NCBI GenBank assembly: GCA_018971835.1
Contig: JAGWZW010000007.1
Span: forward strand, 1-64,000
DNA length: 64,000 bases
DNA from: Alphaproteobacteria bacterium
GTDB lineage: Bacteria; Pseudomonadota; Alphaproteobacteria; Micropepsales; Micropepsaceae
Reading direction: 5' to 3'
Made by a program: the position numbers and the translations under genes. The notes beneath the pieces are model-generated. The model was not told where the DNA came from, did not search any database, and saw only the letters and a program-made list of their open reading frames with translations. Numbering within the stretch: the first letter of the stretch is position 1; each line of letters opens with the position of its first letter. Of this stretch, positions 1 through 64,000 are shown piece after piece.

Positions 1-597
1 GGCATAGAAGAATGAATGCAGCTCGATGAAGATCACCGAGTTGCGGAAGGCTTCGAACATCTCAGGGCCGCAGATATCGAACTCGCCGCCCTCGATGTCG
101 ATGAACAGCACGCTGTCCTTCAGATGCACGTCCGGAATCGCCCGGTAGAAATCCGCGCCGGCGGCGCCGTGTATGGTCAGGCGGTCCGCAACCCTGTTGA
201 GCCTTGCATTGTCCGCAATCACGCGCCGGCCCTCGGCCGACATCTCGAAGCAATAGGCGTTCCGGAACCGCCCGCTGACGAGCGCCCCGACGGCGTAATA
301 ACCGTCCCCCGCACCCAGGTCGATGAAGGTCGAATAACCAATGGGTACCGCCATCAGCGAATGCAGTATCTCTTGCTCGTAGAGCCCCAGGATCATGCAG
401 GCCCGTTCCTTGACGCCCCACCAATTGCCGGGCGTCAGGCGCTGGCCCTTGAACGGCCCGTAGCCGATCGTCGAATCGAAGGCCGCATCCACTTGGCGCG
501 AAAGCTGAGTGCGGCGGCGCTGCACGGGCTTCCACACCAGCAGCCAATAGAAAAATCGCTGCAACGGCGAGCGGGAAACCGATTCGAGAGCGCGCAC
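1..597 (-). CDS. FkbM-type SAM-dependent methyltransferase (3' end beyond window)
   Basis: The first 199 codons are present; the C-terminus lies beyond position 1. The frame opens with GTG at 597, chosen because AGGAGG (607-612) lies 9 nt upstream. A SAM-binding motif I reads FIDLGAGDGYYAVGAL at about residues 92-107. A later acidic stretch, LFIDIEGGEFDI, matches the FkbM family motif (DIEGxE). The N-terminal 30 residues are basic and hydrophobic but give no clear signal peptide. FkbM proteins O-methylate sugars or small metabolites; the acceptor here cannot be told. It lies 55 nt downstream of folC on the same strand and may be read from the trp-acc-fol operon, but it has its own strong ribosome binding site. 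Confidence 0.8.
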   Translation of the reverse strand, partial: MRALESVSRSPLQRFFYWLLVWKPVQRRRTQLSRQVDAAFDSTIGYGPFKGQRLTPGNWWGVKERACMILGLYEQEILHSLMAVPIGYSTFIDLGAGDGYYAVGALVSGRFRNAYCFEMSAEGRRVIADNARLNRVADRLTIHGAAGADFYRAIPDVHLKDSVLFIDIEGGEFDICGPEMFEAFRNSVIFIELHSFFYA

Positions 598-652
598 GGC
601 AGGCTTCCTCCTGAGATCATCGCAGTGGCTCTTGCCACGAGACAGCCGGCAG

Positions 653-1972
653 CTACCCGTTCTCCGCCAGCACCTGGCCGGCGAGATAGAGCGAACCGCA
701 GATCAGGATGCGCGGCGGGCCGTCTTGAGGACGGGCGCGCGACCAGGCGCAAACCTGCAGCATCGCATCTTCCAGATCGTCGGCCGGGCTGGCGTCCAGG
801 CCGGCGGCGCGCGCGGCATCGTAAAGCTCCCCGGCGCCGAGGCTGGCCTCCTCGCCTTCGATGGCCACGGTGGTGACGTGCCGCGCCAGGCCGCGGAACG
901 GCGCGAAGTAACCCGCCGCATCCTTGGTGCGCAGCATGCCGGAAACGAGATAAAGCGGCTTGTCGGCGCGGTCCTCGAAATCGGCCATCGCGCGGGCGAT
1001 GGCGGCGGCGCCGTGCGGATTGTGCCCGCCGTCGAGCCAGATCTCCGCGCCCTTTGGCGCCAACTCCACCAACGGTCCTCTTGTCAGCCGCTGCAACCGC
1101 GCGGGCCATTCGACGCTGCGCAGGCCCGCCTCGATCGCGTCTTCCTTGCCCCAGCCGCAACCGGCACGACGCAAGGCCGCGATGGCGGTCGCCGCATTCT
1201 CCAACTGGTGCGCGCCTTCCAGCCGCGGCAGCGGCAGGTCGAGCAGGCCATCCGTATCCTGATAGACCATGCGGCCATGCTCGGGATGGACGAAGAAATC
1301 CTGCCCGAAAACGTAAGCGGGTGCCGAAAGCGCGTCGGCCCGGCGGGTGACGACATCGCGCGGCACGTCGTCCTGCTTGCCGATGATCACCGGCACGCCC
1401 GGCTTGATGATGCCCGCCTTCTCCGCCGCGATGCCGGCCAGCTCGGTGCCGAGAAACTCGGCATGATCCAGGCCGATGGGCGTGATGACCGCGACCTGCG
1501 GGCGGGCGATGACGTTGGTGGCGTCATACTTGCCGCCCAGACCCACCTCCAGCACCAGCGCTTCGGCCGGATGGCGCGAGAACGCCAGGAACGCCGCCGC
1601 CGTGGTGATCTCAAAGAAGGTGATGGGCGTCCCGTCGTTCACGCGCTCGCATTCGGCCAGCGTGGCGGCCAGTTCGCCCTCGGAAATGATTTCGCCGGCC
1701 AGGCGGATGCGCTCGTGAAACTGCACCAGATGCGGCGAGGTGTAGACATGCACGCGCAGGCCCTGCGCTTCGAGCATGGCGCGGGCGAAGGCGCAGGTGG
1801 AGCCCTTGCCGTTGGTGCCGGCGACATGGATCACCGGCGGCAGCTTGTCCTGCGGGTTGCCCAGCGCGGCCAGCAGCCGCTGGATGCGGTCCAGCACCAG
1901 GTCGATGCGCTTGGGATGGAGCGAAAGCAGCCGTTCGAGGATGGCGCCGCTTCTGCTGGCGGCAACGCTCAT
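653..1972 (-). CDS. folC: bifunctional folylpolyglutamate synthase / dihydrofolate synthase
   Basis: Cytosolic Mur-ligase-type enzyme that joins glutamate to dihydropteroate and then lengthens the glutamate tail of folates with ATP. The 439-residue length is normal. The ATP loop GTNGKGS sits at residues 52-58, followed by the substrate-loop signature [12 protein letters not shown] and later DGGHNPHG, typical of FolC. The ATG overlaps the accD stop by 4 nt (ATGA), so translation is probably coupled. The order accD-folC behind trpFBA is a conserved alphaproteobacterial arrangement. Confidence 0.96.
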
Positions 1973-2931
1973 CGGGCACCGGCGCCGTTTGCGCCCGCAC
2001 CATTGGTCTTGGCGGGGGTGCCGCGCGCGGCCTCCGCGGTGATGGTCTGCGGGATCGAGCGCACTTTCGGCTTGGGCCTCTTCATCAGCATGTGCAGCGT
2101 GCGCGACAGCGTGGCGCGCAATTCGTGACGATGCACCACCATGTCCACCATACCGTGATCGAGCAGATATTCGGCGCGCTGGAAGCCTTCGGGCAAACGC
2201 TCACGGATGGTCTGTTCGATCACGCGCTGGCCGGCAAAGCCGATCAGCGCGCCCGGCTCGGCGATGTGCACGTCGCCCAGCATGGCATAGGAGGCGCTGA
2301 CGCCGCCGGTGGTGGGATCGGTCAAGACCACGACGTAAGGCAGACCCGCTTCCTTCAACAGGTCCACACCGATGGTGACGCGCGGCATCTGCATCAGCGA
2401 GAGCAGGCCTTCCTGCATGCGCGCGCCGCCGGACGACACGAAGAGCACGAAGGGCCGTTTCTCCTGCACTGCCGCCAGCATTGCCGTGACCAGCGCCTCG
2501 CCCACCGCCATGCCGAGCGAGCCGCCCATGAAATCGAACGCCTGCACCGCCGCCATCACCGGCAGGCCGTCGATGGTGCCGCGCGCGGCGACCAGCGCAT
2601 CCTGCCGCCCGGTCTTGGTCCGGGCTTCCTTGATGCGGTCGCTGTAACGTTTCTGGTCGCGGAAGCGTAAGGGGTCGGATACCACCTGCGGCGCCGGCAA
2701 TTCCTCATAGATTCCGCCGTCGAAGAACGACGCCAGCCGCTCCGCCGCCCCCAGGCGCAGGTGATGGCCGCATTGCGGGCAGACCTGCTGGGCGGAATCG
2801 AGATCGCGATGGAAAATCATCTCGCCGCAGGCCGGGCATTTGCGCCACAGATTCTCCGGCGTCTCGGAACTGCGCGCCGCCCCGATCAGGTTCTTGATCC
2901 GCGGGCGGACGAAATTGGCGATCCAGTTCAT
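1969..2931 (-). CDS. accD: acetyl-CoA carboxylase carboxyltransferase subunit beta
   Basis: Beta subunit of the carboxyltransferase that, with AccA, moves the carboxyl group from biotin to acetyl-CoA to make malonyl-CoA for fatty acid synthesis. The 320-residue protein has the N-terminal zinc ribbon with Cys32, Cys35, Cys51 and Cys54, followed by a crotonase-like core containing [10 protein letters not shown] and [10 protein letters not shown]. Its ATG overlaps the trpA stop (ATGA), and its own stop overlaps the folC start in the same way. The C-terminal tail is Ala/Gly/Asn rich and probably disordered. Confidence 0.97.
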
Positions 2932-3761
2932 GCCCGCACCTTAGCACGGGCTGCGCCGTGAACCGAGTCGGCCAGCGTCGCGCAGAACTTGAGAACGTCC
3001 TTGACGAGACTGTCACGCGCGGCGCCCGCGGCGGCGAGTTCCGCCATTTTCGTCACGATCGCCGAACCGACCACTGCCGCGTCCGCAAATCCTGCGATCG
3101 CAGCGGCCTGTTCGGGCGTCCTGATGCCAAAGCCCACCGCCACCGGCAGCCCGGCTGCCTTCATACGCGCAACCGCAGCGCGCACATCCTCTTCGGCGTA
3201 GCTCTTGGTACCGGTCACACCCGCGACGGACACATAATACAGAAACCCGCCCGCACCGTTCGCAATCACCTTGAGCCGGGCATCGTCGGTGGTCGGCGTG
3301 GCCAGCCGCACGACGTCGAGTCCCTGCGCCGCGGCAGGCACGCGCAGCACGTCGTCTTCTTCCGGCGGCAGATCGACGGTGATGAGTCCATCGACACCGG
3401 CCGCTGCCGCCTCCTTGGCGAAGCGCGCCGTACCGAAGGCATGGATGGGATTGTAATAGCCCATCAGCACCAGCGGCGTTTTGCCGTCCGATTTGCGGAA
3501 GCGACGCACCAGTTCAAGCACCTTGGTCAGGGTCATGCCGGCCTTGAGCGCACGCTGCGATGAAGCCTGGATCGCCGGACCGTCGGCCATCGGATCGGAG
3601 AACGGCACGCCCAGCTCGATGAGATCGGCGCCGGCGGCGGGCAGCTCGTGCAGCAGCGCCAGCGTCGTGTCGCCGTCGGGATCGCCCGCTGTGATGAACG
3701 GCACGAAGGCGGCGCGGTTCTGCTGTTTCAGCTCTTCGAAGCGGGCGGCGATGCGGCTCAT
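2928..3761 (-). CDS. trpA: tryptophan synthase alpha subunit
   Basis: Cleaves indole-3-glycerol phosphate to indole and glyceraldehyde-3-phosphate in the TrpA2B2 complex. The 277-residue TIM barrel keeps both catalytic acids at the classical positions, Glu49 (in [12 protein letters not shown]) and Asp60 (in MADGPAIQ). The phosphate-binding GFGIRTPEQ segment lies near the C-terminus. It overlaps trpB upstream and accD downstream by 4 nt each, so it sits in a translationally coupled series. Confidence 0.98.
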
Positions 3762-4972
3762 ATCTTCACCCCCAGCGCAACGGCCACGGAGAACACATCC
3801 TTGTCGCCGCGGCCCGAGAGCGTGGCGACGATGATCTCATCCTTGCCCAGCTTCGGCGCCTCGCGCATCACATGGGCGAGCGCGTGCGCGCTTTCCAGCG
3901 CCGGGATGATGCCCTCGACCTTCGACAACACCTGGAAGGCCTCGAGCGCCTCCTTGTCGGTGGCCGAGAAATATTTTACGCGGGCCGTATCGCGCAGCCA
4001 GGAATGCTCCGGCCCGACGCCGGGATAATCGAGCCCGGCCGAGATCGAATGAGCTTCGAGGATTTGCCCGTCCTTGTCCTGCAACAGATAGGAGCGTGCG
4101 CCATGCAGCACGCCGGGCGTGCCCTTGGTCATGGTGGCGGCATGACGCGGCGTGTCCACACCCTCGCCCGCCGCCTCCACGCCGTGGATGACAACCGACG
4201 GATCGTCGAGGAAGGGATGGAAGGTGCCGATGGCATTCGAACCGCCGCCGACGCAGGCAATCACCAGATCGGGCAGCCGGCCTTCCAGCTCCTGCAGCTG
4301 AGTGCGGATTTCATTGCCGATCACGCACTGGAAATCGCGCACCATCGCCGGATAGGGATGCGGCCCCGCCGCCGAACCGATGATGTAGAAGGTATCGTGC
4401 ACATTGGCGACCCAGTCGCGCAGGGCCTCGTTCATCGCATCCTTGAGCGTGCGCGAACCGGAGGTGACGGGGCGCACCTCGGTGCCGAGCAGGTTCATGC
4501 GGAACACGTTGGGCTTCTGCCGCTCGATATCGACTTCGCCCATATAGACGACGCAAGGATAGCCGAAGCGCGCCGCCACCGTGGCCGTGGCCACGCCGTG
4601 CTGGCCTGCGCCCGTCTCGGCGATCAGACGGGTCTTGCCCATGCGCTTGGCGAGCAGGATCTGGCCGAGGCAGTTGTTGATCTTGTGCGCGCCGGTGTGA
4701 TTGAGGTCTTCGCGCTTCAGATAAATCTTGGCGCCGCCCAGATGCGCCGTCAGCCGCTCGGCGTAATAAAGCGGATTGGGCCGGCCGACATAATGTTTGA
4801 GCAGGCCGTTCAACTCGGCGTGGAAGGCAGGATCGGTCTTTGCCGCTTCGTAAGCGCGTTCCAGATCGAGCACCAGCGGCATCAGCGTTTCGGCGACGAA
4901 GCGCCCGCCATAGGCGCCGAAATGGCCGGAGGCGTCCGGGCCGGTGCGGAAGGAATTGGGCGGGACTGTCAC
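3758..4972 (-). CDS. trpB: tryptophan synthase beta subunit
   Basis: PLP enzyme condensing indole with serine to give tryptophan. The 404-residue protein has the PLP lysine in [10 protein letters not shown] (Lys97), the catalytic ETGAGQHG loop and the phosphate-binding GGGSNAIG. The start is a GTG at 4972 whose bases overlap the trpF stop (GTGA); there is no better in-frame start nearby, and the N-terminus then matches the usual TrpB opening ([15 protein letters not shown] at residues 18-32). Confidence 0.98.
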
Positions 4973-5655
4973 GCGGCGCTCCCCGTTGTGCTCTCGGTGC
5001 TCTGGCCGGCAGACTGCGCACCACGCGCGGCCGCCACAAATTCGCGGATCAGCTCCGCGCTCTTTTTGCCCGGCGCAGCTTCGACGCCCGACGAGGTATC
5101 CACCCCGGGCGCACCGGATGCCGCAATGGCGCGGGCGACATTGCCGGCATTGAGGCCGCCAGCCAGCAGCCAGGGCCGCGCGAATTTGCAGCCCTTCAGC
5201 AACTGCCAGTCGAACGCGGCGCCATGACCGCCGGGCCGGTCTGCGCTGCCGGGCGCCTTGGCGTCGAACAGCAGCATGTCTGCCGCCTGCTCATACATAG
5301 GCACGGGCACCAGATCGGCAAGCTCGGCCACCGCCAGCGCCTTGATGACGGGCAGGCCGAATTTGGCGCGTACGGCGCCCACGCGCTCGGGCGTTTCCTG
5401 TCCGTGGAGCTGGAGAAAATCGGGCCGGGCGGCGGCAATGGCGGAGGCAATGGCCTCGTCCCCGGCATCCACCAGCAGCGCGACCAGGCGGGCGCGGCCC
5501 CGCGCCCGGGCGGCCAGGGACGCCGCCTGCGCCGGCATGAGATGGCGCGGCGAGCGCGGAAAGAACACCAGGCCCAGGTAATCGGCCCGCGCGGACAGGG
5601 CCGCATCCACCGCCTCAGCCGCGTTCACGCCGCAGATTTTGACCTCGGTGCTCAT
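4969..5655 (-). CDS. trpF: phosphoribosylanthranilate isomerase
   Basis: Amadori rearrangement of phosphoribosylanthranilate to CdRP, the third step of the tryptophan branch. The 228-residue barrel has the catalytic cysteine in VKICGV (Cys8) and the phosphate-binding [15 protein letters not shown] near the C-terminus. This is the first gene of the trpF-trpB-trpA-accD-folC run. The 98-nt gap upstream is AT-rich and carries a direct repeat (TGATTT at 5722-5727 and 5733-5738), the likely promoter region. No leader peptide with tandem Trp codons was seen, so attenuation is not supported. Confidence 0.96.
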
Positions 5656-5753
5656 GGGGCGCCGCTTATCGCCCTCATGCGAGGCGAAATCAAGCGACGC
5701 CCGAACCTTGCTCTAACATATTGATTTCAAAATGATTTTATCCGGCGCGGCGT
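5656..5753 (-). promoter_or_regulatory. AT-rich leader/promoter region of the trp-acc-fol operon
   Basis: This short gap in GC-rich DNA contains an AT-rich core (about 5715-5740) with TGATTT repeated at an 11-bp pitch (5722-5727, 5733-5738), that is, on the same face of the helix. This fits a promoter with a regulator site for the minus-strand operon. No exact -35/-10 pair could be fixed. Confidence 0.35.
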
Positions 5754-5945
5754 TCAAACGACAATATCGACCTTATCGTGGGGTGCGTCTTGCGGGGTTT
5801 CGGCCTCCGGCTCCGCGGGCGCGGCGCCCGGAGGCGCGAACGAGCGGCGGCGCTGTTCCTGGTCCTTGGGGCGGCGGGTGATATCGGCCTTCTGAGGCGG
5901 CGCAAACACGGCCGTCGGCCAGGCTCCGATCTGCTCGATGCGCAT
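5754..5945 (-). CDS. small hypothetical protein, 63 aa
   Basis: Function not recognised. It is taken as real because its ATG is preceded by AGGAGGG (5951-5957) at ideal spacing. The N-terminus looks structured (MRIEQIGAWPTAVFAPP), followed by a charged, Pro/Glu-rich and probably disordered tail ending DKVDIVV. It has no membrane segment, no cysteines and no known motif. It lies 83 nt after a chemoreceptor gene on the same strand and ahead of the trp operon, so it could be co-transcribed with the receptor. Confidence 0.6.
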   Translation of the reverse strand: MRIEQIGAWPTAVFAPPQKADITRRPKDQEQRRRSFAPPGAAPAEPEAETPQDAPHDKVDIVV

Positions 5946-6028
5946 GAGTGCCCTCCTGGATGCACCAGCGGCCCATGCAGCATCGGCGGGTTTGGTTAAG
6001 AAAGCGTGTGCGCCCTGGTCGCGCGGGC

Positions 6029-7372
6029 TTACATGGCGCGCACGCGGGAGATAAAGCCGTTCACCTCGCGCTTGAGGATTTCGGCCTGCTGCGACAGATC
6101 GCTGGCGGCGTCGCGCGCCTCGCTGGCCATGCGCCCGGTTTCGGACGACGCCGAGGTGATGCGCACGATATGGGCGGTGACATCCTGCGCACCGCGGGCC
6201 GCGCCTTGCACGCTCTGGGCGATGTCCTGCGTCGAGTTGCGCTGGCGCGCAGTGTCCGCCTCGATGCCGGTCATGATCTGGCTGATATCGGTGATGGAAC
6301 TGGAAATCTGGTCGATGGCTTCGCGCGCCTCGGCGGTAATGCCCTGAATGCCGGAAATCTGCGCGGCGATATCTTCGGTGGCCTTGCTGGTCTGGGTGGC
6401 GAGGTTCTTGACCTCGGAAGCCACCACGCCGAAGCCCTTGCCCGCCTCGCCGGCGCGTGCCGCCTCGATGGTGGCGTTGAGCGCGAGGAACTTGGTCTGC
6501 GAAGCGATGGTCTGCACCAGTTGTACGACCATGCCGATCTTATTGGCCACTTCGGAGAGCGTATGGAAAGTGGCGCTGGTCTTGCGCGCCTGTTCGGCGG
6601 CCCCTTCGGCGCGCTGCGTGGCATTGGTGACACGCTGGCTGATGGCGCCGATGGAGGTCGTCATCTCGTCGGTGGAGGCGGCCACGGTCTGGACGTTGGA
6701 ACTGGCATGGCCGGCGGCGCTGGCCACGGCGTTGGCCTTGCTGCTGGTGTCGTTGGCCACGCGCGACAGCGTTTCGGCATTGCCTTTGAGCCGCCCGGCC
6801 GAAGTGGCGACGCTGTTGACGACGTTGGCTACCAGCACGTTGAAGTTCTGGATTTCCTCGTCCAGTTCGTCGGCACGGCGGGCCTGGCGCTCGGCCTCCG
6901 CGGCCTGCGCCTCGCCTAGCCGCTTGCGCTCGATGCCGTTGGTGCGGAAAACCTCCAGCGCCGCAGCGAGCTGCCCGATCTCGTTGCACCGGCCAAGGCC
7001 CGGAATGGGCGTGTCGAATTTCTGGTCCGCAATCTCGCCCATCGCATGCACGATCTCCTTCAGCGGCACGAGAATGCCGTTCTGGATGGCGTGATAGGTG
7101 ACGATGCAGACCGTCAGCGCGATGACCGTGATGATACCGCAGGCGATCAGGAAGTACCCGAACGCCATGTGCGCCTCTTGATAGGTCTGAAGCGCGTGAA
7201 GATGCGCGGCGCCCTGAAGCGTTGCGAAGTCGCCGGAGAGCTGCGTCATCCGGGTGTTGAGATAGAGGACGGCGATGAAACCGGTGCCGCCGCCGATCGC
7301 CAGCAGGCCCAGCAGGGCCGTCACCACACCGCCGACAAAAAATCGAATGGTCCTGTTGCTTTCGGTGAACAT
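6029..7372 (-). CDS. methyl-accepting chemotaxis protein
   Basis: Inner-membrane chemoreceptor of 447 residues. A first membrane helix lies at about 10-34 and a second at about 71-95, enclosing only some 35 periplasmic residues, so there is no full ligand-binding domain. A HAMP linker follows (about 96-150), then a long signalling coiled coil. The hairpin tip is [19 protein letters not shown], with [12 protein letters not shown] after it, the conserved CheA/CheW contact. The minimal sensor suggests detection through the membrane, an internal cue or a partner protein. No other che or fla gene lies nearby, so it is an orphan receptor. Confidence 0.93.
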
Positions 7373-7504
7373 GGCCCGAAGCGAAAGCCCCCGTGATGAC
7401 TGCGCACGACGTTATTTCACCACGGCCGTCAAGAACCCGTTAAAGAACACAAAAAATCCAGGGTTTGAGGGATAACAGCTCGCAACAGCCCGACGCCTTC
7501 GCCG

Positions 7505-8416
7505 TCACACCGCTTCCGCCGCCAGCGCAGGCTCGCTGTCCGCCGCCAGCAGCGCGAGAAAGGCCTGCGATACCTTGGAGCGATAGCGTTCGCGGTGGCG
7601 CACCGCGTTGAACGGACGAACCGGCAGGCTGACATTGGCGGCCGACAGCGTACCGGCGCGCAGCCCCGATTCCACCACCAGTTCGGAAATGGCGGTGATG
7701 CCGGCCCCCGTTTCCACTGCCGAGCGCACCGCCTCGCTCGACGGCAGTTCGAGCACCACCTTGAGCTGGTCGGCCTTGAGCCCGCGCTCTGCGAGCCAGG
7801 CCTCGAATTCCGAGCGCGTGCCCGAGCCCGTCTCGCGTAGCACCCAGTCGGCCCCGGCCAGATCCTCGGCGGTGAGCCGCTTGCGATCGGCCAAGGCATG
7901 GCCAGGCGGGGTCACGACCACCAGCCGGTCGCGGTCCACCTCCGTCAGTTCCAGCGCCGGATCGGCGATACGCCCCTCCACGAAGCCGATCTCGGCCACG
8001 CCTTCGGCCACCGCCCTGGCGACCTGTGCGGTGTTGCCGATGGAGAGGTGAATCGCGATCTGCGGATGGCGGTGGCGGAACGCCACCAGCCGCTGCGGCA
8101 GCCAGTAGCTGGCGATGGTCTGGCTGGCCTGCACGTTCAGCGTGCCGCGCTTGAGCCCGCTCAGCTCGGCGAGCGCCAGTTCGGCCGCCGCAGCGCGCGC
8201 CAGCACCGCCCGCGCCTCGCCGAGAAAGAGCCTGCCTTCTTCGTTCAGCTCGATGCGGCGGCCGACACGGTGGAACAGCGCCACGCCATAATGGCTTTCA
8301 AGCGCAGCGATGGCGGCGCTCACCGCCGACTGGGTGAGATGCAGGGCCTCGGCCGCGCGCGTCACATGCTCGCGCTCGGCCACCGCCACAAAGATGCGGA
8401 GCTGTTCAAGCGTCAT
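7505..8416 (-). CDS. LysR-family regulator (YeiE/CysB-like position)
   Basis: A 303-residue LysR regulator with an N-terminal winged helix-turn-helix (residues 1-60; AAEALHLTQSAVSAAI is the recognition region) and a periplasmic-binding-protein-like effector domain. The gene starts 3 nt after the stop of the YeiH-type exporter and is surely co-transcribed with it. In enterobacteria a LysR protein (YeiE) also neighbours YeiH; the family link to sulfite/sulfate is established knowledge, while the ligand here is inference. The predicted operator is the inverted repeat at 9546-9570, which would make it autoregulatory. Confidence 0.9.
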   Translation of the reverse strand: MTLEQLRIFVAVAEREHVTRAAEALHLTQSAVSAAIAALESHYGVALFHRVGRRIELNEEGRLFLGEARAVLARAAAAELALAELSGLKRGTLNVQASQTIASYWLPQRLVAFRHRHPQIAIHLSIGNTAQVARAVAEGVAEIGFVEGRIADPALELTEVDRDRLVVVTPPGHALADRKRLTAEDLAGADWVLRETGSGTRSEFEAWLAERGLKADQLKVVLELPSSEAVRSAVETGAGITAISELVVESGLRAGTLSAANVSLPVRPFNAVRHRERYRSKVSQAFLALLAADSEPALAAEAV

Positions 8417-8419
8417 GCC

Positions 8420-9475
8420 TCAAGCATAGAGGGAGAGCTTGACCAGTACGAGCGCGAAAACCGAGATGAAGACCCATGCCGCCGCCGCCAGCAGCAGCGG
8501 TTTCACCCCCTCGGCCCTGAGCTTGCGGAAGTCGGTCTCCAGCCCCATCGCGGCCAGCGCCATCGAGAGCAGGAAGGTCGTGGCCATCACGATCAGGTGC
8601 TTGGGCGCGGCCGGGATCGCCACCACGCTGTTGAGCATCACCAGGGCGACGAAGCCCAGCACGAACCAGGGCATCGGCGGGGCCTTGCGCGCGGCCTTGT
8701 CGGCGGCATGGGCGGCCCTGCGGGCGGCCAGCAGTCCCAGCGTGATCACCACCGGCGCCAGCATCATGATGCGGGTGAGCTTGGCCACCGTGGCCAGTTC
8801 GCCGGCGCGCGCGCCGTCTTGAAAGGCGGCGGCCACGACCTGCGCAATCTCGTGGATCGAGGCGCCGCTCCACAGGCCGTAGGACTCGGCGCTGAGATGC
8901 AGCATCCCCTGCAGCAGCGGATAAAGGAACATCGAGAGCGAGCCGAACACCGTCACGCAGGCCACGGCGTAGGCCACGTCCTCGTCGCTGCCCTCCGTCA
9001 CGGTGTTGGTGGCGATCACCGCCGAAGCGCCGCAGATCGAAGTGCCCGCGGCGATCAGCTCGGCCAGCTTCGCATCGACGCCGAGGACGCGCCCGAACCA
9101 TTTGGTGAAGGCGAAAGTGCCGACCAGCACGGCCAGGATCACGCCGACGCCGACGAATCCGACCTCGGCCACTTGCGAGGCCATCAGTTGCAAGCCGAGC
9201 AGGATGATACCCAGGCGAAGGATGCGCCGCAGGCTAAACATCACGCCGGGCTTGGCCCAGGTCGGCGTGCCCAGCACGTTGTGGAAGATCATGCCCAGGA
9301 GGGTAGCCAGGATCATCGGGCTCAGGATGCCCACGCCGGGAATACTGCGTACCGCAAAGGCCAGCCCCGCCACGGACGCCGTCAGCGCCAGCCCCGGCAC
9401 CGCCGAGAAACTTCCGCCCTCACCGAACAGCAGGCGTTTGGGCAATCGGGTTTCGGCAACGGCGATGTCGGTCAC
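8420..9475 (-). CDS. yeiH: YeiH-family putative sulfate exporter
   Basis: Polytopic inner-membrane protein of the YeiH/UPF0324 (putative sulfate exporter) family, with about ten hydrophobic helices and the family signature [12 protein letters not shown] plus [11 protein letters not shown]. The GTG at 9475 is preferred over an in-frame GTG at 9511, because GGAG lies 8 nt before it and because the resulting 351 residues match the normal family length. The next gene is its LysR regulator; sulfate-activation genes cysD-cysNC lie 2 kb away on the other strand, so sulfur handling is a reasonable theme. Confidence 0.88.
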
Positions 9476-9545
9476 GGCGGTCACTCCAGGTTTGGGCGGC
9501 CTGCGTGCCACGCGGCTTATAACAATTCAAATTCATTATTATTGT

Positions 9546-9570
9546 ATAATCATTCTGTGAAATTGATTAT
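9546..9570. promoter_or_regulatory. inverted repeat, likely LysR operator upstream of yeiH
   Basis: ATAATCA (9546-9552) and TGATTAT (9564-9570) form a perfect 7-bp inverted repeat separated by 11 nt. This includes the T-N11-A geometry of LysR regulators and sits in the AT-rich upstream region of the exporter-LysR pair. It could also act on the plus-strand gene starting at 9711. Confidence 0.6.
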
Positions 9571-9710
9571 TTGAAGGGCCGCGAATTAAGCCGGCGCAAA
9601 CCCATAGCCTTTATTCTTCGAGGGCTTAACAGGCAGCTTGACCTGCATCAGCGCGGTCGGGAACAGTCCGGCCGTAATATTCAAACCGAATTCTTCGGTG
9701 GAGACCCGTC

Positions 9711-9992
9711 ATGAGCGAACCACGCGATCCCGACGTCCAGGCCTTGGCCGGGGAGATCAAGACCCTGCGCGAGGACTTCCTGCGCATCGGCAAGACCCTC
9801 GAGGAACTCGTGCGCCACAAGGGCGCCTCGGCAGCGGCCGGAGCAACGCAGAGCGCCGAACGGGCCTGGGACGAAGTTGGCCGCACGGCGAAGAGCGCCA
9901 CCAAGACGATGGAAGAGAACCCCTTGGCCACACTGGCCAGCGCCTTTGGCCTGGGCCTTATGCTCGGCATGCTGTTCGGCGGTCGCCGCTGA
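9711..9992 (+). CDS. YqjD/ElaB-like (DUF883) protein
   Basis: A 93-residue protein: an N-terminal helix (DPDVQALAGEIKTLREDF), a charged middle and a C-terminal hydrophobic, glycine-rich tail (LASAFGLGLMLGMLFGG), the layout of the DUF883 family of inner-membrane, ribosome-associated stationary-phase proteins such as ElaB and YqjD. The ATG has GGAG 7 nt upstream. The next gene, 10 nt downstream, encodes a holin-superfamily membrane protein as in yqjD-yqjE, which supports the assignment. The tail would anchor it in the membrane. Confidence 0.75.
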   Translation: MSEPRDPDVQALAGEIKTLREDFLRIGKTLEELVRHKGASAAAGATQSAERAWDEVGRTAKSATKTMEENPLATLASAFGLGLMLGMLFGGRR

Positions 9993-10002
9993 AGGATCCG
10001 CG

Positions 10003-10407
10003 ATGCACCGCATCGGCCTCAATATCGCCGTGGTGATGGCCGCGCTGCTGCTGGCGGCGATGGCCATCCTTGCCGCCGTCGGCTTCGCGGCGCTGGCGCT
10101 TTACCTCTATCTCGCGCCGCTCACCGGCGCGGCGATGGCGGCACTGGCGACGGCGCTGGCGTCACTGGTTTTCGTCCTGCTGGTAGCGGGGCTCGCCGCA
10201 CTGCTGGTGCGCCGGCCGCGAAAAGCTGCGGGCGATTTTTCGGGCCTTGCCGACGCGCTGGGCATCGGCGAATCGCTGGGCGCAGAAGGCCGGGCCTTTC
10301 TCTCCACCCATCTCTCCAAGGCCTCCCTGGTACTGTTCGGCCTGGGTTTGGTCATGGGGGTGAGCCCACGGCTGCGCAAGCTGATTACCGACCTGCTGTT
10401 GCGCTGA
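10003..10407 (+). CDS. YqjE-like membrane protein (holin superfamily III type)
   Basis: A 134-residue protein with two long hydrophobic helices at about 8-36 and 42-67, then a basic cytosolic stretch and a weaker hydrophobic segment (about 108-120). The ATG at 10003 starts 10 nt after the stop of the DUF883-like gene. A longer in-frame extension back to 9877 would overlap that gene heavily and is not used. This pair matches the yqjD-yqjE arrangement; its function (envelope stress or dormancy) is inferred only. Confidence 0.72.
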   Translation: MHRIGLNIAVVMAALLLAAMAILAAVGFAALALYLYLAPLTGAAMAALATALASLVFVLLVAGLAALLVRRPRKAAGDFSGLADALGIGESLGAEGRAFLSTHLSKASLVLFGLGLVMGVSPRLRKLITDLLLR

Positions 10408-10465
10408 ACGTATTGCGCAAAACGGGGATGGCGGCCGATACTGGCTCCTGCGAGCGGCAAATGGC

Positions 10466-11512
10466 ATGAAGATCGACGATCGGAGGCTGGCGAACTGGCT
10501 GGTCAGCGGCGCGGTGCTGCTGGCGCTGCTGGTTTATGGCCGGCCGCTGCTGGTACCGCTGGTGTTCGCACTGCTGCTCTGGGCGGTGCTGAACGCCCTG
10601 GCCGAGATGCTGGAACGCTTCCGCTTTCCGGCAATCCTCGCCTGGGTCACCGCCTTTGCGCTGATCGGGGCGGCGCTCTATTTCGTGGCGCTGGTGCTGG
10701 CCAACGAAGCCGCCGCACTTTCGGCCCAGGCGCCGGTCTATGCCAACAAGCTCTCGATGCTGTGGCGGCGCATTCCGTTCGAGCGGTTGCTGCCGACCTT
10801 CGAATTCGAATCGCTGCTGAAGCAATCCGACGTCGCCGGCCTGCTGGGCAGCACGGCCGCCTCCATCGGCAACATGCTGGTGGAATTGATCCTGGTGGTC
10901 ATCTATGTCGGCTTCCTGCTGGCCGAGCAGCGCAGCCTGCCCGCCAAGCTCGCCCGCCTGCAGCCGGACGCCAATGCCGAGGCTGAAAGCGCAAAAGTCA
11001 TCCACGCCATCGGTCAGCAGCTGCAGTCCTATCTGGGGGTCTGTACCTTTCTCAGCGTGGCAATGGGCGCGGCGACCTACGGTCTGCTGGTGCTGATGGG
11101 CGTCGACTTCGCCGGCTTCTGGGCGCTGGTGATGTTCCTGCTCACCTATATCCCCACGGTCGGCGCCGTCGGCGTGGTGCTGCCGGCGCTGATGGCGCTG
11201 GCGCAATTCCAGGCGCTGGGGCCGGCGCTGTCGATCATTCTCATCCTTGGGGCGGCACATTTCTTCCTGACCAACATCGTGGCCACCATCATGCTGGGCC
11301 GCTCGCTCAACCTCAGCCCCTTCGCCATCATCCTGTCGCTGACGTTCTGGGGCATGATCTGGGGTGTGGGCGGGCTGTTCCTGGCCGTGCCGCTGATGGG
11401 CGCGCTGGCGATCGCCTGCCGCCACCTCGACGGGCTCAACTGGATATCCGAGTTGATCGCCGGCCCGCCGCCCCGGCCGAGGCATCACAAAATCCGGAAC
11501 GCCGGGCCGTGA
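10466..11512 (+). CDS. AI-2E family transporter (PerM/TqsA-like)
   Basis: A 348-residue inner-membrane protein with seven to eight helices in the AI-2E exporter arrangement: two N-terminal helices, a soluble helical insertion (about 85-145), then a C-terminal bundle with the conserved [16 protein letters not shown] and [19 protein letters not shown]. Members export autoinducer-2 or exchange sodium for protons; the substrate cannot be chosen here. It lies 58 nt after the holin-like gene and may share its transcript. Confidence 0.9.
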
Positions 11513-11618
11513 GACTGCTGCTGCGGTAAGATTGTCGTGCTGGCAGTTGCACCGCCATGCCTTTGCCTATAGGAATGGAAATGACAGTTCGAATTTGGTA
11601 ATCACAGAGTTTTACACT

Positions 11619-12545
11619 ATGAACTCGGAAAATATTGCAGCGACGGGCAGCCTCACCCATCTGCAGCGGCTGGAGGCGGAGTCGATCCACATCCTCCGCG
11701 AGGTGGCGGCGGCGTGCGAGCATCCGGTGATGCTCTATTCCATCGGCAAGGATTCGGCGGTGATGCTGCACCTGGCGATGAAGGCGTTCTATCCGGCCAA
11801 GCCGCCCTTCCCGCTGCTGCATGTCGATACCACCTGGAAGTTCAGGGCCATGTACGAGATGCGCGACCGCATGGCCGAAGAACTTGGCTTCGAACTTCTG
11901 GTGCATGTCAACGAAGATGGCCTACGCCAAGGCATCGGCCCCTTCAGCCACGGCTCGGCCGTCCACACCGACGTGATGAAGACGCAAGGCCTCAAGCAGG
12001 CGCTCGACAAATACGGCTTCGATGCGGCCTTCGGCGGCGCGCGGCGCGACGAGGAGAAGTCCCGCGCCAAGGAGCGTATCTTTTCCTTCCGCAGCGCCGG
12101 CCACCGCTGGGATCCCAAGAACCAGCGCCCGGAACTCTGGAAACTCTACAACGCCAGGAAGAACAAGGGCGAGAGCATCCGCGTCTTCCCGCTCTCCAAC
12201 TGGACCGAACTCGACATCTGGCAATACATCCACCTTCAGCACATCCCCATCGTGCCGCTCTATTTCGCGGCCGAACGGCCGGTGGTGGAACGCGACGGCG
12301 CGCTCATCATGGTGGACGACGAGCGCCTGCCCTTGCGTGACGGCGAAGTCCCGCAGCGGCGCATGGTGCGCTTCCGCACCCTGGGCTGCTATCCCTTGAC
12401 CGGCGCGGTGGAGAGCACGGCCACCACGCTGCCAGAGATCATTCAGGAGATGTTGCTGACCACGACCTCCGAACGCCAGGGCCGCGTGATCGATCACGAT
12501 CAGACGGCCTCCATGGAGAAGAAGAAGCAGGAGGGCTATTTCTGA
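11619..12545 (+). CDS. cysD: sulfate adenylyltransferase subunit 2
   Basis: ATP-pyrophosphatase-fold subunit that with CysN makes APS from sulfate and ATP. The 308-residue protein carries the PP-loop [13 protein letters not shown] near residue 47 and the C-terminal [16 protein letters not shown] at 11619 is the accepted start for CysD. Upstream, TTGCAC (11547-11552) and TATAGG (11568-11573) are weak -35/-10 candidates. The stop overlaps the cysNC start by one base (TGATG), indicating coupled translation. Confidence 0.97.
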
Positions 12546-14452
12546 TGGCGCACATCGGCACGTTGATCGAGAGCGATATCGAAGCCTATCTCGACCAGCA
12601 TCAGCACAAATCTCTTTTGCGCTTCATCACCTGCGGCTCGGTGGACGACGGCAAGTCCACCCTGATCGGCCGGCTGCTCTACGATTCGAAGATGATCTTC
12701 GAGGATCAGCTTGCCGCGCTCGAAGCCGATTCCAAAAAGATCGGCACCCAGGGCGGCGAGATCGATTTCGCGCTGCTGGTGGACGGCCTGGCCGCCGAGC
12801 GCGAACAGGGCATCACCATCGACGTCGCCTATCGCTTCTTCTCCACCGACAAGCGCAAGTTCATCGTCGCCGACACGCCGGGCCACGAACAGTACACCCG
12901 CAACATGGTGACGGGCGCCTCCACCGCCGATCTCGCCGTGATCCTGATCGACGCACGCAAGGGCGTGCTGACGCAAACGCGGCGGCATTCCTATCTGGTT
13001 CATTTGATGGGCATCCGCCATGTGGTGCTCGCCGTCAACAAGATGGACCTGATCGATTATTCGCGCGAACGCTTCGAGGAAATCGTCGCCGATTATCGCG
13101 CCTTCGCCGAGAGCATCGGGATCGCCAACGTCTTGGCGATCCCGATTTCCGGCCTCAAGGGCGACAACATCACAGCCAAGAGCGGCGCCACGCCCTGGTA
13201 CGAGGGCCCGGCGCTGATGGACCATCTCGAAACCGTGGAGATCGACGCGGCGCGGCTGGCGCGCGGGCCCTTCCGGCTGCCGGTACAGAGCGTCGCCCGG
13301 CCCAATTCCGAGTTCCGCGGCTTTGCCGGAATGATCGCCAGCGGCACGGTGCGCCCGGGCGATGCGGTGCGCGTGGCGCCCTCGGGCCGGACCAGCAAGA
13401 TCGCCCGCATCGTCACCGCCGACGGCGATCTGGCTGAAGCCGTGGCCGGCCAGTCTGTCACCCTTACGCTCGCCGACGAGGTCGATTGCTCGCGTGGCGA
13501 TGTGCTGGCCGCCGCCGACAGCCCGCCCGAAGTGGCCGACCAGTTCGAGACTACCATCGTCTGGATGGCCGACGAGCATCTGGTGCCCGGCCGGCCCTAC
13601 TGGCTGCGTGTCGGCACCAGGTTCGTCACCGCGCAGGTCACGGACATCAAGTACCGCATCGCCATCAATACGCTGGAGCACCTGGCCGCCAAACATCTGG
13701 CACTGAACGAGATCGCAGTCTGCAACATCAGCCTGGACCAGACCATCGCCTTCGATCCCTATGAGGTGACGCCCGACCTCGGCGGCTTCATCCTGGTCGA
13801 CCGGCTCTCCAACGCCACGGTGGGCGCGGGCCTGATCCATTTCGCCCTGCGCCGCGCGCACAACATCCACTGGCAGGCGCTCGACGTCTCCAAGAAGAGC
13901 CGCGCGGCTCAGATGGGCCAGAAGCCTGCGGTGCTCTGGTTCACCGGACTGTCCGGCTCGGGCAAATCCACCATCGCCAACCTGATCGAGAAGAAGCTGC
14001 TGGCCGAGGGCCGCTACACCTATCTGCTCGACGGCGACAATGTCCGCCACGGCCTCAACCGCGACCTTGGCTTCACCGAGGAGGACCGGGTGGAAAACAT
14101 CCGCCGCGTCGCCGAGGTGGCCAAGCTGATGGCCGATGCCGGGCTCATCGTGCTGACCAGCTTCATCTCGCCCTTCCGCGCCGAGCGCGACATGGCGCGC
14201 GGCCTGTTCGAGGACGGCGAGTTCTACGAGGTCTTCGTCGATACGCCGCTCGCGGTGGCGGAAAGCCGCGACGTCAAGGGCCTCTACAAGAAGGCGCGCG
14301 CCGGCCAACTCAAGAACTTCACCGGCATCGACAGCCCCTACGAGCCGCCGGAAAAACCCGAAATCACCATCGACACCACCGCCCTCAGCCCCGAACAGGC
14401 TGCGGACCAGATCCTCCTGAAGCTCAAGGAAGCTTCCCGCTTCACGGCCTGA
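12545..14452 (+). CDS. cysNC: fused sulfate adenylyltransferase GTPase subunit / adenylylsulfate kinase
   Basis: A 635-residue bifunctional protein. The N-terminal part (to about 450) is the CysN GTPase with P-loop GSVDDGKST, switch signature [12 protein letters not shown] and NKMD; it drives APS synthesis. The C-terminal part (from about 456) is the CysC kinase with P-loop GLSGSGKST, the [10 protein letters not shown] motif and SPFRAERD, turning APS into PAPS. Such NodQ-type fusions are common in alphaproteobacteria. It is translationally coupled to cysD. No cysH or sulfite reductase gene is in the window. Confidence 0.97.
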
Positions 14453-14469
14453 GCGATCGTGTATGATGG

Positions 14470-14493
14470 GCGGCCGCAGACCGGCGCGGCCGC
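14470..14493. terminator. GC hairpin after cysNC
   Basis: Two copies of GCGGCCGC (14470-14477, 14486-14493) can pair into an 8-bp stem with an 8-nt loop between the cysNC stop and the next gene's start. There is no run of T after it, so it is only a weak terminator candidate. Confidence 0.3.
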
Positions 14494-14509
14494 ACGTCAG
14501 ACAGGAACC

Positions 14510-16081
14510 ATGACAGCAATTTCGAACAACCCGGCGCCAGGCGAATCGGTGCGCGACACGCCGCTGGCCCTGCGCATCGCCATGACCTGCGCGATGATGG
14601 GTTCGTTCATGCAGGTGCTGGATTCGACCATCGCCAACGTCGCGCTACCCTATATGCAGGGCTCCCTGCAGGCCTCGCGCGACCAGATCACCTGGGTGCT
14701 GACGTCCTACGTCGTGGCCGCCGCAATCATGACCGCCCCGGTGGGCTGGATCGCCTCGCGCTTCGGGCGCAAGAATTCCTTCGTCGTCTGTATGGCCGGA
14801 TTCACCGTGACCTCCATGATGTGCGGAGCCGCGCAGACGCTGGACCAGATGATCCTGTTTCGCGTGCTGCAGGGCGTATTCGGCGCGGCGCTGTCGCCGC
14901 TGTCACAGGCCATCATCCTGGATCGCTATCCGCCGGAGAAACGCGGCGCCATCATGTCGATCTGGGGCATGGTGGTGATGGTGGGGCCGATCCTGGGGCC
15001 GACCTTGGGCGGCTATCTGACCGACAATTACACCTGGCGCTGGGTGTTCTACGTCAACGCGCCGGTGGGCATTCTCGCCACCGCCGGCCTCGTCATCTTC
15101 CTGGCCAACGACAAATACGGCGAAGCGCAGTCGTTCGACTGGACCGGCTTCGGGTTCTTCACCGTGGCGATCGGTGCGCTGCAGTTCCTGCTCGACCGCG
15201 GCACCACCAAGGACTGGTTCTCATCCAACGAGATCATCACCGAAGCGGTGCTGGCGGGCACAGGCTGCTATCTGTTCATCGTGCATTTCCTCACGGCCAG
15301 GCGCACCTTCATCCCGCACGGCCTGCTGACCGACCGCAACTACATGTCCGCGCTGGCGCTCACCTTCTTCATCTCGCTGCTGATGCTGGCGACGACCGCG
15401 CTGCTGCCGCCCTTCCTGCAGGATCTCGGCGGCTATTCGGTGCTCGAAACCGGGCTGATGCTGGCGCCGCGCGGGCTGGGCACCATGATCACCATGTTCG
15501 TCATCGGGCGGCTCGTGATGCGCATCGACGTGCGCCTGCCGATGGCGGTCGGTTCCGCCATCCTGACCTGGTCGATGTGGGAGATGTCGCGCTGGACCCC
15601 CGACATCGCGCCGATGTCGCTGGCGGTGACCACCTTCTTCCAGGGCATCGGCATGGGCCTGGTCTTCATTCCCAGCAACATCATGGCCTTCGCTACCTTG
15701 CCCGGACACTTCCGAACCGACGGCGCGGCAATGCTCAATCTGGTGCGCAATCTCGGCTCGGCCATTGGCGTTTCGGTCACCACCACGGCGCTGGCCAACA
15801 GCCTGCAGACCGCCCACGCCAGCCTCGCCGTCCACGTCTCTCCGTTCAACCGCGCGCTCAGCTATGGCGCGCCGGGGCTGATGTGGAACCCGCATCTGCC
15901 CTTCGGAGTGGCCATGATCAATGGCGTGATCGAGCAGAACGCCCTGGTCATCGCCTATTCCGATGTCTTCTACTTCATGCTGCTGCTCAGCCTGCCGGCC
16001 TTCCTCGTGCTGGCGCTGATCCCCAAGCCGGAGCCGACCCTGTCCAGCAAGACCGCCCCGGAACTGGAATTCATCGAATAG
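14510..16081 (+). CDS. DHA2 (EmrB/QacA) family multidrug efflux MFS protein
   Basis: A 523-residue permease with about 14 membrane helices. DHA2 signatures are present: MQVLDSTIANVALPYMQG in helix 1, GWIASRFGRKN in loop 2-3, and GPILGPTLGGYLTDNYTWRWVFYVN in helices 5-6. The ATG at 14510 has AGGA just upstream; an in-frame start at 14459 has no such site. These proteins normally work with an EmrA adaptor and TolC, but no adaptor gene is adjacent, so the partner must lie elsewhere or it works alone. Confidence 0.92.
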   Translation: MTAISNNPAPGESVRDTPLALRIAMTCAMMGSFMQVLDSTIANVALPYMQGSLQASRDQITWVLTSYVVAAAIMTAPVGWIASRFGRKNSFVVCMAGFTVTSMMCGAAQTLDQMILFRVLQGVFGAALSPLSQAIILDRYPPEKRGAIMSIWGMVVMVGPILGPTLGGYLTDNYTWRWVFYVNAPVGILATAGLVIFLANDKYGEAQSFDWTGFGFFTVAIGALQFLLDRGTTKDWFSSNEIITEAVLAGTGCYLFIVHFLTARRTFIPHGLLTDRNYMSALALTFFISLLMLATTALLPPFLQDLGGYSVLETGLMLAPRGLGTMITMFVIGRLVMRIDVRLPMAVGSAILTWSMWEMSRWTPDIAPMSLAVTTFFQGIGMGLVFIPSNIMAFATLPGHFRTDGAAMLNLVRNLGSAIGVSVTTTALANSLQTAHASLAVHVSPFNRALSYGAPGLMWNPHLPFGVAMINGVIEQNALVIAYSDVFYFMLLLSLPAFLVLALIPKPEPTLSSKTAPELEFIE

Positions 16082-16307
16082 TGCACCTCGCCGCCATGCC
16101 GCTGCGGTCCTGCGCCGTTTTGGAACAGAACAACCGGCAGAAGGCGCAAAAGCGCCCGGCCCGGCCGGCGAAAAGTGATCGCGGGGCCCCGGCACCTGTT
16201 GCAGTGGGGGCAATGTTCTAGGCATGATGCACATTGTCGCGCCTTGCCCGCCGCCGGACGGGCGCGCGCGGTCACGGATTGGCGCCCGGCATGTTATCGG
16301 CAGCATC

Positions 16308-16928
16308 ATGGCTAATTTCGAGAATAGCGGCTCCCGCTCCCTGGCCCAGGCTTCGGTCAAGGGGACGGTCAAATGGTTCAATGCGACAAAGGGATATGGC
16401 TTCATCACGCTGGACAACGGCGGTGACGCCTTCTGTCACGCCTCGGCGCTGGCGGCCCTGGGGGCCCCCAACGTTCCGCAAGGCGCAACCGTAGTCTGCG
16501 ACCTGCAGGATTCGCCCCGGGGGCTGCAGGTGGTGGCCGTTCACAGCATCGACACCAGCACGGCCGATCCGGCCCCTGCCCGGCGGCCGCGGCCATCCGG
16601 CGGGTTTGGCGGCGGATTTGGCGGCGGATTTGGCGGCGAGCGCGGCGGCTATGGTGGAGAACGCGGCGGCGGTTACGGTGGCGGCTTCGGCGGCGGCCAC
16701 CGTGATTCCGGCCCCAGCGGCCCGATGGTCGACGGAAAAGTGAAATTTTTCAACGATCAGAAGGGCTTCGGCTTCGTGATGCCGGAAAACGGCGGCGGCG
16801 ACGTCTATATCCATGCCAGTGCGCTGCGGCGCTCCGGCATTGCCGCGCTGAACCCGGAGCAGCGCATCCGCTACTCCACCCGGCAGGGCATGAAGGGCGT
16901 CGAAGTCGATCGGATCGAAGTGATCTGA
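16308..16928 (+). CDS. tandem cold-shock-domain protein with glycine-rich linker
   Basis: A 206-residue nucleic-acid-binding protein with two cold-shock domains. CSD1 (about 17-78) has RNP1 KGYGFIT and RNP2-like DAFCHASAL. CSD2 (about 142-206) has KGFGFVM and DVYIHASAL. Between them lies about 45 residues of Gly/Phe/Arg/Tyr repeats (GGFGGGFGGGFGGERGG type), a low-complexity segment resembling RGG-rich linkers of RNA-binding proteins. Double-CSD proteins are typical of alphaproteobacteria, but this linker is unusually long. The ATG at 16308 is used because CSD1 follows directly; its ribosome site is weak. Confidence 0.9.
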   Translation: MANFENSGSRSLAQASVKGTVKWFNATKGYGFITLDNGGDAFCHASALAALGAPNVPQGATVVCDLQDSPRGLQVVAVHSIDTSTADPAPARRPRPSGGFGGGFGGGFGGERGGYGGERGGGYGGGFGGGHRDSGPSGPMVDGKVKFFNDQKGFGFVMPENGGGDVYIHASALRRSGIAALNPEQRIRYSTRQGMKGVEVDRIEVI

Positions 16929-16962
16929 CAGCCCTTGCCGTTGCTAGTTTGTACCCACCCTC

Positions 16963-16983
16963 GGCAGGCAGAACGGGCCTGCC
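16963..16983. terminator. hairpin after the cold-shock gene
   Basis: GGCAGGC (16963-16969) pairs with GCCTGCC (16977-16983) around a 7-nt loop, 34 nt past the cold-shock stop and before the padR promoter. No T-tract follows. Confidence 0.35.
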
Positions 16984-17004
16984 GCCGGCGCGCGTCCGGT
17001 ATTC

Positions 17005-17033
17005 TTGAAACCATCGCCGTCAAGCCTATATAG
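17005..17033 (+). promoter_or_regulatory. promoter of padR-RND operon
   Basis: TTGAAA (17005-17010) is followed after 16 nt by TATATA (17027-17032), a good sigma-70-like pair for GC-rich DNA. The -10 overlaps the palindrome CTATATAG described in the operator entry. Confidence 0.55.
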
Positions 17034-17060
17034 CGTCGATCTATATCGAACCAATATAGA
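17026..17060. promoter_or_regulatory. likely PadR operator with three ATATAG half-sites
   Basis: TCTATAT (17040-17046) and ATATAGA (17054-17060) are a perfect 7-bp inverted repeat with a 7-nt spacer. A third copy, CTATATAG (17026-17033), is itself palindromic and covers the -10. The cluster ends 13 nt before the padR ATG, ideal for autorepression. Confidence 0.6.
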
Positions 17061-17073
17061 CGGGCTGGCGGCG

Positions 17074-17598
17074 ATGGACGTTCGTACGATCTGCCTGGGG
17101 CTTCTGACCCGGGGCGATGCGACGGGTTACGAGATCAGGAAGCTGTTCGAAGACGGCGGCTACCAGCATTTCGCCGCGGCGAGCTTCGGCTCCATCTACC
17201 CGGCGCTAAACCGGCTGACCCTTGAGGGCCTGGTTTCGGTGCGCGCGGAGGCGCAGGAGAAGCGGCCGGGCCGCAAGGTCTATTCCCTTACTCCCGCCGG
17301 TCGCGAAACCGTGACCGCCGCCCTGATGGAACCTATGGCAGAAGACAGGCATCGTTCGCCGTTCCTGTTCTCCATGCTTTTTTCGCACCTGTTGCCGCAA
17401 AAGCACGTCCTGGGGCTGATCGATACCTATATCCGGCAAAGCGAAGAGAAACTCGCCCAACTCGCCGAAGCCGATGCCGGCAAGCCGGGCGAAGCTTTCG
17501 TGATCGGTTTTGGGCGGGCGACCTACACCGCAATGCTGAGCTATCTGCGTGCCCATCGCGCAGAATTCGAACAACCCGCGGCTGCGGCCGCCGAATGA
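17074..17598 (+). CDS. PadR-family transcriptional regulator
   Basis: A 174-residue regulator with the PadR winged helix (GDATGYEIRKLFE, then FGSIYPALNRLTLEGLV, then GRKVYSLTPAGRE) and a helical C-terminal dimerisation arm. ATG at 17074 is used because homology begins there and a more upstream start would read through the operator. The adaptor and pump genes follow at 13 nt and by overlap, so it most likely represses this efflux operon until an inducer binds. Confidence 0.92.
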   Translation: MDVRTICLGLLTRGDATGYEIRKLFEDGGYQHFAAASFGSIYPALNRLTLEGLVSVRAEAQEKRPGRKVYSLTPAGRETVTAALMEPMAEDRHRSPFLFSMLFSHLLPQKHVLGLIDTYIRQSEEKLAQLAEADAGKPGEAFVIGFGRATYTAMLSYLRAHRAEFEQPAAAAAE

Positions 17599-17611
17599 CC
17601 GGGACCAACGC

Positions 17612-18769
17612 ATGTTCCGTAACCTGATCCGTGCGACCATCCGCTGGTATGAACAGCACCAGCCCGAATTCTGGCGCCGGATGAAACCCTCTTACCGCGC
17701 GGCGCTGGCCATCCTGGCGCTGGCCGTGCTGTGGATCGGCTCGGGACTCCTGACCGGGGCCGACTCGCGCCCCACGCCAAGCGACGCCGCCGCCAACACC
17801 TCCGATCAGATCCCGCGCGTCGGCGTAACGACACTTACCGCCGCGACGCGCAGCGCCACAGTGACCTTGCGCGGGCGCACCCAGGCACTGCATTCCGTAC
17901 AGGTGCGCGCCGAGGTCGAAGGCGTGATCAAGGCCATCCATTTTGAAAAGGGCGAGATGGTCAAAGCTGGCCAGGTGCTGTGCGAGATCGACCGCAACGA
18001 TCGCGGCGCCAAGCTCGATCAGGCGCGCGCACTGGTGGCGCAGATGCGCAAGCAGCACGACGTCGATCTGGAGCTGAAGAAAGAAGGCTTCCGCTCCGTT
18101 ACCCAGGTGGCGGCCTCCGAGGCGCAACTTGAAGCGGCGCTGGCAGCCGAGCGCACGCAGGAAATCCAGCTCGCCAACACCGATATCCGCGCCCCCTTCG
18201 CCGGTTATATCGACGACCGCTATGTCGACGTGGGCGATTACATGAGCGTCGGCGACAAGTGCGCCCTGTTGATCGCGCCCGAGCCCTTCCTCGCCGTGGG
18301 TCAAGTCTCCGAGGAGAACGTGGGCGAAATCCACCCCGGCGATCCGGCCAGCGCCGTACTCGTCTCCGGTGAAACGGTTGAAGGCAAGGTGCGCTTTGTC
18401 GCCAACAAGGCCGACGACGCCACCCGCACCTTCCGCGTCGAAGTGCAGCTCCCCAATCCCGACAACAAACTGCGCGATGGCGTCAGCGCCGACATCCACA
18501 TTCCGGTGAAGCAGCTGCAGGCGCAGAAACTCTCGCCTGGCATCCTGGTGCTGGACGATCATGGCGTGGTCGGCGTGCGCGCGGTGAAGAACGGCATCGT
18601 GCATTTCCTGCCGGTGCACATCGTCACCGACGGCCCGTCGGGCATGTGGGTCTCCGGCCTGCCCGACAGGGTCACGGTCATCACGGTCGGCCAGGAATTC
18701 GTCACCGACGGCGAGCACGTCGAGGCGGTGCCGGAAAAGGCGGCCGGGAAAGCTGGGCGGCCATCATGA
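17612..18769 (+). CDS. RND efflux periplasmic adaptor (HlyD/AcrA family)
   Basis: A 385-residue membrane fusion protein: N-terminal membrane anchor at about residues 32-50, a biotinyl-lipoyl half (VQVRAEVEGVIKAIHFEKGEMVKAGQVLCEID), a helical hairpin (about 130-175), the second lipoyl half (IRAPFAGYIDDRYVDVGDYM) and a beta-barrel. It links the inner-membrane pump to an outer-membrane channel; no TolC-type gene is adjacent. The start at 17612 lies 13 nt after padR. The stop overlaps the pump ATG (ATGA). Confidence 0.93.
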   Translation: MFRNLIRATIRWYEQHQPEFWRRMKPSYRAALAILALAVLWIGSGLLTGADSRPTPSDAAANTSDQIPRVGVTTLTAATRSATVTLRGRTQALHSVQVRAEVEGVIKAIHFEKGEMVKAGQVLCEIDRNDRGAKLDQARALVAQMRKQHDVDLELKKEGFRSVTQVAASEAQLEAALAAERTQEIQLANTDIRAPFAGYIDDRYVDVGDYMSVGDKCALLIAPEPFLAVGQVSEENVGEIHPGDPASAVLVSGETVEGKVRFVANKADDATRTFRVEVQLPNPDNKLRDGVSADIHIPVKQLQAQKLSPGILVLDDHGVVGVRAVKNGIVHFLPVHIVTDGPSGMWVSGLPDRVTVITVGQEFVTDGEHVEAVPEKAAGKAGRPS

Positions 18770-21700
18770 CCCGCATCATCGACTGGGCGGTTCGCAACAC
18801 CCGCGTCGTCCTGGCGATGCTGGTGGTGGTGGTGGTGGCCGGCACCATCGCCTTCATCCGCATCCCCAAGGAAGCCGACCCGGACATTCCCATTCCGGTG
18901 ATCTCGGTGCAGATCGCCTATCCCGGCATCAGCCCCGAGGACAGCGCGCGTCTGCTGGTCAAGCCGATGGAGCGCTATCTACGCTCGATCGAGGGCCTGA
19001 AGACCATCACCGCGCGCGCCTATCAGGGCATGGCCGTCATCATCCTGGAGTTCGACGTCAACTTCGACAAGGAGAAGGCGCTGGAGGACGTGCGCGCCCA
19101 GGTTGAAACTGCGCGCGCCGAACTGCCCCAGGATGCCAAGCAGCCCCTGGTGCAGGAATTCAATACCAGCCTGTTCCCGGTGATCACGGTGGCGCTTTCG
19201 GGACAGGTGCCCGAGCGCACGCTCCTGAGCCTCGCCCGCAACCTGCGCGACGACCTCAAGACCATCCCCAGCGTGCTCGATGCCGATCTCAGCGGCGACC
19301 GTCAGGAGATGCTGGAAATCGTCGTCGATCCGACCAAGCTGGACAGCTTCGGCATCACCCAGCAGGAACTGTACAACGCCATCACCAACAACAACCGGCT
19401 GATCGCGGCCGGCTCCATCGACACCGGCCACGGCAGCTTCGCCGTCAAGGTGCCCGGCGTGATCGAAACCGCCGCGGACGTGCTCAACCTGCCAATCCGC
19501 TCGACCGCGGACGCGACAGTAACGCTGGGCGACGTGGCGCAGGTGCACCGCACATTCTACGACGCGACCACCTACGCGCGCATGAACGGCCAGCCAACCA
19601 TCGCGCTCGACGTCACCAAGCGCATCGGCGCCAACATTATCCAGAACAATGCCGACGTGCGCGACATGGTGGCGAAAGTCTCCAAAAACTGGCCGCCGGG
19701 CGTGCACGTCAGTTACATGTTCGACGAATCGACGAGCATTCGCGACCAGCTTGGTTCGCTCTCCGATTCCATCATCCTGGCGATCGTGCTGGTGATGATC
19801 ATCGTCGTTGCGGCCCTCGGCCTGCGCTCGGGTCTGCTGGTCGGCGTGGCGATCCCGACCTCGTTCCTGATGTCCTTCATGATCATGAACGGCACCGGCA
19901 TGACGGTGAACTTCATGATCATGTTCGCCATGCTGCTGGCAGTCGGCATCCTGGTGGACGGCGCGATCATCGTGGTCGAGTATGCGGACCGCAAGATGAC
20001 CGAAGGCCTGCCGCCGAGGGAAGCTTTCGCCGACGCGGCGCGGCGCATGTTCTGGCCGGTGGTGAGCGCCACCGCCACCATGATCGGCGCCTTCCTGCCG
20101 ATGCTGCTGTGGCCGGGCGTGCCGGGCAAGTTCATGAGCTTCTTCCCCATCACGCTCATCATCGTGCTGGGCTCGTCGATGGTGGTGGCGCTAATCTTCC
20201 TGCCGGTGCTGGGCGGCTTCTTCGGCAAGGCGCCGCCGCGCGACGAACAGCATGAGCGCGCCATCGAAGCCTCCGAAACCGGCGACTGGCGCGACATTCC
20301 GGGCATCACCGGCTGGTATGCGCATCTGGCCGCCCGGCTGGTGCGCCATCCCGGCAAGGTGATCGCCGGCGCCTTCGGCGTGGTCGTCGTGGTGGTGAGC
20401 CTGTTCGTCATCTTCAATCACGGCGTGGAGTTCTTCGTCACCACCGATCCCGAAGAGGCCACCATCCTGGTTTCCGCCCGCGGCAACCTCTCTGCCGACG
20501 AGAAGCGCGATATCGTCATGGGCGTAGAGCACATCGTGGCGCGCAGCAAAGGCATCAAGTCGATCTACGCCGTTTCGGGCGGCAGCAATTTCAGCCTCAA
20601 CAGCCAGGGCGGCGTGCCGGTGGACAATATCGGCCGCATCATCATCGAACTGAAGAACTATCGCGAGCGGCGGCCCGGCGAAGAGATCATGAACGAAATC
20701 CGCCGCAACACCGCGCATATTCCCGGCGTCCACGTCGAGGTGCGCGAACCGCAAAGCGGCCCCTCCGGCGGCAAGGACGTGATGATCGATGTCGCCTCAG
20801 ACAACCCGGCCGACCTGGCCAGTGCCACCGCGCTGATCCGCAACCATCTTGACGGCATGAAGACGCTGCGCGACATCGAGGACACGCGCCCGCTGCCCGG
20901 CATCGAATGGGATCTCAAGATCAACCGCGACCTCGCCAGCCGCTTTGGCGTCAGCGCGCAATCGATCGGCACCGCGGTCCAGCTCGTCACCGACGGCATT
21001 CTGGTCGGGCAGTACCGGCCGGACGATGCTGACAACGAAGTGGACATCCGCGTGCGCTACCCGAGCCATGCCCGCGGCATCCATGCGCTTGACGATCTGC
21101 GCGTGGCGACCACAAGCGGCATGGTGCCGCTGAGCAATTTCGTGCGGCGCGTGCCGGCGCAGCAGGTCACGTCCATCGAACGGATCGACGGTCATCAGGT
21201 CTATCACGTCCGCGCCAACGTCAAGGCCGGCCTGAACGCCGATGCCGAAGTGGCCAAGATCAAGACCTGGCTGGCCGCGCAGACCTTGGCGCGCGACGTG
21301 CACGTCAAATTCACCGGGGCGGACCAGGACCAGAACGAATCCGGCGCCTTCCTGGTGGAAGCAGGGTTCATGGCCCTGTTCCTGATCGGCATCGTGCTGC
21401 TGACGCTGTTCAACAGCTTCTATCACACCAGCCTGATTTTGATCGCGGTGGTGCTGGCGATGATCGGCGCCCTGCTGGGCATGGTGGTGATGGGCCAGTC
21501 CTTCTCCATCATCATGACGGGCACGGGCATGCTGGCGCTGGCGGGCATCGTGGTGAACCACAACATCGTGCTGATCGATACCTTCCACCGCCTGCTCGCA
21601 TCCGGCATGGAGCCGATCGAAGCGGTGATCCGCTCGAGCGCGCAGCGGCTGCGCCCGGTCTTCCTCACCACGGTGACGGCGATCGGCGGTCTGCTGCCGA

Positions 21701-21990
21701 TGATGTTCGCCATCGAGATCAACTTCGCCACGCGCGAAGTCACCATCGGTGGGCCCAACGGCATGATGTGGGTGCAACTCTCCACCGCCATCGTCTTCGG
21801 CCTGGCGTTCTCCAAGATGATCACGCTGGGGCTGGTACCGGCGATGCTGGCATTGCCGCACGTCAAGCGGCAGACCGGACAGGGCTTCCTCTGGTTCCTC
21901 GGCCTGGTCTTCGGCGCACCGCTACGCTGGACGAAGCGGCGAATCGGCCGCCTCACCGGCCGCGAGCCGGAAACCCAGGCGGCGGAGTGA
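18766..21990 (+). CDS. RND efflux permease
   Basis: A 1074-residue RND proton antiporter with the usual twelve-helix plan and two large periplasmic loops. Helix 1 follows the start immediately, and the porter-domain opening reads VQIAYPGISPEDSARLLVKPME. Helix 4 has the proton-relay aspartate in GILVDGAIIVVEY (one Asp where AcrB has two). The helix-10 region reads LAGIVVNHNIVLIDT where AcrB has its lysine. It belongs to a non-AcrB branch of drug/solvent RND pumps. The ATG overlaps the adaptor stop by 4 nt. Its stop codon abuts the stop of the convergent ABC gene with no spacer. Confidence 0.94.
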   Translation: MTRIIDWAVRNTRVVLAMLVVVVVAGTIAFIRIPKEADPDIPIPVISVQIAYPGISPEDSARLLVKPMERYLRSIEGLKTITARAYQGMAVIILEFDVNFDKEKALEDVRAQVETARAELPQDAKQPLVQEFNTSLFPVITVALSGQVPERTLLSLARNLRDDLKTIPSVLDADLSGDRQEMLEIVVDPTKLDSFGITQQELYNAITNNNRLIAAGSIDTGHGSFAVKVPGVIETAADVLNLPIRSTADATVTLGDVAQVHRTFYDATTYARMNGQPTIALDVTKRIGANIIQNNADVRDMVAKVSKNWPPGVHVSYMFDESTSIRDQLGSLSDSIILAIVLVMIIVVAALGLRSGLLVGVAIPTSFLMSFMIMNGTGMTVNFMIMFAMLLAVGILVDGAIIVVEYADRKMTEGLPPREAFADAARRMFWPVVSATATMIGAFLPMLLWPGVPGKFMSFFPITLIIVLGSSMVVALIFLPVLGGFFGKAPPRDEQHERAIEASETGDWRDIPGITGWYAHLAARLVRHPGKVIAGAFGVVVVVVSLFVIFNHGVEFFVTTDPEEATILVSARGNLSADEKRDIVMGVEHIVARSKGIKSIYAVSGGSNFSLNSQGGVPVDNIGRIIIELKNYRERRPGEEIMNEIRRNTAHIPGVHVEVREPQSGPSGGKDVMIDVASDNPADLASATALIRNHLDGMKTLRDIEDTRPLPGIEWDLKINRDLASRFGVSAQSIGTAVQLVTDGILVGQYRPDDADNEVDIRVRYPSHARGIHALDDLRVATTSGMVPLSNFVRRVPAQQVTSIERIDGHQVYHVRANVKAGLNADAEVAKIKTWLAAQTLARDVHVKFTGADQDQNESGAFLVEAGFMALFLIGIVLLTLFNSFYHTSLILIAVVLAMIGALLGMVVMGQSFSIIMTGTGMLALAGIVVNHNIVLIDTFHRLLASGMEPIEAVIRSSAQRLRPVFLTTVTAIGGLLPMMFAIEINFATREVTIGGPNGMMWVQLSTAIVFGLAFSKMITLGLVPAMLALPHVKRQTGQGFLWFLGLVFGAPLRWTKRRIGRLTGREPETQAAE

Positions 21991-22002
21991 TCACTCCGCC
22001 GC
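21979..22002. terminator. 24-bp palindrome spanning two abutting stop codons
   Basis: The 12 bases before the centre (GCGGCGGAGTGA) and their reverse complement meet exactly between 21990 and 21991. The pump and the ABC exporter both end Ala-Ala-Glu-stop and share one perfect palindrome. It can fold into a 10-bp hairpin with a GATC loop on either transcript and could act as a bidirectional terminator lying inside coding sequence. Confidence 0.55.
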
Positions 22003-23871
22003 GCTGGCCGGCTCGGCGCGCGCCACGTCGGGGCCGACGTCGGGATCAGTCTCCGCGGCCTTGAGCTTCTCGCGTGCCTCGGCGGCCTCTTTCTGCTTGT
22101 TCCACATCGCCGCGTAATGGCCGCCTTGCGCGATCAGCTCGCTATGGCGCCCGCGCTCGATGATCTCGCCGTGATCGAGCACCAGAATCTCGTCGGCATC
22201 GACCACGGTGGACAGCCGGTGCGCGATGACGAGGGTGGTGCGATTCTTCGAAACCGCCCCGAGCGCGCCCTGGATTTCGCGCTCGGTTCCGGTGTCGAGC
22301 GCGGAGGTGGCTTCGTCCAGCAGCAGGATCGGCGGGTTCTTGAGGATGGTGCGGGCGATGGCGACGCGCTGCTTCTCGCCGCCGGAGAGCTTGAGGCCAC
22401 GCTCGCCGACCATCGCGTCATAGCCCATCGGCAGCTCGCGGATGAAGCGGTCGATCTGGGCCATGCGCGCGGCGTCCTTGATCTCCGCTTCGTTGGCGCC
22501 GATGCGGCCATAGGCGATGTTGTAGCGCACGGTGTCGTTGAACAGCACGGTATCCTGCGGCACGATGCCGATGGCGGCGCGCAAGGATTCCTGCGTCACG
22601 CTACGGATATCCTGCCCGTCGATGGTCACCGCGCCGCTCTTGATATCGTAGAAGCGGTAGAGAATGCGCGAGAGCGTGGACTTGCCCGCGCCGGACGGGC
22701 CCACCACGGCCACCGTCTTGCCGGCGGGCACGGTGAAGCTGACGCCCTTGAGCACGACGCGCTGCGGCTCATAGGAAAACACGACGTTGTCGAAGCGAAT
22801 CTCGCCGCCCGTGACCTGAAGCGGCCTGGCGTCGGGCGCGTCCTCGACCTCCTGCGGCTGGTAGAGCAGCCGGAACATGGCATCCATGTCCACCAGCGCC
22901 TGGGTGATCTCGCGATAGACCATGCCCAGCAGGTTGAGCGGCATGTAGAGCTGCATCAGGATGGCGTTGGCCATGACGAAATCGCCGACGTTGAAGCGCC
23001 CTTCCTTGATGCCCAGCGCCGTCATCGCCATCACGGCGCCCATGCCGGCGGCCACGATCACGGCCTGGCCGGTGTTGAGGATCGAAAGCGAAATCTGCGA
23101 CTGGATCGAGGCCCGCGAATACTTCTCCATCGACTTGTCGAAACGGCGGGTTTCGTGCGCCTCGTTGTTGAAGTATTTCACCGTTTCGTAATTGAGCAGG
23201 CTGTCCACCGCCTTGGTGTTGGCATCCTGGTCCGACTGGTTCATGTCGCGGCGGAACTGGATGCGCCAGCGTGTGATGGCGAATGTGAACCAGACATAGG
23301 CCGCCACCATCAGGCCCGTGGCCAGCGCGATCCAGACGTCCAGCTTCACGATCATGATCGCGCCGAACAGGATGAGCTGGAACAGCGTGGGAAAGACGTT
23401 GAAGATGGCCAGCGACAGCATGGTATCGATGCCCTTGGTGCCGCGCTCGATCACCCGCGAGAGGCCGCCGGTCTTGCGCTCCAGATGAAAGCGCAGCGAC
23501 AGCGTGTGGACATGGGCGAAGGTGGCCACCCCCACCTCGCGCATGGCGTGGTACTGCACCCTGGCGAACACGCCGTCGCGCAACTGGGCGAAGGCCTGCA
23601 TCAAGATGCGCGCTAGCACATAGGCGCCGATCAATCCCAGCGCACTGGCCAGCGCGACCTCGGCCGGGGACTTGGCCAGCGCGTTCGTCACCCAGCCCAT
23701 CACCACCGGGAAGGTGGCGGTGGCCAGGATCGCCAGCACCATCGAGGTCAGCGACAGCACGACGCGCAGCCGCAGGCCCGCCTGCCCCTTCGGCCACAGA
23801 TAGGGTAATAGCATCATCAGCGGCCGGATCGACGGCGCGCCGCTGCCTTCTTCGAGGAGCACCCGGGCCAT
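21991..23871 (-). CDS. Atm1/HMT1-type ABC exporter
   Basis: A 626-residue half-transporter: six-helix membrane domain (about 30-320), then an ATPase domain with Walker A GPSGAGKST, signature LSGGEKQRVAIARTI and Walker B ILLLDEATSALD. The membrane part matches the Atm1/HMT1 group that exports glutathione-linked compounds or metals and supports Fe-S homeostasis. ATG at 23871 is used; in-frame extension to 24030 gives an unlikely Arg/Pro-rich leader. The C-terminal tail is charged and low-complexity. A 30-aa ORF lies just upstream. Confidence 0.9.
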   Translation of the reverse strand: MARVLLEEGSGAPSIRPLMMLLPYLWPKGQAGLRLRVVLSLTSMVLAILATATFPVVMGWVTNALAKSPAEVALASALGLIGAYVLARILMQAFAQLRDGVFARVQYHAMREVGVATFAHVHTLSLRFHLERKTGGLSRVIERGTKGIDTMLSLAIFNVFPTLFQLILFGAIMIVKLDVWIALATGLMVAAYVWFTFAITRWRIQFRRDMNQSDQDANTKAVDSLLNYETVKYFNNEAHETRRFDKSMEKYSRASIQSQISLSILNTGQAVIVAAGMGAVMAMTALGIKEGRFNVGDFVMANAILMQLYMPLNLLGMVYREITQALVDMDAMFRLLYQPQEVEDAPDARPLQVTGGEIRFDNVVFSYEPQRVVLKGVSFTVPAGKTVAVVGPSGAGKSTLSRILYRFYDIKSGAVTIDGQDIRSVTQESLRAAIGIVPQDTVLFNDTVRYNIAYGRIGANEAEIKDAARMAQIDRFIRELPMGYDAMVGERGLKLSGGEKQRVAIARTILKNPPILLLDEATSALDTGTEREIQGALGAVSKNRTTLVIAHRLSTVVDADEILVLDHGEIIERGRHSELIAQGGHYAAMWNKQKEAAEAREKLKAAETDPDVGPDVARAEPASAAE

Positions 23872-23876
23872 GCGTT

Positions 23877-23969
23877 TCAATTTCCCATGTTGCCGCCGCC
23901 GAACACCAGGAATCCTGCTGCCAGGGCGACGGCAGCGACAATGGCGAGGATGACGAGGGCGCGCGGCAA
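23877..23969 (-). CDS. candidate 30-aa single-pass membrane peptide upstream of the ABC exporter
   Basis: A TTG at 23969 preceded by GGAG (23977-23980, 7-nt spacing) opens a 30-codon frame. Its product is one hydrophobic helix (RALVILAIVAAVALAAGFLVF) followed by a short Gly/Asn tail (GGGNMGN). It stops 5 nt before the exporter ATG, a spacing typical of coupled genes. Its layout (basic start, one helix) fits a small membrane protein that could modulate the transporter. Alternatively it is a leader ORF. No family recognised. Confidence 0.5.
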   Translation of the reverse strand: MPRALVILAIVAAVALAAGFLVFGGGNMGN

Positions 23970-24108
23970 GATTAATCTCCGGTACGGATAAACAGTCTAC
24001 CCGTTTACGGAGCCCCCGGCCGCGCGGCAATCCCTATCGCGTGCAAGGGCCCCATGCCGGGGACCACAGGCTGCCACGAATAGCAGCCGGAAGGATCGAA
24101 AGGGAGCG

Positions 24109-24693
24109 ATGTCTACGCCCGTTACACCAGCCGCGCCGCCGGATCGCGTGCTCACGGTCGCCGTTTTCTGCGGCTCCTCTCCCGGCAGCCACCTGGCCTA
24201 TGCCGAGGCGGCGGCGCGCCTGGGCCGGCAGATCGGCGAGGCCGGGATGGATCTGGTGTTCGGAGGCGGCGATATCGGCCTGATGGGCGAAACGGCCCGG
24301 GCCGTGCGCGCCACTGGCCGGCAGGTGACGGGCATCCTGCCGGAATTCCTGCGCTATCTGGAGCCGCCGCTGGCCAAGGGCGAGATCCTCGAGATCGCCA
24401 CCGACCTGCAGGAGCGCAAGCGGCGGATGCTGGCCCTGGCGGATGCCTTCGTCATTCTGCCGGGCGGGCTGGGCACGCTCGACGAATTCTTCGAGGTCAT
24501 CACCTCGGCGCAGCTCAAGGTGCTGCCCAAGCCGATCATGGTGGTGGATACCGACGGTTTCTATGCCCCCCTGCGCGCGCTGTTGGAGCATGTGGTGCAT
24601 CAGGGCTTCGCGCGGGAGGAGGTGCTGGCGCTTTGCCGCTTCGTGCCCACCGCGGAGGAGGCGGTGGCCGCCCTGCGCGTGGCGCTGAGCTGA
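24109..24693 (+). CDS. LOG family protein (TIGR00730)
   Basis: A 194-residue Rossmann-like protein with the LOG signatures GGGDIGLMG and PGGLGTLDEFFE, which bind the nucleotide phosphate. Family members release adenine-type cytokinin bases from riboside monophosphates or hydrolyse AMP-like nucleotides; bacterial members are often called lysine decarboxylase-like by mistake. GGGAG precedes the ATG closely. Its neighbour rarD is convergent at 4 nt; no clear pathway link. Confidence 0.9.
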   Translation: MSTPVTPAAPPDRVLTVAVFCGSSPGSHLAYAEAAARLGRQIGEAGMDLVFGGGDIGLMGETARAVRATGRQVTGILPEFLRYLEPPLAKGEILEIATDLQERKRRMLALADAFVILPGGLGTLDEFFEVITSAQLKVLPKPIMVVDTDGFYAPLRALLEHVVHQGFAREEVLALCRFVPTAEEAVAALRVALS

Positions 24694-24697
24694 CCGG

Positions 24698-25615
24698 CTA
24701 TTCGCCCGCCAGCCGGCGGGCGCGCAGACGGCCGACCTGCCCCTCTGCCGCCACCAGCAGCAGCGCCGACCAGACGCAGCCGAAGGTGAGCGCATTGACC
24801 AGAGTGAACGCCTCGCCGAAGAGCAGGATGGCGATCACCAGCGAGATCGAGGGCGACAGGTATTGCAGGAAACCGAGCGTCGAAAGCCGGATGCGCCGTG
24901 CCGCCGCCGCGAACAGCGTGAGGGGAACGGCCGTCACCAGACCGGCGCCCGTCAGCATCAGATCGCGCTGGGGCGCGGCAAGGGTGAAGGCGAGCCGGCC
25001 CGCTAGGCCCCAATAGATCATCACGCCAAGCACCACCGGCAGCAGCACCAGCGTCTCGACCAGCAGCCCATCCAGCGGATCGACCTCGGTCAGCTTGCGG
25101 AAATAGCCGTAGAAGCCGAACGACAGCGCCAGCGCCAGCGCGATCCACGGCAGCCGCCCCAGCGCGACGGTCTGCACCGTCACCGCCCCCGCCGCCAGCA
25201 GGATCGCCGCCAACCGGAACCGCGACAGCCGCTCGCCGAACAGCAGCACGCCGAGCGCGATCGACAGCAGCGGCAGGATATAATATCCGAGGCTGGCCTC
25301 CACCAGCTGCCCGCTGGAGATGGCATAGACATAGATCGTCCAGTTGGCCGCGATCAGCATCGCCGTCAGCACCAGCCGGCGAAACAGGCTCGGCGTCGTC
25401 AGGATGAAAGCCAGCCGCGAAAACCGCCCCCGCGCGGCGGCGACGAGGGCCAGGAACACCGCGCAGAACAGGATACGGAAGGCCGTGATCTGCACCGGCG
25501 GCACGTCGGCGATCACATGCCAGTAGAGCGGCAGCACGCCCCAGATGCCGTAGGCCAGGATGCCGAAGCCGATGCCGATGCGCTCGTCGGGCACAGCGGA
25601 GGAGGGTGGGTTCAT
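24698..25615 (-). CDS. rarD: RarD-type EamA/DMT transporter
   Basis: A 305-residue inner-membrane protein of ten helices in two EamA halves. The N-terminus has the RarD pattern GIWGVLPLYWHVIADVPPVQITAFRI, and the second half contains GLLVETLVLLPV and SLVIAILLFGEAF. RarD exports or facilitates an unknown metabolite. It starts 5 nt after the stop of the sphingosine-phosphate-lyase-like gene and is the last gene of the cysS operon. Confidence 0.9.
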   Translation of the reverse strand: MNPPSSAVPDERIGIGFGILAYGIWGVLPLYWHVIADVPPVQITAFRILFCAVFLALVAAARGRFSRLAFILTTPSLFRRLVLTAMLIAANWTIYVYAISSGQLVEASLGYYILPLLSIALGVLLFGERLSRFRLAAILLAAGAVTVQTVALGRLPWIALALALSFGFYGYFRKLTEVDPLDGLLVETLVLLPVVLGVMIYWGLAGRLAFTLAAPQRDLMLTGAGLVTAVPLTLFAAAARRIRLSTLGFLQYLSPSISLVIAILLFGEAFTLVNALTFGCVWSALLLVAAEGQVGRLRARRLAGE

Positions 25616-25620
25616 TGGGC

Positions 25621-27072
25621 TCAGCGCGGCTGGACCGCCATGTCGTTGAAGAACTCCGTCAGCGCCAGCTTAGTCAGTTCCGGCGGCAGGATGTTGAGCA
25701 CCTGGTTCAGATCAGCCATGCGTCCGGCGACTTGCCCGCCAGCCACGCCCAGCGCGTCCATCATGGCACGAAGCTGCGCCGGATCGATCGCCTCGCCGGG
25801 CTTCATCTTGGCCAGCTCGCCCTTCACCAGTTCGACCAGCGGGCTCGGCGGGATGGCCTTCGCCCGTTCCACGGCCGTCTTCAGATCGGCCACGAAGCCT
25901 TCCGCCTTCTCCAGCGCCTTCTGGCCGACGGAGATATGGATGTTCTCCTTCGAACCCTTGAAGCCGAATTGCGGCTGCACATACCAGCCCAGCGCCTTCA
26001 TCTCGTCGATCACATTGAAGATCGGGAAGCTGTCGGAGGTGACGGCCAGCAAATTGGCATCGGGCGTGCCCAAGATGCGCAGATCGGCAATTTCCGCGAT
26101 GCCCCGCTTGATGATCTGCGTCGCCGCCAGCGTGCGCCGCGCATAGGCGAGATAGCCCTCGTCGCCCACATAGTTCAGCACCGCCCAGGCCGCCGCCACC
26201 GGCCCGCCCGACTTGGCGGACTGGATGGTGGGATTGACCAGCGTGTAGCCGGTCCAGTCCGCGGTGGTGAAAATCTGATAGCGGCGCAGCGCCTTGTTGC
26301 GATAAAGCGAGATCGCCGCGCCCTTCGGACAATAGGCGTATTTGTGCAGATCGATGGAGATCGAGGTGACGCCCGGCACCGCGAAATCGAAATCCGGAAT
26401 CGGTTCGCCCAGGCGGCGGAAATACTGCAGGATGAAACCGCCGATGCAGTTGTCGACGTGCAGCAGCACGTTGTGCTTCTGCGCAATCGGCCCGATCTCC
26501 GCGATCGGATCGACCACGCCATGCGCATAGGACACCGCCGAGGTCACGATCAGCGCCGTATTCGGCGTGATAGCCTTTTCGATCTCCGCCGGAATGGCGC
26601 GGAAGGTCTGCGGATCGACCGGCACCATCACCTTTTTGAGTCCGAAATAATCCGCGCCCTTGTGATAGGCGGCATGGGCCGTGACCGGCAGCACGATCTC
26701 CGGCATGGCGATCCTCTTCTCGGCCCGCGCCCAGTCCCGCGCCGTCTTGACCGCGAGCAGACAGGATTCCGTGCCGCCCGAGGTGAAGTTCCCCACCACG
26801 TCCTGATCGCCGCTCAGCAGCGAGGCCGCCATCGCCACCAGCTCGCGCTCCATGCGGCCAAGGCTGGGATAGACCGTGGGGTCCAGCGCGTTCTCGGTCA
26901 GGTACTGCATGTAGGCGCGCTTGGCCACGCGCTCGACATCCGGCCCGCCGTCATAGATGTAGGCCAGCGTCTTGCCCTCGCGCCACGGAACGTCGTGGTC
27001 GGCGAACGCCGTCAGCTTCTCGAACACGGCCTCTTCGGACAGGCCCTTGGCCGGCAGCTTCATCATGGTCAC
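25621..27072 (-). CDS. sphingosine-1-phosphate-lyase-like PLP decarboxylase
   Basis: A 483-residue group II PLP enzyme. Signatures: FTSGGTESCL (phosphate pocket, residues 96-105), LLHVDNCIGGF with the PLP-ring aspartate Asp207, and SIDLHKYAYCPKG with the PLP lysine at Lys244. The DLHKY-x3-PKG block and overall spacing match sphingosine-1-phosphate lyases rather than glutamate decarboxylases. S1P lyase splits phosphorylated long-chain bases into a fatty aldehyde and phosphoethanolamine. The GTG at 27072 overlaps the cimA stop; ATG at 27066 or 27063 is equally possible. The substrate in this organism is unproven. Confidence 0.8.
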   Translation of the reverse strand: MTMMKLPAKGLSEEAVFEKLTAFADHDVPWREGKTLAYIYDGGPDVERVAKRAYMQYLTENALDPTVYPSLGRMERELVAMAASLLSGDQDVVGNFTSGGTESCLLAVKTARDWARAEKRIAMPEIVLPVTAHAAYHKGADYFGLKKVMVPVDPQTFRAIPAEIEKAITPNTALIVTSAVSYAHGVVDPIAEIGPIAQKHNVLLHVDNCIGGFILQYFRRLGEPIPDFDFAVPGVTSISIDLHKYAYCPKGAAISLYRNKALRRYQIFTTADWTGYTLVNPTIQSAKSGGPVAAAWAVLNYVGDEGYLAYARRTLAATQIIKRGIAEIADLRILGTPDANLLAVTSDSFPIFNVIDEMKALGWYVQPQFGFKGSKENIHISVGQKALEKAEGFVADLKTAVERAKAIPPSPLVELVKGELAKMKPGEAIDPAQLRAMMDALGVAGGQVAGRMADLNQVLNILPPELTKLALTEFFNDMAVQPR

Positions 27073-28670
27073 ATCCCCGCCTGATCGCGATAGAGCTTGT
27101 AGCAGATCGAATCCGAAAGTGCCTCGAACGAGGCGTCGACGATATTGGCCGAAACCCCGACAGTGGACCAGCGGTTGCCCTGCCCGTCCGCGCTTTCGAC
27201 CAGCACGCGCGTCACCGCCTCGGTGCCGCTCGTCAGGATACGGACCTTGAAATCCACCAACTTGAGATCCTGCAGCAGCGCCGAATATTTTCCGAGATCT
27301 TTGCGCAGCGCCAGGTTGAGCGCATCGATCGGGCCGTTCTTGCTTTCGCTGACATTGTGCAGCACCTCGCCGGCCACTTTCAGCTTCACCACCGCCTCGG
27401 ACACCGTGACCTGCTCGCCCAGCGCATTGTGCCGCCGCTCGACGATGACCCGGAAGCTTTCGACCTCGAAATAGTCCGGCACCTGGCCCAGCACGCGCCG
27501 CGCCAAGAGTTCGAAGCTGGCCTCGGCGCCGTCATAGGCATAGCCCAGATATTCGCGCTGCTTGACGTCCTCCAGCAGGCGGGCGACGCGCGGGTCTTTC
27601 GCATCGACATCGATGCCCAGTTCGGCCAGCCGCGCCAGCACATTCGAGCGGCCAGCCTGATCGGACACCAGAATTTTCCGCCGGTTGCCGACGCTTTCGG
27701 GCGGCACATGCTCATAGGTGCGCGGATCCTTGGCCACCGCGGAGGAATGAAGCCCGCCCTTGTGCGCGAAGGCCGACGGCCCGACATAGGCGGCATGGCG
27801 CGCCGGCGCGCGGTTCAGAATTTCATCGAGCAGGCGCGAGGTCTGGGTGATGCGCTTGAGGGCCTCGGGCGCGATGCCGGTCTCATAGCGGCTGACATAG
27901 GGCTCCTTCAGCATCAGCGTGGGGATGAGCGAGCAGAGATTGGCATTGCCGCAGCGTTCGCCCAGGCCGTTGAGCGTGCCTTGCGCCATGCGCGCGCCCG
28001 CCTCGATGGCCGCCAGCGTCACCGCCACGGCTTGCTCGGTATCGTTATGGGCATGGATGCCGAGGCGCGCAGCAGGCAGCTTGGTCCTTACCTCGCCAAC
28101 GATGCGCGCGACCTCTTCCGGCATCGAGCCGCCATTGGTATCGCACAGCACCAGCCAGTCCGCCCCGCCTTCCAGCGCTGCAACGAGGCAGGACAGCGCA
28201 TAATCGGGATTGGCCTTGTAGCCGTCGAAGAAGTGCTCGGCATCGAACAGCGCCTCGCGGCCCTTGGCCTTCACCGCGGCGAGCGATTGGTTGATGCCGT
28301 CAAGGTTTTCGGCGAGCGGAATCTCCAGCGCCACGTTGACCTGATAATCCCAGCTCTTGCCGACGAGGCAGGCCGCGCCGGCCTGCGCATCGAGCACCGC
28401 CGAAAGCCCCGGATCGTTGGCGGCGCTGCGCCCGGCGCGCTTGGTCATGCCGAAGGCGACCAGCCGCGCGGATTTCAGCACCGGCGGACCGGCGAAGAAC
28501 TCGCTGTCCGTCGGGTTGGCGCCGGGAAAGCCGCCTTCGACGTAATCGAGGCCGAGCGCATCCAGCGCCAGCGCGATCTGCCGCTTGTCCTCGGCGGAGA
28601 AATCCACGCCCTGCGTCTGCGCCCCGTCGCGCAGCGTGGTATCGAACAGATAGAGCCGCTCCTTGCTCAT
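27069..28670 (-). CDS. cimA: (R)-citramalate synthase
   Basis: A 533-residue HMGL-like enzyme condensing pyruvate with acetyl-CoA, the threonine-independent entry to isoleucine. The N-terminal barrel begins LYLFDTTLRDGAQTQGVDFS, with the metal histidines in GIHAHNDTEQA, and a C-terminal LeuA-type regulatory domain (about 390-533) follows, usually isoleucine-sensitive. DTTLRDG followed by AQTQG separates CimA from LeuA and homocitrate synthase. The ATG at 28670 overlaps the GNAT stop by 4 nt. Confidence 0.93.
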   Translation of the reverse strand: MSKERLYLFDTTLRDGAQTQGVDFSAEDKRQIALALDALGLDYVEGGFPGANPTDSEFFAGPPVLKSARLVAFGMTKRAGRSAANDPGLSAVLDAQAGAACLVGKSWDYQVNVALEIPLAENLDGINQSLAAVKAKGREALFDAEHFFDGYKANPDYALSCLVAALEGGADWLVLCDTNGGSMPEEVARIVGEVRTKLPAARLGIHAHNDTEQAVAVTLAAIEAGARMAQGTLNGLGERCGNANLCSLIPTLMLKEPYVSRYETGIAPEALKRITQTSRLLDEILNRAPARHAAYVGPSAFAHKGGLHSSAVAKDPRTYEHVPPESVGNRRKILVSDQAGRSNVLARLAELGIDVDAKDPRVARLLEDVKQREYLGYAYDGAEASFELLARRVLGQVPDYFEVESFRVIVERRHNALGEQVTVSEAVVKLKVAGEVLHNVSESKNGPIDALNLALRKDLGKYSALLQDLKLVDFKVRILTSGTEAVTRVLVESADGQGNRWSTVGVSANIVDASFEALSDSICYKLYRDQAGM

Positions 28671-29164
28671 TGCAGTGGCCCTTTGTTGACGGGCTGAAGC
28701 GTCTTTTCCATGGAGGTGTTGCCCAGCCATTCGCCGTTGACTTCCACCGTGTTGCGGCGTTGGGCCGTATAGCCGCGGTGGCCGAAGAAATCGCGCGCCG
28801 TGTCGCTGGCATCGACGGTGAGCCGCGTGATGCCGCGCGCCGCCGCCAGCGTCTCCAGCGCGCCGACCAGCGCCTTGGCCACGCCGCGACGCGCCGCGCG
28901 CGGATGCACGTACAGCATTTCGATATGGTCGCTGTCTTTCAGCGAGGCGAAGCCCACCGGCACGCGATCGAGCGTGGCGATCAGGGTGAGTTCCTTTTCG
29001 CGCCGCGCGGCGAAGGCGGCCTCGTCATCGGCCGCGCTCATCCAGGCCTCCTGCTGGGCGGGGTTGTAATCCTCGCCCGCCAGTCCCTCGATCGAGGCGC
29101 GGAAGATTTCGGCCACCGTGTGCGCGTCGGACGGCAGCATGGGGCGCAGGGCGGGCGCGCTCAT
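28667..29164 (-). CDS. GNAT-family N-acetyltransferase
   Basis: A 165-residue acetyltransferase. The acetyl-CoA loop reads [18 protein letters not shown] (motif A, about residues 86-103), and the C-terminal [19 protein letters not shown] is the pattern of the YafP-like group. The ATG overlaps the cysS stop (ATGA) and its own stop overlaps cimA. The acceptor is unknown; linkage to amino-acid genes does not define it. Confidence 0.88.
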
Positions 29165-30477
29165 CGCTTCACCTCCCAGGTGGTGGTGCCGTCCTTGTTG
29201 TCCTTCAGCACGATGCCCTTGGCGTCGAGTTCGTTTCTGATGCGATCCGCCTCGGCAAAATTCTTCGCCTTCTTCGCGGCAGCGCGGGCGGCGATCTGCA
29301 CTGTAACCCATGCTTCCTCGATATCCGACCGCAGGCTCTTATCCATTGGGCGATTACCAGAGAATCCTAGCAACGTCAGGCCAGCAGAAAGCTCCTCCGC
29401 TGGAGCCTGATGAAGATAGCGCATCGCAAGTGGTGTGTTCAGGTCGTCGTATAGCGCGTTCAAAAAATTCTTCTCAAGAACAGGCTCTATCACGCCTTCA
29501 GCGTTCTTTGCCCATCGGTCGAGAACAGTCTCGGACTCCTTGAGTCCCGCCATGGTCCAATCCAGCGGTTGACGATAATGTGTACGCAGCATATTGAATC
29601 GCAGCACTTCGCCCGGCCAATCCTTCAGCAACTCCCTGATCGTCACGAAGTTGCCCAGCGACTTGGACATCTTCGCGCCTTCGACCTGCAGATGCCCGTT
29701 GTGCAGCCAGTATCGGGCCAGCGGATGATCGTGGTGCGCGCCTTCGGATTGCGCGATCTCGTTCTCGTGATGCGGGAACACCAGATCGATGCCGCCGCCG
29801 TGAATGTCGAACGTCTCGCCCAGATATTTGCCGCTCATGGCCGAGCATTCCAGGTGCCAGCCCGGCCGGCCGCGGCCCCAGGGCGACTCCCAGCCCGGCG
29901 TGGCCGCGTCCGACGGCTTCCACAGCACGAAATCCATCGGGTTCTTCTTGTAGGGCGCCGGATCGACGCGGGCGCCGGCGATCATCTCGTCCAGCGAGCG
30001 GCGGGCCAGCTTGCCGTAATCAGGCTTCGACGACACGTCGTAAAGCACATGGCCCTCGGCCGCATAAGCGTGCCCGGCGGCGATCAACTGCTCGATCATC
30101 GCGATCATCTCGGCGATGTGTTCGGTGGCGCGCGGCTCCACCGTCGGCGGCAGCACGCCCAGCGCCGCGATATCCTCGTGGAACTGCCAGGCCGTGCGTT
30201 CGGTCAGATCGCGGATGGAGACACCCTCCTCCGCCGCCCGCGCGTTGATCTTGTCGTCCACGTCGGTGATGTTGCGGACATAGGTGACGTGCTCCGGCCC
30301 GTAGAGGTGGCGCAGCAGCCGGAACAGCACATCGAACACGATCACCGGCCGCGCATTGCCGATATGGGCGAAGTCGTAGACCGTCGGCCCGCACACATAC
30401 ATGCGCACGTTGGCGGGATCGAGGGGCACGAAATCTTCTTTCGTGCGGCTGAGCGTGTTGTGCAGGCGGAGCGTCAT
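29161..30477 (-). CDS. cysS: cysteinyl-tRNA synthetase, mosaic C-terminal half
   Basis: Charges tRNA-Cys. The 438-residue class I synthetase has Cys29 and the later Cys/His/Glu zinc ligands (HLECSAM, HHENE), the HIGN signature at 38-41 and KMSKS. It is some 20 residues shorter than usual, with the loss in the C-terminal helical part. From about 29290 to 29660 the codon use changes sharply, with many CTA, GGA, TCT, CCA and ACA codons that its flanks avoid, suggesting replacement by recombination. Catalytic parts look intact. Start at 30477; longer in-frame openings run into non-coding repeat DNA. Confidence 0.93.
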
Positions 30478-30589
30478 GGCGTCGGTCTTCTGATGGTGTT
30501 CGTACAACTCGTTCTTATCGCCCTCACCCTCCGCTGTCATGGCCTGCGAATGCGGGCCACCTAGTTGATGCCGCACAAGCGGCGCGGGT

Positions 30590-30623
30590 GTCATCTGGAT
30601 CCCCCGCATTCGCGGGGGATGAC
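30590..30623. repeat. palindromic intergenic repeat (alphaproteobacterial GTCATCC-type)
   Basis: CCCCCGC (30601-30607) and GCGGGGG (30612-30618) form a 7-bp stem around ATTC, flanked by GTCAT (30590-30594) and ATGAC (30619-30623). The consensus GTCAT...CCCCGC-loop-GCGGGG...ATGAC is a widely scattered small palindrome of alphaproteobacterial genomes. It lies between gltX and cysS, in a gap (30478-30706) that otherwise shows no gene. Confidence 0.6.
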
Positions 30624-30706
30624 AGTTTTGAAGATGTGGTTCGGGCAAAGGGGAGGGTCGCGGCGTCAGCCGCAAATCGAAATCCGGCAAATGTGGCGGG
30701 AAAATT

Positions 30707-32041
30707 TCACGCCGTGTCCCCTTTGAGGCGCGCGAGGGCTTTCCCGCGCCCGATGAGGGGTAGCAGCTTTTTCAGCTCCGGTCCATTGTCGCGGCCGGTG
30801 AGTGCCAGCCGCAAGGGATGATAGAGGTTCCGGCCCTTGGCGCCGGTCCGGCCGGAGACGGCCTTGGTCCAGGCGCCCCAGGTGGTTTCGTCCCACGGTT
30901 CGGGGGGCAGCAGGTCCGCCGCCGCACCGGCCAGCGCCGCGTTTTCGATCACCGGCGTCACCGGCCCGGCCACCAGCGGCCAGAGGTCCGCGACGTCGGA
31001 CAGACGGGCGAGGTTGGGCTTCACCGCCTCCCAGAAGGCTTCGCCGCCGCCCACGCCGAGGCCGAGCAGCCGGCCCTCGACCGCCGCATACGGCAGGCCG
31101 TGGAGCAGTTTCGCATTCAGCTTCAGCAGCTCGGCGGGGTCGAAATGGGCCGGGGCCCGGCCGATCCTGGCGAAGTCGAAGCCGGCGGCCAAATCCTCCG
31201 GCGCGGCCAGGGCGATGGCGTCGGAGGTGCCGGTCCTGGCGAGATAGCAGGCCAGCGTCAGCGGCTCGATGCCGTCCTCGCGCAGGCTGCGCAGCGAGAG
31301 CGAACCGAGGCGCTTGGAGAGCGCCTGCCCGCCCGAGCCGATGAGCAGCGGATGATGCGCAAATACTGGCGCTTTCGCGCCGAGGGCCTCGAAGATCTCG
31401 ATCTGCACCGCGGTGTTGGTGACGTGATCCTCGCCGCGGATGATATGCGTGATCGCGAACTCGATATCGTCCACCACCGAAGGCAGGGTGTAGAGGAAGC
31501 GGCCGTCCTCGCGGATCAGCACCGGATCGGAAAGGTGCGCGGTGTCGATCTCCACGTCCCCGCGGATTTCGTCGTGCCATTTCACCTTGGTCTGCGAGAG
31601 TTTGAAGCGCCAGTGGGGGGCGCGGCCTTCGGCTTCCAGCCTGGCGCGATCGGCATCGCCGAGCTTCAGCGCGGCGCGGTCATAGACCGGCGGCTGGCCT
31701 TGCGCGATCTGGCGCTTGCGCCGGCGCTCCAGTTCGGCGGCGGTTTCGTAACAGGGATAGAGCCGGCCGGCGGCCTTCAGCTTTTCGGCCGCCGCGGCAT
31801 GTTCCTTGGTGCGCTCGGACTGGCGGGCGAAGAAGTCGTGGGTGATACCGAGCCAGTCGAGGTCTTCGATGATGGCGTCCTCAAATTCCTGGCGCGAGCG
31901 TTCGGTATCGGTGTCGTCGATGCGCAGCAGGAAGCGGCCGTCATGCTTGCGCGCGAACAGGAAGTTCAGCATGGCGGTGCGCGCATTGCCGACATGGATG
32001 AGGCCGGTGGGCGACGGCGCGAAACGGACGGTGGGGATCAT
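30707..32041 (-). CDS. gltX: glutamyl-tRNA synthetase (alphaproteobacterial second type)
   Basis: A 444-residue class I synthetase with the opening [17 protein letters not shown] (HIGH equivalent HVGN) and the KMSKS equivalent [16 protein letters not shown], the pattern of the shorter GluRS paralogue common in alphaproteobacteria that have two gltX genes. It charges tRNA-Glu and may mischarge tRNA-Gln for transamidation. The C-terminal anticodon domain is short. The ATG overlaps the nadE stop by 4 nt. Confidence 0.93.
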
Positions 32042-33699
32042 TTCGCGTTCCGGTAGGCGTTGGTGATCGGATAGCGGCGGTCGCGGCCGAAATTGCGGAT
32101 GGAGAGCTTGACGCCGGGCGGGGCCTGGCGGCGCTTGTATTCGGCGATGTAGAGCAAATTCTCCACCCGCTTGACGATGGCCGGGTCATAGCCCTCCGCC
32201 ACGATCTCGGCGAAGGACAGCTCGCGCTCCACCAGCCGCTCAAGGATGGCATCGAGGATGGCGTAGGGCGGCAGCGAATCCTCGTCCTTCTGCTCGGCGC
32301 GCAGTTCGGCGCTGGGCGGGCGGGTGATGACGTTCTCGGGCATGACGCGACCCGTGGGCCCCAGCGCGCCCACCGGCCTGCTCTGGTTGCGCCAGCGCGA
32401 GAGCGCGAAGACGTCCATCTTGTAGAGGTCCTTCAGCACGTTGTAGCCGCCGTTCATGTCGCCATAGAGCGTGGCGTAGCCGACGCTCATCTCGGATTTG
32501 TTGCCGGTCGCCAGCACCATCGGGCCGAACTTGTTGGAGATCGCCATCAGGATGAGCCCGCGGATGCGCGACTGGATGTTCTCTTCGGTGGTATCCGGCG
32601 CGCGGCCGTCGAACAGCGGCGCCAGAAGTGCGTCGAAGCTCTTCACCGCATCCTCGATAGCCACAATATCGTAGTGCACACCGAGAAGTTTCGCGATCTC
32701 CGCGGCATCCCCGAGGCTCTCGCCGGAGGTGTAGCGCGAGGGCATCATCACGCAGCGCACGCGCGCCGGCCCCAGCGCATCGACAGCGACCGCCGCGGTG
32801 AGTGCGGAATCGATGCCGCCGGACAGCCCGATCACCACGCCGGGAAAACGGTTCTTGTTCACATAATCGCGCAGCGCCAGCATCATCGCGGCATAGAGCG
32901 CGGCATGGCCTTCTTCCAGAACGGCTTTGGGACCGGGCTCGCAATGCCAGCCGTCGGCGCGGCGATGCCAGTCGGTGAGCAGAATATCCTCGACGAAGCC
33001 TGGCATCTGCACGGCCATACTGCGATCGGCATTGAGCACGAAGGAGGCGCCGTCGAACACCAGCTCGTCCTGCCCGCAGACCTGGTTGAGATAGACGAGC
33101 GGCAGCCCGCTTTCGACCACGCGGCTGACGGCATGATGCAGGCGCACGTCGCGCTTGCCGCGGTCGAACGGCGAGCCGTTCGGCACCAGGAGGATTTCCG
33201 CGCCGGTTTCGGACAGGCACTCCACCACGTCACCCGTCCAGATATCTTCGCAGATCGGCACGCCGATGCGCACGCCGCGGACATTGAACGGGCCGGGCAT
33301 CGGCCCCACCGCGAAGACTCGCTTCTCGTCGAACACGCCGTAGTTCGGCAGGTCCACCTTGCGCGTGATCGCCTGCACCTTGCCGCCATCGAGCAGCGCC
33401 ACGGCGTTATAGAGCTTGTCGCCCTCGCGCCAGGGCGTACCGATCAGCACCGCGGGGCCGCCATCGGCAGTTTCGGGCGCGAAGGCTTCCACCGCCTCGC
33501 GCGCGGCGCGCTGCAAGGCGGGTTTGAGAACCAGGTCTTCCGGCGGATAGCCGGTGACGAAGAGTTCCGGGTAAAGGATGATATCCGCCCCGCCTGCGGC
33601 CGCAGTGGCGCGCGCGGCCTTCGCCTTGGCGAGGTTGCCGGCGATGTCGCCCATCACGGGATTGAGCTGGGCCAGCGCAATGCGAAGATGATCGCTCAT
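32038..33699 (-). CDS. nadE: glutamine-dependent NAD+ synthetase
   Basis: A 553-residue two-domain enzyme making NAD from deamido-NAD. The N-terminal nitrilase domain (1-270) carries the Glu ([14 protein letters not shown]), Lys ([13 protein letters not shown]) and Cys (VPICEDIW) triad that releases ammonia from glutamine. The C-terminal synthetase has the PP-loop [15 protein letters not shown] and [18 protein letters not shown]. It is the first gene of a nadE-gltX pair. Confidence 0.97.
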
Positions 33700-33757
33700 G
33701 GCAGGTGTTTAGCGCGGTCCGTGAAGGCCCGCAAAACCAATCGCGGGGCCAGAGCAC

Positions 33758-34786
33758 TCAGGCTTGCAGCGCGACCTCTTTGCCCGCGCGAATCTGGGTG
33801 CGCGGGGTGGCGGCCTCGTCGATCAGCAGGGCGGTTTCAAGGGCGCGGCGGGCCTCTTCCGGGCGCACCAGCGTCATGGCGCCGCTGCGGGCGGCCGCCA
33901 CGAAGGCTGCCACCGAAGCGCCCAGCGGATCGGCCAGATCGGGCGCGCACAGCGGGCGGCGGGTGGTGTTCTTCACCTGGCGGGTGACGAAATCGATTTC
34001 GATCACGCCATCGGGATAGACCGCGCGCAGGCCGCGGCGGCGTTCGTCCGAAATGCGGCTGGAGAGCAGGCGCGCCTGGGTGCCGTTCTCGAACTGCACC
34101 ACGGCAGAAACCTCGTCGGCCAGCCGCCCGTGGGTGGCCCGGCCCTCGGCCTGCACGTCCGTGACAGCGCCGGGGATCAGCCGGTGCACCAGATCCAGAT
34201 CGTGAATCATCAGATCGAGCACGCTGGAGACATCGGCGCCGCGACCGGTCCAGGGGCCGGCACGCCAGCACTCGATCGCCAGCGGCGCGTCGACAAAATC
34301 CAAGAGGCCCGAATGGGCGAAGACGAAACGCTCCTGATGACCGACGGTGAGGACAAGGTCTTTCTCCTCGGCCAAGGCGATCAGGGCATCAGCTTCGCTC
34401 AGCGTGGTGGCGATGGGCTTTTCCACCAGCACATGCACGCCCGCTTCCAGAAAGCCGCGCACGATGGCGGCATGGGTGACAGCCGGGGAGCAGACGGAAA
34501 CCACATCCACCTTGCCCAAAAGATCGCGCCAGTCTGCTACCGTCGGCACACCGAACTTGGCCATAGCGGCCGCCCGCGCCTCCACGGAGGGATCGGCGAT
34601 GGCCACCAGGCGCACCCCGTCCATATCCGCGTATTTTGTCGCGTGATGACGGCCAAAGGCCCCCGCGCCGACAACGGCGGCGCGCAGCCCGGATGTGGAG
34701 AGGGAAGTAGGGTTGGAACGCAACAGAAGAATCCCCGGGAGATACCGGGACTTATGAGCCACACCGGCGGCCGGAGCGCGACTCAT
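33758..34786 (-). CDS. Gfo/Idh/MocA family oxidoreductase
   Basis: A 342-residue NAD(P)-dependent dehydrogenase with the Rossmann opening AAVVGAGAFGRHHATKYAD and the family catalytic segment LVEKPIATT containing the EKP lysine. The second-domain motif MIHDLDLVHRL is also present, as in UDP-sugar or inositol dehydrogenases of the family. ATG at 34786 is used although about 24 residues precede the fold, so a later start is possible. It is divergent from the MDR gene across 85 nt. The substrate is unknown. Confidence 0.88.
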   Translation of the reverse strand: MSRAPAAGVAHKSRYLPGILLLRSNPTSLSTSGLRAAVVGAGAFGRHHATKYADMDGVRLVAIADPSVEARAAAMAKFGVPTVADWRDLLGKVDVVSVCSPAVTHAAIVRGFLEAGVHVLVEKPIATTLSEADALIALAEEKDLVLTVGHQERFVFAHSGLLDFVDAPLAIECWRAGPWTGRGADVSSVLDLMIHDLDLVHRLIPGAVTDVQAEGRATHGRLADEVSAVVQFENGTQARLLSSRISDERRRGLRAVYPDGVIEIDFVTRQVKNTTRRPLCAPDLADPLGASVAAFVAAARSGAMTLVRPEEARRALETALLIDEAATPRTQIRAGKEVALQA

Positions 34787-34871
34787 AAAATGTTTCGTGT
34801 TGTTACACCTCTGTCCCCTGCTAGGCTCCCGGCCTTCCGATATCCCTATTTTGATCGTTAAGGAGACTGCT

Positions 34872-35900
34872 ATGACCGAGCAAAAAAACCGGGAAATCCG
34901 CCTTGTCCGGCGGCCTGAGGGCCTGCCCCGGCCGGCCGATTTCGAACTGGTTGAAACCCCAGTCCCGGCCCCAGGCCCCGGCCAGATCCTGGTCCGCAAC
35001 ATTTATATGTCGGTGGACCCGTACATGCGCGGCCGCATGATGGACCGCAAAAGCTACGTCCCGCCCTTCCAGATCGGCGAGACGCTCTCCGGCGGCGCAG
35101 TGGGCCAGGTGGTCGAGGCCAATGGCCATCCGGCCTTCCGGAAAGGTGATTACGTCAGCAACATGGAGGGCTGGAGGGAATGGTTCGTCTCCAAGGGCGC
35201 CATGATGCAGAAGATCGACCCGGAAGCGGCCCCCATCCAGGCCTATCTCGGCACCTTCGGCATGCCCGGGCTGACGGCCTATGCGGGCCTCTTGCGCGTG
35301 GCCAAACTCAAAGAGGGCGATCGCGTGTTCGTCTCGGCCGCTTCCGGCGCCGTGGGTTCGATCGTCTGCCAGATCGCCAAGAACAAGGGCTGCACCGTGG
35401 TCGGCTCGGCTGGCTCGGACGACAAGTGCGACTGGCTGAGGACGCAGGCGCGCGTGGACGAAGCCATCAACTACAAGACCTGCGGCGATCTTACCGCCGC
35501 CGTACGCAAGACCATGCCCGAAGGCATCGACGTCTATTTCGAGAATGTCGGCGGCGCCCATCTGGAGGCCGCTCTGGCAAACATGCGCCCCTTCGGCCGT
35601 ATCGCTGTCTGCGGCTTGATCGAACAGTACAATGCGACCGCCCTGCCGGCAGGCCCGCGCAATTTTGTCTCCATCATCGGGCTTCGCCTGACGGTGACAG
35701 GCTTCATTGTCTCCGACCACTTCGACATGCAGCAGGACTTCCTGCGCGACATGGCGGCGTGGAAGAAGGACGGCAAGCTCACCTGGCACGAGACCGTCGT
35801 GGACGGCATCGAGCACGCGCCCGAAGCCTTCATCGGCCTCTTCAAGGGCGCCAATTTCGGCAAGATGCTGGTGAAGATCGGGCCGGATAGCGCGGTTTAG
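34872..35900 (+). CDS. NADP-dependent MDR oxidoreductase (CurA/LTB4DH type)
   Basis: A 342-residue medium-chain reductase without the zinc site, of the group that reduces the double bond of alpha,beta-unsaturated ketones (CurA, leukotriene B4 dehydrogenase). It has NIYMSVDPYMRGRM near residue 45, the nucleotide loop AASGAVGSIVCQIAKN and VYFENVGG. AAGGAG sits 6-7 nt before the ATG. It is a single gene, divergent from the Gfo/Idh gene and followed by a strong hairpin. Confidence 0.93.
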   Translation: MTEQKNREIRLVRRPEGLPRPADFELVETPVPAPGPGQILVRNIYMSVDPYMRGRMMDRKSYVPPFQIGETLSGGAVGQVVEANGHPAFRKGDYVSNMEGWREWFVSKGAMMQKIDPEAAPIQAYLGTFGMPGLTAYAGLLRVAKLKEGDRVFVSAASGAVGSIVCQIAKNKGCTVVGSAGSDDKCDWLRTQARVDEAINYKTCGDLTAAVRKTMPEGIDVYFENVGGAHLEAALANMRPFGRIAVCGLIEQYNATALPAGPRNFVSIIGLRLTVTGFIVSDHFDMQQDFLRDMAAWKKDGKLTWHETVVDGIEHAPEAFIGLFKGANFGKMLVKIGPDSAV

Positions 35901-35914
35901 TGGAATGCGAAGAA

Positions 35915-35945
35915 CGCGGCGCCGCACGTAGCGTTCGGCGCCGCG
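35915..35945. terminator. hairpin between convergent genes
   Basis: CGCGGCGCCG (35915-35924) and CGGCGCCGCG (35936-35945) make a perfect 10-bp stem with an 11-nt loop, placed in the 65-nt gap between two convergent genes. It fits a bidirectional terminator, though no T-tract follows on either side. Confidence 0.55.
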
Positions 35946-35965
35946 ATTCCGGCGCGATTTGCCGT

Positions 35966-36715
35966 TCAGGCCTCCGGTCCCAGCGCCAGAAGATTGGTCA
36001 GCGCCGCGACAATGAGATAGGCGAGCATCAAGGGGACGATGCCGATCAGCACGTCCCCTGTGATGCCGCGCAGGACCGAGCACGGCAGCAGCGCGAAGAG
36101 CGAGCCGACATAGAGGAACTGGACACCAATCACTGCGACGAAGCCCAGCAGCGCGGCCAGGCCGGTGGGCCCCAGGGCCTCGGGGCGCTGCTTGCGTTCG
36201 AGCCGGACAAGGCCCGCCGCCAGCCGCACGCGCGACAGCGCGGAGCCCAGATAAATAAAGGCGAGCAGCCAAGCGAAAGCGGCGGCGAACATGCGCCCGC
36301 CGTCGAGCCCGCAGACCCCCAGCGCAAATTCAAGCGAAACCTGCCCCGGCACAGCGAATTCGATGCCGGCCTGCAGCACCTGCAACAGCCCGCCCGAGAG
36401 ATGATCGGGCAGATAGAGCACCTGTACGGAAAGCGCCGCCAGCACAAAAACGATGAAAATTACTTCGTTGAAGCCGGGCAGGATGTGATGCGGCTTGATC
36501 CGCTTGAGAAACGGTCCGCTGCCCCCGGCGGTGGCGACGGCATAACCGCCAATGAACAGGAGCCCCATAGCGCCGAACAGCAGCACGACGAGCACGACCC
36601 CGGCAACTGCCGCACCGGGCGCAATGTCGGCAGCAAGATCGCCTGCCAGCGCATAGACGCCCGAACACAGGCAGAACACCACCCATCCCTTGGCAAGAAG
36701 GCGCGCAACGCCCAT
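35966..36715 (-). CDS. hypothetical polytopic membrane protein, 249 aa
   Basis: Not recognised. It has about seven hydrophobic segments (approx. 6-25, 33-62, 83-102, 133-160, 182-207, 213-243) joined by short loops; one loop (about 65-80) is basic with KRIKPHHILPGF. There are no charged membrane residues of a known transporter motif, no signal peptide and few cysteines. It lies 46 nt after the DAHP synthase gene and is probably the last gene of that run. Base composition matches its neighbours. Confidence 0.75.
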   Translation of the reverse strand: MGVARLLAKGWVVFCLCSGVYALAGDLAADIAPGAAVAGVVLVVLLFGAMGLLFIGGYAVATAGGSGPFLKRIKPHHILPGFNEVIFIVFVLAALSVQVLYLPDHLSGGLLQVLQAGIEFAVPGQVSLEFALGVCGLDGGRMFAAAFAWLLAFIYLGSALSRVRLAAGLVRLERKQRPEALGPTGLAALLGFVAVIGVQFLYVGSLFALLPCSVLRGITGDVLIGIVPLMLAYLIVAALTNLLALGPEA

Positions 36716-36761
36716 CCGTGTGCCCCCTCCCCGTCTGCTTAACGCCAGGCCCCGGTCCGAT

Positions 36762-38141
36762 TCATGCGGAAACGGCGAACTTGGTGTCCTTGATCCGCTC
36801 AGCCCTGAGACTTTCAGCCATCAGGAAAGCCAGCTCCAGGGCCTGGCTGGCGTTGAGCCGGGGATCGCAATGCGTATGATACCGGCTGGACAGATCCTCG
36901 TCCGAGATTGCCTGCGCGCCCCCCAGGCATTCGGTGACGTTCTGACCTGTCATCTCGAAATGCACACCGCCGGCATGGGTACCCTCGGCGCGATGGACCT
37001 CGAAGAAGGTCTTGATCTCCTTCAGGATGCGATCAAACGGCCGCGTCTTGAAGCCGGATTGCGACTTGATGGTGTTGCCGTGCATGGGATCGGACGACCA
37101 CACCACGCTCGCACCTTCGCGCTTCACCGCCCGGACCAGCCGCGGCAGACGCTCGCTCACCTTGTCGGCGCCGAAGCGGCAGATCAGCGTGAGCCGCCCG
37201 GGCTTGTTCTCGGGATTGAGCACCGCGATCAGCCGCAGCAACGCATCTTCCTCCATCGTCGGACCGCATTTGACCCCGACGGGATTACGGACGCCGCGGC
37301 AGAACTCGACATGCGCACCATCGAGCTGGCGCGTGCGCTCGCCGATCCACAGCATGTGGGCGGAGGTGTCGTACCAGTCGCCGGTGGTGGAATCGATGCG
37401 CGTCAGCGCCTGCTCGTAGCCGAGCAGCAACGCTTCGTGGCTGGTGTAGAAATCGGTGGTGCGCAGCTGCGGCACCGAGGCCGGCGTGACGCCGCAGGCC
37501 TCCATGAACTCCAGCGCCTCGCTGATGCGCCCGGCCAGCGCCTTGTAGCGCTCGCCGGCGGCATTGCCGGCGATGAAGCCCAGCGTCCAGCGCAGCACGT
37601 TGTGCAGATCGGCATAACCGCCCTGGGCGAAGGCCCGCAGCAGGTTGAGCGTCGCGGCGGACTGGGCATAGGCCTGCAGAAGGCGGCCCGGATCTGGCGT
37701 GCGGCTCTGCAGCTCGAAAGCCGGGCCGTTGACGATGTCACCGCGATAGGAGGGCAGTTCCACGTCCCCCTGCCGCTCGGTCGTCTCCGAACGCGGTTTG
37801 GCGAACTGGCCGGCAATACGGCCCACCTTCACCACCGGCAGGGCTGCGGCATAGGTCAGCACCACCGCCATCTGTAGCAGGACGCGGAAGGTGTCGCGGA
37901 TATTGTCCGGGTGGAATTCGGCGAAGCTTTCCGCGCAATCGCCGCCCTGGAGCAGGAAAGCCTTACCCTCCGCCACCTTGGCCAGCGCCGCGGTCAGGTT
38001 GCGGGCCTCGCCGGCAAAGACCAGCGGGGGGTGGGACTTGAGCGTAGTCTCGACCGCGGCCAGAGCCGCCGGATCCGGGTACTCCGGCACCTGGCGGATC
38101 GGCTTCTGCCGCCAACTCGAAGGACTCCAGGACTGGGACAC
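36762..38141 (-). CDS. class II 3-deoxy-D-arabino-heptulosonate 7-phosphate synthase
   Basis: First enzyme of the shikimate pathway, plant/mycobacterial type. The 459-residue protein has the metal cysteine in [10 protein letters not shown] (Cys69), the substrate-binding arginines in [12 protein letters not shown], and the later metal ligands in [22 protein letters not shown] and HCDPRLN. The start is GTG at 38141, supported by AGGAG 8 nt upstream and by the normal length that results. It supplies chorismate, upstream of the trp genes at the left end. Confidence 0.95.
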
Positions 38142-38223
38142 CAAACGCACTCCTAACCGTCTGGCTGTGGATATACGGGACGGGCGGCCCCATTGCCAGC
38201 CTCCCATCGCCGCGGGTACCGCC

Positions 38224-38976
38224 CTATTGCGGCAGTTCGGGGATCACCGGGCCCCGGCCGCCCAGGATTTCCTGCGCCCGCTGCTGGCGGTAGACGCTGC
38301 GCATGGTGCCGTAGGGATCGACCGACTGCCCGCCCAGCTGGTCACGGAACACGATATTGCGGGCGTGCTTCTCGAAGGGCGCCAAGCTGTGCACGCCGAC
38401 CGCCGTGACCGCATGCGCCCAGAGCGACCAGTCGGTCGGCAGGTAGAAGAGCGGATCGGCCAGCAGATCGACGCCCGCCCCCAGCGTGTCGCGCGCGGTG
38501 GTGGGGCCGATCATGGGCAGTACCAGGAACGGCCCGGAACCGACCCCATAGATCGCCAGGGTCTGGCCGAAATCCGAGACGTGGCGCGGGAAGCCCTGTT
38601 CGGCGGCAAAGTCCCAGGTTCCGGCAAGGCCGATGGTGGAGTTCAGCGTGAAGCGCAGCAGCGTCTCGCCCGCGCGGCCGATGTGACCCTGAAGCACGTC
38701 ATTGGTGAAGGTCACCGGGGATTCGAGATTGGCCAGCGCGTTGTTGATGCCGTGCCGCAGAGGCCCGGGGAAATGATAAACATAGATCCAGGCGACAGGC
38801 AGCGTGACGTATTTGTTGAACGTGTTGTTGAACGCAAAGATCGTCCGGTTGCTACGTTCGAAGGGGTCGTCGATCGCGCCATTGACCACATCCGGCGGCG
38901 CGCTGGCGCAGCCGGCGAGCCAGAGCGCTGCCAGAAGGACGCCTGCGCGTTCGAGCCGCCGCCCCCAAAGACGCAC
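38224..38976 (-). CDS. mlaA: MlaA (VacJ) outer-membrane lipoprotein
   Basis: A 250-residue lipoprotein that removes mislocalised phospholipids from the outer leaflet of the outer membrane for return by the Mla system. The signal peptide ends in the lipobox LAGC (Cys23). The body has [14 protein letters not shown], a hallmark of MlaA, then [19 protein letters not shown] at 38976 is the start, with GAGG just upstream. No mlaBCDEF genes are nearby, as is usual. Confidence 0.93.
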
Positions 38977-39045
38977 GACACCTCATCCTACTCTGCCCCT
39001 CCGCAGAGGATGGCATATCGGGCGGCTTGCGTCATGTGCGGCAGA

Positions 39046-40428
39046 TCAATGCGCCGGCGCCTTGGAATAGCTTTTCGACCGCATGGTTACCAGTTCCTCG
39101 GCAGCGGAAGGATGCAGCGCGACGGTAGCGTCGAAATCGGCCTTGGTGGCGCCCATCTTCATGGCCACCGCCACCACCTGGATCATCTCGGCAGCGTCGG
39201 CACCGAAGATATGGCACCCCAGAACCTGGCCGGTCACGGCATCGACGATCATCTTGAAGAACGAGCGCTCCTGGCGGCCCGAAAGCGTATGCTTCAGCGG
39301 GCGGAAGCGCGACGTATAGACGTCGATGCTGTGGCCCGCAGCCAGCGCCGCGGCTTCGGTCAGGCCCACAGTGCCGATCTCTGGTTGGCTGAACACCGCG
39401 CTCGGCACCAGACGGTGATCGACCGGCGTGGGCTTGCCCTCGAACACCGTCTTCACGAACGCCATCGCTTCATGGATGGCGACGGGCGTGAGCTGGATGC
39501 GGTCGGTGACGTCGCCGATGGCGTAGATATGATCGACATTGCTCTTGGAGAAGTCGTCCACCTTCACTTCGCCGCGTTCGCCGATCTCCACGCCCGCCTT
39601 GTCGAGCCCAAGGCCGTCGGTGTTGGGCACCCGGCCGATCGCCAGCATGACGGCATCGGCTTCGAGCATCTCGCCGTGATCGGTGAGGGCAAACAGTTCG
39701 TCGCCGCGCTTGTCCAGGCGCTTAAACACGCGATTGGTGACGATGCGGATGCCCTTCTTCGTCATCGCCTCGGTCAGGCAGTCGCGCATGTCCTCGTCGA
39801 AGCCGCGCAGAATCTTGTCGCGACGGTAGACCAGCGTGACCTCCGCGCCGAGGCCGTGGAAGATGTTGGCGAACTCCACCGCGATATAGCCGCCGCCCGC
39901 CACCATCACGCGGCGCGGCAACTTGTCGAGATAGAAGGCCTCGTTCGAGGTGATGGCATGTTCGGCACCGCTGCAATCCCCGGTGTTCCGCGAGGGCCGC
40001 CCGCCGGTAGCGATCAGGATGTGTTTGGCCGTCACCGTGCGGCCGGATTTCTTGAGCAGGATGGTGTGCGGATCCGCGAACTCGGCGCGCTCCATGACGA
40101 TTTCGACACCGGCCTTGGAGACGTTCTCGCGGTAGAGCCCTTCGAGACGGCCGATCTCCTTGTTCTTGTTGGCGACGAGCACGTTCCAGTCGAACTTCGG
40201 GCGCGGCACGGTCCAGCCGAAGCCGCCGGCGTCCTCGAAATCCTCCATGTAGTGGCTGGCGTAGACAAAGAGCTTCTTGGGAATGCAGCCGCGGATCACA
40301 CAGGTGCCGCCGAAAGCGTGTTCCTCGGCGATGGCAACGCGCGCGCCGGCGGCCGCCGCCATGCGGCTGGCACGCACGCCACCAGACCCGCCGCCGATCA
40401 CAAAGAGGTCGTAGTCGTAGGCGTTCAC
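39046..40428 (-). CDS. gor: glutathione-disulfide reductase
   Basis: FAD-dependent NADPH oxidoreductase that keeps glutathione reduced. The 460-residue protein has the FAD loop [13 protein letters not shown], the redox pair Cys43/Cys48 in [13 protein letters not shown], the NADPH motif [12 protein letters not shown] and the C-terminal catalytic histidine in [11 protein letters not shown]. The start is GTG at 40428, overlapping the rpiA stop (GTGA), with AGAGGAA just before it. It pairs functionally with the Atm1-type exporter elsewhere in the window, but that link is inference. Confidence 0.95.
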
Positions 40429-41135
40429 GCCTTCCTCTCGATCACTTCCACACCCTCGGGCCGGGCGATGACCAGCGCCGAGGCAATACCGATGAAGAGG
40501 CCGTGATCGACCACGCCGGTGAGCCCGCCGAGCGCGCGCGCCAGCGCTGCAGCATCCTTGATGGCGCCGAAGGCGCAATCGACGATGAAATTGCCGCCGT
40601 CGGTGCGGAACGGCTCCTGATTGCCGCCGCGGATCGTCATCGGCACGTCGCTATAGTCGAGCCCCGCGATAGCGGCCTCGATACGGCGGATCGTGGTCTT
40701 GATGCCAAAGGAGACGATCTCCACCGGCAAGGGAAAAATGCCAAGCCGGTCCACCAGCTTGGAGCCGTCTGCAATCACCACCATGCGCTTGGAAGACGCC
40801 GCCACGATCTTCTCGCGCAACAGCGCCCCGCCGCCGCCCTTGATGAGGTTGAGGTCGCGATCGGCTTCATCGGCGCCGTCCACAGTCAGTTCGAGGGGGG
40901 CGGCTGCATCCAGTTCCACCAGCGGGATGCCCAGAGCCTTGGCCTTCTGGGCAGTGCGCTGGGAGGTAGGCACGCCCACCACATCCAGCCCGGCCTGCAC
41001 CTTGGGGCCAAGCAGTTCGAGAAAGGCCTCGGCGGTGGAGCCGGTGCCGAGGCCCAGCGTCATACCCGAGGTGACGAAATCGAGCGCGCGGGCCGCAGCC
41101 TCGCGCTTCAGGGAAGACGGATCGGATCGACTCAT
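40425..41135 (-). CDS. rpiA: ribose-5-phosphate isomerase A
   Basis: Interconverts ribose-5-phosphate and ribulose-5-phosphate. The 236-residue protein has the phosphate loop [40 protein letters not shown] with the catalytic aspartates and glutamate, and [10 protein letters not shown] at 41135 is used; an upstream in-frame opening has no supporting homology. It is coupled to gor by a 4-nt overlap, so pentose-phosphate and NADPH-dependent redox genes share a transcript. Confidence 0.96.
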
Positions 41136-41310
41136 GGTTCCAACTCTATCAGAGATGACCGCTTTGTCATGCACACCCACCTGCGGCCGGCTGCCGGCGG
41201 CCGTGCCGGGAGCGCATAACGCTTCGATCATCTAGGAAATATTTTCGGGCACCGCAGGACACCATGACGTCGCATGGCCGGCGCAGCCCCCGAAGTTGCA
41301 GCCAGGAGCC

Positions 41311-43140
<1,830 letters not shown>

Positions 43141-44490
43141 TCACTTGCCCTCTTTTTTCTTGGCCTTCGCGGCAGCTTTGATGGCGCGGAATTTCGCCGC
43201 CCAGCCCGCCACATCCTTGCGATCACCGCGCACCACCGCGAGCGCATCCTTCTCGACATTATCTTTCGCAATAACGGAACCCGCGCCGATATAGGCACCG
43301 TCTGCGATCGTCACTGGCGCCACCAGTGCCGAATTGGAGCCGATAAAGGCGCCGGCGCCGATATCGGTATGGTATTTGAAAAAGCCGTCGTAATTGCAGG
43401 TGATGGTGCCCGCACCGATATTGGCGCCGGCGCCGACCCGCGCATCCCCCAGATAGGTGAGGTGATTGGCCTTCGCGCCTTTTTCGACGCGCGCATTCTT
43501 GACCTCGACAAAGTTGCCGATATGCGCATCCGCTTCGATATGCGCGCCCGGCCGCAGCCGGGCATATGGTCCGATCAGTGCGTCCCGTTCCACCACGGCG
43601 CCTTCGAGATGGCAAAAGGCTTTGACCTCCGCGCCCGCCTTCACCGTGACGCCCGGACCGAAGACCACGTAGGGGCCGATCTGGGCATCGGCTTCCAGCA
43701 CCGTGTCGTGGCAGAGATAGACCGTCTCCGGCGCCGTCATGCCCACGCCCGACGCCAGCGCGGCTTCCCGCAGGCGCTTCTGCATCTGCGCCTCGGCGCC
43801 AGCCAGCTCGGCGCGGGAGTTCACGCCCATCATCTCGGTTTCGTCGGCCTCGACCACGGCGCAGGACACCCCGTCCTTGCGCGCCAGGGCGGGCACGTCG
43901 GTGAGGTAAAACTCTTTCTGCGCATTCCTGTTATCGAGCTTCGCCGCCCAGCCGAAAAAGCGCCCGGCCTCGGCCGCCATAATCCCGGCGTTGCAGCGTT
44001 TGACCGCGCGCTCGACAGCGTCGGCGTCCTTGTATTCGACGATACGCGAGAGCATGCCATCGGCACCGACGATGACGCGGCCATAGGCCGGATTCTCCGA
44101 GTGGAAAGCCACTACCGCCATGCCGGACTTTTCCTGGGCCGCGAAAGACGCGGCAAAGGTCGCCCCCGTCACCAGCGGCATATCGCCGTAAGCAACGATC
44201 ACCGTCCCGTCGAACCCGCCCAAAAGGGGCGCAGCGGCAGCGGCGGCATGGCCGGTGCCGAGCTGCTCGTGCTGGATCACTGATTCGGCGCCCTCGGCAG
44301 CCGCAAAGGCGCGCACCATCTCGGCCGACGGCGCCGTTACCACCACGATGCGCTCCACGCCGGCCTCGCGCACCGCGGCGATGACATGGCCCAGGATCGG
44401 CCGGCCCGCCACCTTGTGCATCACCTTGGGCAATTGGGATTTCATCCTTGTGCCCATGCCCGCCGCCAGAACGATTGCCGCCCGCTTCAT
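43141..44490 (-). CDS. glmU: bifunctional UDP-GlcNAc pyrophosphorylase / GlcN-1-P acetyltransferase
   Basis: A 449-residue enzyme making UDP-GlcNAc for peptidoglycan and LPS. The N-terminal uridylyltransferase has LAAGMGTRMKSQLPKVMHK. The C-terminal half (from about 250) is a left-handed beta-helix of hexapeptide repeats with the acetyl-CoA site near VTIADGAYIGAGSVI. It is directly followed by glmS, so both last-step and first-step enzymes are made together. The gene is divergent from gph across 150 nt. Confidence 0.97.
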   Translation of the reverse strand: MKRAAIVLAAGMGTRMKSQLPKVMHKVAGRPILGHVIAAVREAGVERIVVVTAPSAEMVRAFAAAEGAESVIQHEQLGTGHAAAAAAPLLGGFDGTVIVAYGDMPLVTGATFAASFAAQEKSGMAVVAFHSENPAYGRVIVGADGMLSRIVEYKDADAVERAVKRCNAGIMAAEAGRFFGWAAKLDNRNAQKEFYLTDVPALARKDGVSCAVVEADETEMMGVNSRAELAGAEAQMQKRLREAALASGVGMTAPETVYLCHDTVLEADAQIGPYVVFGPGVTVKAGAEVKAFCHLEGAVVERDALIGPYARLRPGAHIEADAHIGNFVEVKNARVEKGAKANHLTYLGDARVGAGANIGAGTITCNYDGFFKYHTDIGAGAFIGSNSALVAPVTIADGAYIGAGSVIAKDNVEKDALAVVRGDRKDVAGWAAKFRAIKAAAKAKKKEGK

Positions 44491-44640
44491 GCGCCCTGCT
44501 GCCCCTCATAGCTGATTTGCATACGCGGCCCTTGCTCTCATGTTGCACTCCGCCCGATAAACGGGCTCGGCCGCTGCGTAAAGTGACGTTTTGCGACTTT
44601 ATGTTGCCAGCCGCCCCTACCGAAATCCATAAAGACCGTC

Positions 44641-45312
44641 ATGCCCCATAGACCCGCTTATATCTTCGATCTCGATGGCACGCTGGTGGATACCGCGCCC
44701 GATCTGCTGGCCGCGACCAACGCCGTGCTCCGCGGCGCCCACCGCGCCACAGTCGATCCCGAGACGTTGCGCCATATGGTCGGCTTCGGGGCGCGTTCAC
44801 TCATTTCCCAGGCTTTTGCCGCCACCGGTGAACCGGCCGTCGAAGCCGAGCTGCCCGTGCTGGTGGACAATTTCATTGCCCATTACCGCCAGAACATTGC
44901 GGCCGAAAGCCGGCCCTTTCCAGGCGTGGAGCGGACATTGGCGGGGCTGGCCCGCAGCGCGCGACTGGGCGTGCTCACCAACAAGCCGCAGAGCCTGACC
45001 GACCTGCTGCTGCCCGCGCTGAAGCTCGACCGTTACTTCGCGGCCATTCACGGCGCCGGCCGGCTCGAGGTGGCCAAGCCGGACGCACGCGTCTTCCACC
45101 ATGTGATCGAGGAACTGGGCGGCATGGGCGCCGGCGCCGTGATGATCGGCGACAGCGCCACCGACGTGGCCACCGCGCGGGCGGCCGGCGTGCCGGTGAT
45201 CGTCGTCTCCTATGGCTATACTCCGGTGCCAGCGGCCGAACTGGGCGGAGATGCGGTGACCGCTGACTTCACGGAAATTCCGGCCCTGGCAAAAAAGCTG
45301 CTGGGCGGCTGA
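44641..45312 (+). CDS. gph: phosphoglycolate phosphatase (HAD)
   Basis: A 223-residue HAD phosphatase. The nucleophile motif is FDLDGTLVDTAPDL, motif II lies in GVLTNKPQ, and motif IV reads MIGDSATDVATA. The gene is complete, ending IPALAKKLLGG-stop. The last 16 codons recur in diverged form at 46210-46257, beyond the next gene, so the 3' end of this gene is the left border of a likely insertion or exchange. The original downstream neighbour was probably the tRNA-Val gene. Confidence 0.9.
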   Translation: MPHRPAYIFDLDGTLVDTAPDLLAATNAVLRGAHRATVDPETLRHMVGFGARSLISQAFAATGEPAVEAELPVLVDNFIAHYRQNIAAESRPFPGVERTLAGLARSARLGVLTNKPQSLTDLLLPALKLDRYFAAIHGAGRLEVAKPDARVFHHVIEELGGMGAGAVMIGDSATDVATARAAGVPVIVVSYGYTPVPAAELGGDAVTADFTEIPALAKKLLGG

Positions 45313-45473
45313 CCGGCCGCGCGCCAATCCGGGCGTGCCGCGACGACGTCGCAGGGCAGAGCTGCACGTGTGAAACTGATCTGCAATTTCAATAGAAACT
45401 GCACGTTCCGGTTGTGCAGAAGGCGCAACTCTTGGTAACATTGCGGTCGATATAGAAAAAGACGGCCAGTGTT
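45313..45473. other. gph-methyltransferase gap with repeated CTGCAC half-sites
   Basis: CTGCAC occurs at 45362-45367 and 45399-45404, and its complement GTGCAG at 45414-45419; the last two form an inverted repeat with a 9-nt spacer. GC content drops here, marking the start of the atypical segment. These could be regulator half-sites for the methyltransferase gene, but no promoter pair could be fixed. Confidence 0.3.
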
Positions 45474-46307
45474 ATGTCTTCAGCATCGGCACACGCTACA
45501 TCTCGCAAAAATTACGCTACGGCGGACGCGAAAACAGTCGCGCTCGCCGAAATAATCGACAATATTCGACAGGATAAAATACATAAGGTTCTTGTCGTGG
45601 GATGTGGCTCCGGCCGAGAGGCCGGAGTTCTTGCGAGACGATGGAGCGCCTATACTGTTGGAATTGATACGGGAGCCCAATTCGCGTTTCAGACTGCGGC
45701 GGCCGCACCCGCGCAGCTGCGCATTATGGACGCGGAGGCTTTGGAATTTGAAAGTGACGAGTTTGACTTGGTGTATTCATTCCATGCCTTGGAGCACATA
45801 AAAGATTCGGATCAGGCGCTTGCAGAAATGAGCCGTGTCTTGCGGCCAGGGGGCGCATTCTGTATCGGCACGCCGAACAGCCACCGCCTGATCGGTTATC
45901 TGGGCTCGCCAGTGTCCATTGCGGACAAAGTGCGATGGAACCTCGCCGATTGGCACGCGCGCCTGGCAGGCCGGTGGAGCAATCAAGCTGGCGCACACGC
46001 CGGATTCTCCGAGGATGAACTGCTAGCCGCGTGCCGTCGCGCCTTTGGCGCCGGCGAAAGTGTGAGCGCGGCCTATTACGCGCAGCTCCGCCCGCACGCG
46101 CTATCGACCCGCCTCGTGAACACCATGCCTCTCGGAAAATGGCTGCGCCCTTGCTGTTATATCGCAGGGGTTGCGGCTGAGGCCGATGGCATGCGCTGTC
46201 TCGACCGGCGATTTCTTCCCGATTCCGGCGCTGGCGAAAAAACTGCTCGGCGCTTGACGGGTTGCGTCCCGGCGCCTTATAGGCCTTCCTCCCCGGCTGC
46301 GAGTTGA
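45474..46307 (+). CDS. class I SAM-dependent methyltransferase, C-terminus altered by fusion
   Basis: A 277-residue protein with a UbiE/COQ5-like methyltransferase fold: motif I VLVVGCGSGREAGVLA (about residues 38-53), acidic motif GIDTGAQ, then DEFDLVYSFHALEHI and LRPGGAFCIGTPN. Codon use is more AT-rich than in gph or the trp genes, a sign of transfer. The last 32 codons read, in another frame, through a remnant of a gph gene, so the natural C-terminus was probably lost and replaced by chance sequence. Substrate unknown; the ribosome site is weak. Confidence 0.75.
   Translation: MSSASAHATSRKNYATADAKTVALAEIIDNIRQDKIHKVLVVGCGSGREAGVLARRWSAYTVGIDTGAQFAFQTAAAAPAQLRIMDAEALEFESDEFDLVYSFHALEHIKDSDQALAEMSRVLRPGGAFCIGTPNSHRLIGYLGSPVSIADKVRWNLADWHARLAGRWSNQAGAHAGFSEDELLAACRRAFGAGESVSAAYYAQLRPHALSTRLVNTMPLGKWLRPCCYIAGVAAEADGMRCLDRRFLPDSGAGEKTARRLTGCVPAPYRPSSPAAS
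46210..46257 (+). pseudogene. remnant of a second gph 3' end
   Basis: Sixteen codons ending in TGA encode DFFPIPALAKKLLGA, against DFTEIPALAKKLLGG at the end of the intact gph (45265-45312). From the Ile codon on, most base differences are at third codon positions (GCC/GCG, GCA/GCG, AAG/AAA, CTG/CTG or CTC), so this is a diverged true coding copy, not a recent duplication. It lies out of frame inside the end of the methyltransferase gene and 68 nt before tRNA-Val. Confidence 0.7.
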
Positions 46308-46324
46308 AACGCGGGCTGAAACGG

Positions 46325-46399
46325 GGGCGCGTAGCTCAGCGGGAGAGCACTCCCTTCACACGGGAGGGGTCACAGGTTCAATCCCTGTCGCGCCCACCA
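46325..46399 (+). tRNA. tRNA-Val (anticodon CAC)
   Basis: A full cloverleaf: acceptor GGGCGCG (46325-46331) pairs with CGCGCCC (46389-46395). The D arm is GCTC...GAGC, the anticodon stem CTCCC/GGGAG encloses loop TTCACAC with anticodon CAC, and the T arm ACAGG-TTCAATC-CCTGT is followed by an encoded CCA (46397-46399). The adjacent restriction-modification genes suggest the locus is an integration hot spot, but no copy of the tRNA 3' end was found downstream. Confidence 0.95.
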
Positions 46400-46738
46400 T
46401 GAAATCAAAGACTTAGCTTGCACTGTAAGGCGGATGCGATACCGGGCCCTGCGTCAAGACAGTCTCCGGGCTAGATACCCTCGGCAGTATGTTCTTGTAT
46501 CGTTCTGACGCTCCAAGGCAACTCTCTTTCAAGGCTGAGCAGTGGACGGCGGACAGCCAACATGTCGAGCGTGTCTAGCTGTGACCGCCAACCTGCTCGT
46601 TGCCCGCGCTACCTATGTCGAAGCCACGCGCTGCTATCCCGCAGTCGTCATCACGCTTCGCCGCGGCATCTGGATCATCGAGGAACATGAGCTCGGATAG
46701 ACTTATGGTCACCGAATCACTCAGGCGCACCTTCAGCC
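46400..46738. other. gap between tRNA-Val and the methyltransferase gene
   Basis: 339 bases with no established gene. It contains only the short candidate ORF at 46581-46700 and no recognisable integrase fragment, att repeat or terminator. Composition is intermediate between host and island. Confidence 0.5.
46581..46700 (+). CDS. possible 39-aa ORF
   Basis: A GTG-initiated frame in the tRNA-DNA methyltransferase gap encodes TANLLVARATYVEATRC and later LRRGIWIIEEHELG. Third positions are mostly G/C, as in the host genes and unlike the adjoining R-M genes, which suggests a real small gene or the tail of a broken one. The frame can extend back to a GTG at 46542. The ribosome site is poor. No family recognised. 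Confidence 0.3.
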   Translation: MTANLLVARATYVEATRCYPAVVITLRRGIWIIEEHELG

Positions 46739-48094
46739 ATGCGGCATTATTCAGTCATTTCACTTTTCTCCGGCGCGATGGGCCTCGACATCGGGCTTGA
46801 GCAAACTGGACGATTCCGGGTGCGTGCTGTCGTGGAAAAGGAGCGATCATTTTGCGAAACGATCCGAGCGAATAAAGCAGCCGGGCGTCTGGCCGGAGAC
46901 CTCGTAATTTTCGAGGGCGATATCCGTTCCATCAATCCAGCAGATGTCCTAGCTGCAGCTGGGCTCAAGCCCGGCGAGCTCGACGTCCTCGTCGGAGGGC
47001 CGCCGTGCCAGTCGTTCAGTACGGCCGGTCGACGCGGAACAACACAGGATGCCCGAGGGACGCTGCTTTGGGAGTATCTGCGGTTTGTTGGCTATATGCG
47101 GCCCCGTTTTTTCCTGATGGAGAACGTCAGAGGGCTACTATCGGCGGGCTTGAAGCATCGCCCTATCGCAGAGCGACCAGAAAATGGCGGTCCGCCACTT
47201 ACGGCAGACGAGCAGCCCGGTTCGGTGGTTCGCCAGTTCGCCGATGACCTTCAAAGCATCGATGGCGGTTACCATATGGATTGTTTCGAGGTGAACGCCG
47301 TTAACTACGGTGCTCCACAACTCAGAGAACGCGCGCTCTTCATCGGGAATCGATTTAACGCTCAAGTCGATTTTCCGAACCCCACCCACGGCAAACCCCG
47401 CCAAGGCGATGAGCAACTCGTCGATTTATTTGATCGTGCGCCCGAATTGCTCCCATGGAGCACGCTGGGAGATGCAATCGCGAAGATCAATGATCCTGGC
47501 GATGTGGTCATGGACTTCTCACCACGTAAGAAAATGTTTCTTTCGATGGTTCCGCCCGGCTCGAATTGGCGAAGCCTTCCTATTGCCAAACAAAAAGAAT
47601 CGATGGGCAGTGCCTGGTTCGCAAAGGGAGGCAGGTCGGGTTGGTGGCGACGGCTCTCGTTTGACCTCCCCTGTCCCACCCTCGTAACGATGCCGAACCA
47701 CGCGAGCACGTCTCTGTGCCACCCGACGGCCGTTCGAGCTCTAAGTCTGAAGGAATACGCGGCAATTCAGGAATTTCCCGCAGATTGGGAATTTCGCGGT
47801 ACCACCGCGCAGCAATACGCTCAAGTTGGCAACGCCGTTCCGGTTAGACTGGGGCGGATCGCGGGTGAGGTCATAAGCCAATCATTGGACGCAATCGCCA
47901 AACGATCCTCGCGACTCTACGCGTCGCCGCCGTCGCAGTATCGAGTGATCTACGTTCAATCGCACATACGCACGCGCCAATGGTTTAAAGGCGGCGAGAC
48001 CTTTGTGTGGGAGGATGGCGCCGACGACAACGACGCTGCAAAATATGCCGCGCCAGTCACTAGCCGTCGCGCCAAGAAAATGGCGGCACGATAA
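46739..48094 (+). CDS. DNA (cytosine-5-)-methyltransferase of a type II R-M system
   Basis: A 451-residue C5 methylase with motifs in order: I SLFSGAMGLDIGLE (8-21), IV GGPPCQSFSTAGRR with catalytic Cys90, VI ENVRG (128-132), VIII QLRERA, a variable target-recognition region (about 200-330), and X QVGNAVP (362-368). A C-terminal extension of about 80 residues, rich in basic and aromatic residues, follows motif X. Codon use is AT-richer than the surroundings. The stop overlaps the endonuclease start by one base (TAATG). It protects host DNA from the partner enzyme; the recognition site cannot be deduced. Confidence 0.95.
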   Translation: MRHYSVISLFSGAMGLDIGLEQTGRFRVRAVVEKERSFCETIRANKAAGRLAGDLVIFEGDIRSINPADVLAAAGLKPGELDVLVGGPPCQSFSTAGRRGTTQDARGTLLWEYLRFVGYMRPRFFLMENVRGLLSAGLKHRPIAERPENGGPPLTADEQPGSVVRQFADDLQSIDGGYHMDCFEVNAVNYGAPQLRERALFIGNRFNAQVDFPNPTHGKPRQGDEQLVDLFDRAPELLPWSTLGDAIAKINDPGDVVMDFSPRKKMFLSMVPPGSNWRSLPIAKQKESMGSAWFAKGGRSGWWRRLSFDLPCPTLVTMPNHASTSLCHPTAVRALSLKEYAAIQEFPADWEFRGTTAQQYAQVGNAVPVRLGRIAGEVISQSLDAIAKRSSRLYASPPSQYRVIYVQSHIRTRQWFKGGETFVWEDGADDNDAAKYAAPVTSRRAKKMAAR

Positions 48095-49074
48095 TGGCTC
48101 GAGGGCACGCCGATCTCCCGACAAATGTCCCCTCGGTCAACATTTCCAAGACGGATATCTATGCCGCGCTCACTCGAATCGACAATAACGCTGCCTCGCG
48201 TGCGCGTGTGCTCAAAATGGAAAACGACTTCAAAAGAAAAATTGCAATGCACCTGCGCGGGCTTCCTGCCGCCGACGCCAGATTCCAGAAATTCAACACC
48301 AGCCCTTTTGTGCTGATGTTTCATTCACGCCGCCAGGGTTACCACTACGTTTCCGACGTTGAGAAAGACATCATTCCGGCCAAGGTTTTCTCTTCGATGG
48401 AAACATCAGCGGGGCGGATGGTCGAAGAGGTGGTTCTTCCCGTCTACGGCTGGAAAGTCGTTCCGAGCCAGATGCACAGCGACGAATCGGTTTTGGACGG
48501 TCAACGGACCGTGGTCGACGACTTCATGTGCGCGACGCTGAAGAGCGGGCCTCGCTGTCTCAACGACGAAATGGCGAAAGACATCGGGGCCGATGTTGTG
48601 AAACACGCCGGTGCTTGGGCCGCTAAGCACCATGCTGCCAAGATCGACTTTACTTATGGAGTGCTTTACGGAACGAAGCGTCAGTCCAACAAGAAGGACT
48701 GGCACATTCTCCGCAACATAGCAGAGTTGGTGCCACAAGACGCACAGACGTTGTCGTCCCACAAACAGGCGTGGAGCGTTTCCTACCGCCATCGAGGCCT
48801 TGAGGTGACAGCGACCGTTCGAGTTGGCGTCGAATGGTGGAACTTCTTAGGGGGGAGCGACACTTGGCTGGAAGTCTGCGTTGCGCTGATACGCGCGTGC
48901 ATCGATCCGGCAGGTCCGAGAGGGCAGCAACCGGGCTACACAATTTCAGACTTGGCCAACATACTGGACACCTCGGGATTGCCCGCCGGGTTCAACGTGG
49001 CGATTCTCCAAGAGAGCCAGATTGAGTGGCTGCTATTTCTAGCACGCCATTTCTGTGACGAATTGCGGCCCTAG
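48094..49074 (+). CDS. putative type II restriction endonuclease
   Basis: A 326-residue protein encoded directly behind the cytosine methylase with a 1-nt overlap. A PD-(D/E)XK-like core can be read: SAGRMVEEVVLPVYGW (Glu111/112), then HSDESVLDG (Asp135), then CATLKSGPRCLND (Lys150). The KSGP run after the third strand resembles TdeIII/PmeII-type restriction enzymes, but the residue two before the lysine is Thr, not the usual Asp/Glu. No helicase or ATPase motifs. The position and the core make it the restriction partner; family assignment is tentative. Confidence 0.72.
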   Translation: MARGHADLPTNVPSVNISKTDIYAALTRIDNNAASRARVLKMENDFKRKIAMHLRGLPAADARFQKFNTSPFVLMFHSRRQGYHYVSDVEKDIIPAKVFSSMETSAGRMVEEVVLPVYGWKVVPSQMHSDESVLDGQRTVVDDFMCATLKSGPRCLNDEMAKDIGADVVKHAGAWAAKHHAAKIDFTYGVLYGTKRQSNKKDWHILRNIAELVPQDAQTLSSHKQAWSVSYRHRGLEVTATVRVGVEWWNFLGGSDTWLEVCVALIRACIDPAGPRGQQPGYTISDLANILDTSGLPAGFNVAILQESQIEWLLFLARHFCDELRP

Positions 49075-49401
49075 GCTCATCGCCTTTGCTCGCCTGCGCT
49101 TGCTCATCTGCATCTCCAACTGGTTCCGCAGATGCCACCATCCTAGCCTGAAATTGCTGCTGCTTCACACCTTCGGCACCCTCTCTCGCTTCTGCCGATA
49201 TGGGACTGTTGCCGGGCGTCCGCGATGCCGCTACGTACGGCATAGTGGTGACTGTCCACGTAGCCGGCTTCATCGAACCGCGCATCGACCTAAAAGCCGC
49301 GCTTCGACCAGTAGCACCTGATCTGGTATCTTTGCGCCATTGCCGATAAATCGATGAGGGGTTTGCCGCACTTGCTGCCGCTGCAATGGCAGCGGCGTTT
49401 C
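49075..49401. other. gap at right border of the R-M segment
   Basis: 327 bases with no convincing gene. A minus-strand open frame continues from the lipase side but has no start, homology or codon bias. Near the lipase stop lies a hairpin (see 49377-49396). No transposase, integrase or tRNA repeat was found, so the right edge of the acquired DNA stays undefined. Confidence 0.5.
49377..49396. terminator. hairpin after the lipase stop
   Basis: GCCGCTGC (49377-49384) and GCAGCGGC (49389-49396) form a perfect 8-bp stem with a 4-nt loop, starting 5 nt beyond the lipase stop on the minus strand. It would end the TonB-hydrolase-lipase transcript; no T-run follows. Confidence 0.45.
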
Positions 49402-50724
49402 CTATTTGCCGAGTTCGCCGCAACCGCTGGCCGCCGGCTTGCCGGAGAAGCGGTCCCGCAGCCAACGTATCTGCTCCGGTATCGACTTGGTCATGACTGC
49501 ATCGTGATCGAGCCCGGGATAAGTGCGATAGGCGATGGCGCCACCCATCTTGCAGGCCCGGCCTACCGTCCGGCGGATCATGGCTAGCGGAATGGAATGG
49601 TCGCCCTCGCCCGCGATCACCAGCACCGGGCCGCCAACCGGCCGATCGCCTTCGCTGTTCTCTGCCACGAAGCGCCGCACCCACCTGTTTTTCACCCAGT
49701 CCGGTTTGACCACAGTGCCCAGTTCGCCGCTGGACGAAAGCGCGTTGCCGTAATACCAGCATCCATCCTGCGTGATCTTCTCGTAGTATTTGCGCCCGGC
49801 CTCCGTTAGCAGCGCTGCGACGTCGAACTGTGGGAAACGCGCCTTGATGCCATACAGCGCAAAGACCAGATAAAAGTTCTTCGAGGTGTTCGGCGTCGTA
49901 TCGCTGAGCAGCATGTTCAGATCCAGCGTACCGGCCACCGAGATCGCGCCCAGATAGCCGGGATCTCTGAGCTTTTCCTCATGCTCGGCTACGGCCCACG
50001 CCGCCCCGCCGCCCTGCGAATGGCCGATGACGACCCATTTGCGCGCGAGATCCTTCATCTCGGCGCGGGCCGCCGATACCGAATCGATCACTGCGTTGGC
50101 TTCCGCGTTCTTGGAAAGATACTGATGCGGCCCTGCCGTACCGAGGCCGGCATAATCTGTCGCCACAACGGCGAAGCCGGCGTTGAGAAAGGCCGTCAGG
50201 TCGCTGCCGTAATAGACATCCTTCATCATCGAGGGCGCGCAAATCTGCGCCACGCCACTGGTGCCATGCGCCCAGGCCATGACCGGCCAGCCGCCTTGCG
50301 GCGCCTTGCCGCCCGGAACCAGCACCACGCCCGACGCCGCGACCGGCGTGCCATCGGCGGCACGCGTGCGATACAGCAGCCGGACCGCGCGGACGCCTTT
50401 TCCCACGCTGTAATCATCCGCAGGCTGAGCCCGGATCAGGGTGCCCGGTTGGCCCTGCAATTGCGCAGGGCTAACCGCGTAGAAACCCGGCGAACCGGTA
50501 CGATCCGCCTGCTCCGCAGCCAGAGCCTTCGCCGGCGTTGCCGGCAACTCCTGCGCCCGCGCGCCATCCAAGTGCGAAAGCAGCCCCGCCGCCAGAACAC
50601 AAGCAACAGCGGCTGCGCGGCAGCCAGTGCCAAGAATCGCGGCCCGCAGCGCCAATCCCGAATTACGATTTGTCACGTTCGGCATCCTCTCTTTTGCGGG
50701 CAAACCCGCGTCTGCAACAGTCAC
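49402..50724 (-). CDS. secreted lipase/esterase (secretory lipase family)
   Basis: A 440-residue alpha/beta hydrolase with an N-terminal signal peptide (hydrophobic core VACVLAAGLLSHL, probable cleavage after ARA-Q near residue 58). The nucleophile elbow is VIGHSQGG (Ser236), the oxyanion-side motif is MAWAHGTSG, and candidate acid and base lie in VIAGEGDHSIP and YPGLDHDAVM. This matches the LIP family of secreted lipases (PF03583), although the substrate may be another ester. The GTG at 50724 overlaps the upstream stop (GTGA); ATG at 50685 is an alternative. Confidence 0.87.
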   Translation of the reverse strand: MTVADAGLPAKERMPNVTNRNSGLALRAAILGTGCRAAAVACVLAAGLLSHLDGARAQELPATPAKALAAEQADRTGSPGFYAVSPAQLQGQPGTLIRAQPADDYSVGKGVRAVRLLYRTRAADGTPVAASGVVLVPGGKAPQGGWPVMAWAHGTSGVAQICAPSMMKDVYYGSDLTAFLNAGFAVVATDYAGLGTAGPHQYLSKNAEANAVIDSVSAARAEMKDLARKWVVIGHSQGGGAAWAVAEHEEKLRDPGYLGAISVAGTLDLNMLLSDTTPNTSKNFYLVFALYGIKARFPQFDVAALLTEAGRKYYEKITQDGCWYYGNALSSSGELGTVVKPDWVKNRWVRRFVAENSEGDRPVGGPVLVIAGEGDHSIPLAMIRRTVGRACKMGGAIAYRTYPGLDHDAVMTKSIPEQIRWLRDRFSGKPAASGCGELGK

Positions 50725-52688
50725 TGCGAAAGCGGATCAGGCCGGCACGGTTCTCTCAGCAGCGTTCCGCACGGCGCTTCCGCACCCTTGATCGCAGTTT
50801 CAGGCAACGTTCCAATCACCAGTTTCGACGGATGGGCGGGATCGTGCCAGACCTTGTCGGTTTCCTGAAGCGAGAAATAGGAAAAGCCGTTCCCGCCATA
50901 TTGGCTGGGCGTATCGATCCAGATGCGCAGGCGGGAGCCCTTGCGGAACACATAGGCGAATTTGTTCAGTTCCACGCGCGCCAGAACCGGCACGTCCGGA
51001 TCGAGCGGTTCGATCGATTGCGGCATGTCGACCAGGACCGGATGGGTCGGCGTCGACATCTTCGGATCGACGGCGCGATCGGATACGCGCAACACGCTGC
51101 GCTGGATGAACCGTTCCTGACCGTCCGGCCGCACCTCAGTAAGCGTCACCTGCAAATCCGTATCGGCCTGCGACGAGGAGATCCACAGATCGGCACTGGC
51201 CGGGCCATATGCAAAGATATTGTTCCCGAGTGGCGCGCTGGTATAGGCAACGCTGCCCTTCTTCCAGTTCGCGGGCAGCGGCCCCCAATTGTTTTCCTTG
51301 TCGAAGGCGCCGACCACTGGCCCGGGCGCCGGATACTGATAGGCATCCGGCTCGCCGCCCGGCGTTCCGTCGATATCCATCTTGCCCTTGGCCGCCAACA
51401 CGAAGGAAAGCGGTTTGACCTGCGGATCGATGGCCGGCTCCGTGAGAACCCAGCCCGGGCGCGCATTCTCCACCTCGTCGTGGCTTTCGATGTTCCCCAT
51501 CGCCGACGACGTCGTGTTCATCCAGACCTGGAGATGAGGCCGCTTCTCGAAGCCGTTGTTCTCGCCTTTCAGGAAATGATCGAAAAATGCCACCAGAACG
51601 GGGCGGAACGACAGCGATTCATAAAGGTCGTGCCCGCCATTCGACTGGATCATCCATACCTGGTTCGGGTTCAGCGTTTCCTGGTAATAGCCTTCGCGCG
51701 AGGTGACGGCTTCGTCCTGGAAAGTTTCCATAGAGAGAACAGGAACATCGATCAGATGCGTACGGTTGCGCAGGTCGCGCTGCTCGATCCAGGCATCGCG
51801 CAGCGGATGCTCGAAAACCATGTGCGTGATTGAATGCGCTTCCTCATAGGCAAGATTGCGGTCCAGTTGCGCCAGACAGGCCTGATCGTGACTGGACAGC
51901 GCATCGTAGCGGAAGGAGGCCCAGGTATCGTGAAGAAAGCCGCGCCAGCCGGCGATGAACGCGGGCGCCGGAACGCCGCCCGGATACCAGCTGTCCAGCC
52001 GCGGATCGCCCAGCACCATGCCCGGCGCGATGGCCTTCAGATGCGGCGGCCGGTCGGAGGCCGTGGCGATCTGCGACATGCCGGCCCAAGACCAGTTGGC
52101 CATGCCCACCGCACCATTCGACCAAGCCTGGCTCGCGGCGAATTCCACTGCGTCATAACCGTCCTCGCCGTATTTGGGCCCGAGAAAATCAAACTCGCCT
52201 TGCGAGCAGCCCGTTCCGCGCGCGTTCACGCCCATGACGGCATAACCGTGCTCGATCAGCGTGCGGTCGAGGTTGGCAGACATCGCGGTGGTGCCGTGGC
52301 GATAGGCAAGGCCGCCGATTTCGCCCGGATTGTAACCGCTGTAGTTGATGATAACTGGAAAACGCCCTTCGCCCTTGGGCAGCAGAACGCTGTAGCGCAG
52401 CTTCACGCCATCCCGCGTCGTCAGATAGCCGGTGATGCGGCGGGCCCAGAACGGCTGCAAAGCTTGCTGCGTCCAGCCGATCTGATCGAGTTGTGCCCGC
52501 ACCGCTGGCGGCGGCTGGAACGCCCCCTCCCGGCCGTTGCCTGCAAATGCCGGCTGCAGCGCCAGCATTAGCAAGCTCAGGGCAAAAACGCCGACAGTCT
52601 TGCAGCATAGTCCAACTGCCGCGGTCGCACGATTGCGGCCCGGACCGTGCGGCTTCGTGTGCACGCTTGCGTGCGGCTCCACTTGCAT
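50721..52688 (-). CDS. CocE/NonD-type exported hydrolase
   Basis: A 655-residue protein: signal peptide (core FALSLLMLALQPAFA), an alpha/beta hydrolase domain with a cap, and a C-terminal jelly-roll (about 430-640) typical of X-Pro dipeptidyl-peptidase/cocaine-esterase proteins. The segment VGMANWSWAGMSQ aligns with the family's VGM-x-GVSYxG-xxQ, placing the nucleophile at Ser200 but with Asn-Trp where Gly-Val normally precedes it. ATG at 52688 is chosen over longer frames because GGGAG lies 9 nt upstream and the signal peptide then follows. Coupled to the lipase gene downstream. Confidence 0.88.
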   Translation of the reverse strand: MQVEPHASVHTKPHGPGRNRATAAVGLCCKTVGVFALSLLMLALQPAFAGNGREGAFQPPPAVRAQLDQIGWTQQALQPFWARRITGYLTTRDGVKLRYSVLLPKGEGRFPVIINYSGYNPGEIGGLAYRHGTTAMSANLDRTLIEHGYAVMGVNARGTGCSQGEFDFLGPKYGEDGYDAVEFAASQAWSNGAVGMANWSWAGMSQIATASDRPPHLKAIAPGMVLGDPRLDSWYPGGVPAPAFIAGWRGFLHDTWASFRYDALSSHDQACLAQLDRNLAYEEAHSITHMVFEHPLRDAWIEQRDLRNRTHLIDVPVLSMETFQDEAVTSREGYYQETLNPNQVWMIQSNGGHDLYESLSFRPVLVAFFDHFLKGENNGFEKRPHLQVWMNTTSSAMGNIESHDEVENARPGWVLTEPAIDPQVKPLSFVLAAKGKMDIDGTPGGEPDAYQYPAPGPVVGAFDKENNWGPLPANWKKGSVAYTSAPLGNNIFAYGPASADLWISSSQADTDLQVTLTEVRPDGQERFIQRSVLRVSDRAVDPKMSTPTHPVLVDMPQSIEPLDPDVPVLARVELNKFAYVFRKGSRLRIWIDTPSQYGGNGFSYFSLQETDKVWHDPAHPSKLVIGTLPETAIKGAEAPCGTLLREPCRPDPLSQ

Positions 52689-52796
52689 CCCGGCATACTC
52701 CCTCTCTCTGCGTCGCAAGGCATCCATCGCAGTTGCGGCGTGACGGCCGGCCGGCTTGCGGCGTTCATCGAACGCGCCGGACCGGCCGTCATCCAA

Positions 52797-55238
52797 TTAA
52801 TGGAACCGGCGGGTGATCGTGAAGAAGAATGTCCGGGGCATTCCCGGCGTGCCGGAGACCTGCAACAGCGAGCCGTCGGCGTTGAGCGTTGCCCCCTTGC
52901 TCGCGTAGTAAAGCTTGTCCATCAGGTTATCGACCTGCAGGGCGGCGGACCATTTGTCGTCGGCATCGTTCCAGGCCAGCCGAAGATTGACCAGGCCGTA
53001 ACCATCTTGCGCACCCGCTTCGGTGTTGGCCAGATCGTAATAGACCTTGCTGCGATAGGACCAGTCCAGCCGCAGCATGGCATCGCCGTAGTTGCCGAAA
53101 TCGCGGTCGTATTGCAGGCCGAGGGAGGTGGTCCAGGTCGGCGTGTAGGGCGGGCGGGTGTTCAGCGTGGGCCCGCCAACCTGGCCGGCGGCCGCGCCGA
53201 GGCTGATATTCTTGTACGATAGATAGCCCGCCGTTCCATCCAGCGAGAATCCCGGTGCAAGGATGGCCTGGAAGTTCGCTTCCACGCCCTCGATCCGGGC
53301 ATGACCGGCATTGATGACGATCGTGCCACCATCGCCCAGCGGCGGCGGCAGGAACTCGCTGAGCTGAAGATCGCGATAATCGCTGTAATACGCATCGGCG
53401 TCGAGCAGAAGCCGGTGGTTGAACCACTCCGACTTCACGCCGACTTCATAGGCAGTGAGCTTTTCTTCGCGGAACGGCGTGATATCCGTATCCAGCACCG
53501 GCTTGGGATTGATGCCGCCGGCCTTGTAGCCCGTCGCGAACGAGGCGTAGGTCATCAGATCGGGCGTCCACTGGTACTGGACTGCGACCTTCGGATCGAA
53601 GCGGTTGTCGCGCGTAGTGCCGCCCGCATTCGGCGCATAGGCCGGCGAACCAGCCGGCAGCAGGATATTGTCGGGATTGGCCTGCGTGTAAGTGTGGTCG
53701 TAGGATTGGCTCTTGCTGTCCACGCTGTAGCGCACACCGGCTTCAAGGCTCAGCTTGTCGGTGAAATGATAGACGCCGTGCAGGAAGCCGGACCAACTCG
53801 TGGTGTCCGTCACGTCGTTGAGATTGAAATCCAGGCCATAAACGCCGTCAGGCGCAAACGGCAGAATGCCGGGCTCCACAATGACAGTGGATGGCAGCTC
53901 GATATGGCCCTGATAGGAGCCCTGCGAGTCGAAATAATAAGCGCCGGCGATCCATTCCAGCCTGTTATCCAGGGCCGTGCCGCTCAGATCGAATTCCTCG
54001 CTGACCTGATGATAGGGAAGAACATTGTATTCGAGGAAGGTCGGGATCGGCGTGCCGTCAGTATTGGAGAACTCGGCCGTATATTTCTGGTAGGCCACGA
54101 TATTCTTGACGTGGAAGCCCCAGGGCGTATCCCAGTCGATGGTATCGGACAGGTTCCAGAAGGTTTCGTGGTTGACCGGCGGTGCCGAATAGCCTGTGCC
54201 CGGATTGGCATAGGTCGAATAGGTGGTGAACGGCTTGCCCGTCACGAAGGCCGGGTTGTCGATCGTCAGCCCGTACAGGGACTGGGCGACATAGGTGTTG
54301 TAATTGGCATCGTCGGAGCCCGCCGGCGCCGTGTTCTGCGTGAGGATGGTCATCGCCCCCGGCCCGCTCTGGTCGAGGTGATAGCCGGCGCGCAGGATCA
54401 TCGTAAAGTTGCTATCCGGCGTCCATTTCAGCGCGGCGCTGATGCTGCGCTCATCATCGCCGCCTTCGGTTCCGACCTTGCAGCCGGCAGCCGTCGTCGC
54501 CGGCTTGAGATTGCCGGCCAGTGAGGGATTGGCGCAGGCGAAATCGACGCGGTTGACATAGCCGTCCATCGTGTTGGAGGCGCCGGAAACGCGCAAAGCC
54601 AGCTTGTCCGCCACTAGCGGTATGTCGAAACTTCCCTTGAAGAACATGCGGTCGTAGCTGCCGTATCCCGCCGTAATCTCCCCGCTGCCGTCCCCCTTGG
54701 GCTCCGGCGTGGACAGTAGGATGGCGCCGCCCTCATTGTTCTTGCCGAACAGGGTTCCCTGCGGCCCGCGCAGCACCTGGATGCTGGAGATATCGCCGAG
54801 CTCGAAGATCGAGCCGTACACGGTGCCGTAATAGACGCCGTCTACGTAATATCCGACACCCGGCTGGAACGCGAAGGTGAACTGGTCCTGGCCGATGCCG
54901 CGGATATAGGTCATCGCCGATTTGCCCGAGTAATTGCCCCCCGGCATGATGGTCAGGCTCGGCGTCGATTGCTGCAACCCCAGGACATCGTCGAGGCCGC
55001 GTTTGGAAATATCTTCGGCGGTAAGCGCGGTCACGGAAACGGGCGATGCCTGAAGATTCTCCGCCTTCCTGCGCGCAGTGACGGTGACCGTCTCGATCAT
55101 CGTGGTTTGCTCGGCGGCCGGTTGCGCAGCAGCCCCGCCCCCCGTGACGCCTTGTGCGTTCGCCGCCTGCGCCAAGCTTACCAGTGCCAACGCCGCAGTC
55201 ATCAGCAGGGTCGAACGTCGTGATGTATGATTGCCCAT
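52797..55238 (-). CDS. TonB-dependent outer-membrane receptor
   Basis: An 813-residue receptor with signal peptide (LLMTAALALVSLAQAANAQ), a TonB-box-like ETVTVTARR, a plug domain (about 55-165, with GIGQDQFTFAFQPGVGYYVDG and VLRGPQGTLFGKN) and a 22-strand barrel. The sequence resembles the large sphingomonad receptor family for aromatic or complex organic substrates rather than siderophores. The C-terminus is RRFH, so the usual last Phe is followed by His. The start at 55238 has AGGAGG 7 nt before it. It heads the receptor-hydrolase-lipase operon. Confidence 0.94.
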   Translation of the reverse strand: MGNHTSRRSTLLMTAALALVSLAQAANAQGVTGGGAAAQPAAEQTTMIETVTVTARRKAENLQASPVSVTALTAEDISKRGLDDVLGLQQSTPSLTIMPGGNYSGKSAMTYIRGIGQDQFTFAFQPGVGYYVDGVYYGTVYGSIFELGDISSIQVLRGPQGTLFGKNNEGGAILLSTPEPKGDGSGEITAGYGSYDRMFFKGSFDIPLVADKLALRVSGASNTMDGYVNRVDFACANPSLAGNLKPATTAAGCKVGTEGGDDERSISAALKWTPDSNFTMILRAGYHLDQSGPGAMTILTQNTAPAGSDDANYNTYVAQSLYGLTIDNPAFVTGKPFTTYSTYANPGTGYSAPPVNHETFWNLSDTIDWDTPWGFHVKNIVAYQKYTAEFSNTDGTPIPTFLEYNVLPYHQVSEEFDLSGTALDNRLEWIAGAYYFDSQGSYQGHIELPSTVIVEPGILPFAPDGVYGLDFNLNDVTDTTSWSGFLHGVYHFTDKLSLEAGVRYSVDSKSQSYDHTYTQANPDNILLPAGSPAYAPNAGGTTRDNRFDPKVAVQYQWTPDLMTYASFATGYKAGGINPKPVLDTDITPFREEKLTAYEVGVKSEWFNHRLLLDADAYYSDYRDLQLSEFLPPPLGDGGTIVINAGHARIEGVEANFQAILAPGFSLDGTAGYLSYKNISLGAAAGQVGGPTLNTRPPYTPTWTTSLGLQYDRDFGNYGDAMLRLDWSYRSKVYYDLANTEAGAQDGYGLVNLRLAWNDADDKWSAALQVDNLMDKLYYASKGATLNADGSLLQVSGTPGMPRTFFFTITRRFH

Positions 55239-55282
55239 TGCTTCCCCTCCTACATCCCGCATGTGTACGGGACTATCACTGT

Positions 55283-55305
55283 GTTATACGTTATAACTGA
55301 TATCA
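55283..55305. promoter_or_regulatory. operator over the TonB-operon promoter
   Basis: GTTATA (55283-55288) and TATAAC (55292-55297) form a perfect inverted repeat with a 3-nt spacer, and TGATATCA (55298-55305) is a palindrome beside it. They cover the -10 and part of the -10/-35 spacer of the minus-strand promoter. The MarR-family gene one locus upstream is the obvious candidate regulator. Confidence 0.55.
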
Positions 55306-55318
55306 CACATTATGGCAA
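55290..55318 (-). promoter_or_regulatory. sigma-70-like promoter of the TonB-CocE-lipase operon
   Basis: On the minus strand TTGCCA (55313-55318) and TATAAC (55290-55295) are separated by exactly 17 nt, each one base from consensus. Transcription would begin near 55283, leaving a leader of about 45 nt before the AGGAGG and ATG at 55238. Confidence 0.65.
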
Positions 55319-55599
55319 GACCATCCAGTGCTGATGCGAGGCATGCTGACGAGCCGTCCGCGTCGGGGCCAAGGCTTCCACTATATTTCTCTGTCTTTTC
55401 AGTGGATTATAAACGAAGTACTTCGCGCAGGCGGCCCCTCGCCAGCGAACCATCGCTTGCCGTAGCCACCTACCGCCCGATGCCGGCCCCCCGGAAACGC
55501 TTTAGATATCACAGATATTTCGCGAAAAATCCGGCCCCAGACAGCATCGAGGCAAGCTATCGTCCGCTCCAGCCATCGCGGCGCCGGCCGCCGCGAACC

Positions 55600-56115
55600 T
55601 CAAATCTGGTTATGAAGCTTCCGAAGAGAACTAACGAGATCCTTCAACTCTGTGGTTCGCAAGCGCGTCCTAAACCGCCGCTCATGTTCGGCGATTGCCT
55701 TTCCTGCTTGTGCGAGAATCTGCATTCCCCGCTTGCTCAGCCGAAGTTCAATCCTCCTACGATCCTCTAGCGAAGCGCGGCGTTCCAACAGCCGGCGCGC
55801 CGCCAGCCGCTTGATTGTGGTCATCATGGTCGCCTGATCGATGCCCAGAAATACCACCAGATCCGCCTGTGACAGGCCCTGGTTCGCGTCGACCAACTGA
55901 AGAATCGCGCACTGCATTTGCGTCAGTCCGAGAGTACCGAGTGCCTTCTTGAAATCGCGGTACATGGCGACGCTCGCCAGACGCAAATGGAACCCAAGCA
56001 GACCATCAAGGCCACCCAGATAATGAACCCGTGTCGCGCCGATTCCGGCATGGCCGGAAGGCGACGGCTCGCGCGTGCTTCCCGCTGCCTTTATCTTCGG
56101 ATTCTGACTTGCCAT
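55600..56115 (-). CDS. MarR-family transcriptional regulator
   Basis: A 171-residue winged-helix regulator: LTQMQCAILQLVDANQGLSQADLV, recognition helix region DQATMMTTIKRL, wing ASLEDRRRIELRLSKRG, then a dimerisation helix. The N-terminal 35 residues are low-complexity and may be disordered. It sits between the receptor operon and the amidase gene, all on one strand. MarR proteins usually repress catabolic or efflux genes until a phenolic or similar ligand binds; target assignment here rests on position and the operator at 55283-55305. Confidence 0.9.
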   Translation of the reverse strand: MASQNPKIKAAGSTREPSPSGHAGIGATRVHYLGGLDGLLGFHLRLASVAMYRDFKKALGTLGLTQMQCAILQLVDANQGLSQADLVVFLGIDQATMMTTIKRLAARRLLERRASLEDRRRIELRLSKRGMQILAQAGKAIAEHERRFRTRLRTTELKDLVSSLRKLHNQI

Positions 56116-56280
56116 CGCTTCGAAGCCCCAAGATTCGAGGTGTTGAACGCGTCAATGCTTGTGCGACAACAAACGGCGCCTTATGCGCATGAACTAAACA
56201 CCGCAACGCAAGCAAACATAGCAGGTGCAGGCGAGCAACCTTCGGCAGATTGACATTCGCCCATCCTCCACGGAATGAAA

Positions 56281-57759
56281 TCAGACCGGCGGCGGCTTGA
56301 ATCCTCCCAGCGCGTCCTCGATCAGCTGAGCCAGACGCAGCGGCGTGCGGTCCTCCAGAAACGGCCCGATAAACTGTACGCCGACCGGCAGGCCGCCGAC
56401 AAAGCGGCCGGTCGGAATCGCTGTGGCCGGAAGATTGGCCACCGTCGCGAGCCCCGGCCACATCAGATTGTCCAAATAGGGGCGCGCCACGCCGTCGACC
56501 ATGATGCGCCGGTCCAGCTGCGCCTCGGGTCCGTCGCCGCTCATGTCATGCGGAAAGGCGACGGTCGGCAGGTTGGGACAGAGCACGACATCGTAATCGC
56601 GGAAGAACTCCCGCCAGGCGCGGAACAGGTGTTCACGCATTTCACAAAGCTCGTTCCAGCGCGCGAGGCTCTGGTGGGCAGCGCGCGCCATGACCGCAGC
56701 ATAGCTGGCCGAATCGCCCTGCGGCGGCGCCACCGTTGCGGCCGCGTGCTCGTCGTCAGGCTTGCGGGCGCTGACGATGCTCATCAGCACTTCGAAATAA
56801 AGCCGGTAGCTGTCGGCAAACGGAATGGGCGGCTTCGCCTTGCGGTCGACCGTGGCGCCGAGCCGCGCGATATCATCGGCAAAGGCCTCGATGGCGGCCT
56901 GTGAAGCGGATTCCAGCGGATAAACCGATGAATCCGCCCACAGCGCCACGCGGTAATCCGAAATCCTGCCGTGGCGCGCCGCCCGCAGTTTCAAAGACCA
57001 CGCTGTATCGGCCAGGGGTTCCGGCCCGGCCAAAACATCCAGCGCCAATTCGAGGTCGTGCGCGCTACGCGCTAGCGGGCCCGCGACCGAAAGCTGCGCA
57101 GAAGACAGCTCGCCCGGCATCGGCGGGATGTGCCCGCGCTTGGGAACGATGCCGAAGCTCGACTTGTGGCCATACACACCGCAGCAATGCGAGGGCACGC
57201 GGATCGAGCCGCCGATATCGCTGCCCAGCTCGAGCGGCGTCAGGCCCGCCGCCAGCGCGGCCGCCGCGCCGCCCGAGGAACCGCCCGCTGTACGCTCAAG
57301 ATTCCACGGATTGCGCGTCAGGCCATATACCGGATTGTAGCTCTGATGATCGCTGGCCATCACCGGCACGTTGGTCTTGCCGAACGGAATGGCCCCCACG
57401 CGCCGGAGCGCAGCAACGGGATCGGCGTCGGTATCCGGCCGATGCTGCGCCAGTGCGGGAAGACCACACGTTGCCGTCATGCCGGCGACTTCATAGGTAT
57501 CCTTGATGGTCATCGGCAGACCGTGCAGCGGTGAGGCGGCGATCACTTCCGCCGAAGCATTATCCGCTTTGCGGGCCGCGGCCCGGGCGCCGTTCTCGTC
57601 CAGCGCCACAACGGCGTTGATCGCCGGATTGCGGGCAGCAACAGCCTTGAAGTGCTCATCAAGCAGTTCCACTGCGCCGATTTCGCGCGCGCGCAGCCTA
57701 GCCACCAGCTTGTAGGCCGGTTCGAAAAGCATGTCGTTGCATTGCCGGTCGCTGGTCAT
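56281..57759 (-). CDS. amidase signature family hydrolase
   Basis: A 492-residue amidase with the Ser-cisSer-Lys triad: Lys86 in MTIKDTYEV, the Ser161/Ser162 pair in TAGGSSGGAAAA and nucleophile Ser185 in GSDIGGSIRVP. No signal peptide, so it acts in the cytosol on an amide of unknown identity. It is not GatA: there is no gatC/gatB nearby and the C-terminal half differs. GGGAG lies 5 nt before the ATG. A 131-nt gap separates it from the SDR gene. Confidence 0.9.
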   Translation of the reverse strand: MTSDRQCNDMLFEPAYKLVARLRAREIGAVELLDEHFKAVAARNPAINAVVALDENGARAAARKADNASAEVIAASPLHGLPMTIKDTYEVAGMTATCGLPALAQHRPDTDADPVAALRRVGAIPFGKTNVPVMASDHQSYNPVYGLTRNPWNLERTAGGSSGGAAAALAAGLTPLELGSDIGGSIRVPSHCCGVYGHKSSFGIVPKRGHIPPMPGELSSAQLSVAGPLARSAHDLELALDVLAGPEPLADTAWSLKLRAARHGRISDYRVALWADSSVYPLESASQAAIEAFADDIARLGATVDRKAKPPIPFADSYRLYFEVLMSIVSARKPDDEHAAATVAPPQGDSASYAAVMARAAHQSLARWNELCEMREHLFRAWREFFRDYDVVLCPNLPTVAFPHDMSGDGPEAQLDRRIMVDGVARPYLDNLMWPGLATVANLPATAIPTGRFVGGLPVGVQFIGPFLEDRTPLRLAQLIEDALGGFKPPPV

Positions 57760-57890
57760 GATCGCTCCCTTGTCCTTTTATCTGAAACCGTATGCTTCCC
57801 GGGCGGCGAAGTTGCACCTTCTACCCGGGAGCCGTCCAGCTATTTTGAGATATCGCGATCGGAACCGATAACCGGCCGCAGTGCCCGCCG

Positions 57891-58946
57891 TCAGAGGCCG
57901 GTCCACTTCTGATTGTGCCAGCGCAGCCATGAACGGTAGTGATCTGCCAGCGTCTCCGCCGCGGAGCGGTACGCAATCCCCAGTTCCTCAACGCTGCGCC
58001 GATTATCGACAGTGAAGCGGATGCCGAGATGGCCACGGATATAATCCTGCGTCAGGCCGAACAGCGGCCCTAGAATGCGAATGGGCCAGTGCGGCAGCCG
58101 GTAGCGCGGCAAGAGCCACGGCCGTCGGTGATGCGGGCGCAGCATTCGCGCCATGTCGAGAAACGAGATCATGCCCTTTTCTGCCAGGATGTAGCGGCCG
58201 GAAGCAGCCTCGCGTTCCGCCGCGCGCAGATGGGCCAGCGCGACATCGCGCACGTCCACATAGGTGAAGGCAAAATTCGGTGCGCCGTAGAAGAAATAGC
58301 CCTTCAAGAGTTCGTCGAGCAGGAACAGGCTGCCGGAGTCCGATACCGGGGTCAGCGCCGGGCCGAGGATCAGCCCCGGATTGATCGCCACCATCGACCA
58401 GCGCGACTGCCGCCCGCAGATCGCCCAGGCTTCGTGCTCCGCCATCACTTTCGAATAGTGATAGGGATTGTTTTCGAGCGTACTGGTGGTGTTGAAGAAC
58501 CTTTCCTGCAGCACGCCTCCCTGCAGGTTCAGCACATCGATATAGTCGCCGAAGATCGCGCCGACCGTCGAAGTCAGCACCACCCGCTGTACGCTCTGAC
58601 AGGCATCGACGGCACCCAGCACGTTGCGCGTGCCTTCCAGCGCGGGTTCCAGCAATTCGCGCCTGCCGTCCTTGATCTGCTCAGGGAAAAGAAACGGCGA
58701 GGCGACGTGGAACACCACATCGCAACCCTTAGTCGCAGCGTCGAACGATCCGGGCTTCATCAGGTCAGCCTCGAACAGCTTCAGCCGGCCGGGACGGCGC
58801 GCCTTGAGCGCGTTCAGGCTCGTCAGCTTGCCCGGCTTCGACAGGCTGCGGACAGTGGCGTGGACCTGATATCCCTCTGCCAGCAGCAGATCGACCAGAT
58901 GCCCCGCGACATAGCCGCTGCCGCCCGTAACCAGCGCCGTTTTCAT
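57891..58946 (-). CDS. extended SDR (dihydroflavonol-4-reductase-like)
   Basis: A 351-residue NAD(P)-dependent reductase with nucleotide loop TGGSGYVAGH (8-17), Ser126 in TSTVGA, and the catalytic Tyr162-Lys166 pair in NPYHYSKVMAE. The family acts on ketones or sugar nucleotides; in this locus a keto intermediate is plausible. AAGGAG is 7 nt before the ATG at 58946, which overlaps the MFS stop by 4 nt, so it is co-translated with the permease. Confidence 0.9.
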   Translation of the reverse strand: MKTALVTGGSGYVAGHLVDLLLAEGYQVHATVRSLSKPGKLTSLNALKARRPGRLKLFEADLMKPGSFDAATKGCDVVFHVASPFLFPEQIKDGRRELLEPALEGTRNVLGAVDACQSVQRVVLTSTVGAIFGDYIDVLNLQGGVLQERFFNTTSTLENNPYHYSKVMAEHEAWAICGRQSRWSMVAINPGLILGPALTPVSDSGSLFLLDELLKGYFFYGAPNFAFTYVDVRDVALAHLRAAEREAASGRYILAEKGMISFLDMARMLRPHHRRPWLLPRYRLPHWPIRILGPLFGLTQDYIRGHLGIRFTVDNRRSVEELGIAYRSAAETLADHYRSWLRWHNQKWTGL

Positions 58947-60136
58947 GTTACATCTCCTTGCATTACTTCGTCCGGCGCAAGTTGGGCCCGCAGCCAATAT
59001 TTGCGGCCGCCCCAGACAAGTGCCAGCGATGCCAGCGTGCAGCAAGAACCGACCAGCGCAGCGGCACGCACGTTGTCGTTGCCGACCGCGAGCGAGGCCA
59101 TGAACGGCCCGAAAGCCAGCCCCAGCAGTTGCGCGGCCGGCACCAGCACCGCCACCCGCCCCTCACCATCGGCGCGAAACGTCAGGCCGAATTGAAATGG
59201 GTTGAGAAAGAGCCACACGAAGGCAAGCGCCGCGCACAACACCACAAATCTGCCGGCTGCATTGTGCGGAAGAAAATAAAGTCCGGCCGTCACCGCCGTC
59301 AACACCAGCGCACCGGCGCAGACGGTTGTAACGACATCGAGCCTGCGCACCAGCATGATCGCCGCCAGGCCGCCGGTCACCTGCACCAGCAGCACGCCGG
59401 AAACCAGCGCCTGCGCCTCCTCAGCCGAAAGCCCGGCGGACCGGCCGAGCGGTTCGAGATAGGCCCAGATTGCACCCAGTCCGGCCATCTGCAGGAAGGC
59501 GATGGCGAGCGGCAGCACGCGGCCGATGGTCCAGATAACTTTGCCGTCCGCCTCTTTGGCCAACGGTGCAAGATCGGGTGCAAGTTCCGCAGCCAGCAGC
59601 GCGCAAAGCACAAGAAGTGCGGCCAGCGCTACGAAAGCGCCGCGCCAGCCGGCATGGGGAACGACGACACCGGCGAACAACGCGGCAGCCACAGCCTGGA
59701 TCACGGTCTGCACGACCACAAACACGGCGGCGGCGCGGTCCGGCTCGCGCGCGCGCACGATGGTGCAGGTCGCCACCCAGACCAGCACACCTTCCGCAAA
59801 TCCAGCCACGCAGCGCAGCAACGCAAGCGCGGCATCGCCCCCGAAATACGGCGTCGCCAAATCGATACCGGCGACCAGCACAGCCGCAATCACGGCGATC
59901 AGGCGATAGCGAAGGACGGGCAGAGCCGCATCGCTTGACGCCACGCCGATGCCAACCGTCATGATCTCGCCCATCGCGATGAGGCCGATACCCGACATCG
60001 TGATGCGATGCGCATCGATCAGGGCACCCAGCAGGATCGGCTGCAGCCCCAGAACGACCAGCGCCAGCGAGCCAATCAGCAAGGCAACGGATATCTGGGC
60101 GGGGCCCACTTGCGGGAATGATGTCTGCTCCGCCAT
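58943..60136 (-). CDS. MFS transporter
   Basis: A 397-residue permease with twelve hydrophobic segments. Classic MFS loop motifs are weak (no clear GRxGRR), but the two-bundle layout with a central cytosolic loop (about 193-205, APLAKEADGK) is clear, as in sugar or aromatic-acid permeases of the DHA1-like group. It most likely imports the substrate released in the periplasm. It begins 15 nt after the degenerate aldolase gene. Confidence 0.82.
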   Translation of the reverse strand: MAEQTSFPQVGPAQISVALLIGSLALVVLGLQPILLGALIDAHRITMSGIGLIAMGEIMTVGIGVASSDAALPVLRYRLIAVIAAVLVAGIDLATPYFGGDAALALLRCVAGFAEGVLVWVATCTIVRAREPDRAAAVFVVVQTVIQAVAAALFAGVVVPHAGWRGAFVALAALLVLCALLAAELAPDLAPLAKEADGKVIWTIGRVLPLAIAFLQMAGLGAIWAYLEPLGRSAGLSAEEAQALVSGVLLVQVTGGLAAIMLVRRLDVVTTVCAGALVLTAVTAGLYFLPHNAAGRFVVLCAALAFVWLFLNPFQFGLTFRADGEGRVAVLVPAAQLLGLAFGPFMASLAVGNDNVRAAALVGSCCTLASLALVWGGRKYWLRAQLAPDEVMQGDVT

Positions 60137-60151
60137 CTCACCCCGCCCTTT

Positions 60152-60787
60152 CTAATATTTGTTGCTGTCAACCGGCAGACACCCGGCGGCGAAGGCTTCG
60201 GCGGCACGCTTTTCATCCGTGCCGAGCCGACCGGCGGCGATGCGCTGCACCCAGCGCGGAACCCTGGTGAGATCGCCGCCCGACGCGGCGGCTAGCACAT
60301 AGGCGGTGGAGCATTTCTCGAACAACTCCGCATTAAGTGCGAGCCGGCGCGCGGTCATGCCCAGGCAAAGCGGCTTCCCGCGGAGCATCAGCGCGTTGGC
60401 GCCACCCTTCAGCGCCGTGGCAAGAGCGGCTTCGCTGTCCACTGGCGGCGGCATGAGGCCGATATGGCGAATCTGCTCGTCGAACAGTTCGGGCAGCGCA
60501 CCGCCGAAACGGCCAAGCATGGTGCCAAACATCCCGCCGCCCCAGGCGATAGCGCCGGCATCGCCCCGCAGATCGTAGATAACAGCGTGGATGCGCGCCT
60601 CATCGGCCACAGTCGAAGCGTCGCTGGTAACACGACGCGGGTTTGCCGCCGGAGAATCCGCAAACCACATTTGCGGTGTGTCCGGGCAGCGCAGCGACAG
60701 GCTTGCCGCCGGTCCGAGCAGATTCTTGGCGGCCAGCCGGCCGGCGGTCGCGCGCCACAATTCTTCCAGCGTTTCGGATGTCGCCAT
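60152..60787 (-). CDS. class II aldolase/adducin-fold protein lacking metal ligands
   Basis: A 211-residue protein with the overall pattern of class II aldolases (N-terminal LEELWRATAGRLAAKNLLG..SLSLR; EARIHAVIYDLRGDAG like the E-x3-H helix). Compared with the intact aldolase at 62298-62942, the HTH zinc ligands become AWGG (residues 81-84) and the third ligand in LLHNHG becomes MLRGKP (134-139). Glu63 is kept. It may be a non-metal enzyme, for example an isomerase or dehydratase of the same fold, or a partner subunit. Start at 60787 with GAGG upstream; 4 nt after the aminomutase-like gene. Confidence 0.75.
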   Translation of the reverse strand: MATSETLEELWRATAGRLAAKNLLGPAASLSLRCPDTPQMWFADSPAANPRRVTSDASTVADEARIHAVIYDLRGDAGAIAWGGGMFGTMLGRFGGALPELFDEQIRHIGLMPPPVDSEAALATALKGGANALMLRGKPLCLGMTARRLALNAELFEKCSTAYVLAAASGGDLTRVPRWVQRIAAGRLGTDEKRAAEAFAAGCLPVDSNKY

Positions 60788-60791
60788 CGCC

Positions 60792-62261
60792 TCACACCAA
60801 TTTGAAGACATCTTCGAAGCGGCCGAGCGCTTCGTCGATAACTTCGTCCGTATCGGCGAGGCTGGTGTAGATGCGGCTGCCCGCCAGCGTGATAAGGCCG
60901 TGGGCAGCATAGGCCGCGCCCATTTCCTCCATCATGTGCTTGCGGCCCTTGGCCTCATCCTTGGCGCGCCACAGCTTGTAGAGATTGCTGGTATCGAGCA
61001 GCAGCACGCCCGAAGTCTGCAGGTGGACGATCGAGCCCATGTTGTACACCACATAGGGCAGACCCTGGCGCGCGATGATCTCTTCAAGCCCCTTGCGCAA
61101 GCGATCGCCGGCGCGCCCGGCCTTGGCGGCGGCATCGAGGCGCTCGGCCTCCAGCAGCGCATGATAGCCCGCGACACAGGACAGCGGATTGGCCGATAGC
61201 GTGCCGCCGACGAAGGCGCGGCGACTGCTGGTGCCGATGCCGCCGACCAGCAGCATCATGATATCGCGCCGTCCGCCAACGGCACCGGCCATCGGATAAC
61301 CGCCGGTGAGACATTTGCCGAGCACTGTGAGATCGGGCGTCACGTTGAAATAGCCTTGTGCGCCACCCGGCCCGAGCCGAAAACCGCTCACCACCTCATC
61401 GAAGATCAGCAGCGCGCCGAACTCGTCGCACAGCTTGCGCACCTGGGCGTTGTAATCGCGATGCACGGGCCGTGTGCCACTTTCAGGGCCGAGTGGCTCC
61501 AGCAACACCGCCGCGGTGCCGCCGCGCATCCGGTTCCATTGCAGCTTGCGGCGCAGCGCCCCCAGATCGTTGGGATGGCATTCCTGGGTGCAGGCCGTGG
61601 CGCCGCGCGGAATACCGACCGCTTCCATGCGCCCGGTGCCCGGCAGACGCATGCCGTAGACCATCTGATCGCTCCAGCCGTGATAGGCGCCTCCGATCTT
61701 GATGATCCATTTGCGTTCGGTATAGGCGCGCGCCAGGCGGATCGCGCCCATCACCGCTTCGGTGCCCGAACCGAGCAGGCGCAGCATCTCGATACTCGGC
61801 ACCATGCGGCAAACCAGTTCCGCCAGCTTGACTTCATATTCGTGCAGCAGGCCGGTGGTCGGTCCGCAGGAATCCAGAATCTCGTTCACTTTGGCGCGCA
61901 CGGCAGGCGGATTGGAGCCGAGCAGGGTCGGCCCGCCCGCCTGCAGAAAGTCGATGTAACTGTTGCCGTCCACGTCGGTGAGATACGCCCCCTTCGCGCC
62001 GGCGATTGCCAGCGGGAACGGATAATTGAAGGCCAGGTTGTGCTGCACGCCGCCGGGGATAACGGCCTGCGCCTCTTCGGAAAGGCGTTTGGAACCGGCA
62101 CAGCGTTCCTCGAAGTGACGCATCACCTTTTCCATGCCGTCCGCACCGATACGGCGCATCGGCTGGCCGACAAGGTCGGCAAAGCGCCGATAAAGCGCAT
62201 CGGTATCCGGCCAGCTCGAAATCGCCGGCGTGGTTTGTGGAGCTGTCGAGTTGCTATCCAT
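60792..62261 (-). CDS. class III aminotransferase, glutamate-1-semialdehyde-aminomutase-like
   Basis: A 489-residue PLP enzyme. Marks: LLGSGTEAVMGAIRLAR (phosphate cup), IIKIGGAYHGWSD, IFDEVVSGFR with Asp288 to the PLP ring, and the PLP lysine Lys316 in VLGKCLTGGYP. It resembles HemL but is longer, with an extra 50-60-residue N-terminus, and lies in a catabolic operon, so it is not the housekeeping HemL. It should move an amino group within, or onto, an aldehyde/keto intermediate. ATG at 62261 has AGGTGA 5 nt upstream; a GTG at 62270 is possible. Confidence 0.88.
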   Translation of the reverse strand: MDSNSTAPQTTPAISSWPDTDALYRRFADLVGQPMRRIGADGMEKVMRHFEERCAGSKRLSEEAQAVIPGGVQHNLAFNYPFPLAIAGAKGAYLTDVDGNSYIDFLQAGGPTLLGSNPPAVRAKVNEILDSCGPTTGLLHEYEVKLAELVCRMVPSIEMLRLLGSGTEAVMGAIRLARAYTERKWIIKIGGAYHGWSDQMVYGMRLPGTGRMEAVGIPRGATACTQECHPNDLGALRRKLQWNRMRGGTAAVLLEPLGPESGTRPVHRDYNAQVRKLCDEFGALLIFDEVVSGFRLGPGGAQGYFNVTPDLTVLGKCLTGGYPMAGAVGGRRDIMMLLVGGIGTSSRRAFVGGTLSANPLSCVAGYHALLEAERLDAAAKAGRAGDRLRKGLEEIIARQGLPYVVYNMGSIVHLQTSGVLLLDTSNLYKLWRAKDEAKGRKHMMEEMGAAYAAHGLITLAGSRIYTSLADTDEVIDEALGRFEDVFKLV

Positions 62262-62297
62262 GATCGTCACCTGTCGCGCAATGAGATGGCTTACACG

Positions 62298-62942
62298 TTA
62301 CGCCCCGCCGAGCGTCGCCAGGACGGCGGCAAGGGCTGCAGTGTGTTCGGGCTCACGGCGCATCCGCGCCTCTATCTGCTGCTGCAGGCACGCGCGGACC
62401 AACCGCTCCAAATCGTCCACCGTTTGCAGCGCCGTCTCGATGCTGGTGCCGCAACACAGCACGCCGTGATTGTGCAGGAGATAAGCATTGGCGTCATCGC
62501 GCAATGCGCGGCCGAGCAGGAAAGCCAGGAGGCCCGTGCCGGAGGGCATGTAGCCGACCAGTGGCACCTTGGGCCCCAGCGTGCAGCGAAGCAGCGGCGC
62601 TTCGACGGTAATGGGCTTTCCAAGCAGGGCCGCAGCGCTAGCCACAGGTTGATGGGTATGGATACTGCACCAGACATCAGGGCGACGACGCAGCACGCGC
62701 GCGTGCAGCCCAGTTTCGACGGAAGGTGTTCCGGCCCCGTCCATTTTTTTGAGATCGGCAAGGCGCATGACGCAGACCTCGTCCGCCGTCATCGCGAAAT
62801 AGTCCGTGGCGGAAGGCGTGACCGCAAATTGCGACGCATCGATTCGTACGGCGAGATTGCCGCCGGTGCCGGCGAAATAGCCTTTGCGCGACAACGCCAC
62901 GCAAAGATCGACGATGCGCTGGCGTGTTTCAAGCGCAAGCAT
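62298..62942 (-). CDS. class II aldolase (fuculose/ribulose-phosphate aldolase family)
   Basis: A 214-residue zinc aldolase with Glu76 (SVETGLH), metal ligands His95 and His97 (SIHTHQPV) and His159 (LLHNHG), and the phosphate-binding AGTGGNLAVR near residue 24. The family splits sugar 1-phosphates into dihydroxyacetone phosphate and an aldehyde. It overlaps the end of the kinase gene by 14 nt, which points to kinase then aldolase acting in sequence, as for fuculose or rhamnulose, though the sugar is not identified. Confidence 0.92.
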   Translation of the reverse strand: MLALETRQRIVDLCVALSRKGYFAGTGGNLAVRIDASQFAVTPSATDYFAMTADEVCVMRLADLKKMDGAGTPSVETGLHARVLRRRPDVWCSIHTHQPVASAAALLGKPITVEAPLLRCTLGPKVPLVGYMPSGTGLLAFLLGRALRDDANAYLLHNHGVLCCGTSIETALQTVDDLERLVRACLQQQIEARMRREPEHTAALAAVLATLGGA

Positions 62943-64000
62943 GGTGGGCCTCCTTCCCGGATGGATTGAGCTGCCGGTAAACCGGCGCCAGCTTCCGCTG
63001 CAACATCTTGAAAGCGCCGAAGCGGTCGTCGTAGAGTGCCCGCAACGCCTGATCCGGTTCGTATATCCGGCGTGTACGGCGCAGAGCCGCGAGGTCGGAG
63101 AAGCATAATGCGTTCATGCCGACCGCGGCGATGAACGCTGCGCCAACAGCATTGGCCTGGATCGGATTTTCGAGTTGGCGGACCGGGCGGCCGCTCACAT
63201 CCGCGATGATCTGGCACCACAGATCGGATTGCGCGCCGCCACCCACGGCCGCGACCGGTCCCGCGGCGCATCCGACCATCTGCGTGAACGGTTCCATCAT
63301 CCAGCGTGTGTTGAGCGCTACGCCCTCCATGAAGGCGCGAATGACGTCTTCGCGCGTGTGCGAGAGCGAGAGATTGACGAGGCCGGCGCGCAGGCTGGGA
63401 TCGTCCACCGGCGTGCGTTCGCCGAACAACCAGGGCATATAGATCAGGCCGTTGGCGCCGGCGGGTACGCGCGCGGCGATCCGGTTCAGCACTTCGTAGA
63501 CGTCCGGCCGTTCTTCTTCGGTCAGGAATTCGTCGGGATGAAAAAGGATGCGGTCGCGCAGGAACGACAGGTTGGCCCCTGCCGTCGACTGGATCGCCAT
63601 CGCTAGATAGCGCCCGTCCACCGCGCAGGGCACCGCGGCCATTTTGCGCATCACATCCGTCTTCATGGACGGGACATGGGCGCCGAGCCACGAGGAGGTG
63701 CCTAGATAGAGGTGGGCAGCGTAATCTTCCACCGCGGCGCCGACTGCGACCGCGGAATTGTCTACCGCGCCGGCAACCACGATCGTCTGGGGCAAAAGCC
63801 CCAGTTGCTCCGCCACTTCCGGCAGAAGCGGACCGAGCACATCCGTCGATTTCACCAGATCGGGCAGCTTGGCGCGCTCGATACCAAGCATTCCGATCAG
63901 CCGATCGTCGTAGCGAACGCGGGAAAGATCACGATTGTCTGTGACCCAGGTGGTCAGGATCGAATCGATGGTGGCGCAGAACCGCCCGGTCAGCCGCAGG
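62929..64000 (-). CDS. FGGY carbohydrate kinase (5' part beyond window)
   Basis: The last 357 codons of an FGGY kinase; the N-terminal ATPase half begins beyond position 64000. Visible signatures: VVAGAVDNSAVAVGAAV with the catalytic aspartate, YLGTSSWLG, and GVALNTRWMMEPF followed by VGGGAQSDLWCQIIADV, the FGGY family signature. It resembles xylulokinases most. It is the most upstream gene seen of the catabolic operon and presumably phosphorylates the imported substrate before the aldolase cuts it. It is truncated only by the window edge. Confidence 0.92.
   Translation of the reverse strand, partial: LRLTGRFCATIDSILTTWVTDNRDLSRVRYDDRLIGMLGIERAKLPDLVKSTDVLGPLLPEVAEQLGLLPQTIVVAGAVDNSAVAVGAAVEDYAAHLYLGTSSWLGAHVPSMKTDVMRKMAAVPCAVDGRYLAMAIQSTAGANLSFLRDRILFHPDEFLTEEERPDVYEVLNRIAARVPAGANGLIYMPWLFGERTPVDDPSLRAGLVNLSLSHTREDVIRAFMEGVALNTRWMMEPFTQMVGCAAGPVAAVGGGAQSDLWCQIIADVSGRPVRQLENPIQANAVGAAFIAAVGMNALCFSDLAALRRTRRIYEPDQALRALYDDRFGAFKMLQRKLAPVYRQLNPSGKEAHHACA

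Follow-up and report, generated by a model that had tools for sequence, protein, structure and literature searches.

The window, a contiguous stretch of 64,000 nucleotides, carries a gene cluster in the order FGGY kinase, ald, AT3, degAld, MFS, SDR and amidase, in which the class II aldolase fold is encoded twice. ald (62298..62942, minus strand) specifies an intact FucA-like class II aldolase of 214 aa, as judged from Pfam, alignment and structure. degAld (60152..60787, minus strand) specifies a 211-aa protein of the same fold that lacks the metal site, as judged from its open reading frame, Pfam, alignment and the predicted structure. What is the role of a metal-less copy in an operon that already holds a complete aldolase? 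The reading proposed here takes ald as the alpha subunit and degAld as the beta subunit of one enzyme.

Integrity and fold of the metal-less copy

The degAld open reading frame is intact. It lies 4 nt past the aminotransferase stop, its end is 15 nt from the MFS start, and its GC3 is 0.745 versus 0.73–0.78 in the adjoining genes, which agrees with the preliminary description of an undamaged, tightly packed gene with ordinary codon use. The description also held that the gene is under selection, and the homologues bear this out. We found 73 of them (74 loci with the window included), 20 columns are invariant across the 58 homologues that were aligned, and dN/dS is 0.04–0.34 in 14 close homologue pairs, the same range as for the intact aldolase. 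Purifying selection acts on the degAld family and on ald. The Pfam profile PF00596 scores degAld at 19.2 bits, below the gathering threshold of 22.2 bits, and no NCBIfam model matches it.

The AlphaFold2 model of degAld (pLDDT 95.4) can be superimposed on the E. coli FucA mutant 1e48 with a Z score of 19.4 and an rmsd of 2.3 over 181 residues, and on the E. coli FucA entries in general with Z scores of about 19 and rmsd values of 2.2–2.6 over about 182 residues. The predicted structure thereby assigns degAld to the class II aldolase/adducin fold, with a structural match far above chance. The fold common to ald and degAld is that of E. coli FucA and of the deoxyribose-phosphate aldolase of B. 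thuringiensis (6BTD).

Profile–profile alignment puts W82 and G84 of degAld at the positions of FucA H92 and H94 (hhalign) and E63 at that of FucA E73, and in the multiple alignment FucA H155, the third ligand, falls within the RGKP stretch of degAld. AWGG (residues 81–84; 60536..60547, minus strand) stands in place of the HTH metal ligands, and RGKP (residues 136–139; 60371..60382, minus strand) in place of the third His ligand. The loss of all zinc ligands, first noticed in the window protein, extends to the family: no histidine occupies the three metal-ligand columns in the 58 aligned homologues, and the zinc histidines were seen in none of the 73 homologues in the alignments made. A search of the family alignment for histidines restored nearby, for ligands at shifted positions and for an alternative conserved His cluster found none; conserved histidines are limited to H67, which corresponds to a His with a structural role in the fold, and H108, where His or Gln occurs. 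AWGG and RGKP did not prove to be conserved motifs, since their letters vary among the homologues and only the absence of histidine is conserved. The statement that the glutamate helix is kept holds in part: the helix is kept and the window protein has E63, but Glu is present at the FucA E73 column in only 8 of the 58 aligned homologues (11/74 in another alignment). The degAld family therefore has neither the His triad of class II aldolases nor a conserved catalytic Glu73.

Complementary conservation at the active site

The active site of FucA is built by two adjacent subunits (PMC11274987). Tyr113, contributed by the neighbouring subunit, deprotonates the C4 hydroxyl, and Glu73 acts on C3 (PMC11841055). 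We compared the FucA columns in three groups, comprising 54 ald proteins, 58 degAld proteins and 22 solitary aldolases, and the placement of degAld and ald on these columns was confirmed by hhalign. The cis residues N29, E73, H92, H94 and H155 are invariant in 54/54 ald and 22/22 solitary aldolases, whereas the same columns are unconserved among the 58 degAld proteins. The trans loop residues P109, H112, Y113 and M114 are kept in 21 of the 22 solitary aldolases, as is Y209.

ald has the His triad, Glu73 and Asn29 of a FucA-type enzyme, keeps most of the phosphate-site residues, and its HTH metal ligands (H95-T96-H97; 62652..62660, minus strand) are invariant. The trans residues of FucA are missing from ald. 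No Tyr is listed at the Tyr113 column, the loop at that place (residues 110–122; 62577..62615, minus strand) is devoid of Tyr and unconserved in the ald family, and Leu occupies the Tyr209 column in 50 of 54 proteins. In degAld, the corresponding loop, P99-E-L-F102-D103-E104-Q105-I-R107-H108 (60464..60493, minus strand), contains the invariant residues F102-D103-E104-Q105 and R107, and D103 falls in the Tyr113 column, so that the metal-less copy has an invariant Asp where FucA has its tyrosine. The motif P-x-x-F-D-E-Q-x-R is found in 57–58 of the 58 aligned proteins, and the C-terminal Tyr211 (60155..60157, minus strand) is invariant in 74/74.

The same pattern emerged from permutation tests, which take the columns as exchangeable and ignore phylogeny. 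Mean conservation in ald is 0.995 for the cis residues and 0.36 for the trans loop (p(low) 0.0003), which is among its least conserved parts, while degAld has values of 0.38 for the cis residues (p 0.002) and 0.995 for the trans loop (p<5e-5). At the level of sequence, conservation is complementary: ald keeps what corresponds to the metal half of the FucA site and degAld what corresponds to the trans-loop half.

We propose, with a probability of roughly 0.8, that degAld is the metal-less obligate beta subunit of a heteromeric class II aldolase whose composite sites combine the metal of ald with the loop of degAld. In a FucA-type tetramer, one subunit provides the metal, Glu73 and the phosphate-binding residues, and its neighbour the Tyr113 loop and the C-terminal tail. 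After a duplication, these roles of FucA would have been divided: ald (alpha) would have retained the metal, phosphate and Glu half and lost the trans loop, and degAld (beta) would have lost the metal half and retained the invariant loop. We infer a physical complex of ald and degAld with 2:2 stoichiometry, in which Asp103, at the Tyr113 position, would be the likely proton shuttle (acid/base). Of the four sites in an alternating alpha-beta-alpha-beta ring, two would be composite and functional and the other two dead, and neither protein alone would be expected to be fully active. Such a ring predicts one surviving half per linked gene, which regulation and decay do not.

Comparison with known systems shows which elements of this proposal have precedents. 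In the FucA homotetramer, both halves of the site are encoded in one chain, whereas here they would be split over two genes. Class II folds also assemble into a heteromeric tetramer in the aldolase domains of alpha/beta adducin (PDB 8IAH; PMC12599920), which the degAld model matches with a Z score of 16; the adducin heads, however, bind actin and are not enzymes, whereas the present pair is encoded in a bacterial operon and includes an intact metal enzyme. The trypanosomatid deoxyhypusine synthase, also a tetramer, is reported to need a catalytically dead paralogue for its activity (PMC3663545), but its fold and reaction are unrelated and its partner is described there as allosteric, whereas degAld is proposed to give a complementary half of the site. 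Pyruvic oxime dioxygenase (8IL8) has the aldolase fold without Glu73 and Tyr113 and a site at the subunit interface (PMC11841055); unlike degAld, it keeps the His triad, which holds iron, and it is a homotetramer. Since this enzyme works as a homotetramer without Tyr113, loss of that residue alone would not prove that ald depends on a partner, and the case for a heteromer rests on strict co-occurrence together with the loop that is invariant in degAld. A search of open-access literature yielded nothing that matches a heteromeric class II aldolase or that links this operon to the degradation of sphingolipids. Heteromeric tetramers of the fold and dead activating paralogues were known already; for a bacterial class II aldolase split over two genes, we found no earlier report in that literature.

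Linkage of the two genes and the role of degAld

An intact ald lies near degAld in 72 of the 74 loci, and in the remaining two, L011 and L047, the contig ends before the locus is complete. The order FGGY-ald-AT3-degAld is found in 65 loci and ald directly followed by degAld in seven, with the two truncated loci making up the rest, so that the AT3 gene sits between the two aldolase-fold genes in most operons, an arrangement that counts against a subunit pair. Among 248 related genomes (one family), the ald and degAld profiles identify an identical set of 18, and one gene without the other occurs in none (Fisher p 1e-27, without correction for phylogeny). Two Pseudomonas loci, L036 and L052, carry ald and degAld alone, with an ATGA overlap of the pair in L036; orthologues of AT3 and FGGY were sought in both genomes, and only paralogues of 25–39% identity were found. 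The occurrence of the pair without the other operon enzymes, together with the strict co-occurrence, indicates that the constant partner of degAld is ald. The adjacent aminotransferase AT3 was considered as the partner and rejected, because the pair exists in genomes that have no AT3 or FGGY orthologue. The stand-alone pairs also indicate that in some genomes the aldolase can do without this kinase and transaminase.

In one Deltaproteobacteria MAG contig (L054:179-1372), ald and degAld form a single in-frame fusion ORF. About 25 codons of the N-terminal part of ald are missing just upstream, and the fusion may reflect assembly error or decay; with the N-terminus of ald damaged, it lends weak support to an association of the two proteins.

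The preliminary description had offered two roles for degAld, a repurposed catalyst or a regulatory subunit. That it is a subunit is supported by the reciprocal loss and the co-occurrence, while "regulatory" is probably the wrong word, since the pattern of reciprocal loss implies that half an active site is supplied to ald; structural or catalytic partner, giving half of the active site of ald, is probably the better label. Many pseudoenzymes regulate or stabilise a partner to whose active site they contribute nothing. By analogy, degAld could bind ald and alter its activity or stability only, which would suit the loss of its metal, Glu and phosphate sites, its co-occurrence with ald and the existence of non-catalytic heteromeric class II folds such as the alpha/beta adducin heterotetramer. 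We consider this improbable, because the loop that enters the neighbouring site in FucA is among the most conserved stretches of degAld and is lost in ald, a combination not expected of a subunit that only regulates.

Still less probable is that degAld works by itself, as a homotetrameric enzyme or ligand binder with a new, metal-free site for another pathway intermediate. Invariant or near-invariant residues beyond the trans loop (S31, R148, N152-C159 with the sequence NAELFEKC, R187 and Y211) could form such a site. An independent catalyst is nevertheless disfavoured, because the metal, glutamate and phosphate positions of degAld are unconserved and degAld never occurs without ald where the flanks are complete, including in genomes that lack the other operon enzymes; it would also leave the loss of the trans loop in ald unexplained.

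Sixty genomes chosen as relatives of the window genome were all without degAld, and beyond the window genome itself a clear match is present in five out of 398 genomes in the phylum. The gene is rare and patchy on these counts and probably moves with its operon. The idea of a decaying pseudogene or annotation artefact, to which the sub-threshold Pfam score and the absence from those relatives might lend themselves, can be set aside: recent pseudogene status is refuted by the dN/dS values and invariant columns among so many homologues, the fold is predicted with high confidence, and relatives without degAld are compatible with acquisition of the whole operon.

Operon context and candidate substrates

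The other genes of the window operon bear on the substrate of the proposed heteromeric aldolase. AT3 (60792..62270, minus strand) encodes a class III aminotransferase that resembles glutamate-1-semialdehyde aminomutase in domain and profile matches; an assignment as a fumonisin-type aminopentol transaminase was rejected (97 bits versus 241 bits for glutamate-1-semialdehyde aminomutase). The FGGY-family carbohydrate kinase (62929..63999, minus strand) is cut by the edge of the window and extends to position 64569 of the contig. The MFS transporter (58943..60136, minus strand), identified by a domain match, is the next operon gene and, by locus comparison, a conserved neighbour in many loci. It is followed by an SDR of the NAD-dependent epimerase/dehydratase family (57891..58946, minus strand), of which six other loci have a homologue (62–67% identity) close to the operon. 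Downstream of the operon on the same strand is an amidase (window 56281-57759, PRK06170 equivalog), which is not a conserved neighbour in the other degAld loci and might have N-acyl compounds as substrates, and beyond it lies a long outer-membrane-receptor-like ORF (window 52797-55262). Across the loci, a small secreted protein (43 loci) and an outer-membrane-like protein (42 loci) form a conserved accessory pair upstream of the FGGY gene, with examples at L016:2670-3107 and L064:3022-3924.

The window operon itself holds no sphingolipid-specific enzyme, and sphingosine-1-phosphate (S1P) lyase and sphC/sphD-type genes are present only at other loci. Four Myxococcota-type loci carry ald, degAld and FGGY together, and in those that were read (L051 and L054) an S1P lyase follows FGGY (E 1e-205 for L051 against PDB 3MAD). 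L051:2247-8895 spans two tandem DctP-type binding proteins, ald, degAld, the FGGY kinase and the S1P lyase. About 20 other loci, spread over diverse genera, carry a TAT-type FAD oxidase (TIGR01679) together with an alanine-racemase-type PLP aldolase (sphC/sphD-type) within 8 kb, 13 of them with a cytochrome c as well, and aldehyde dehydrogenases occur in 27 degAld loci. On another contig of the window genome (G000:C53; L082:5839-7407 and about 7250-7650, minus strand), a TIGR01679 FAD oxidase has a c-type cytochrome directly upstream, which are the SphC and SphB gene types. The P. aeruginosa sphBCD/SphR locus comprises a cytochrome c, a TAT FAD oxidase, a PLP aldolase and an AraC regulator; without sphB or sphC, the bacterium does not grow with sphingosine, sphinganine or phytosphingosine (PMC11893366). 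Genes of the same types flank the operon in some degAld loci, but no aldolase pair is described for the P. aeruginosa locus and most degAld loci have no such genes nearby.

The S1P lyase, the sphBCD-like genes, the aldehyde dehydrogenase, the kinase and the transaminase in these neighbourhoods suggest sphingoid-base breakdown, possibly of phytosphingosine to DHAP and a fatty aldehyde. Tentatively, transamination at C2 and phosphorylation at C1 would give a 2-keto 1-phosphate, which the aldolase would cleave between C3 and C4 in a retro-aldol reaction to DHAP and a C15 aldehyde. Cleavage at this bond needs a C4 hydroxyl and would therefore suit the 4-hydroxylated phytosphingosine. As a whole, a new bacterial sphingoid-base route, in which transamination and FGGY phosphorylation yield a ketose-1-phosphate analogue for the composite-site aldolase, is a tentative reading that we hold at less than even odds.

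The operon might instead handle a small sugar or polyol phosphate of the FucA or 5-deoxyribose type, a possibility that we likewise rate somewhat below even. An FGGY kinase with a class II aldolase follows the usual logic of sugar catabolism, and ald finds its best structural matches in the deoxyribose-phosphate aldolase of B. thuringiensis and in FucA. Genome-wide, SphD does not co-occur significantly with degAld (7/18 versus 58/230, p 0.26), so the link to sphingosine is carried by adjacency and the S1P lyase only. It is this adjacency, of S1P lyase in the Myxococcota-type loci and of sphC/sphD-type genes in diverse genera, that speaks against a sugar substrate, and the conserved neighbours did not include any recognisable sugar isomerase. 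At a separate locus (L096), a solitary FucA-like aldolase with the Tyr113 motif precedes a class III aminotransferase that resembles AT3 (33% identity), and no degAld was found; this aldolase may serve the same pathway as a counterpart with a single kind of subunit.

If the heteromeric reading is true, ald and degAld would be a clean natural example of one active site shared out over a duplicated gene pair, and the reciprocal losses could be read in about 70 species. The enzyme would also be a class II aldolase unable to function as a homomer. Automated annotation would go wrong for both genes, with ald labelled an ordinary fuculose-phosphate-type aldolase and degAld given no label at all. The biochemistry of sphingoid-base removal in P. 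aeruginosa is described as unresolved (PMC11893366). If the tentative sphingoid-base route is true, lipid backbones would enter glycolysis through sugar chemistry, and the operon would offer candidate genes for the removal of antimicrobial sphingoid bases by environmental and plant-associated bacteria.
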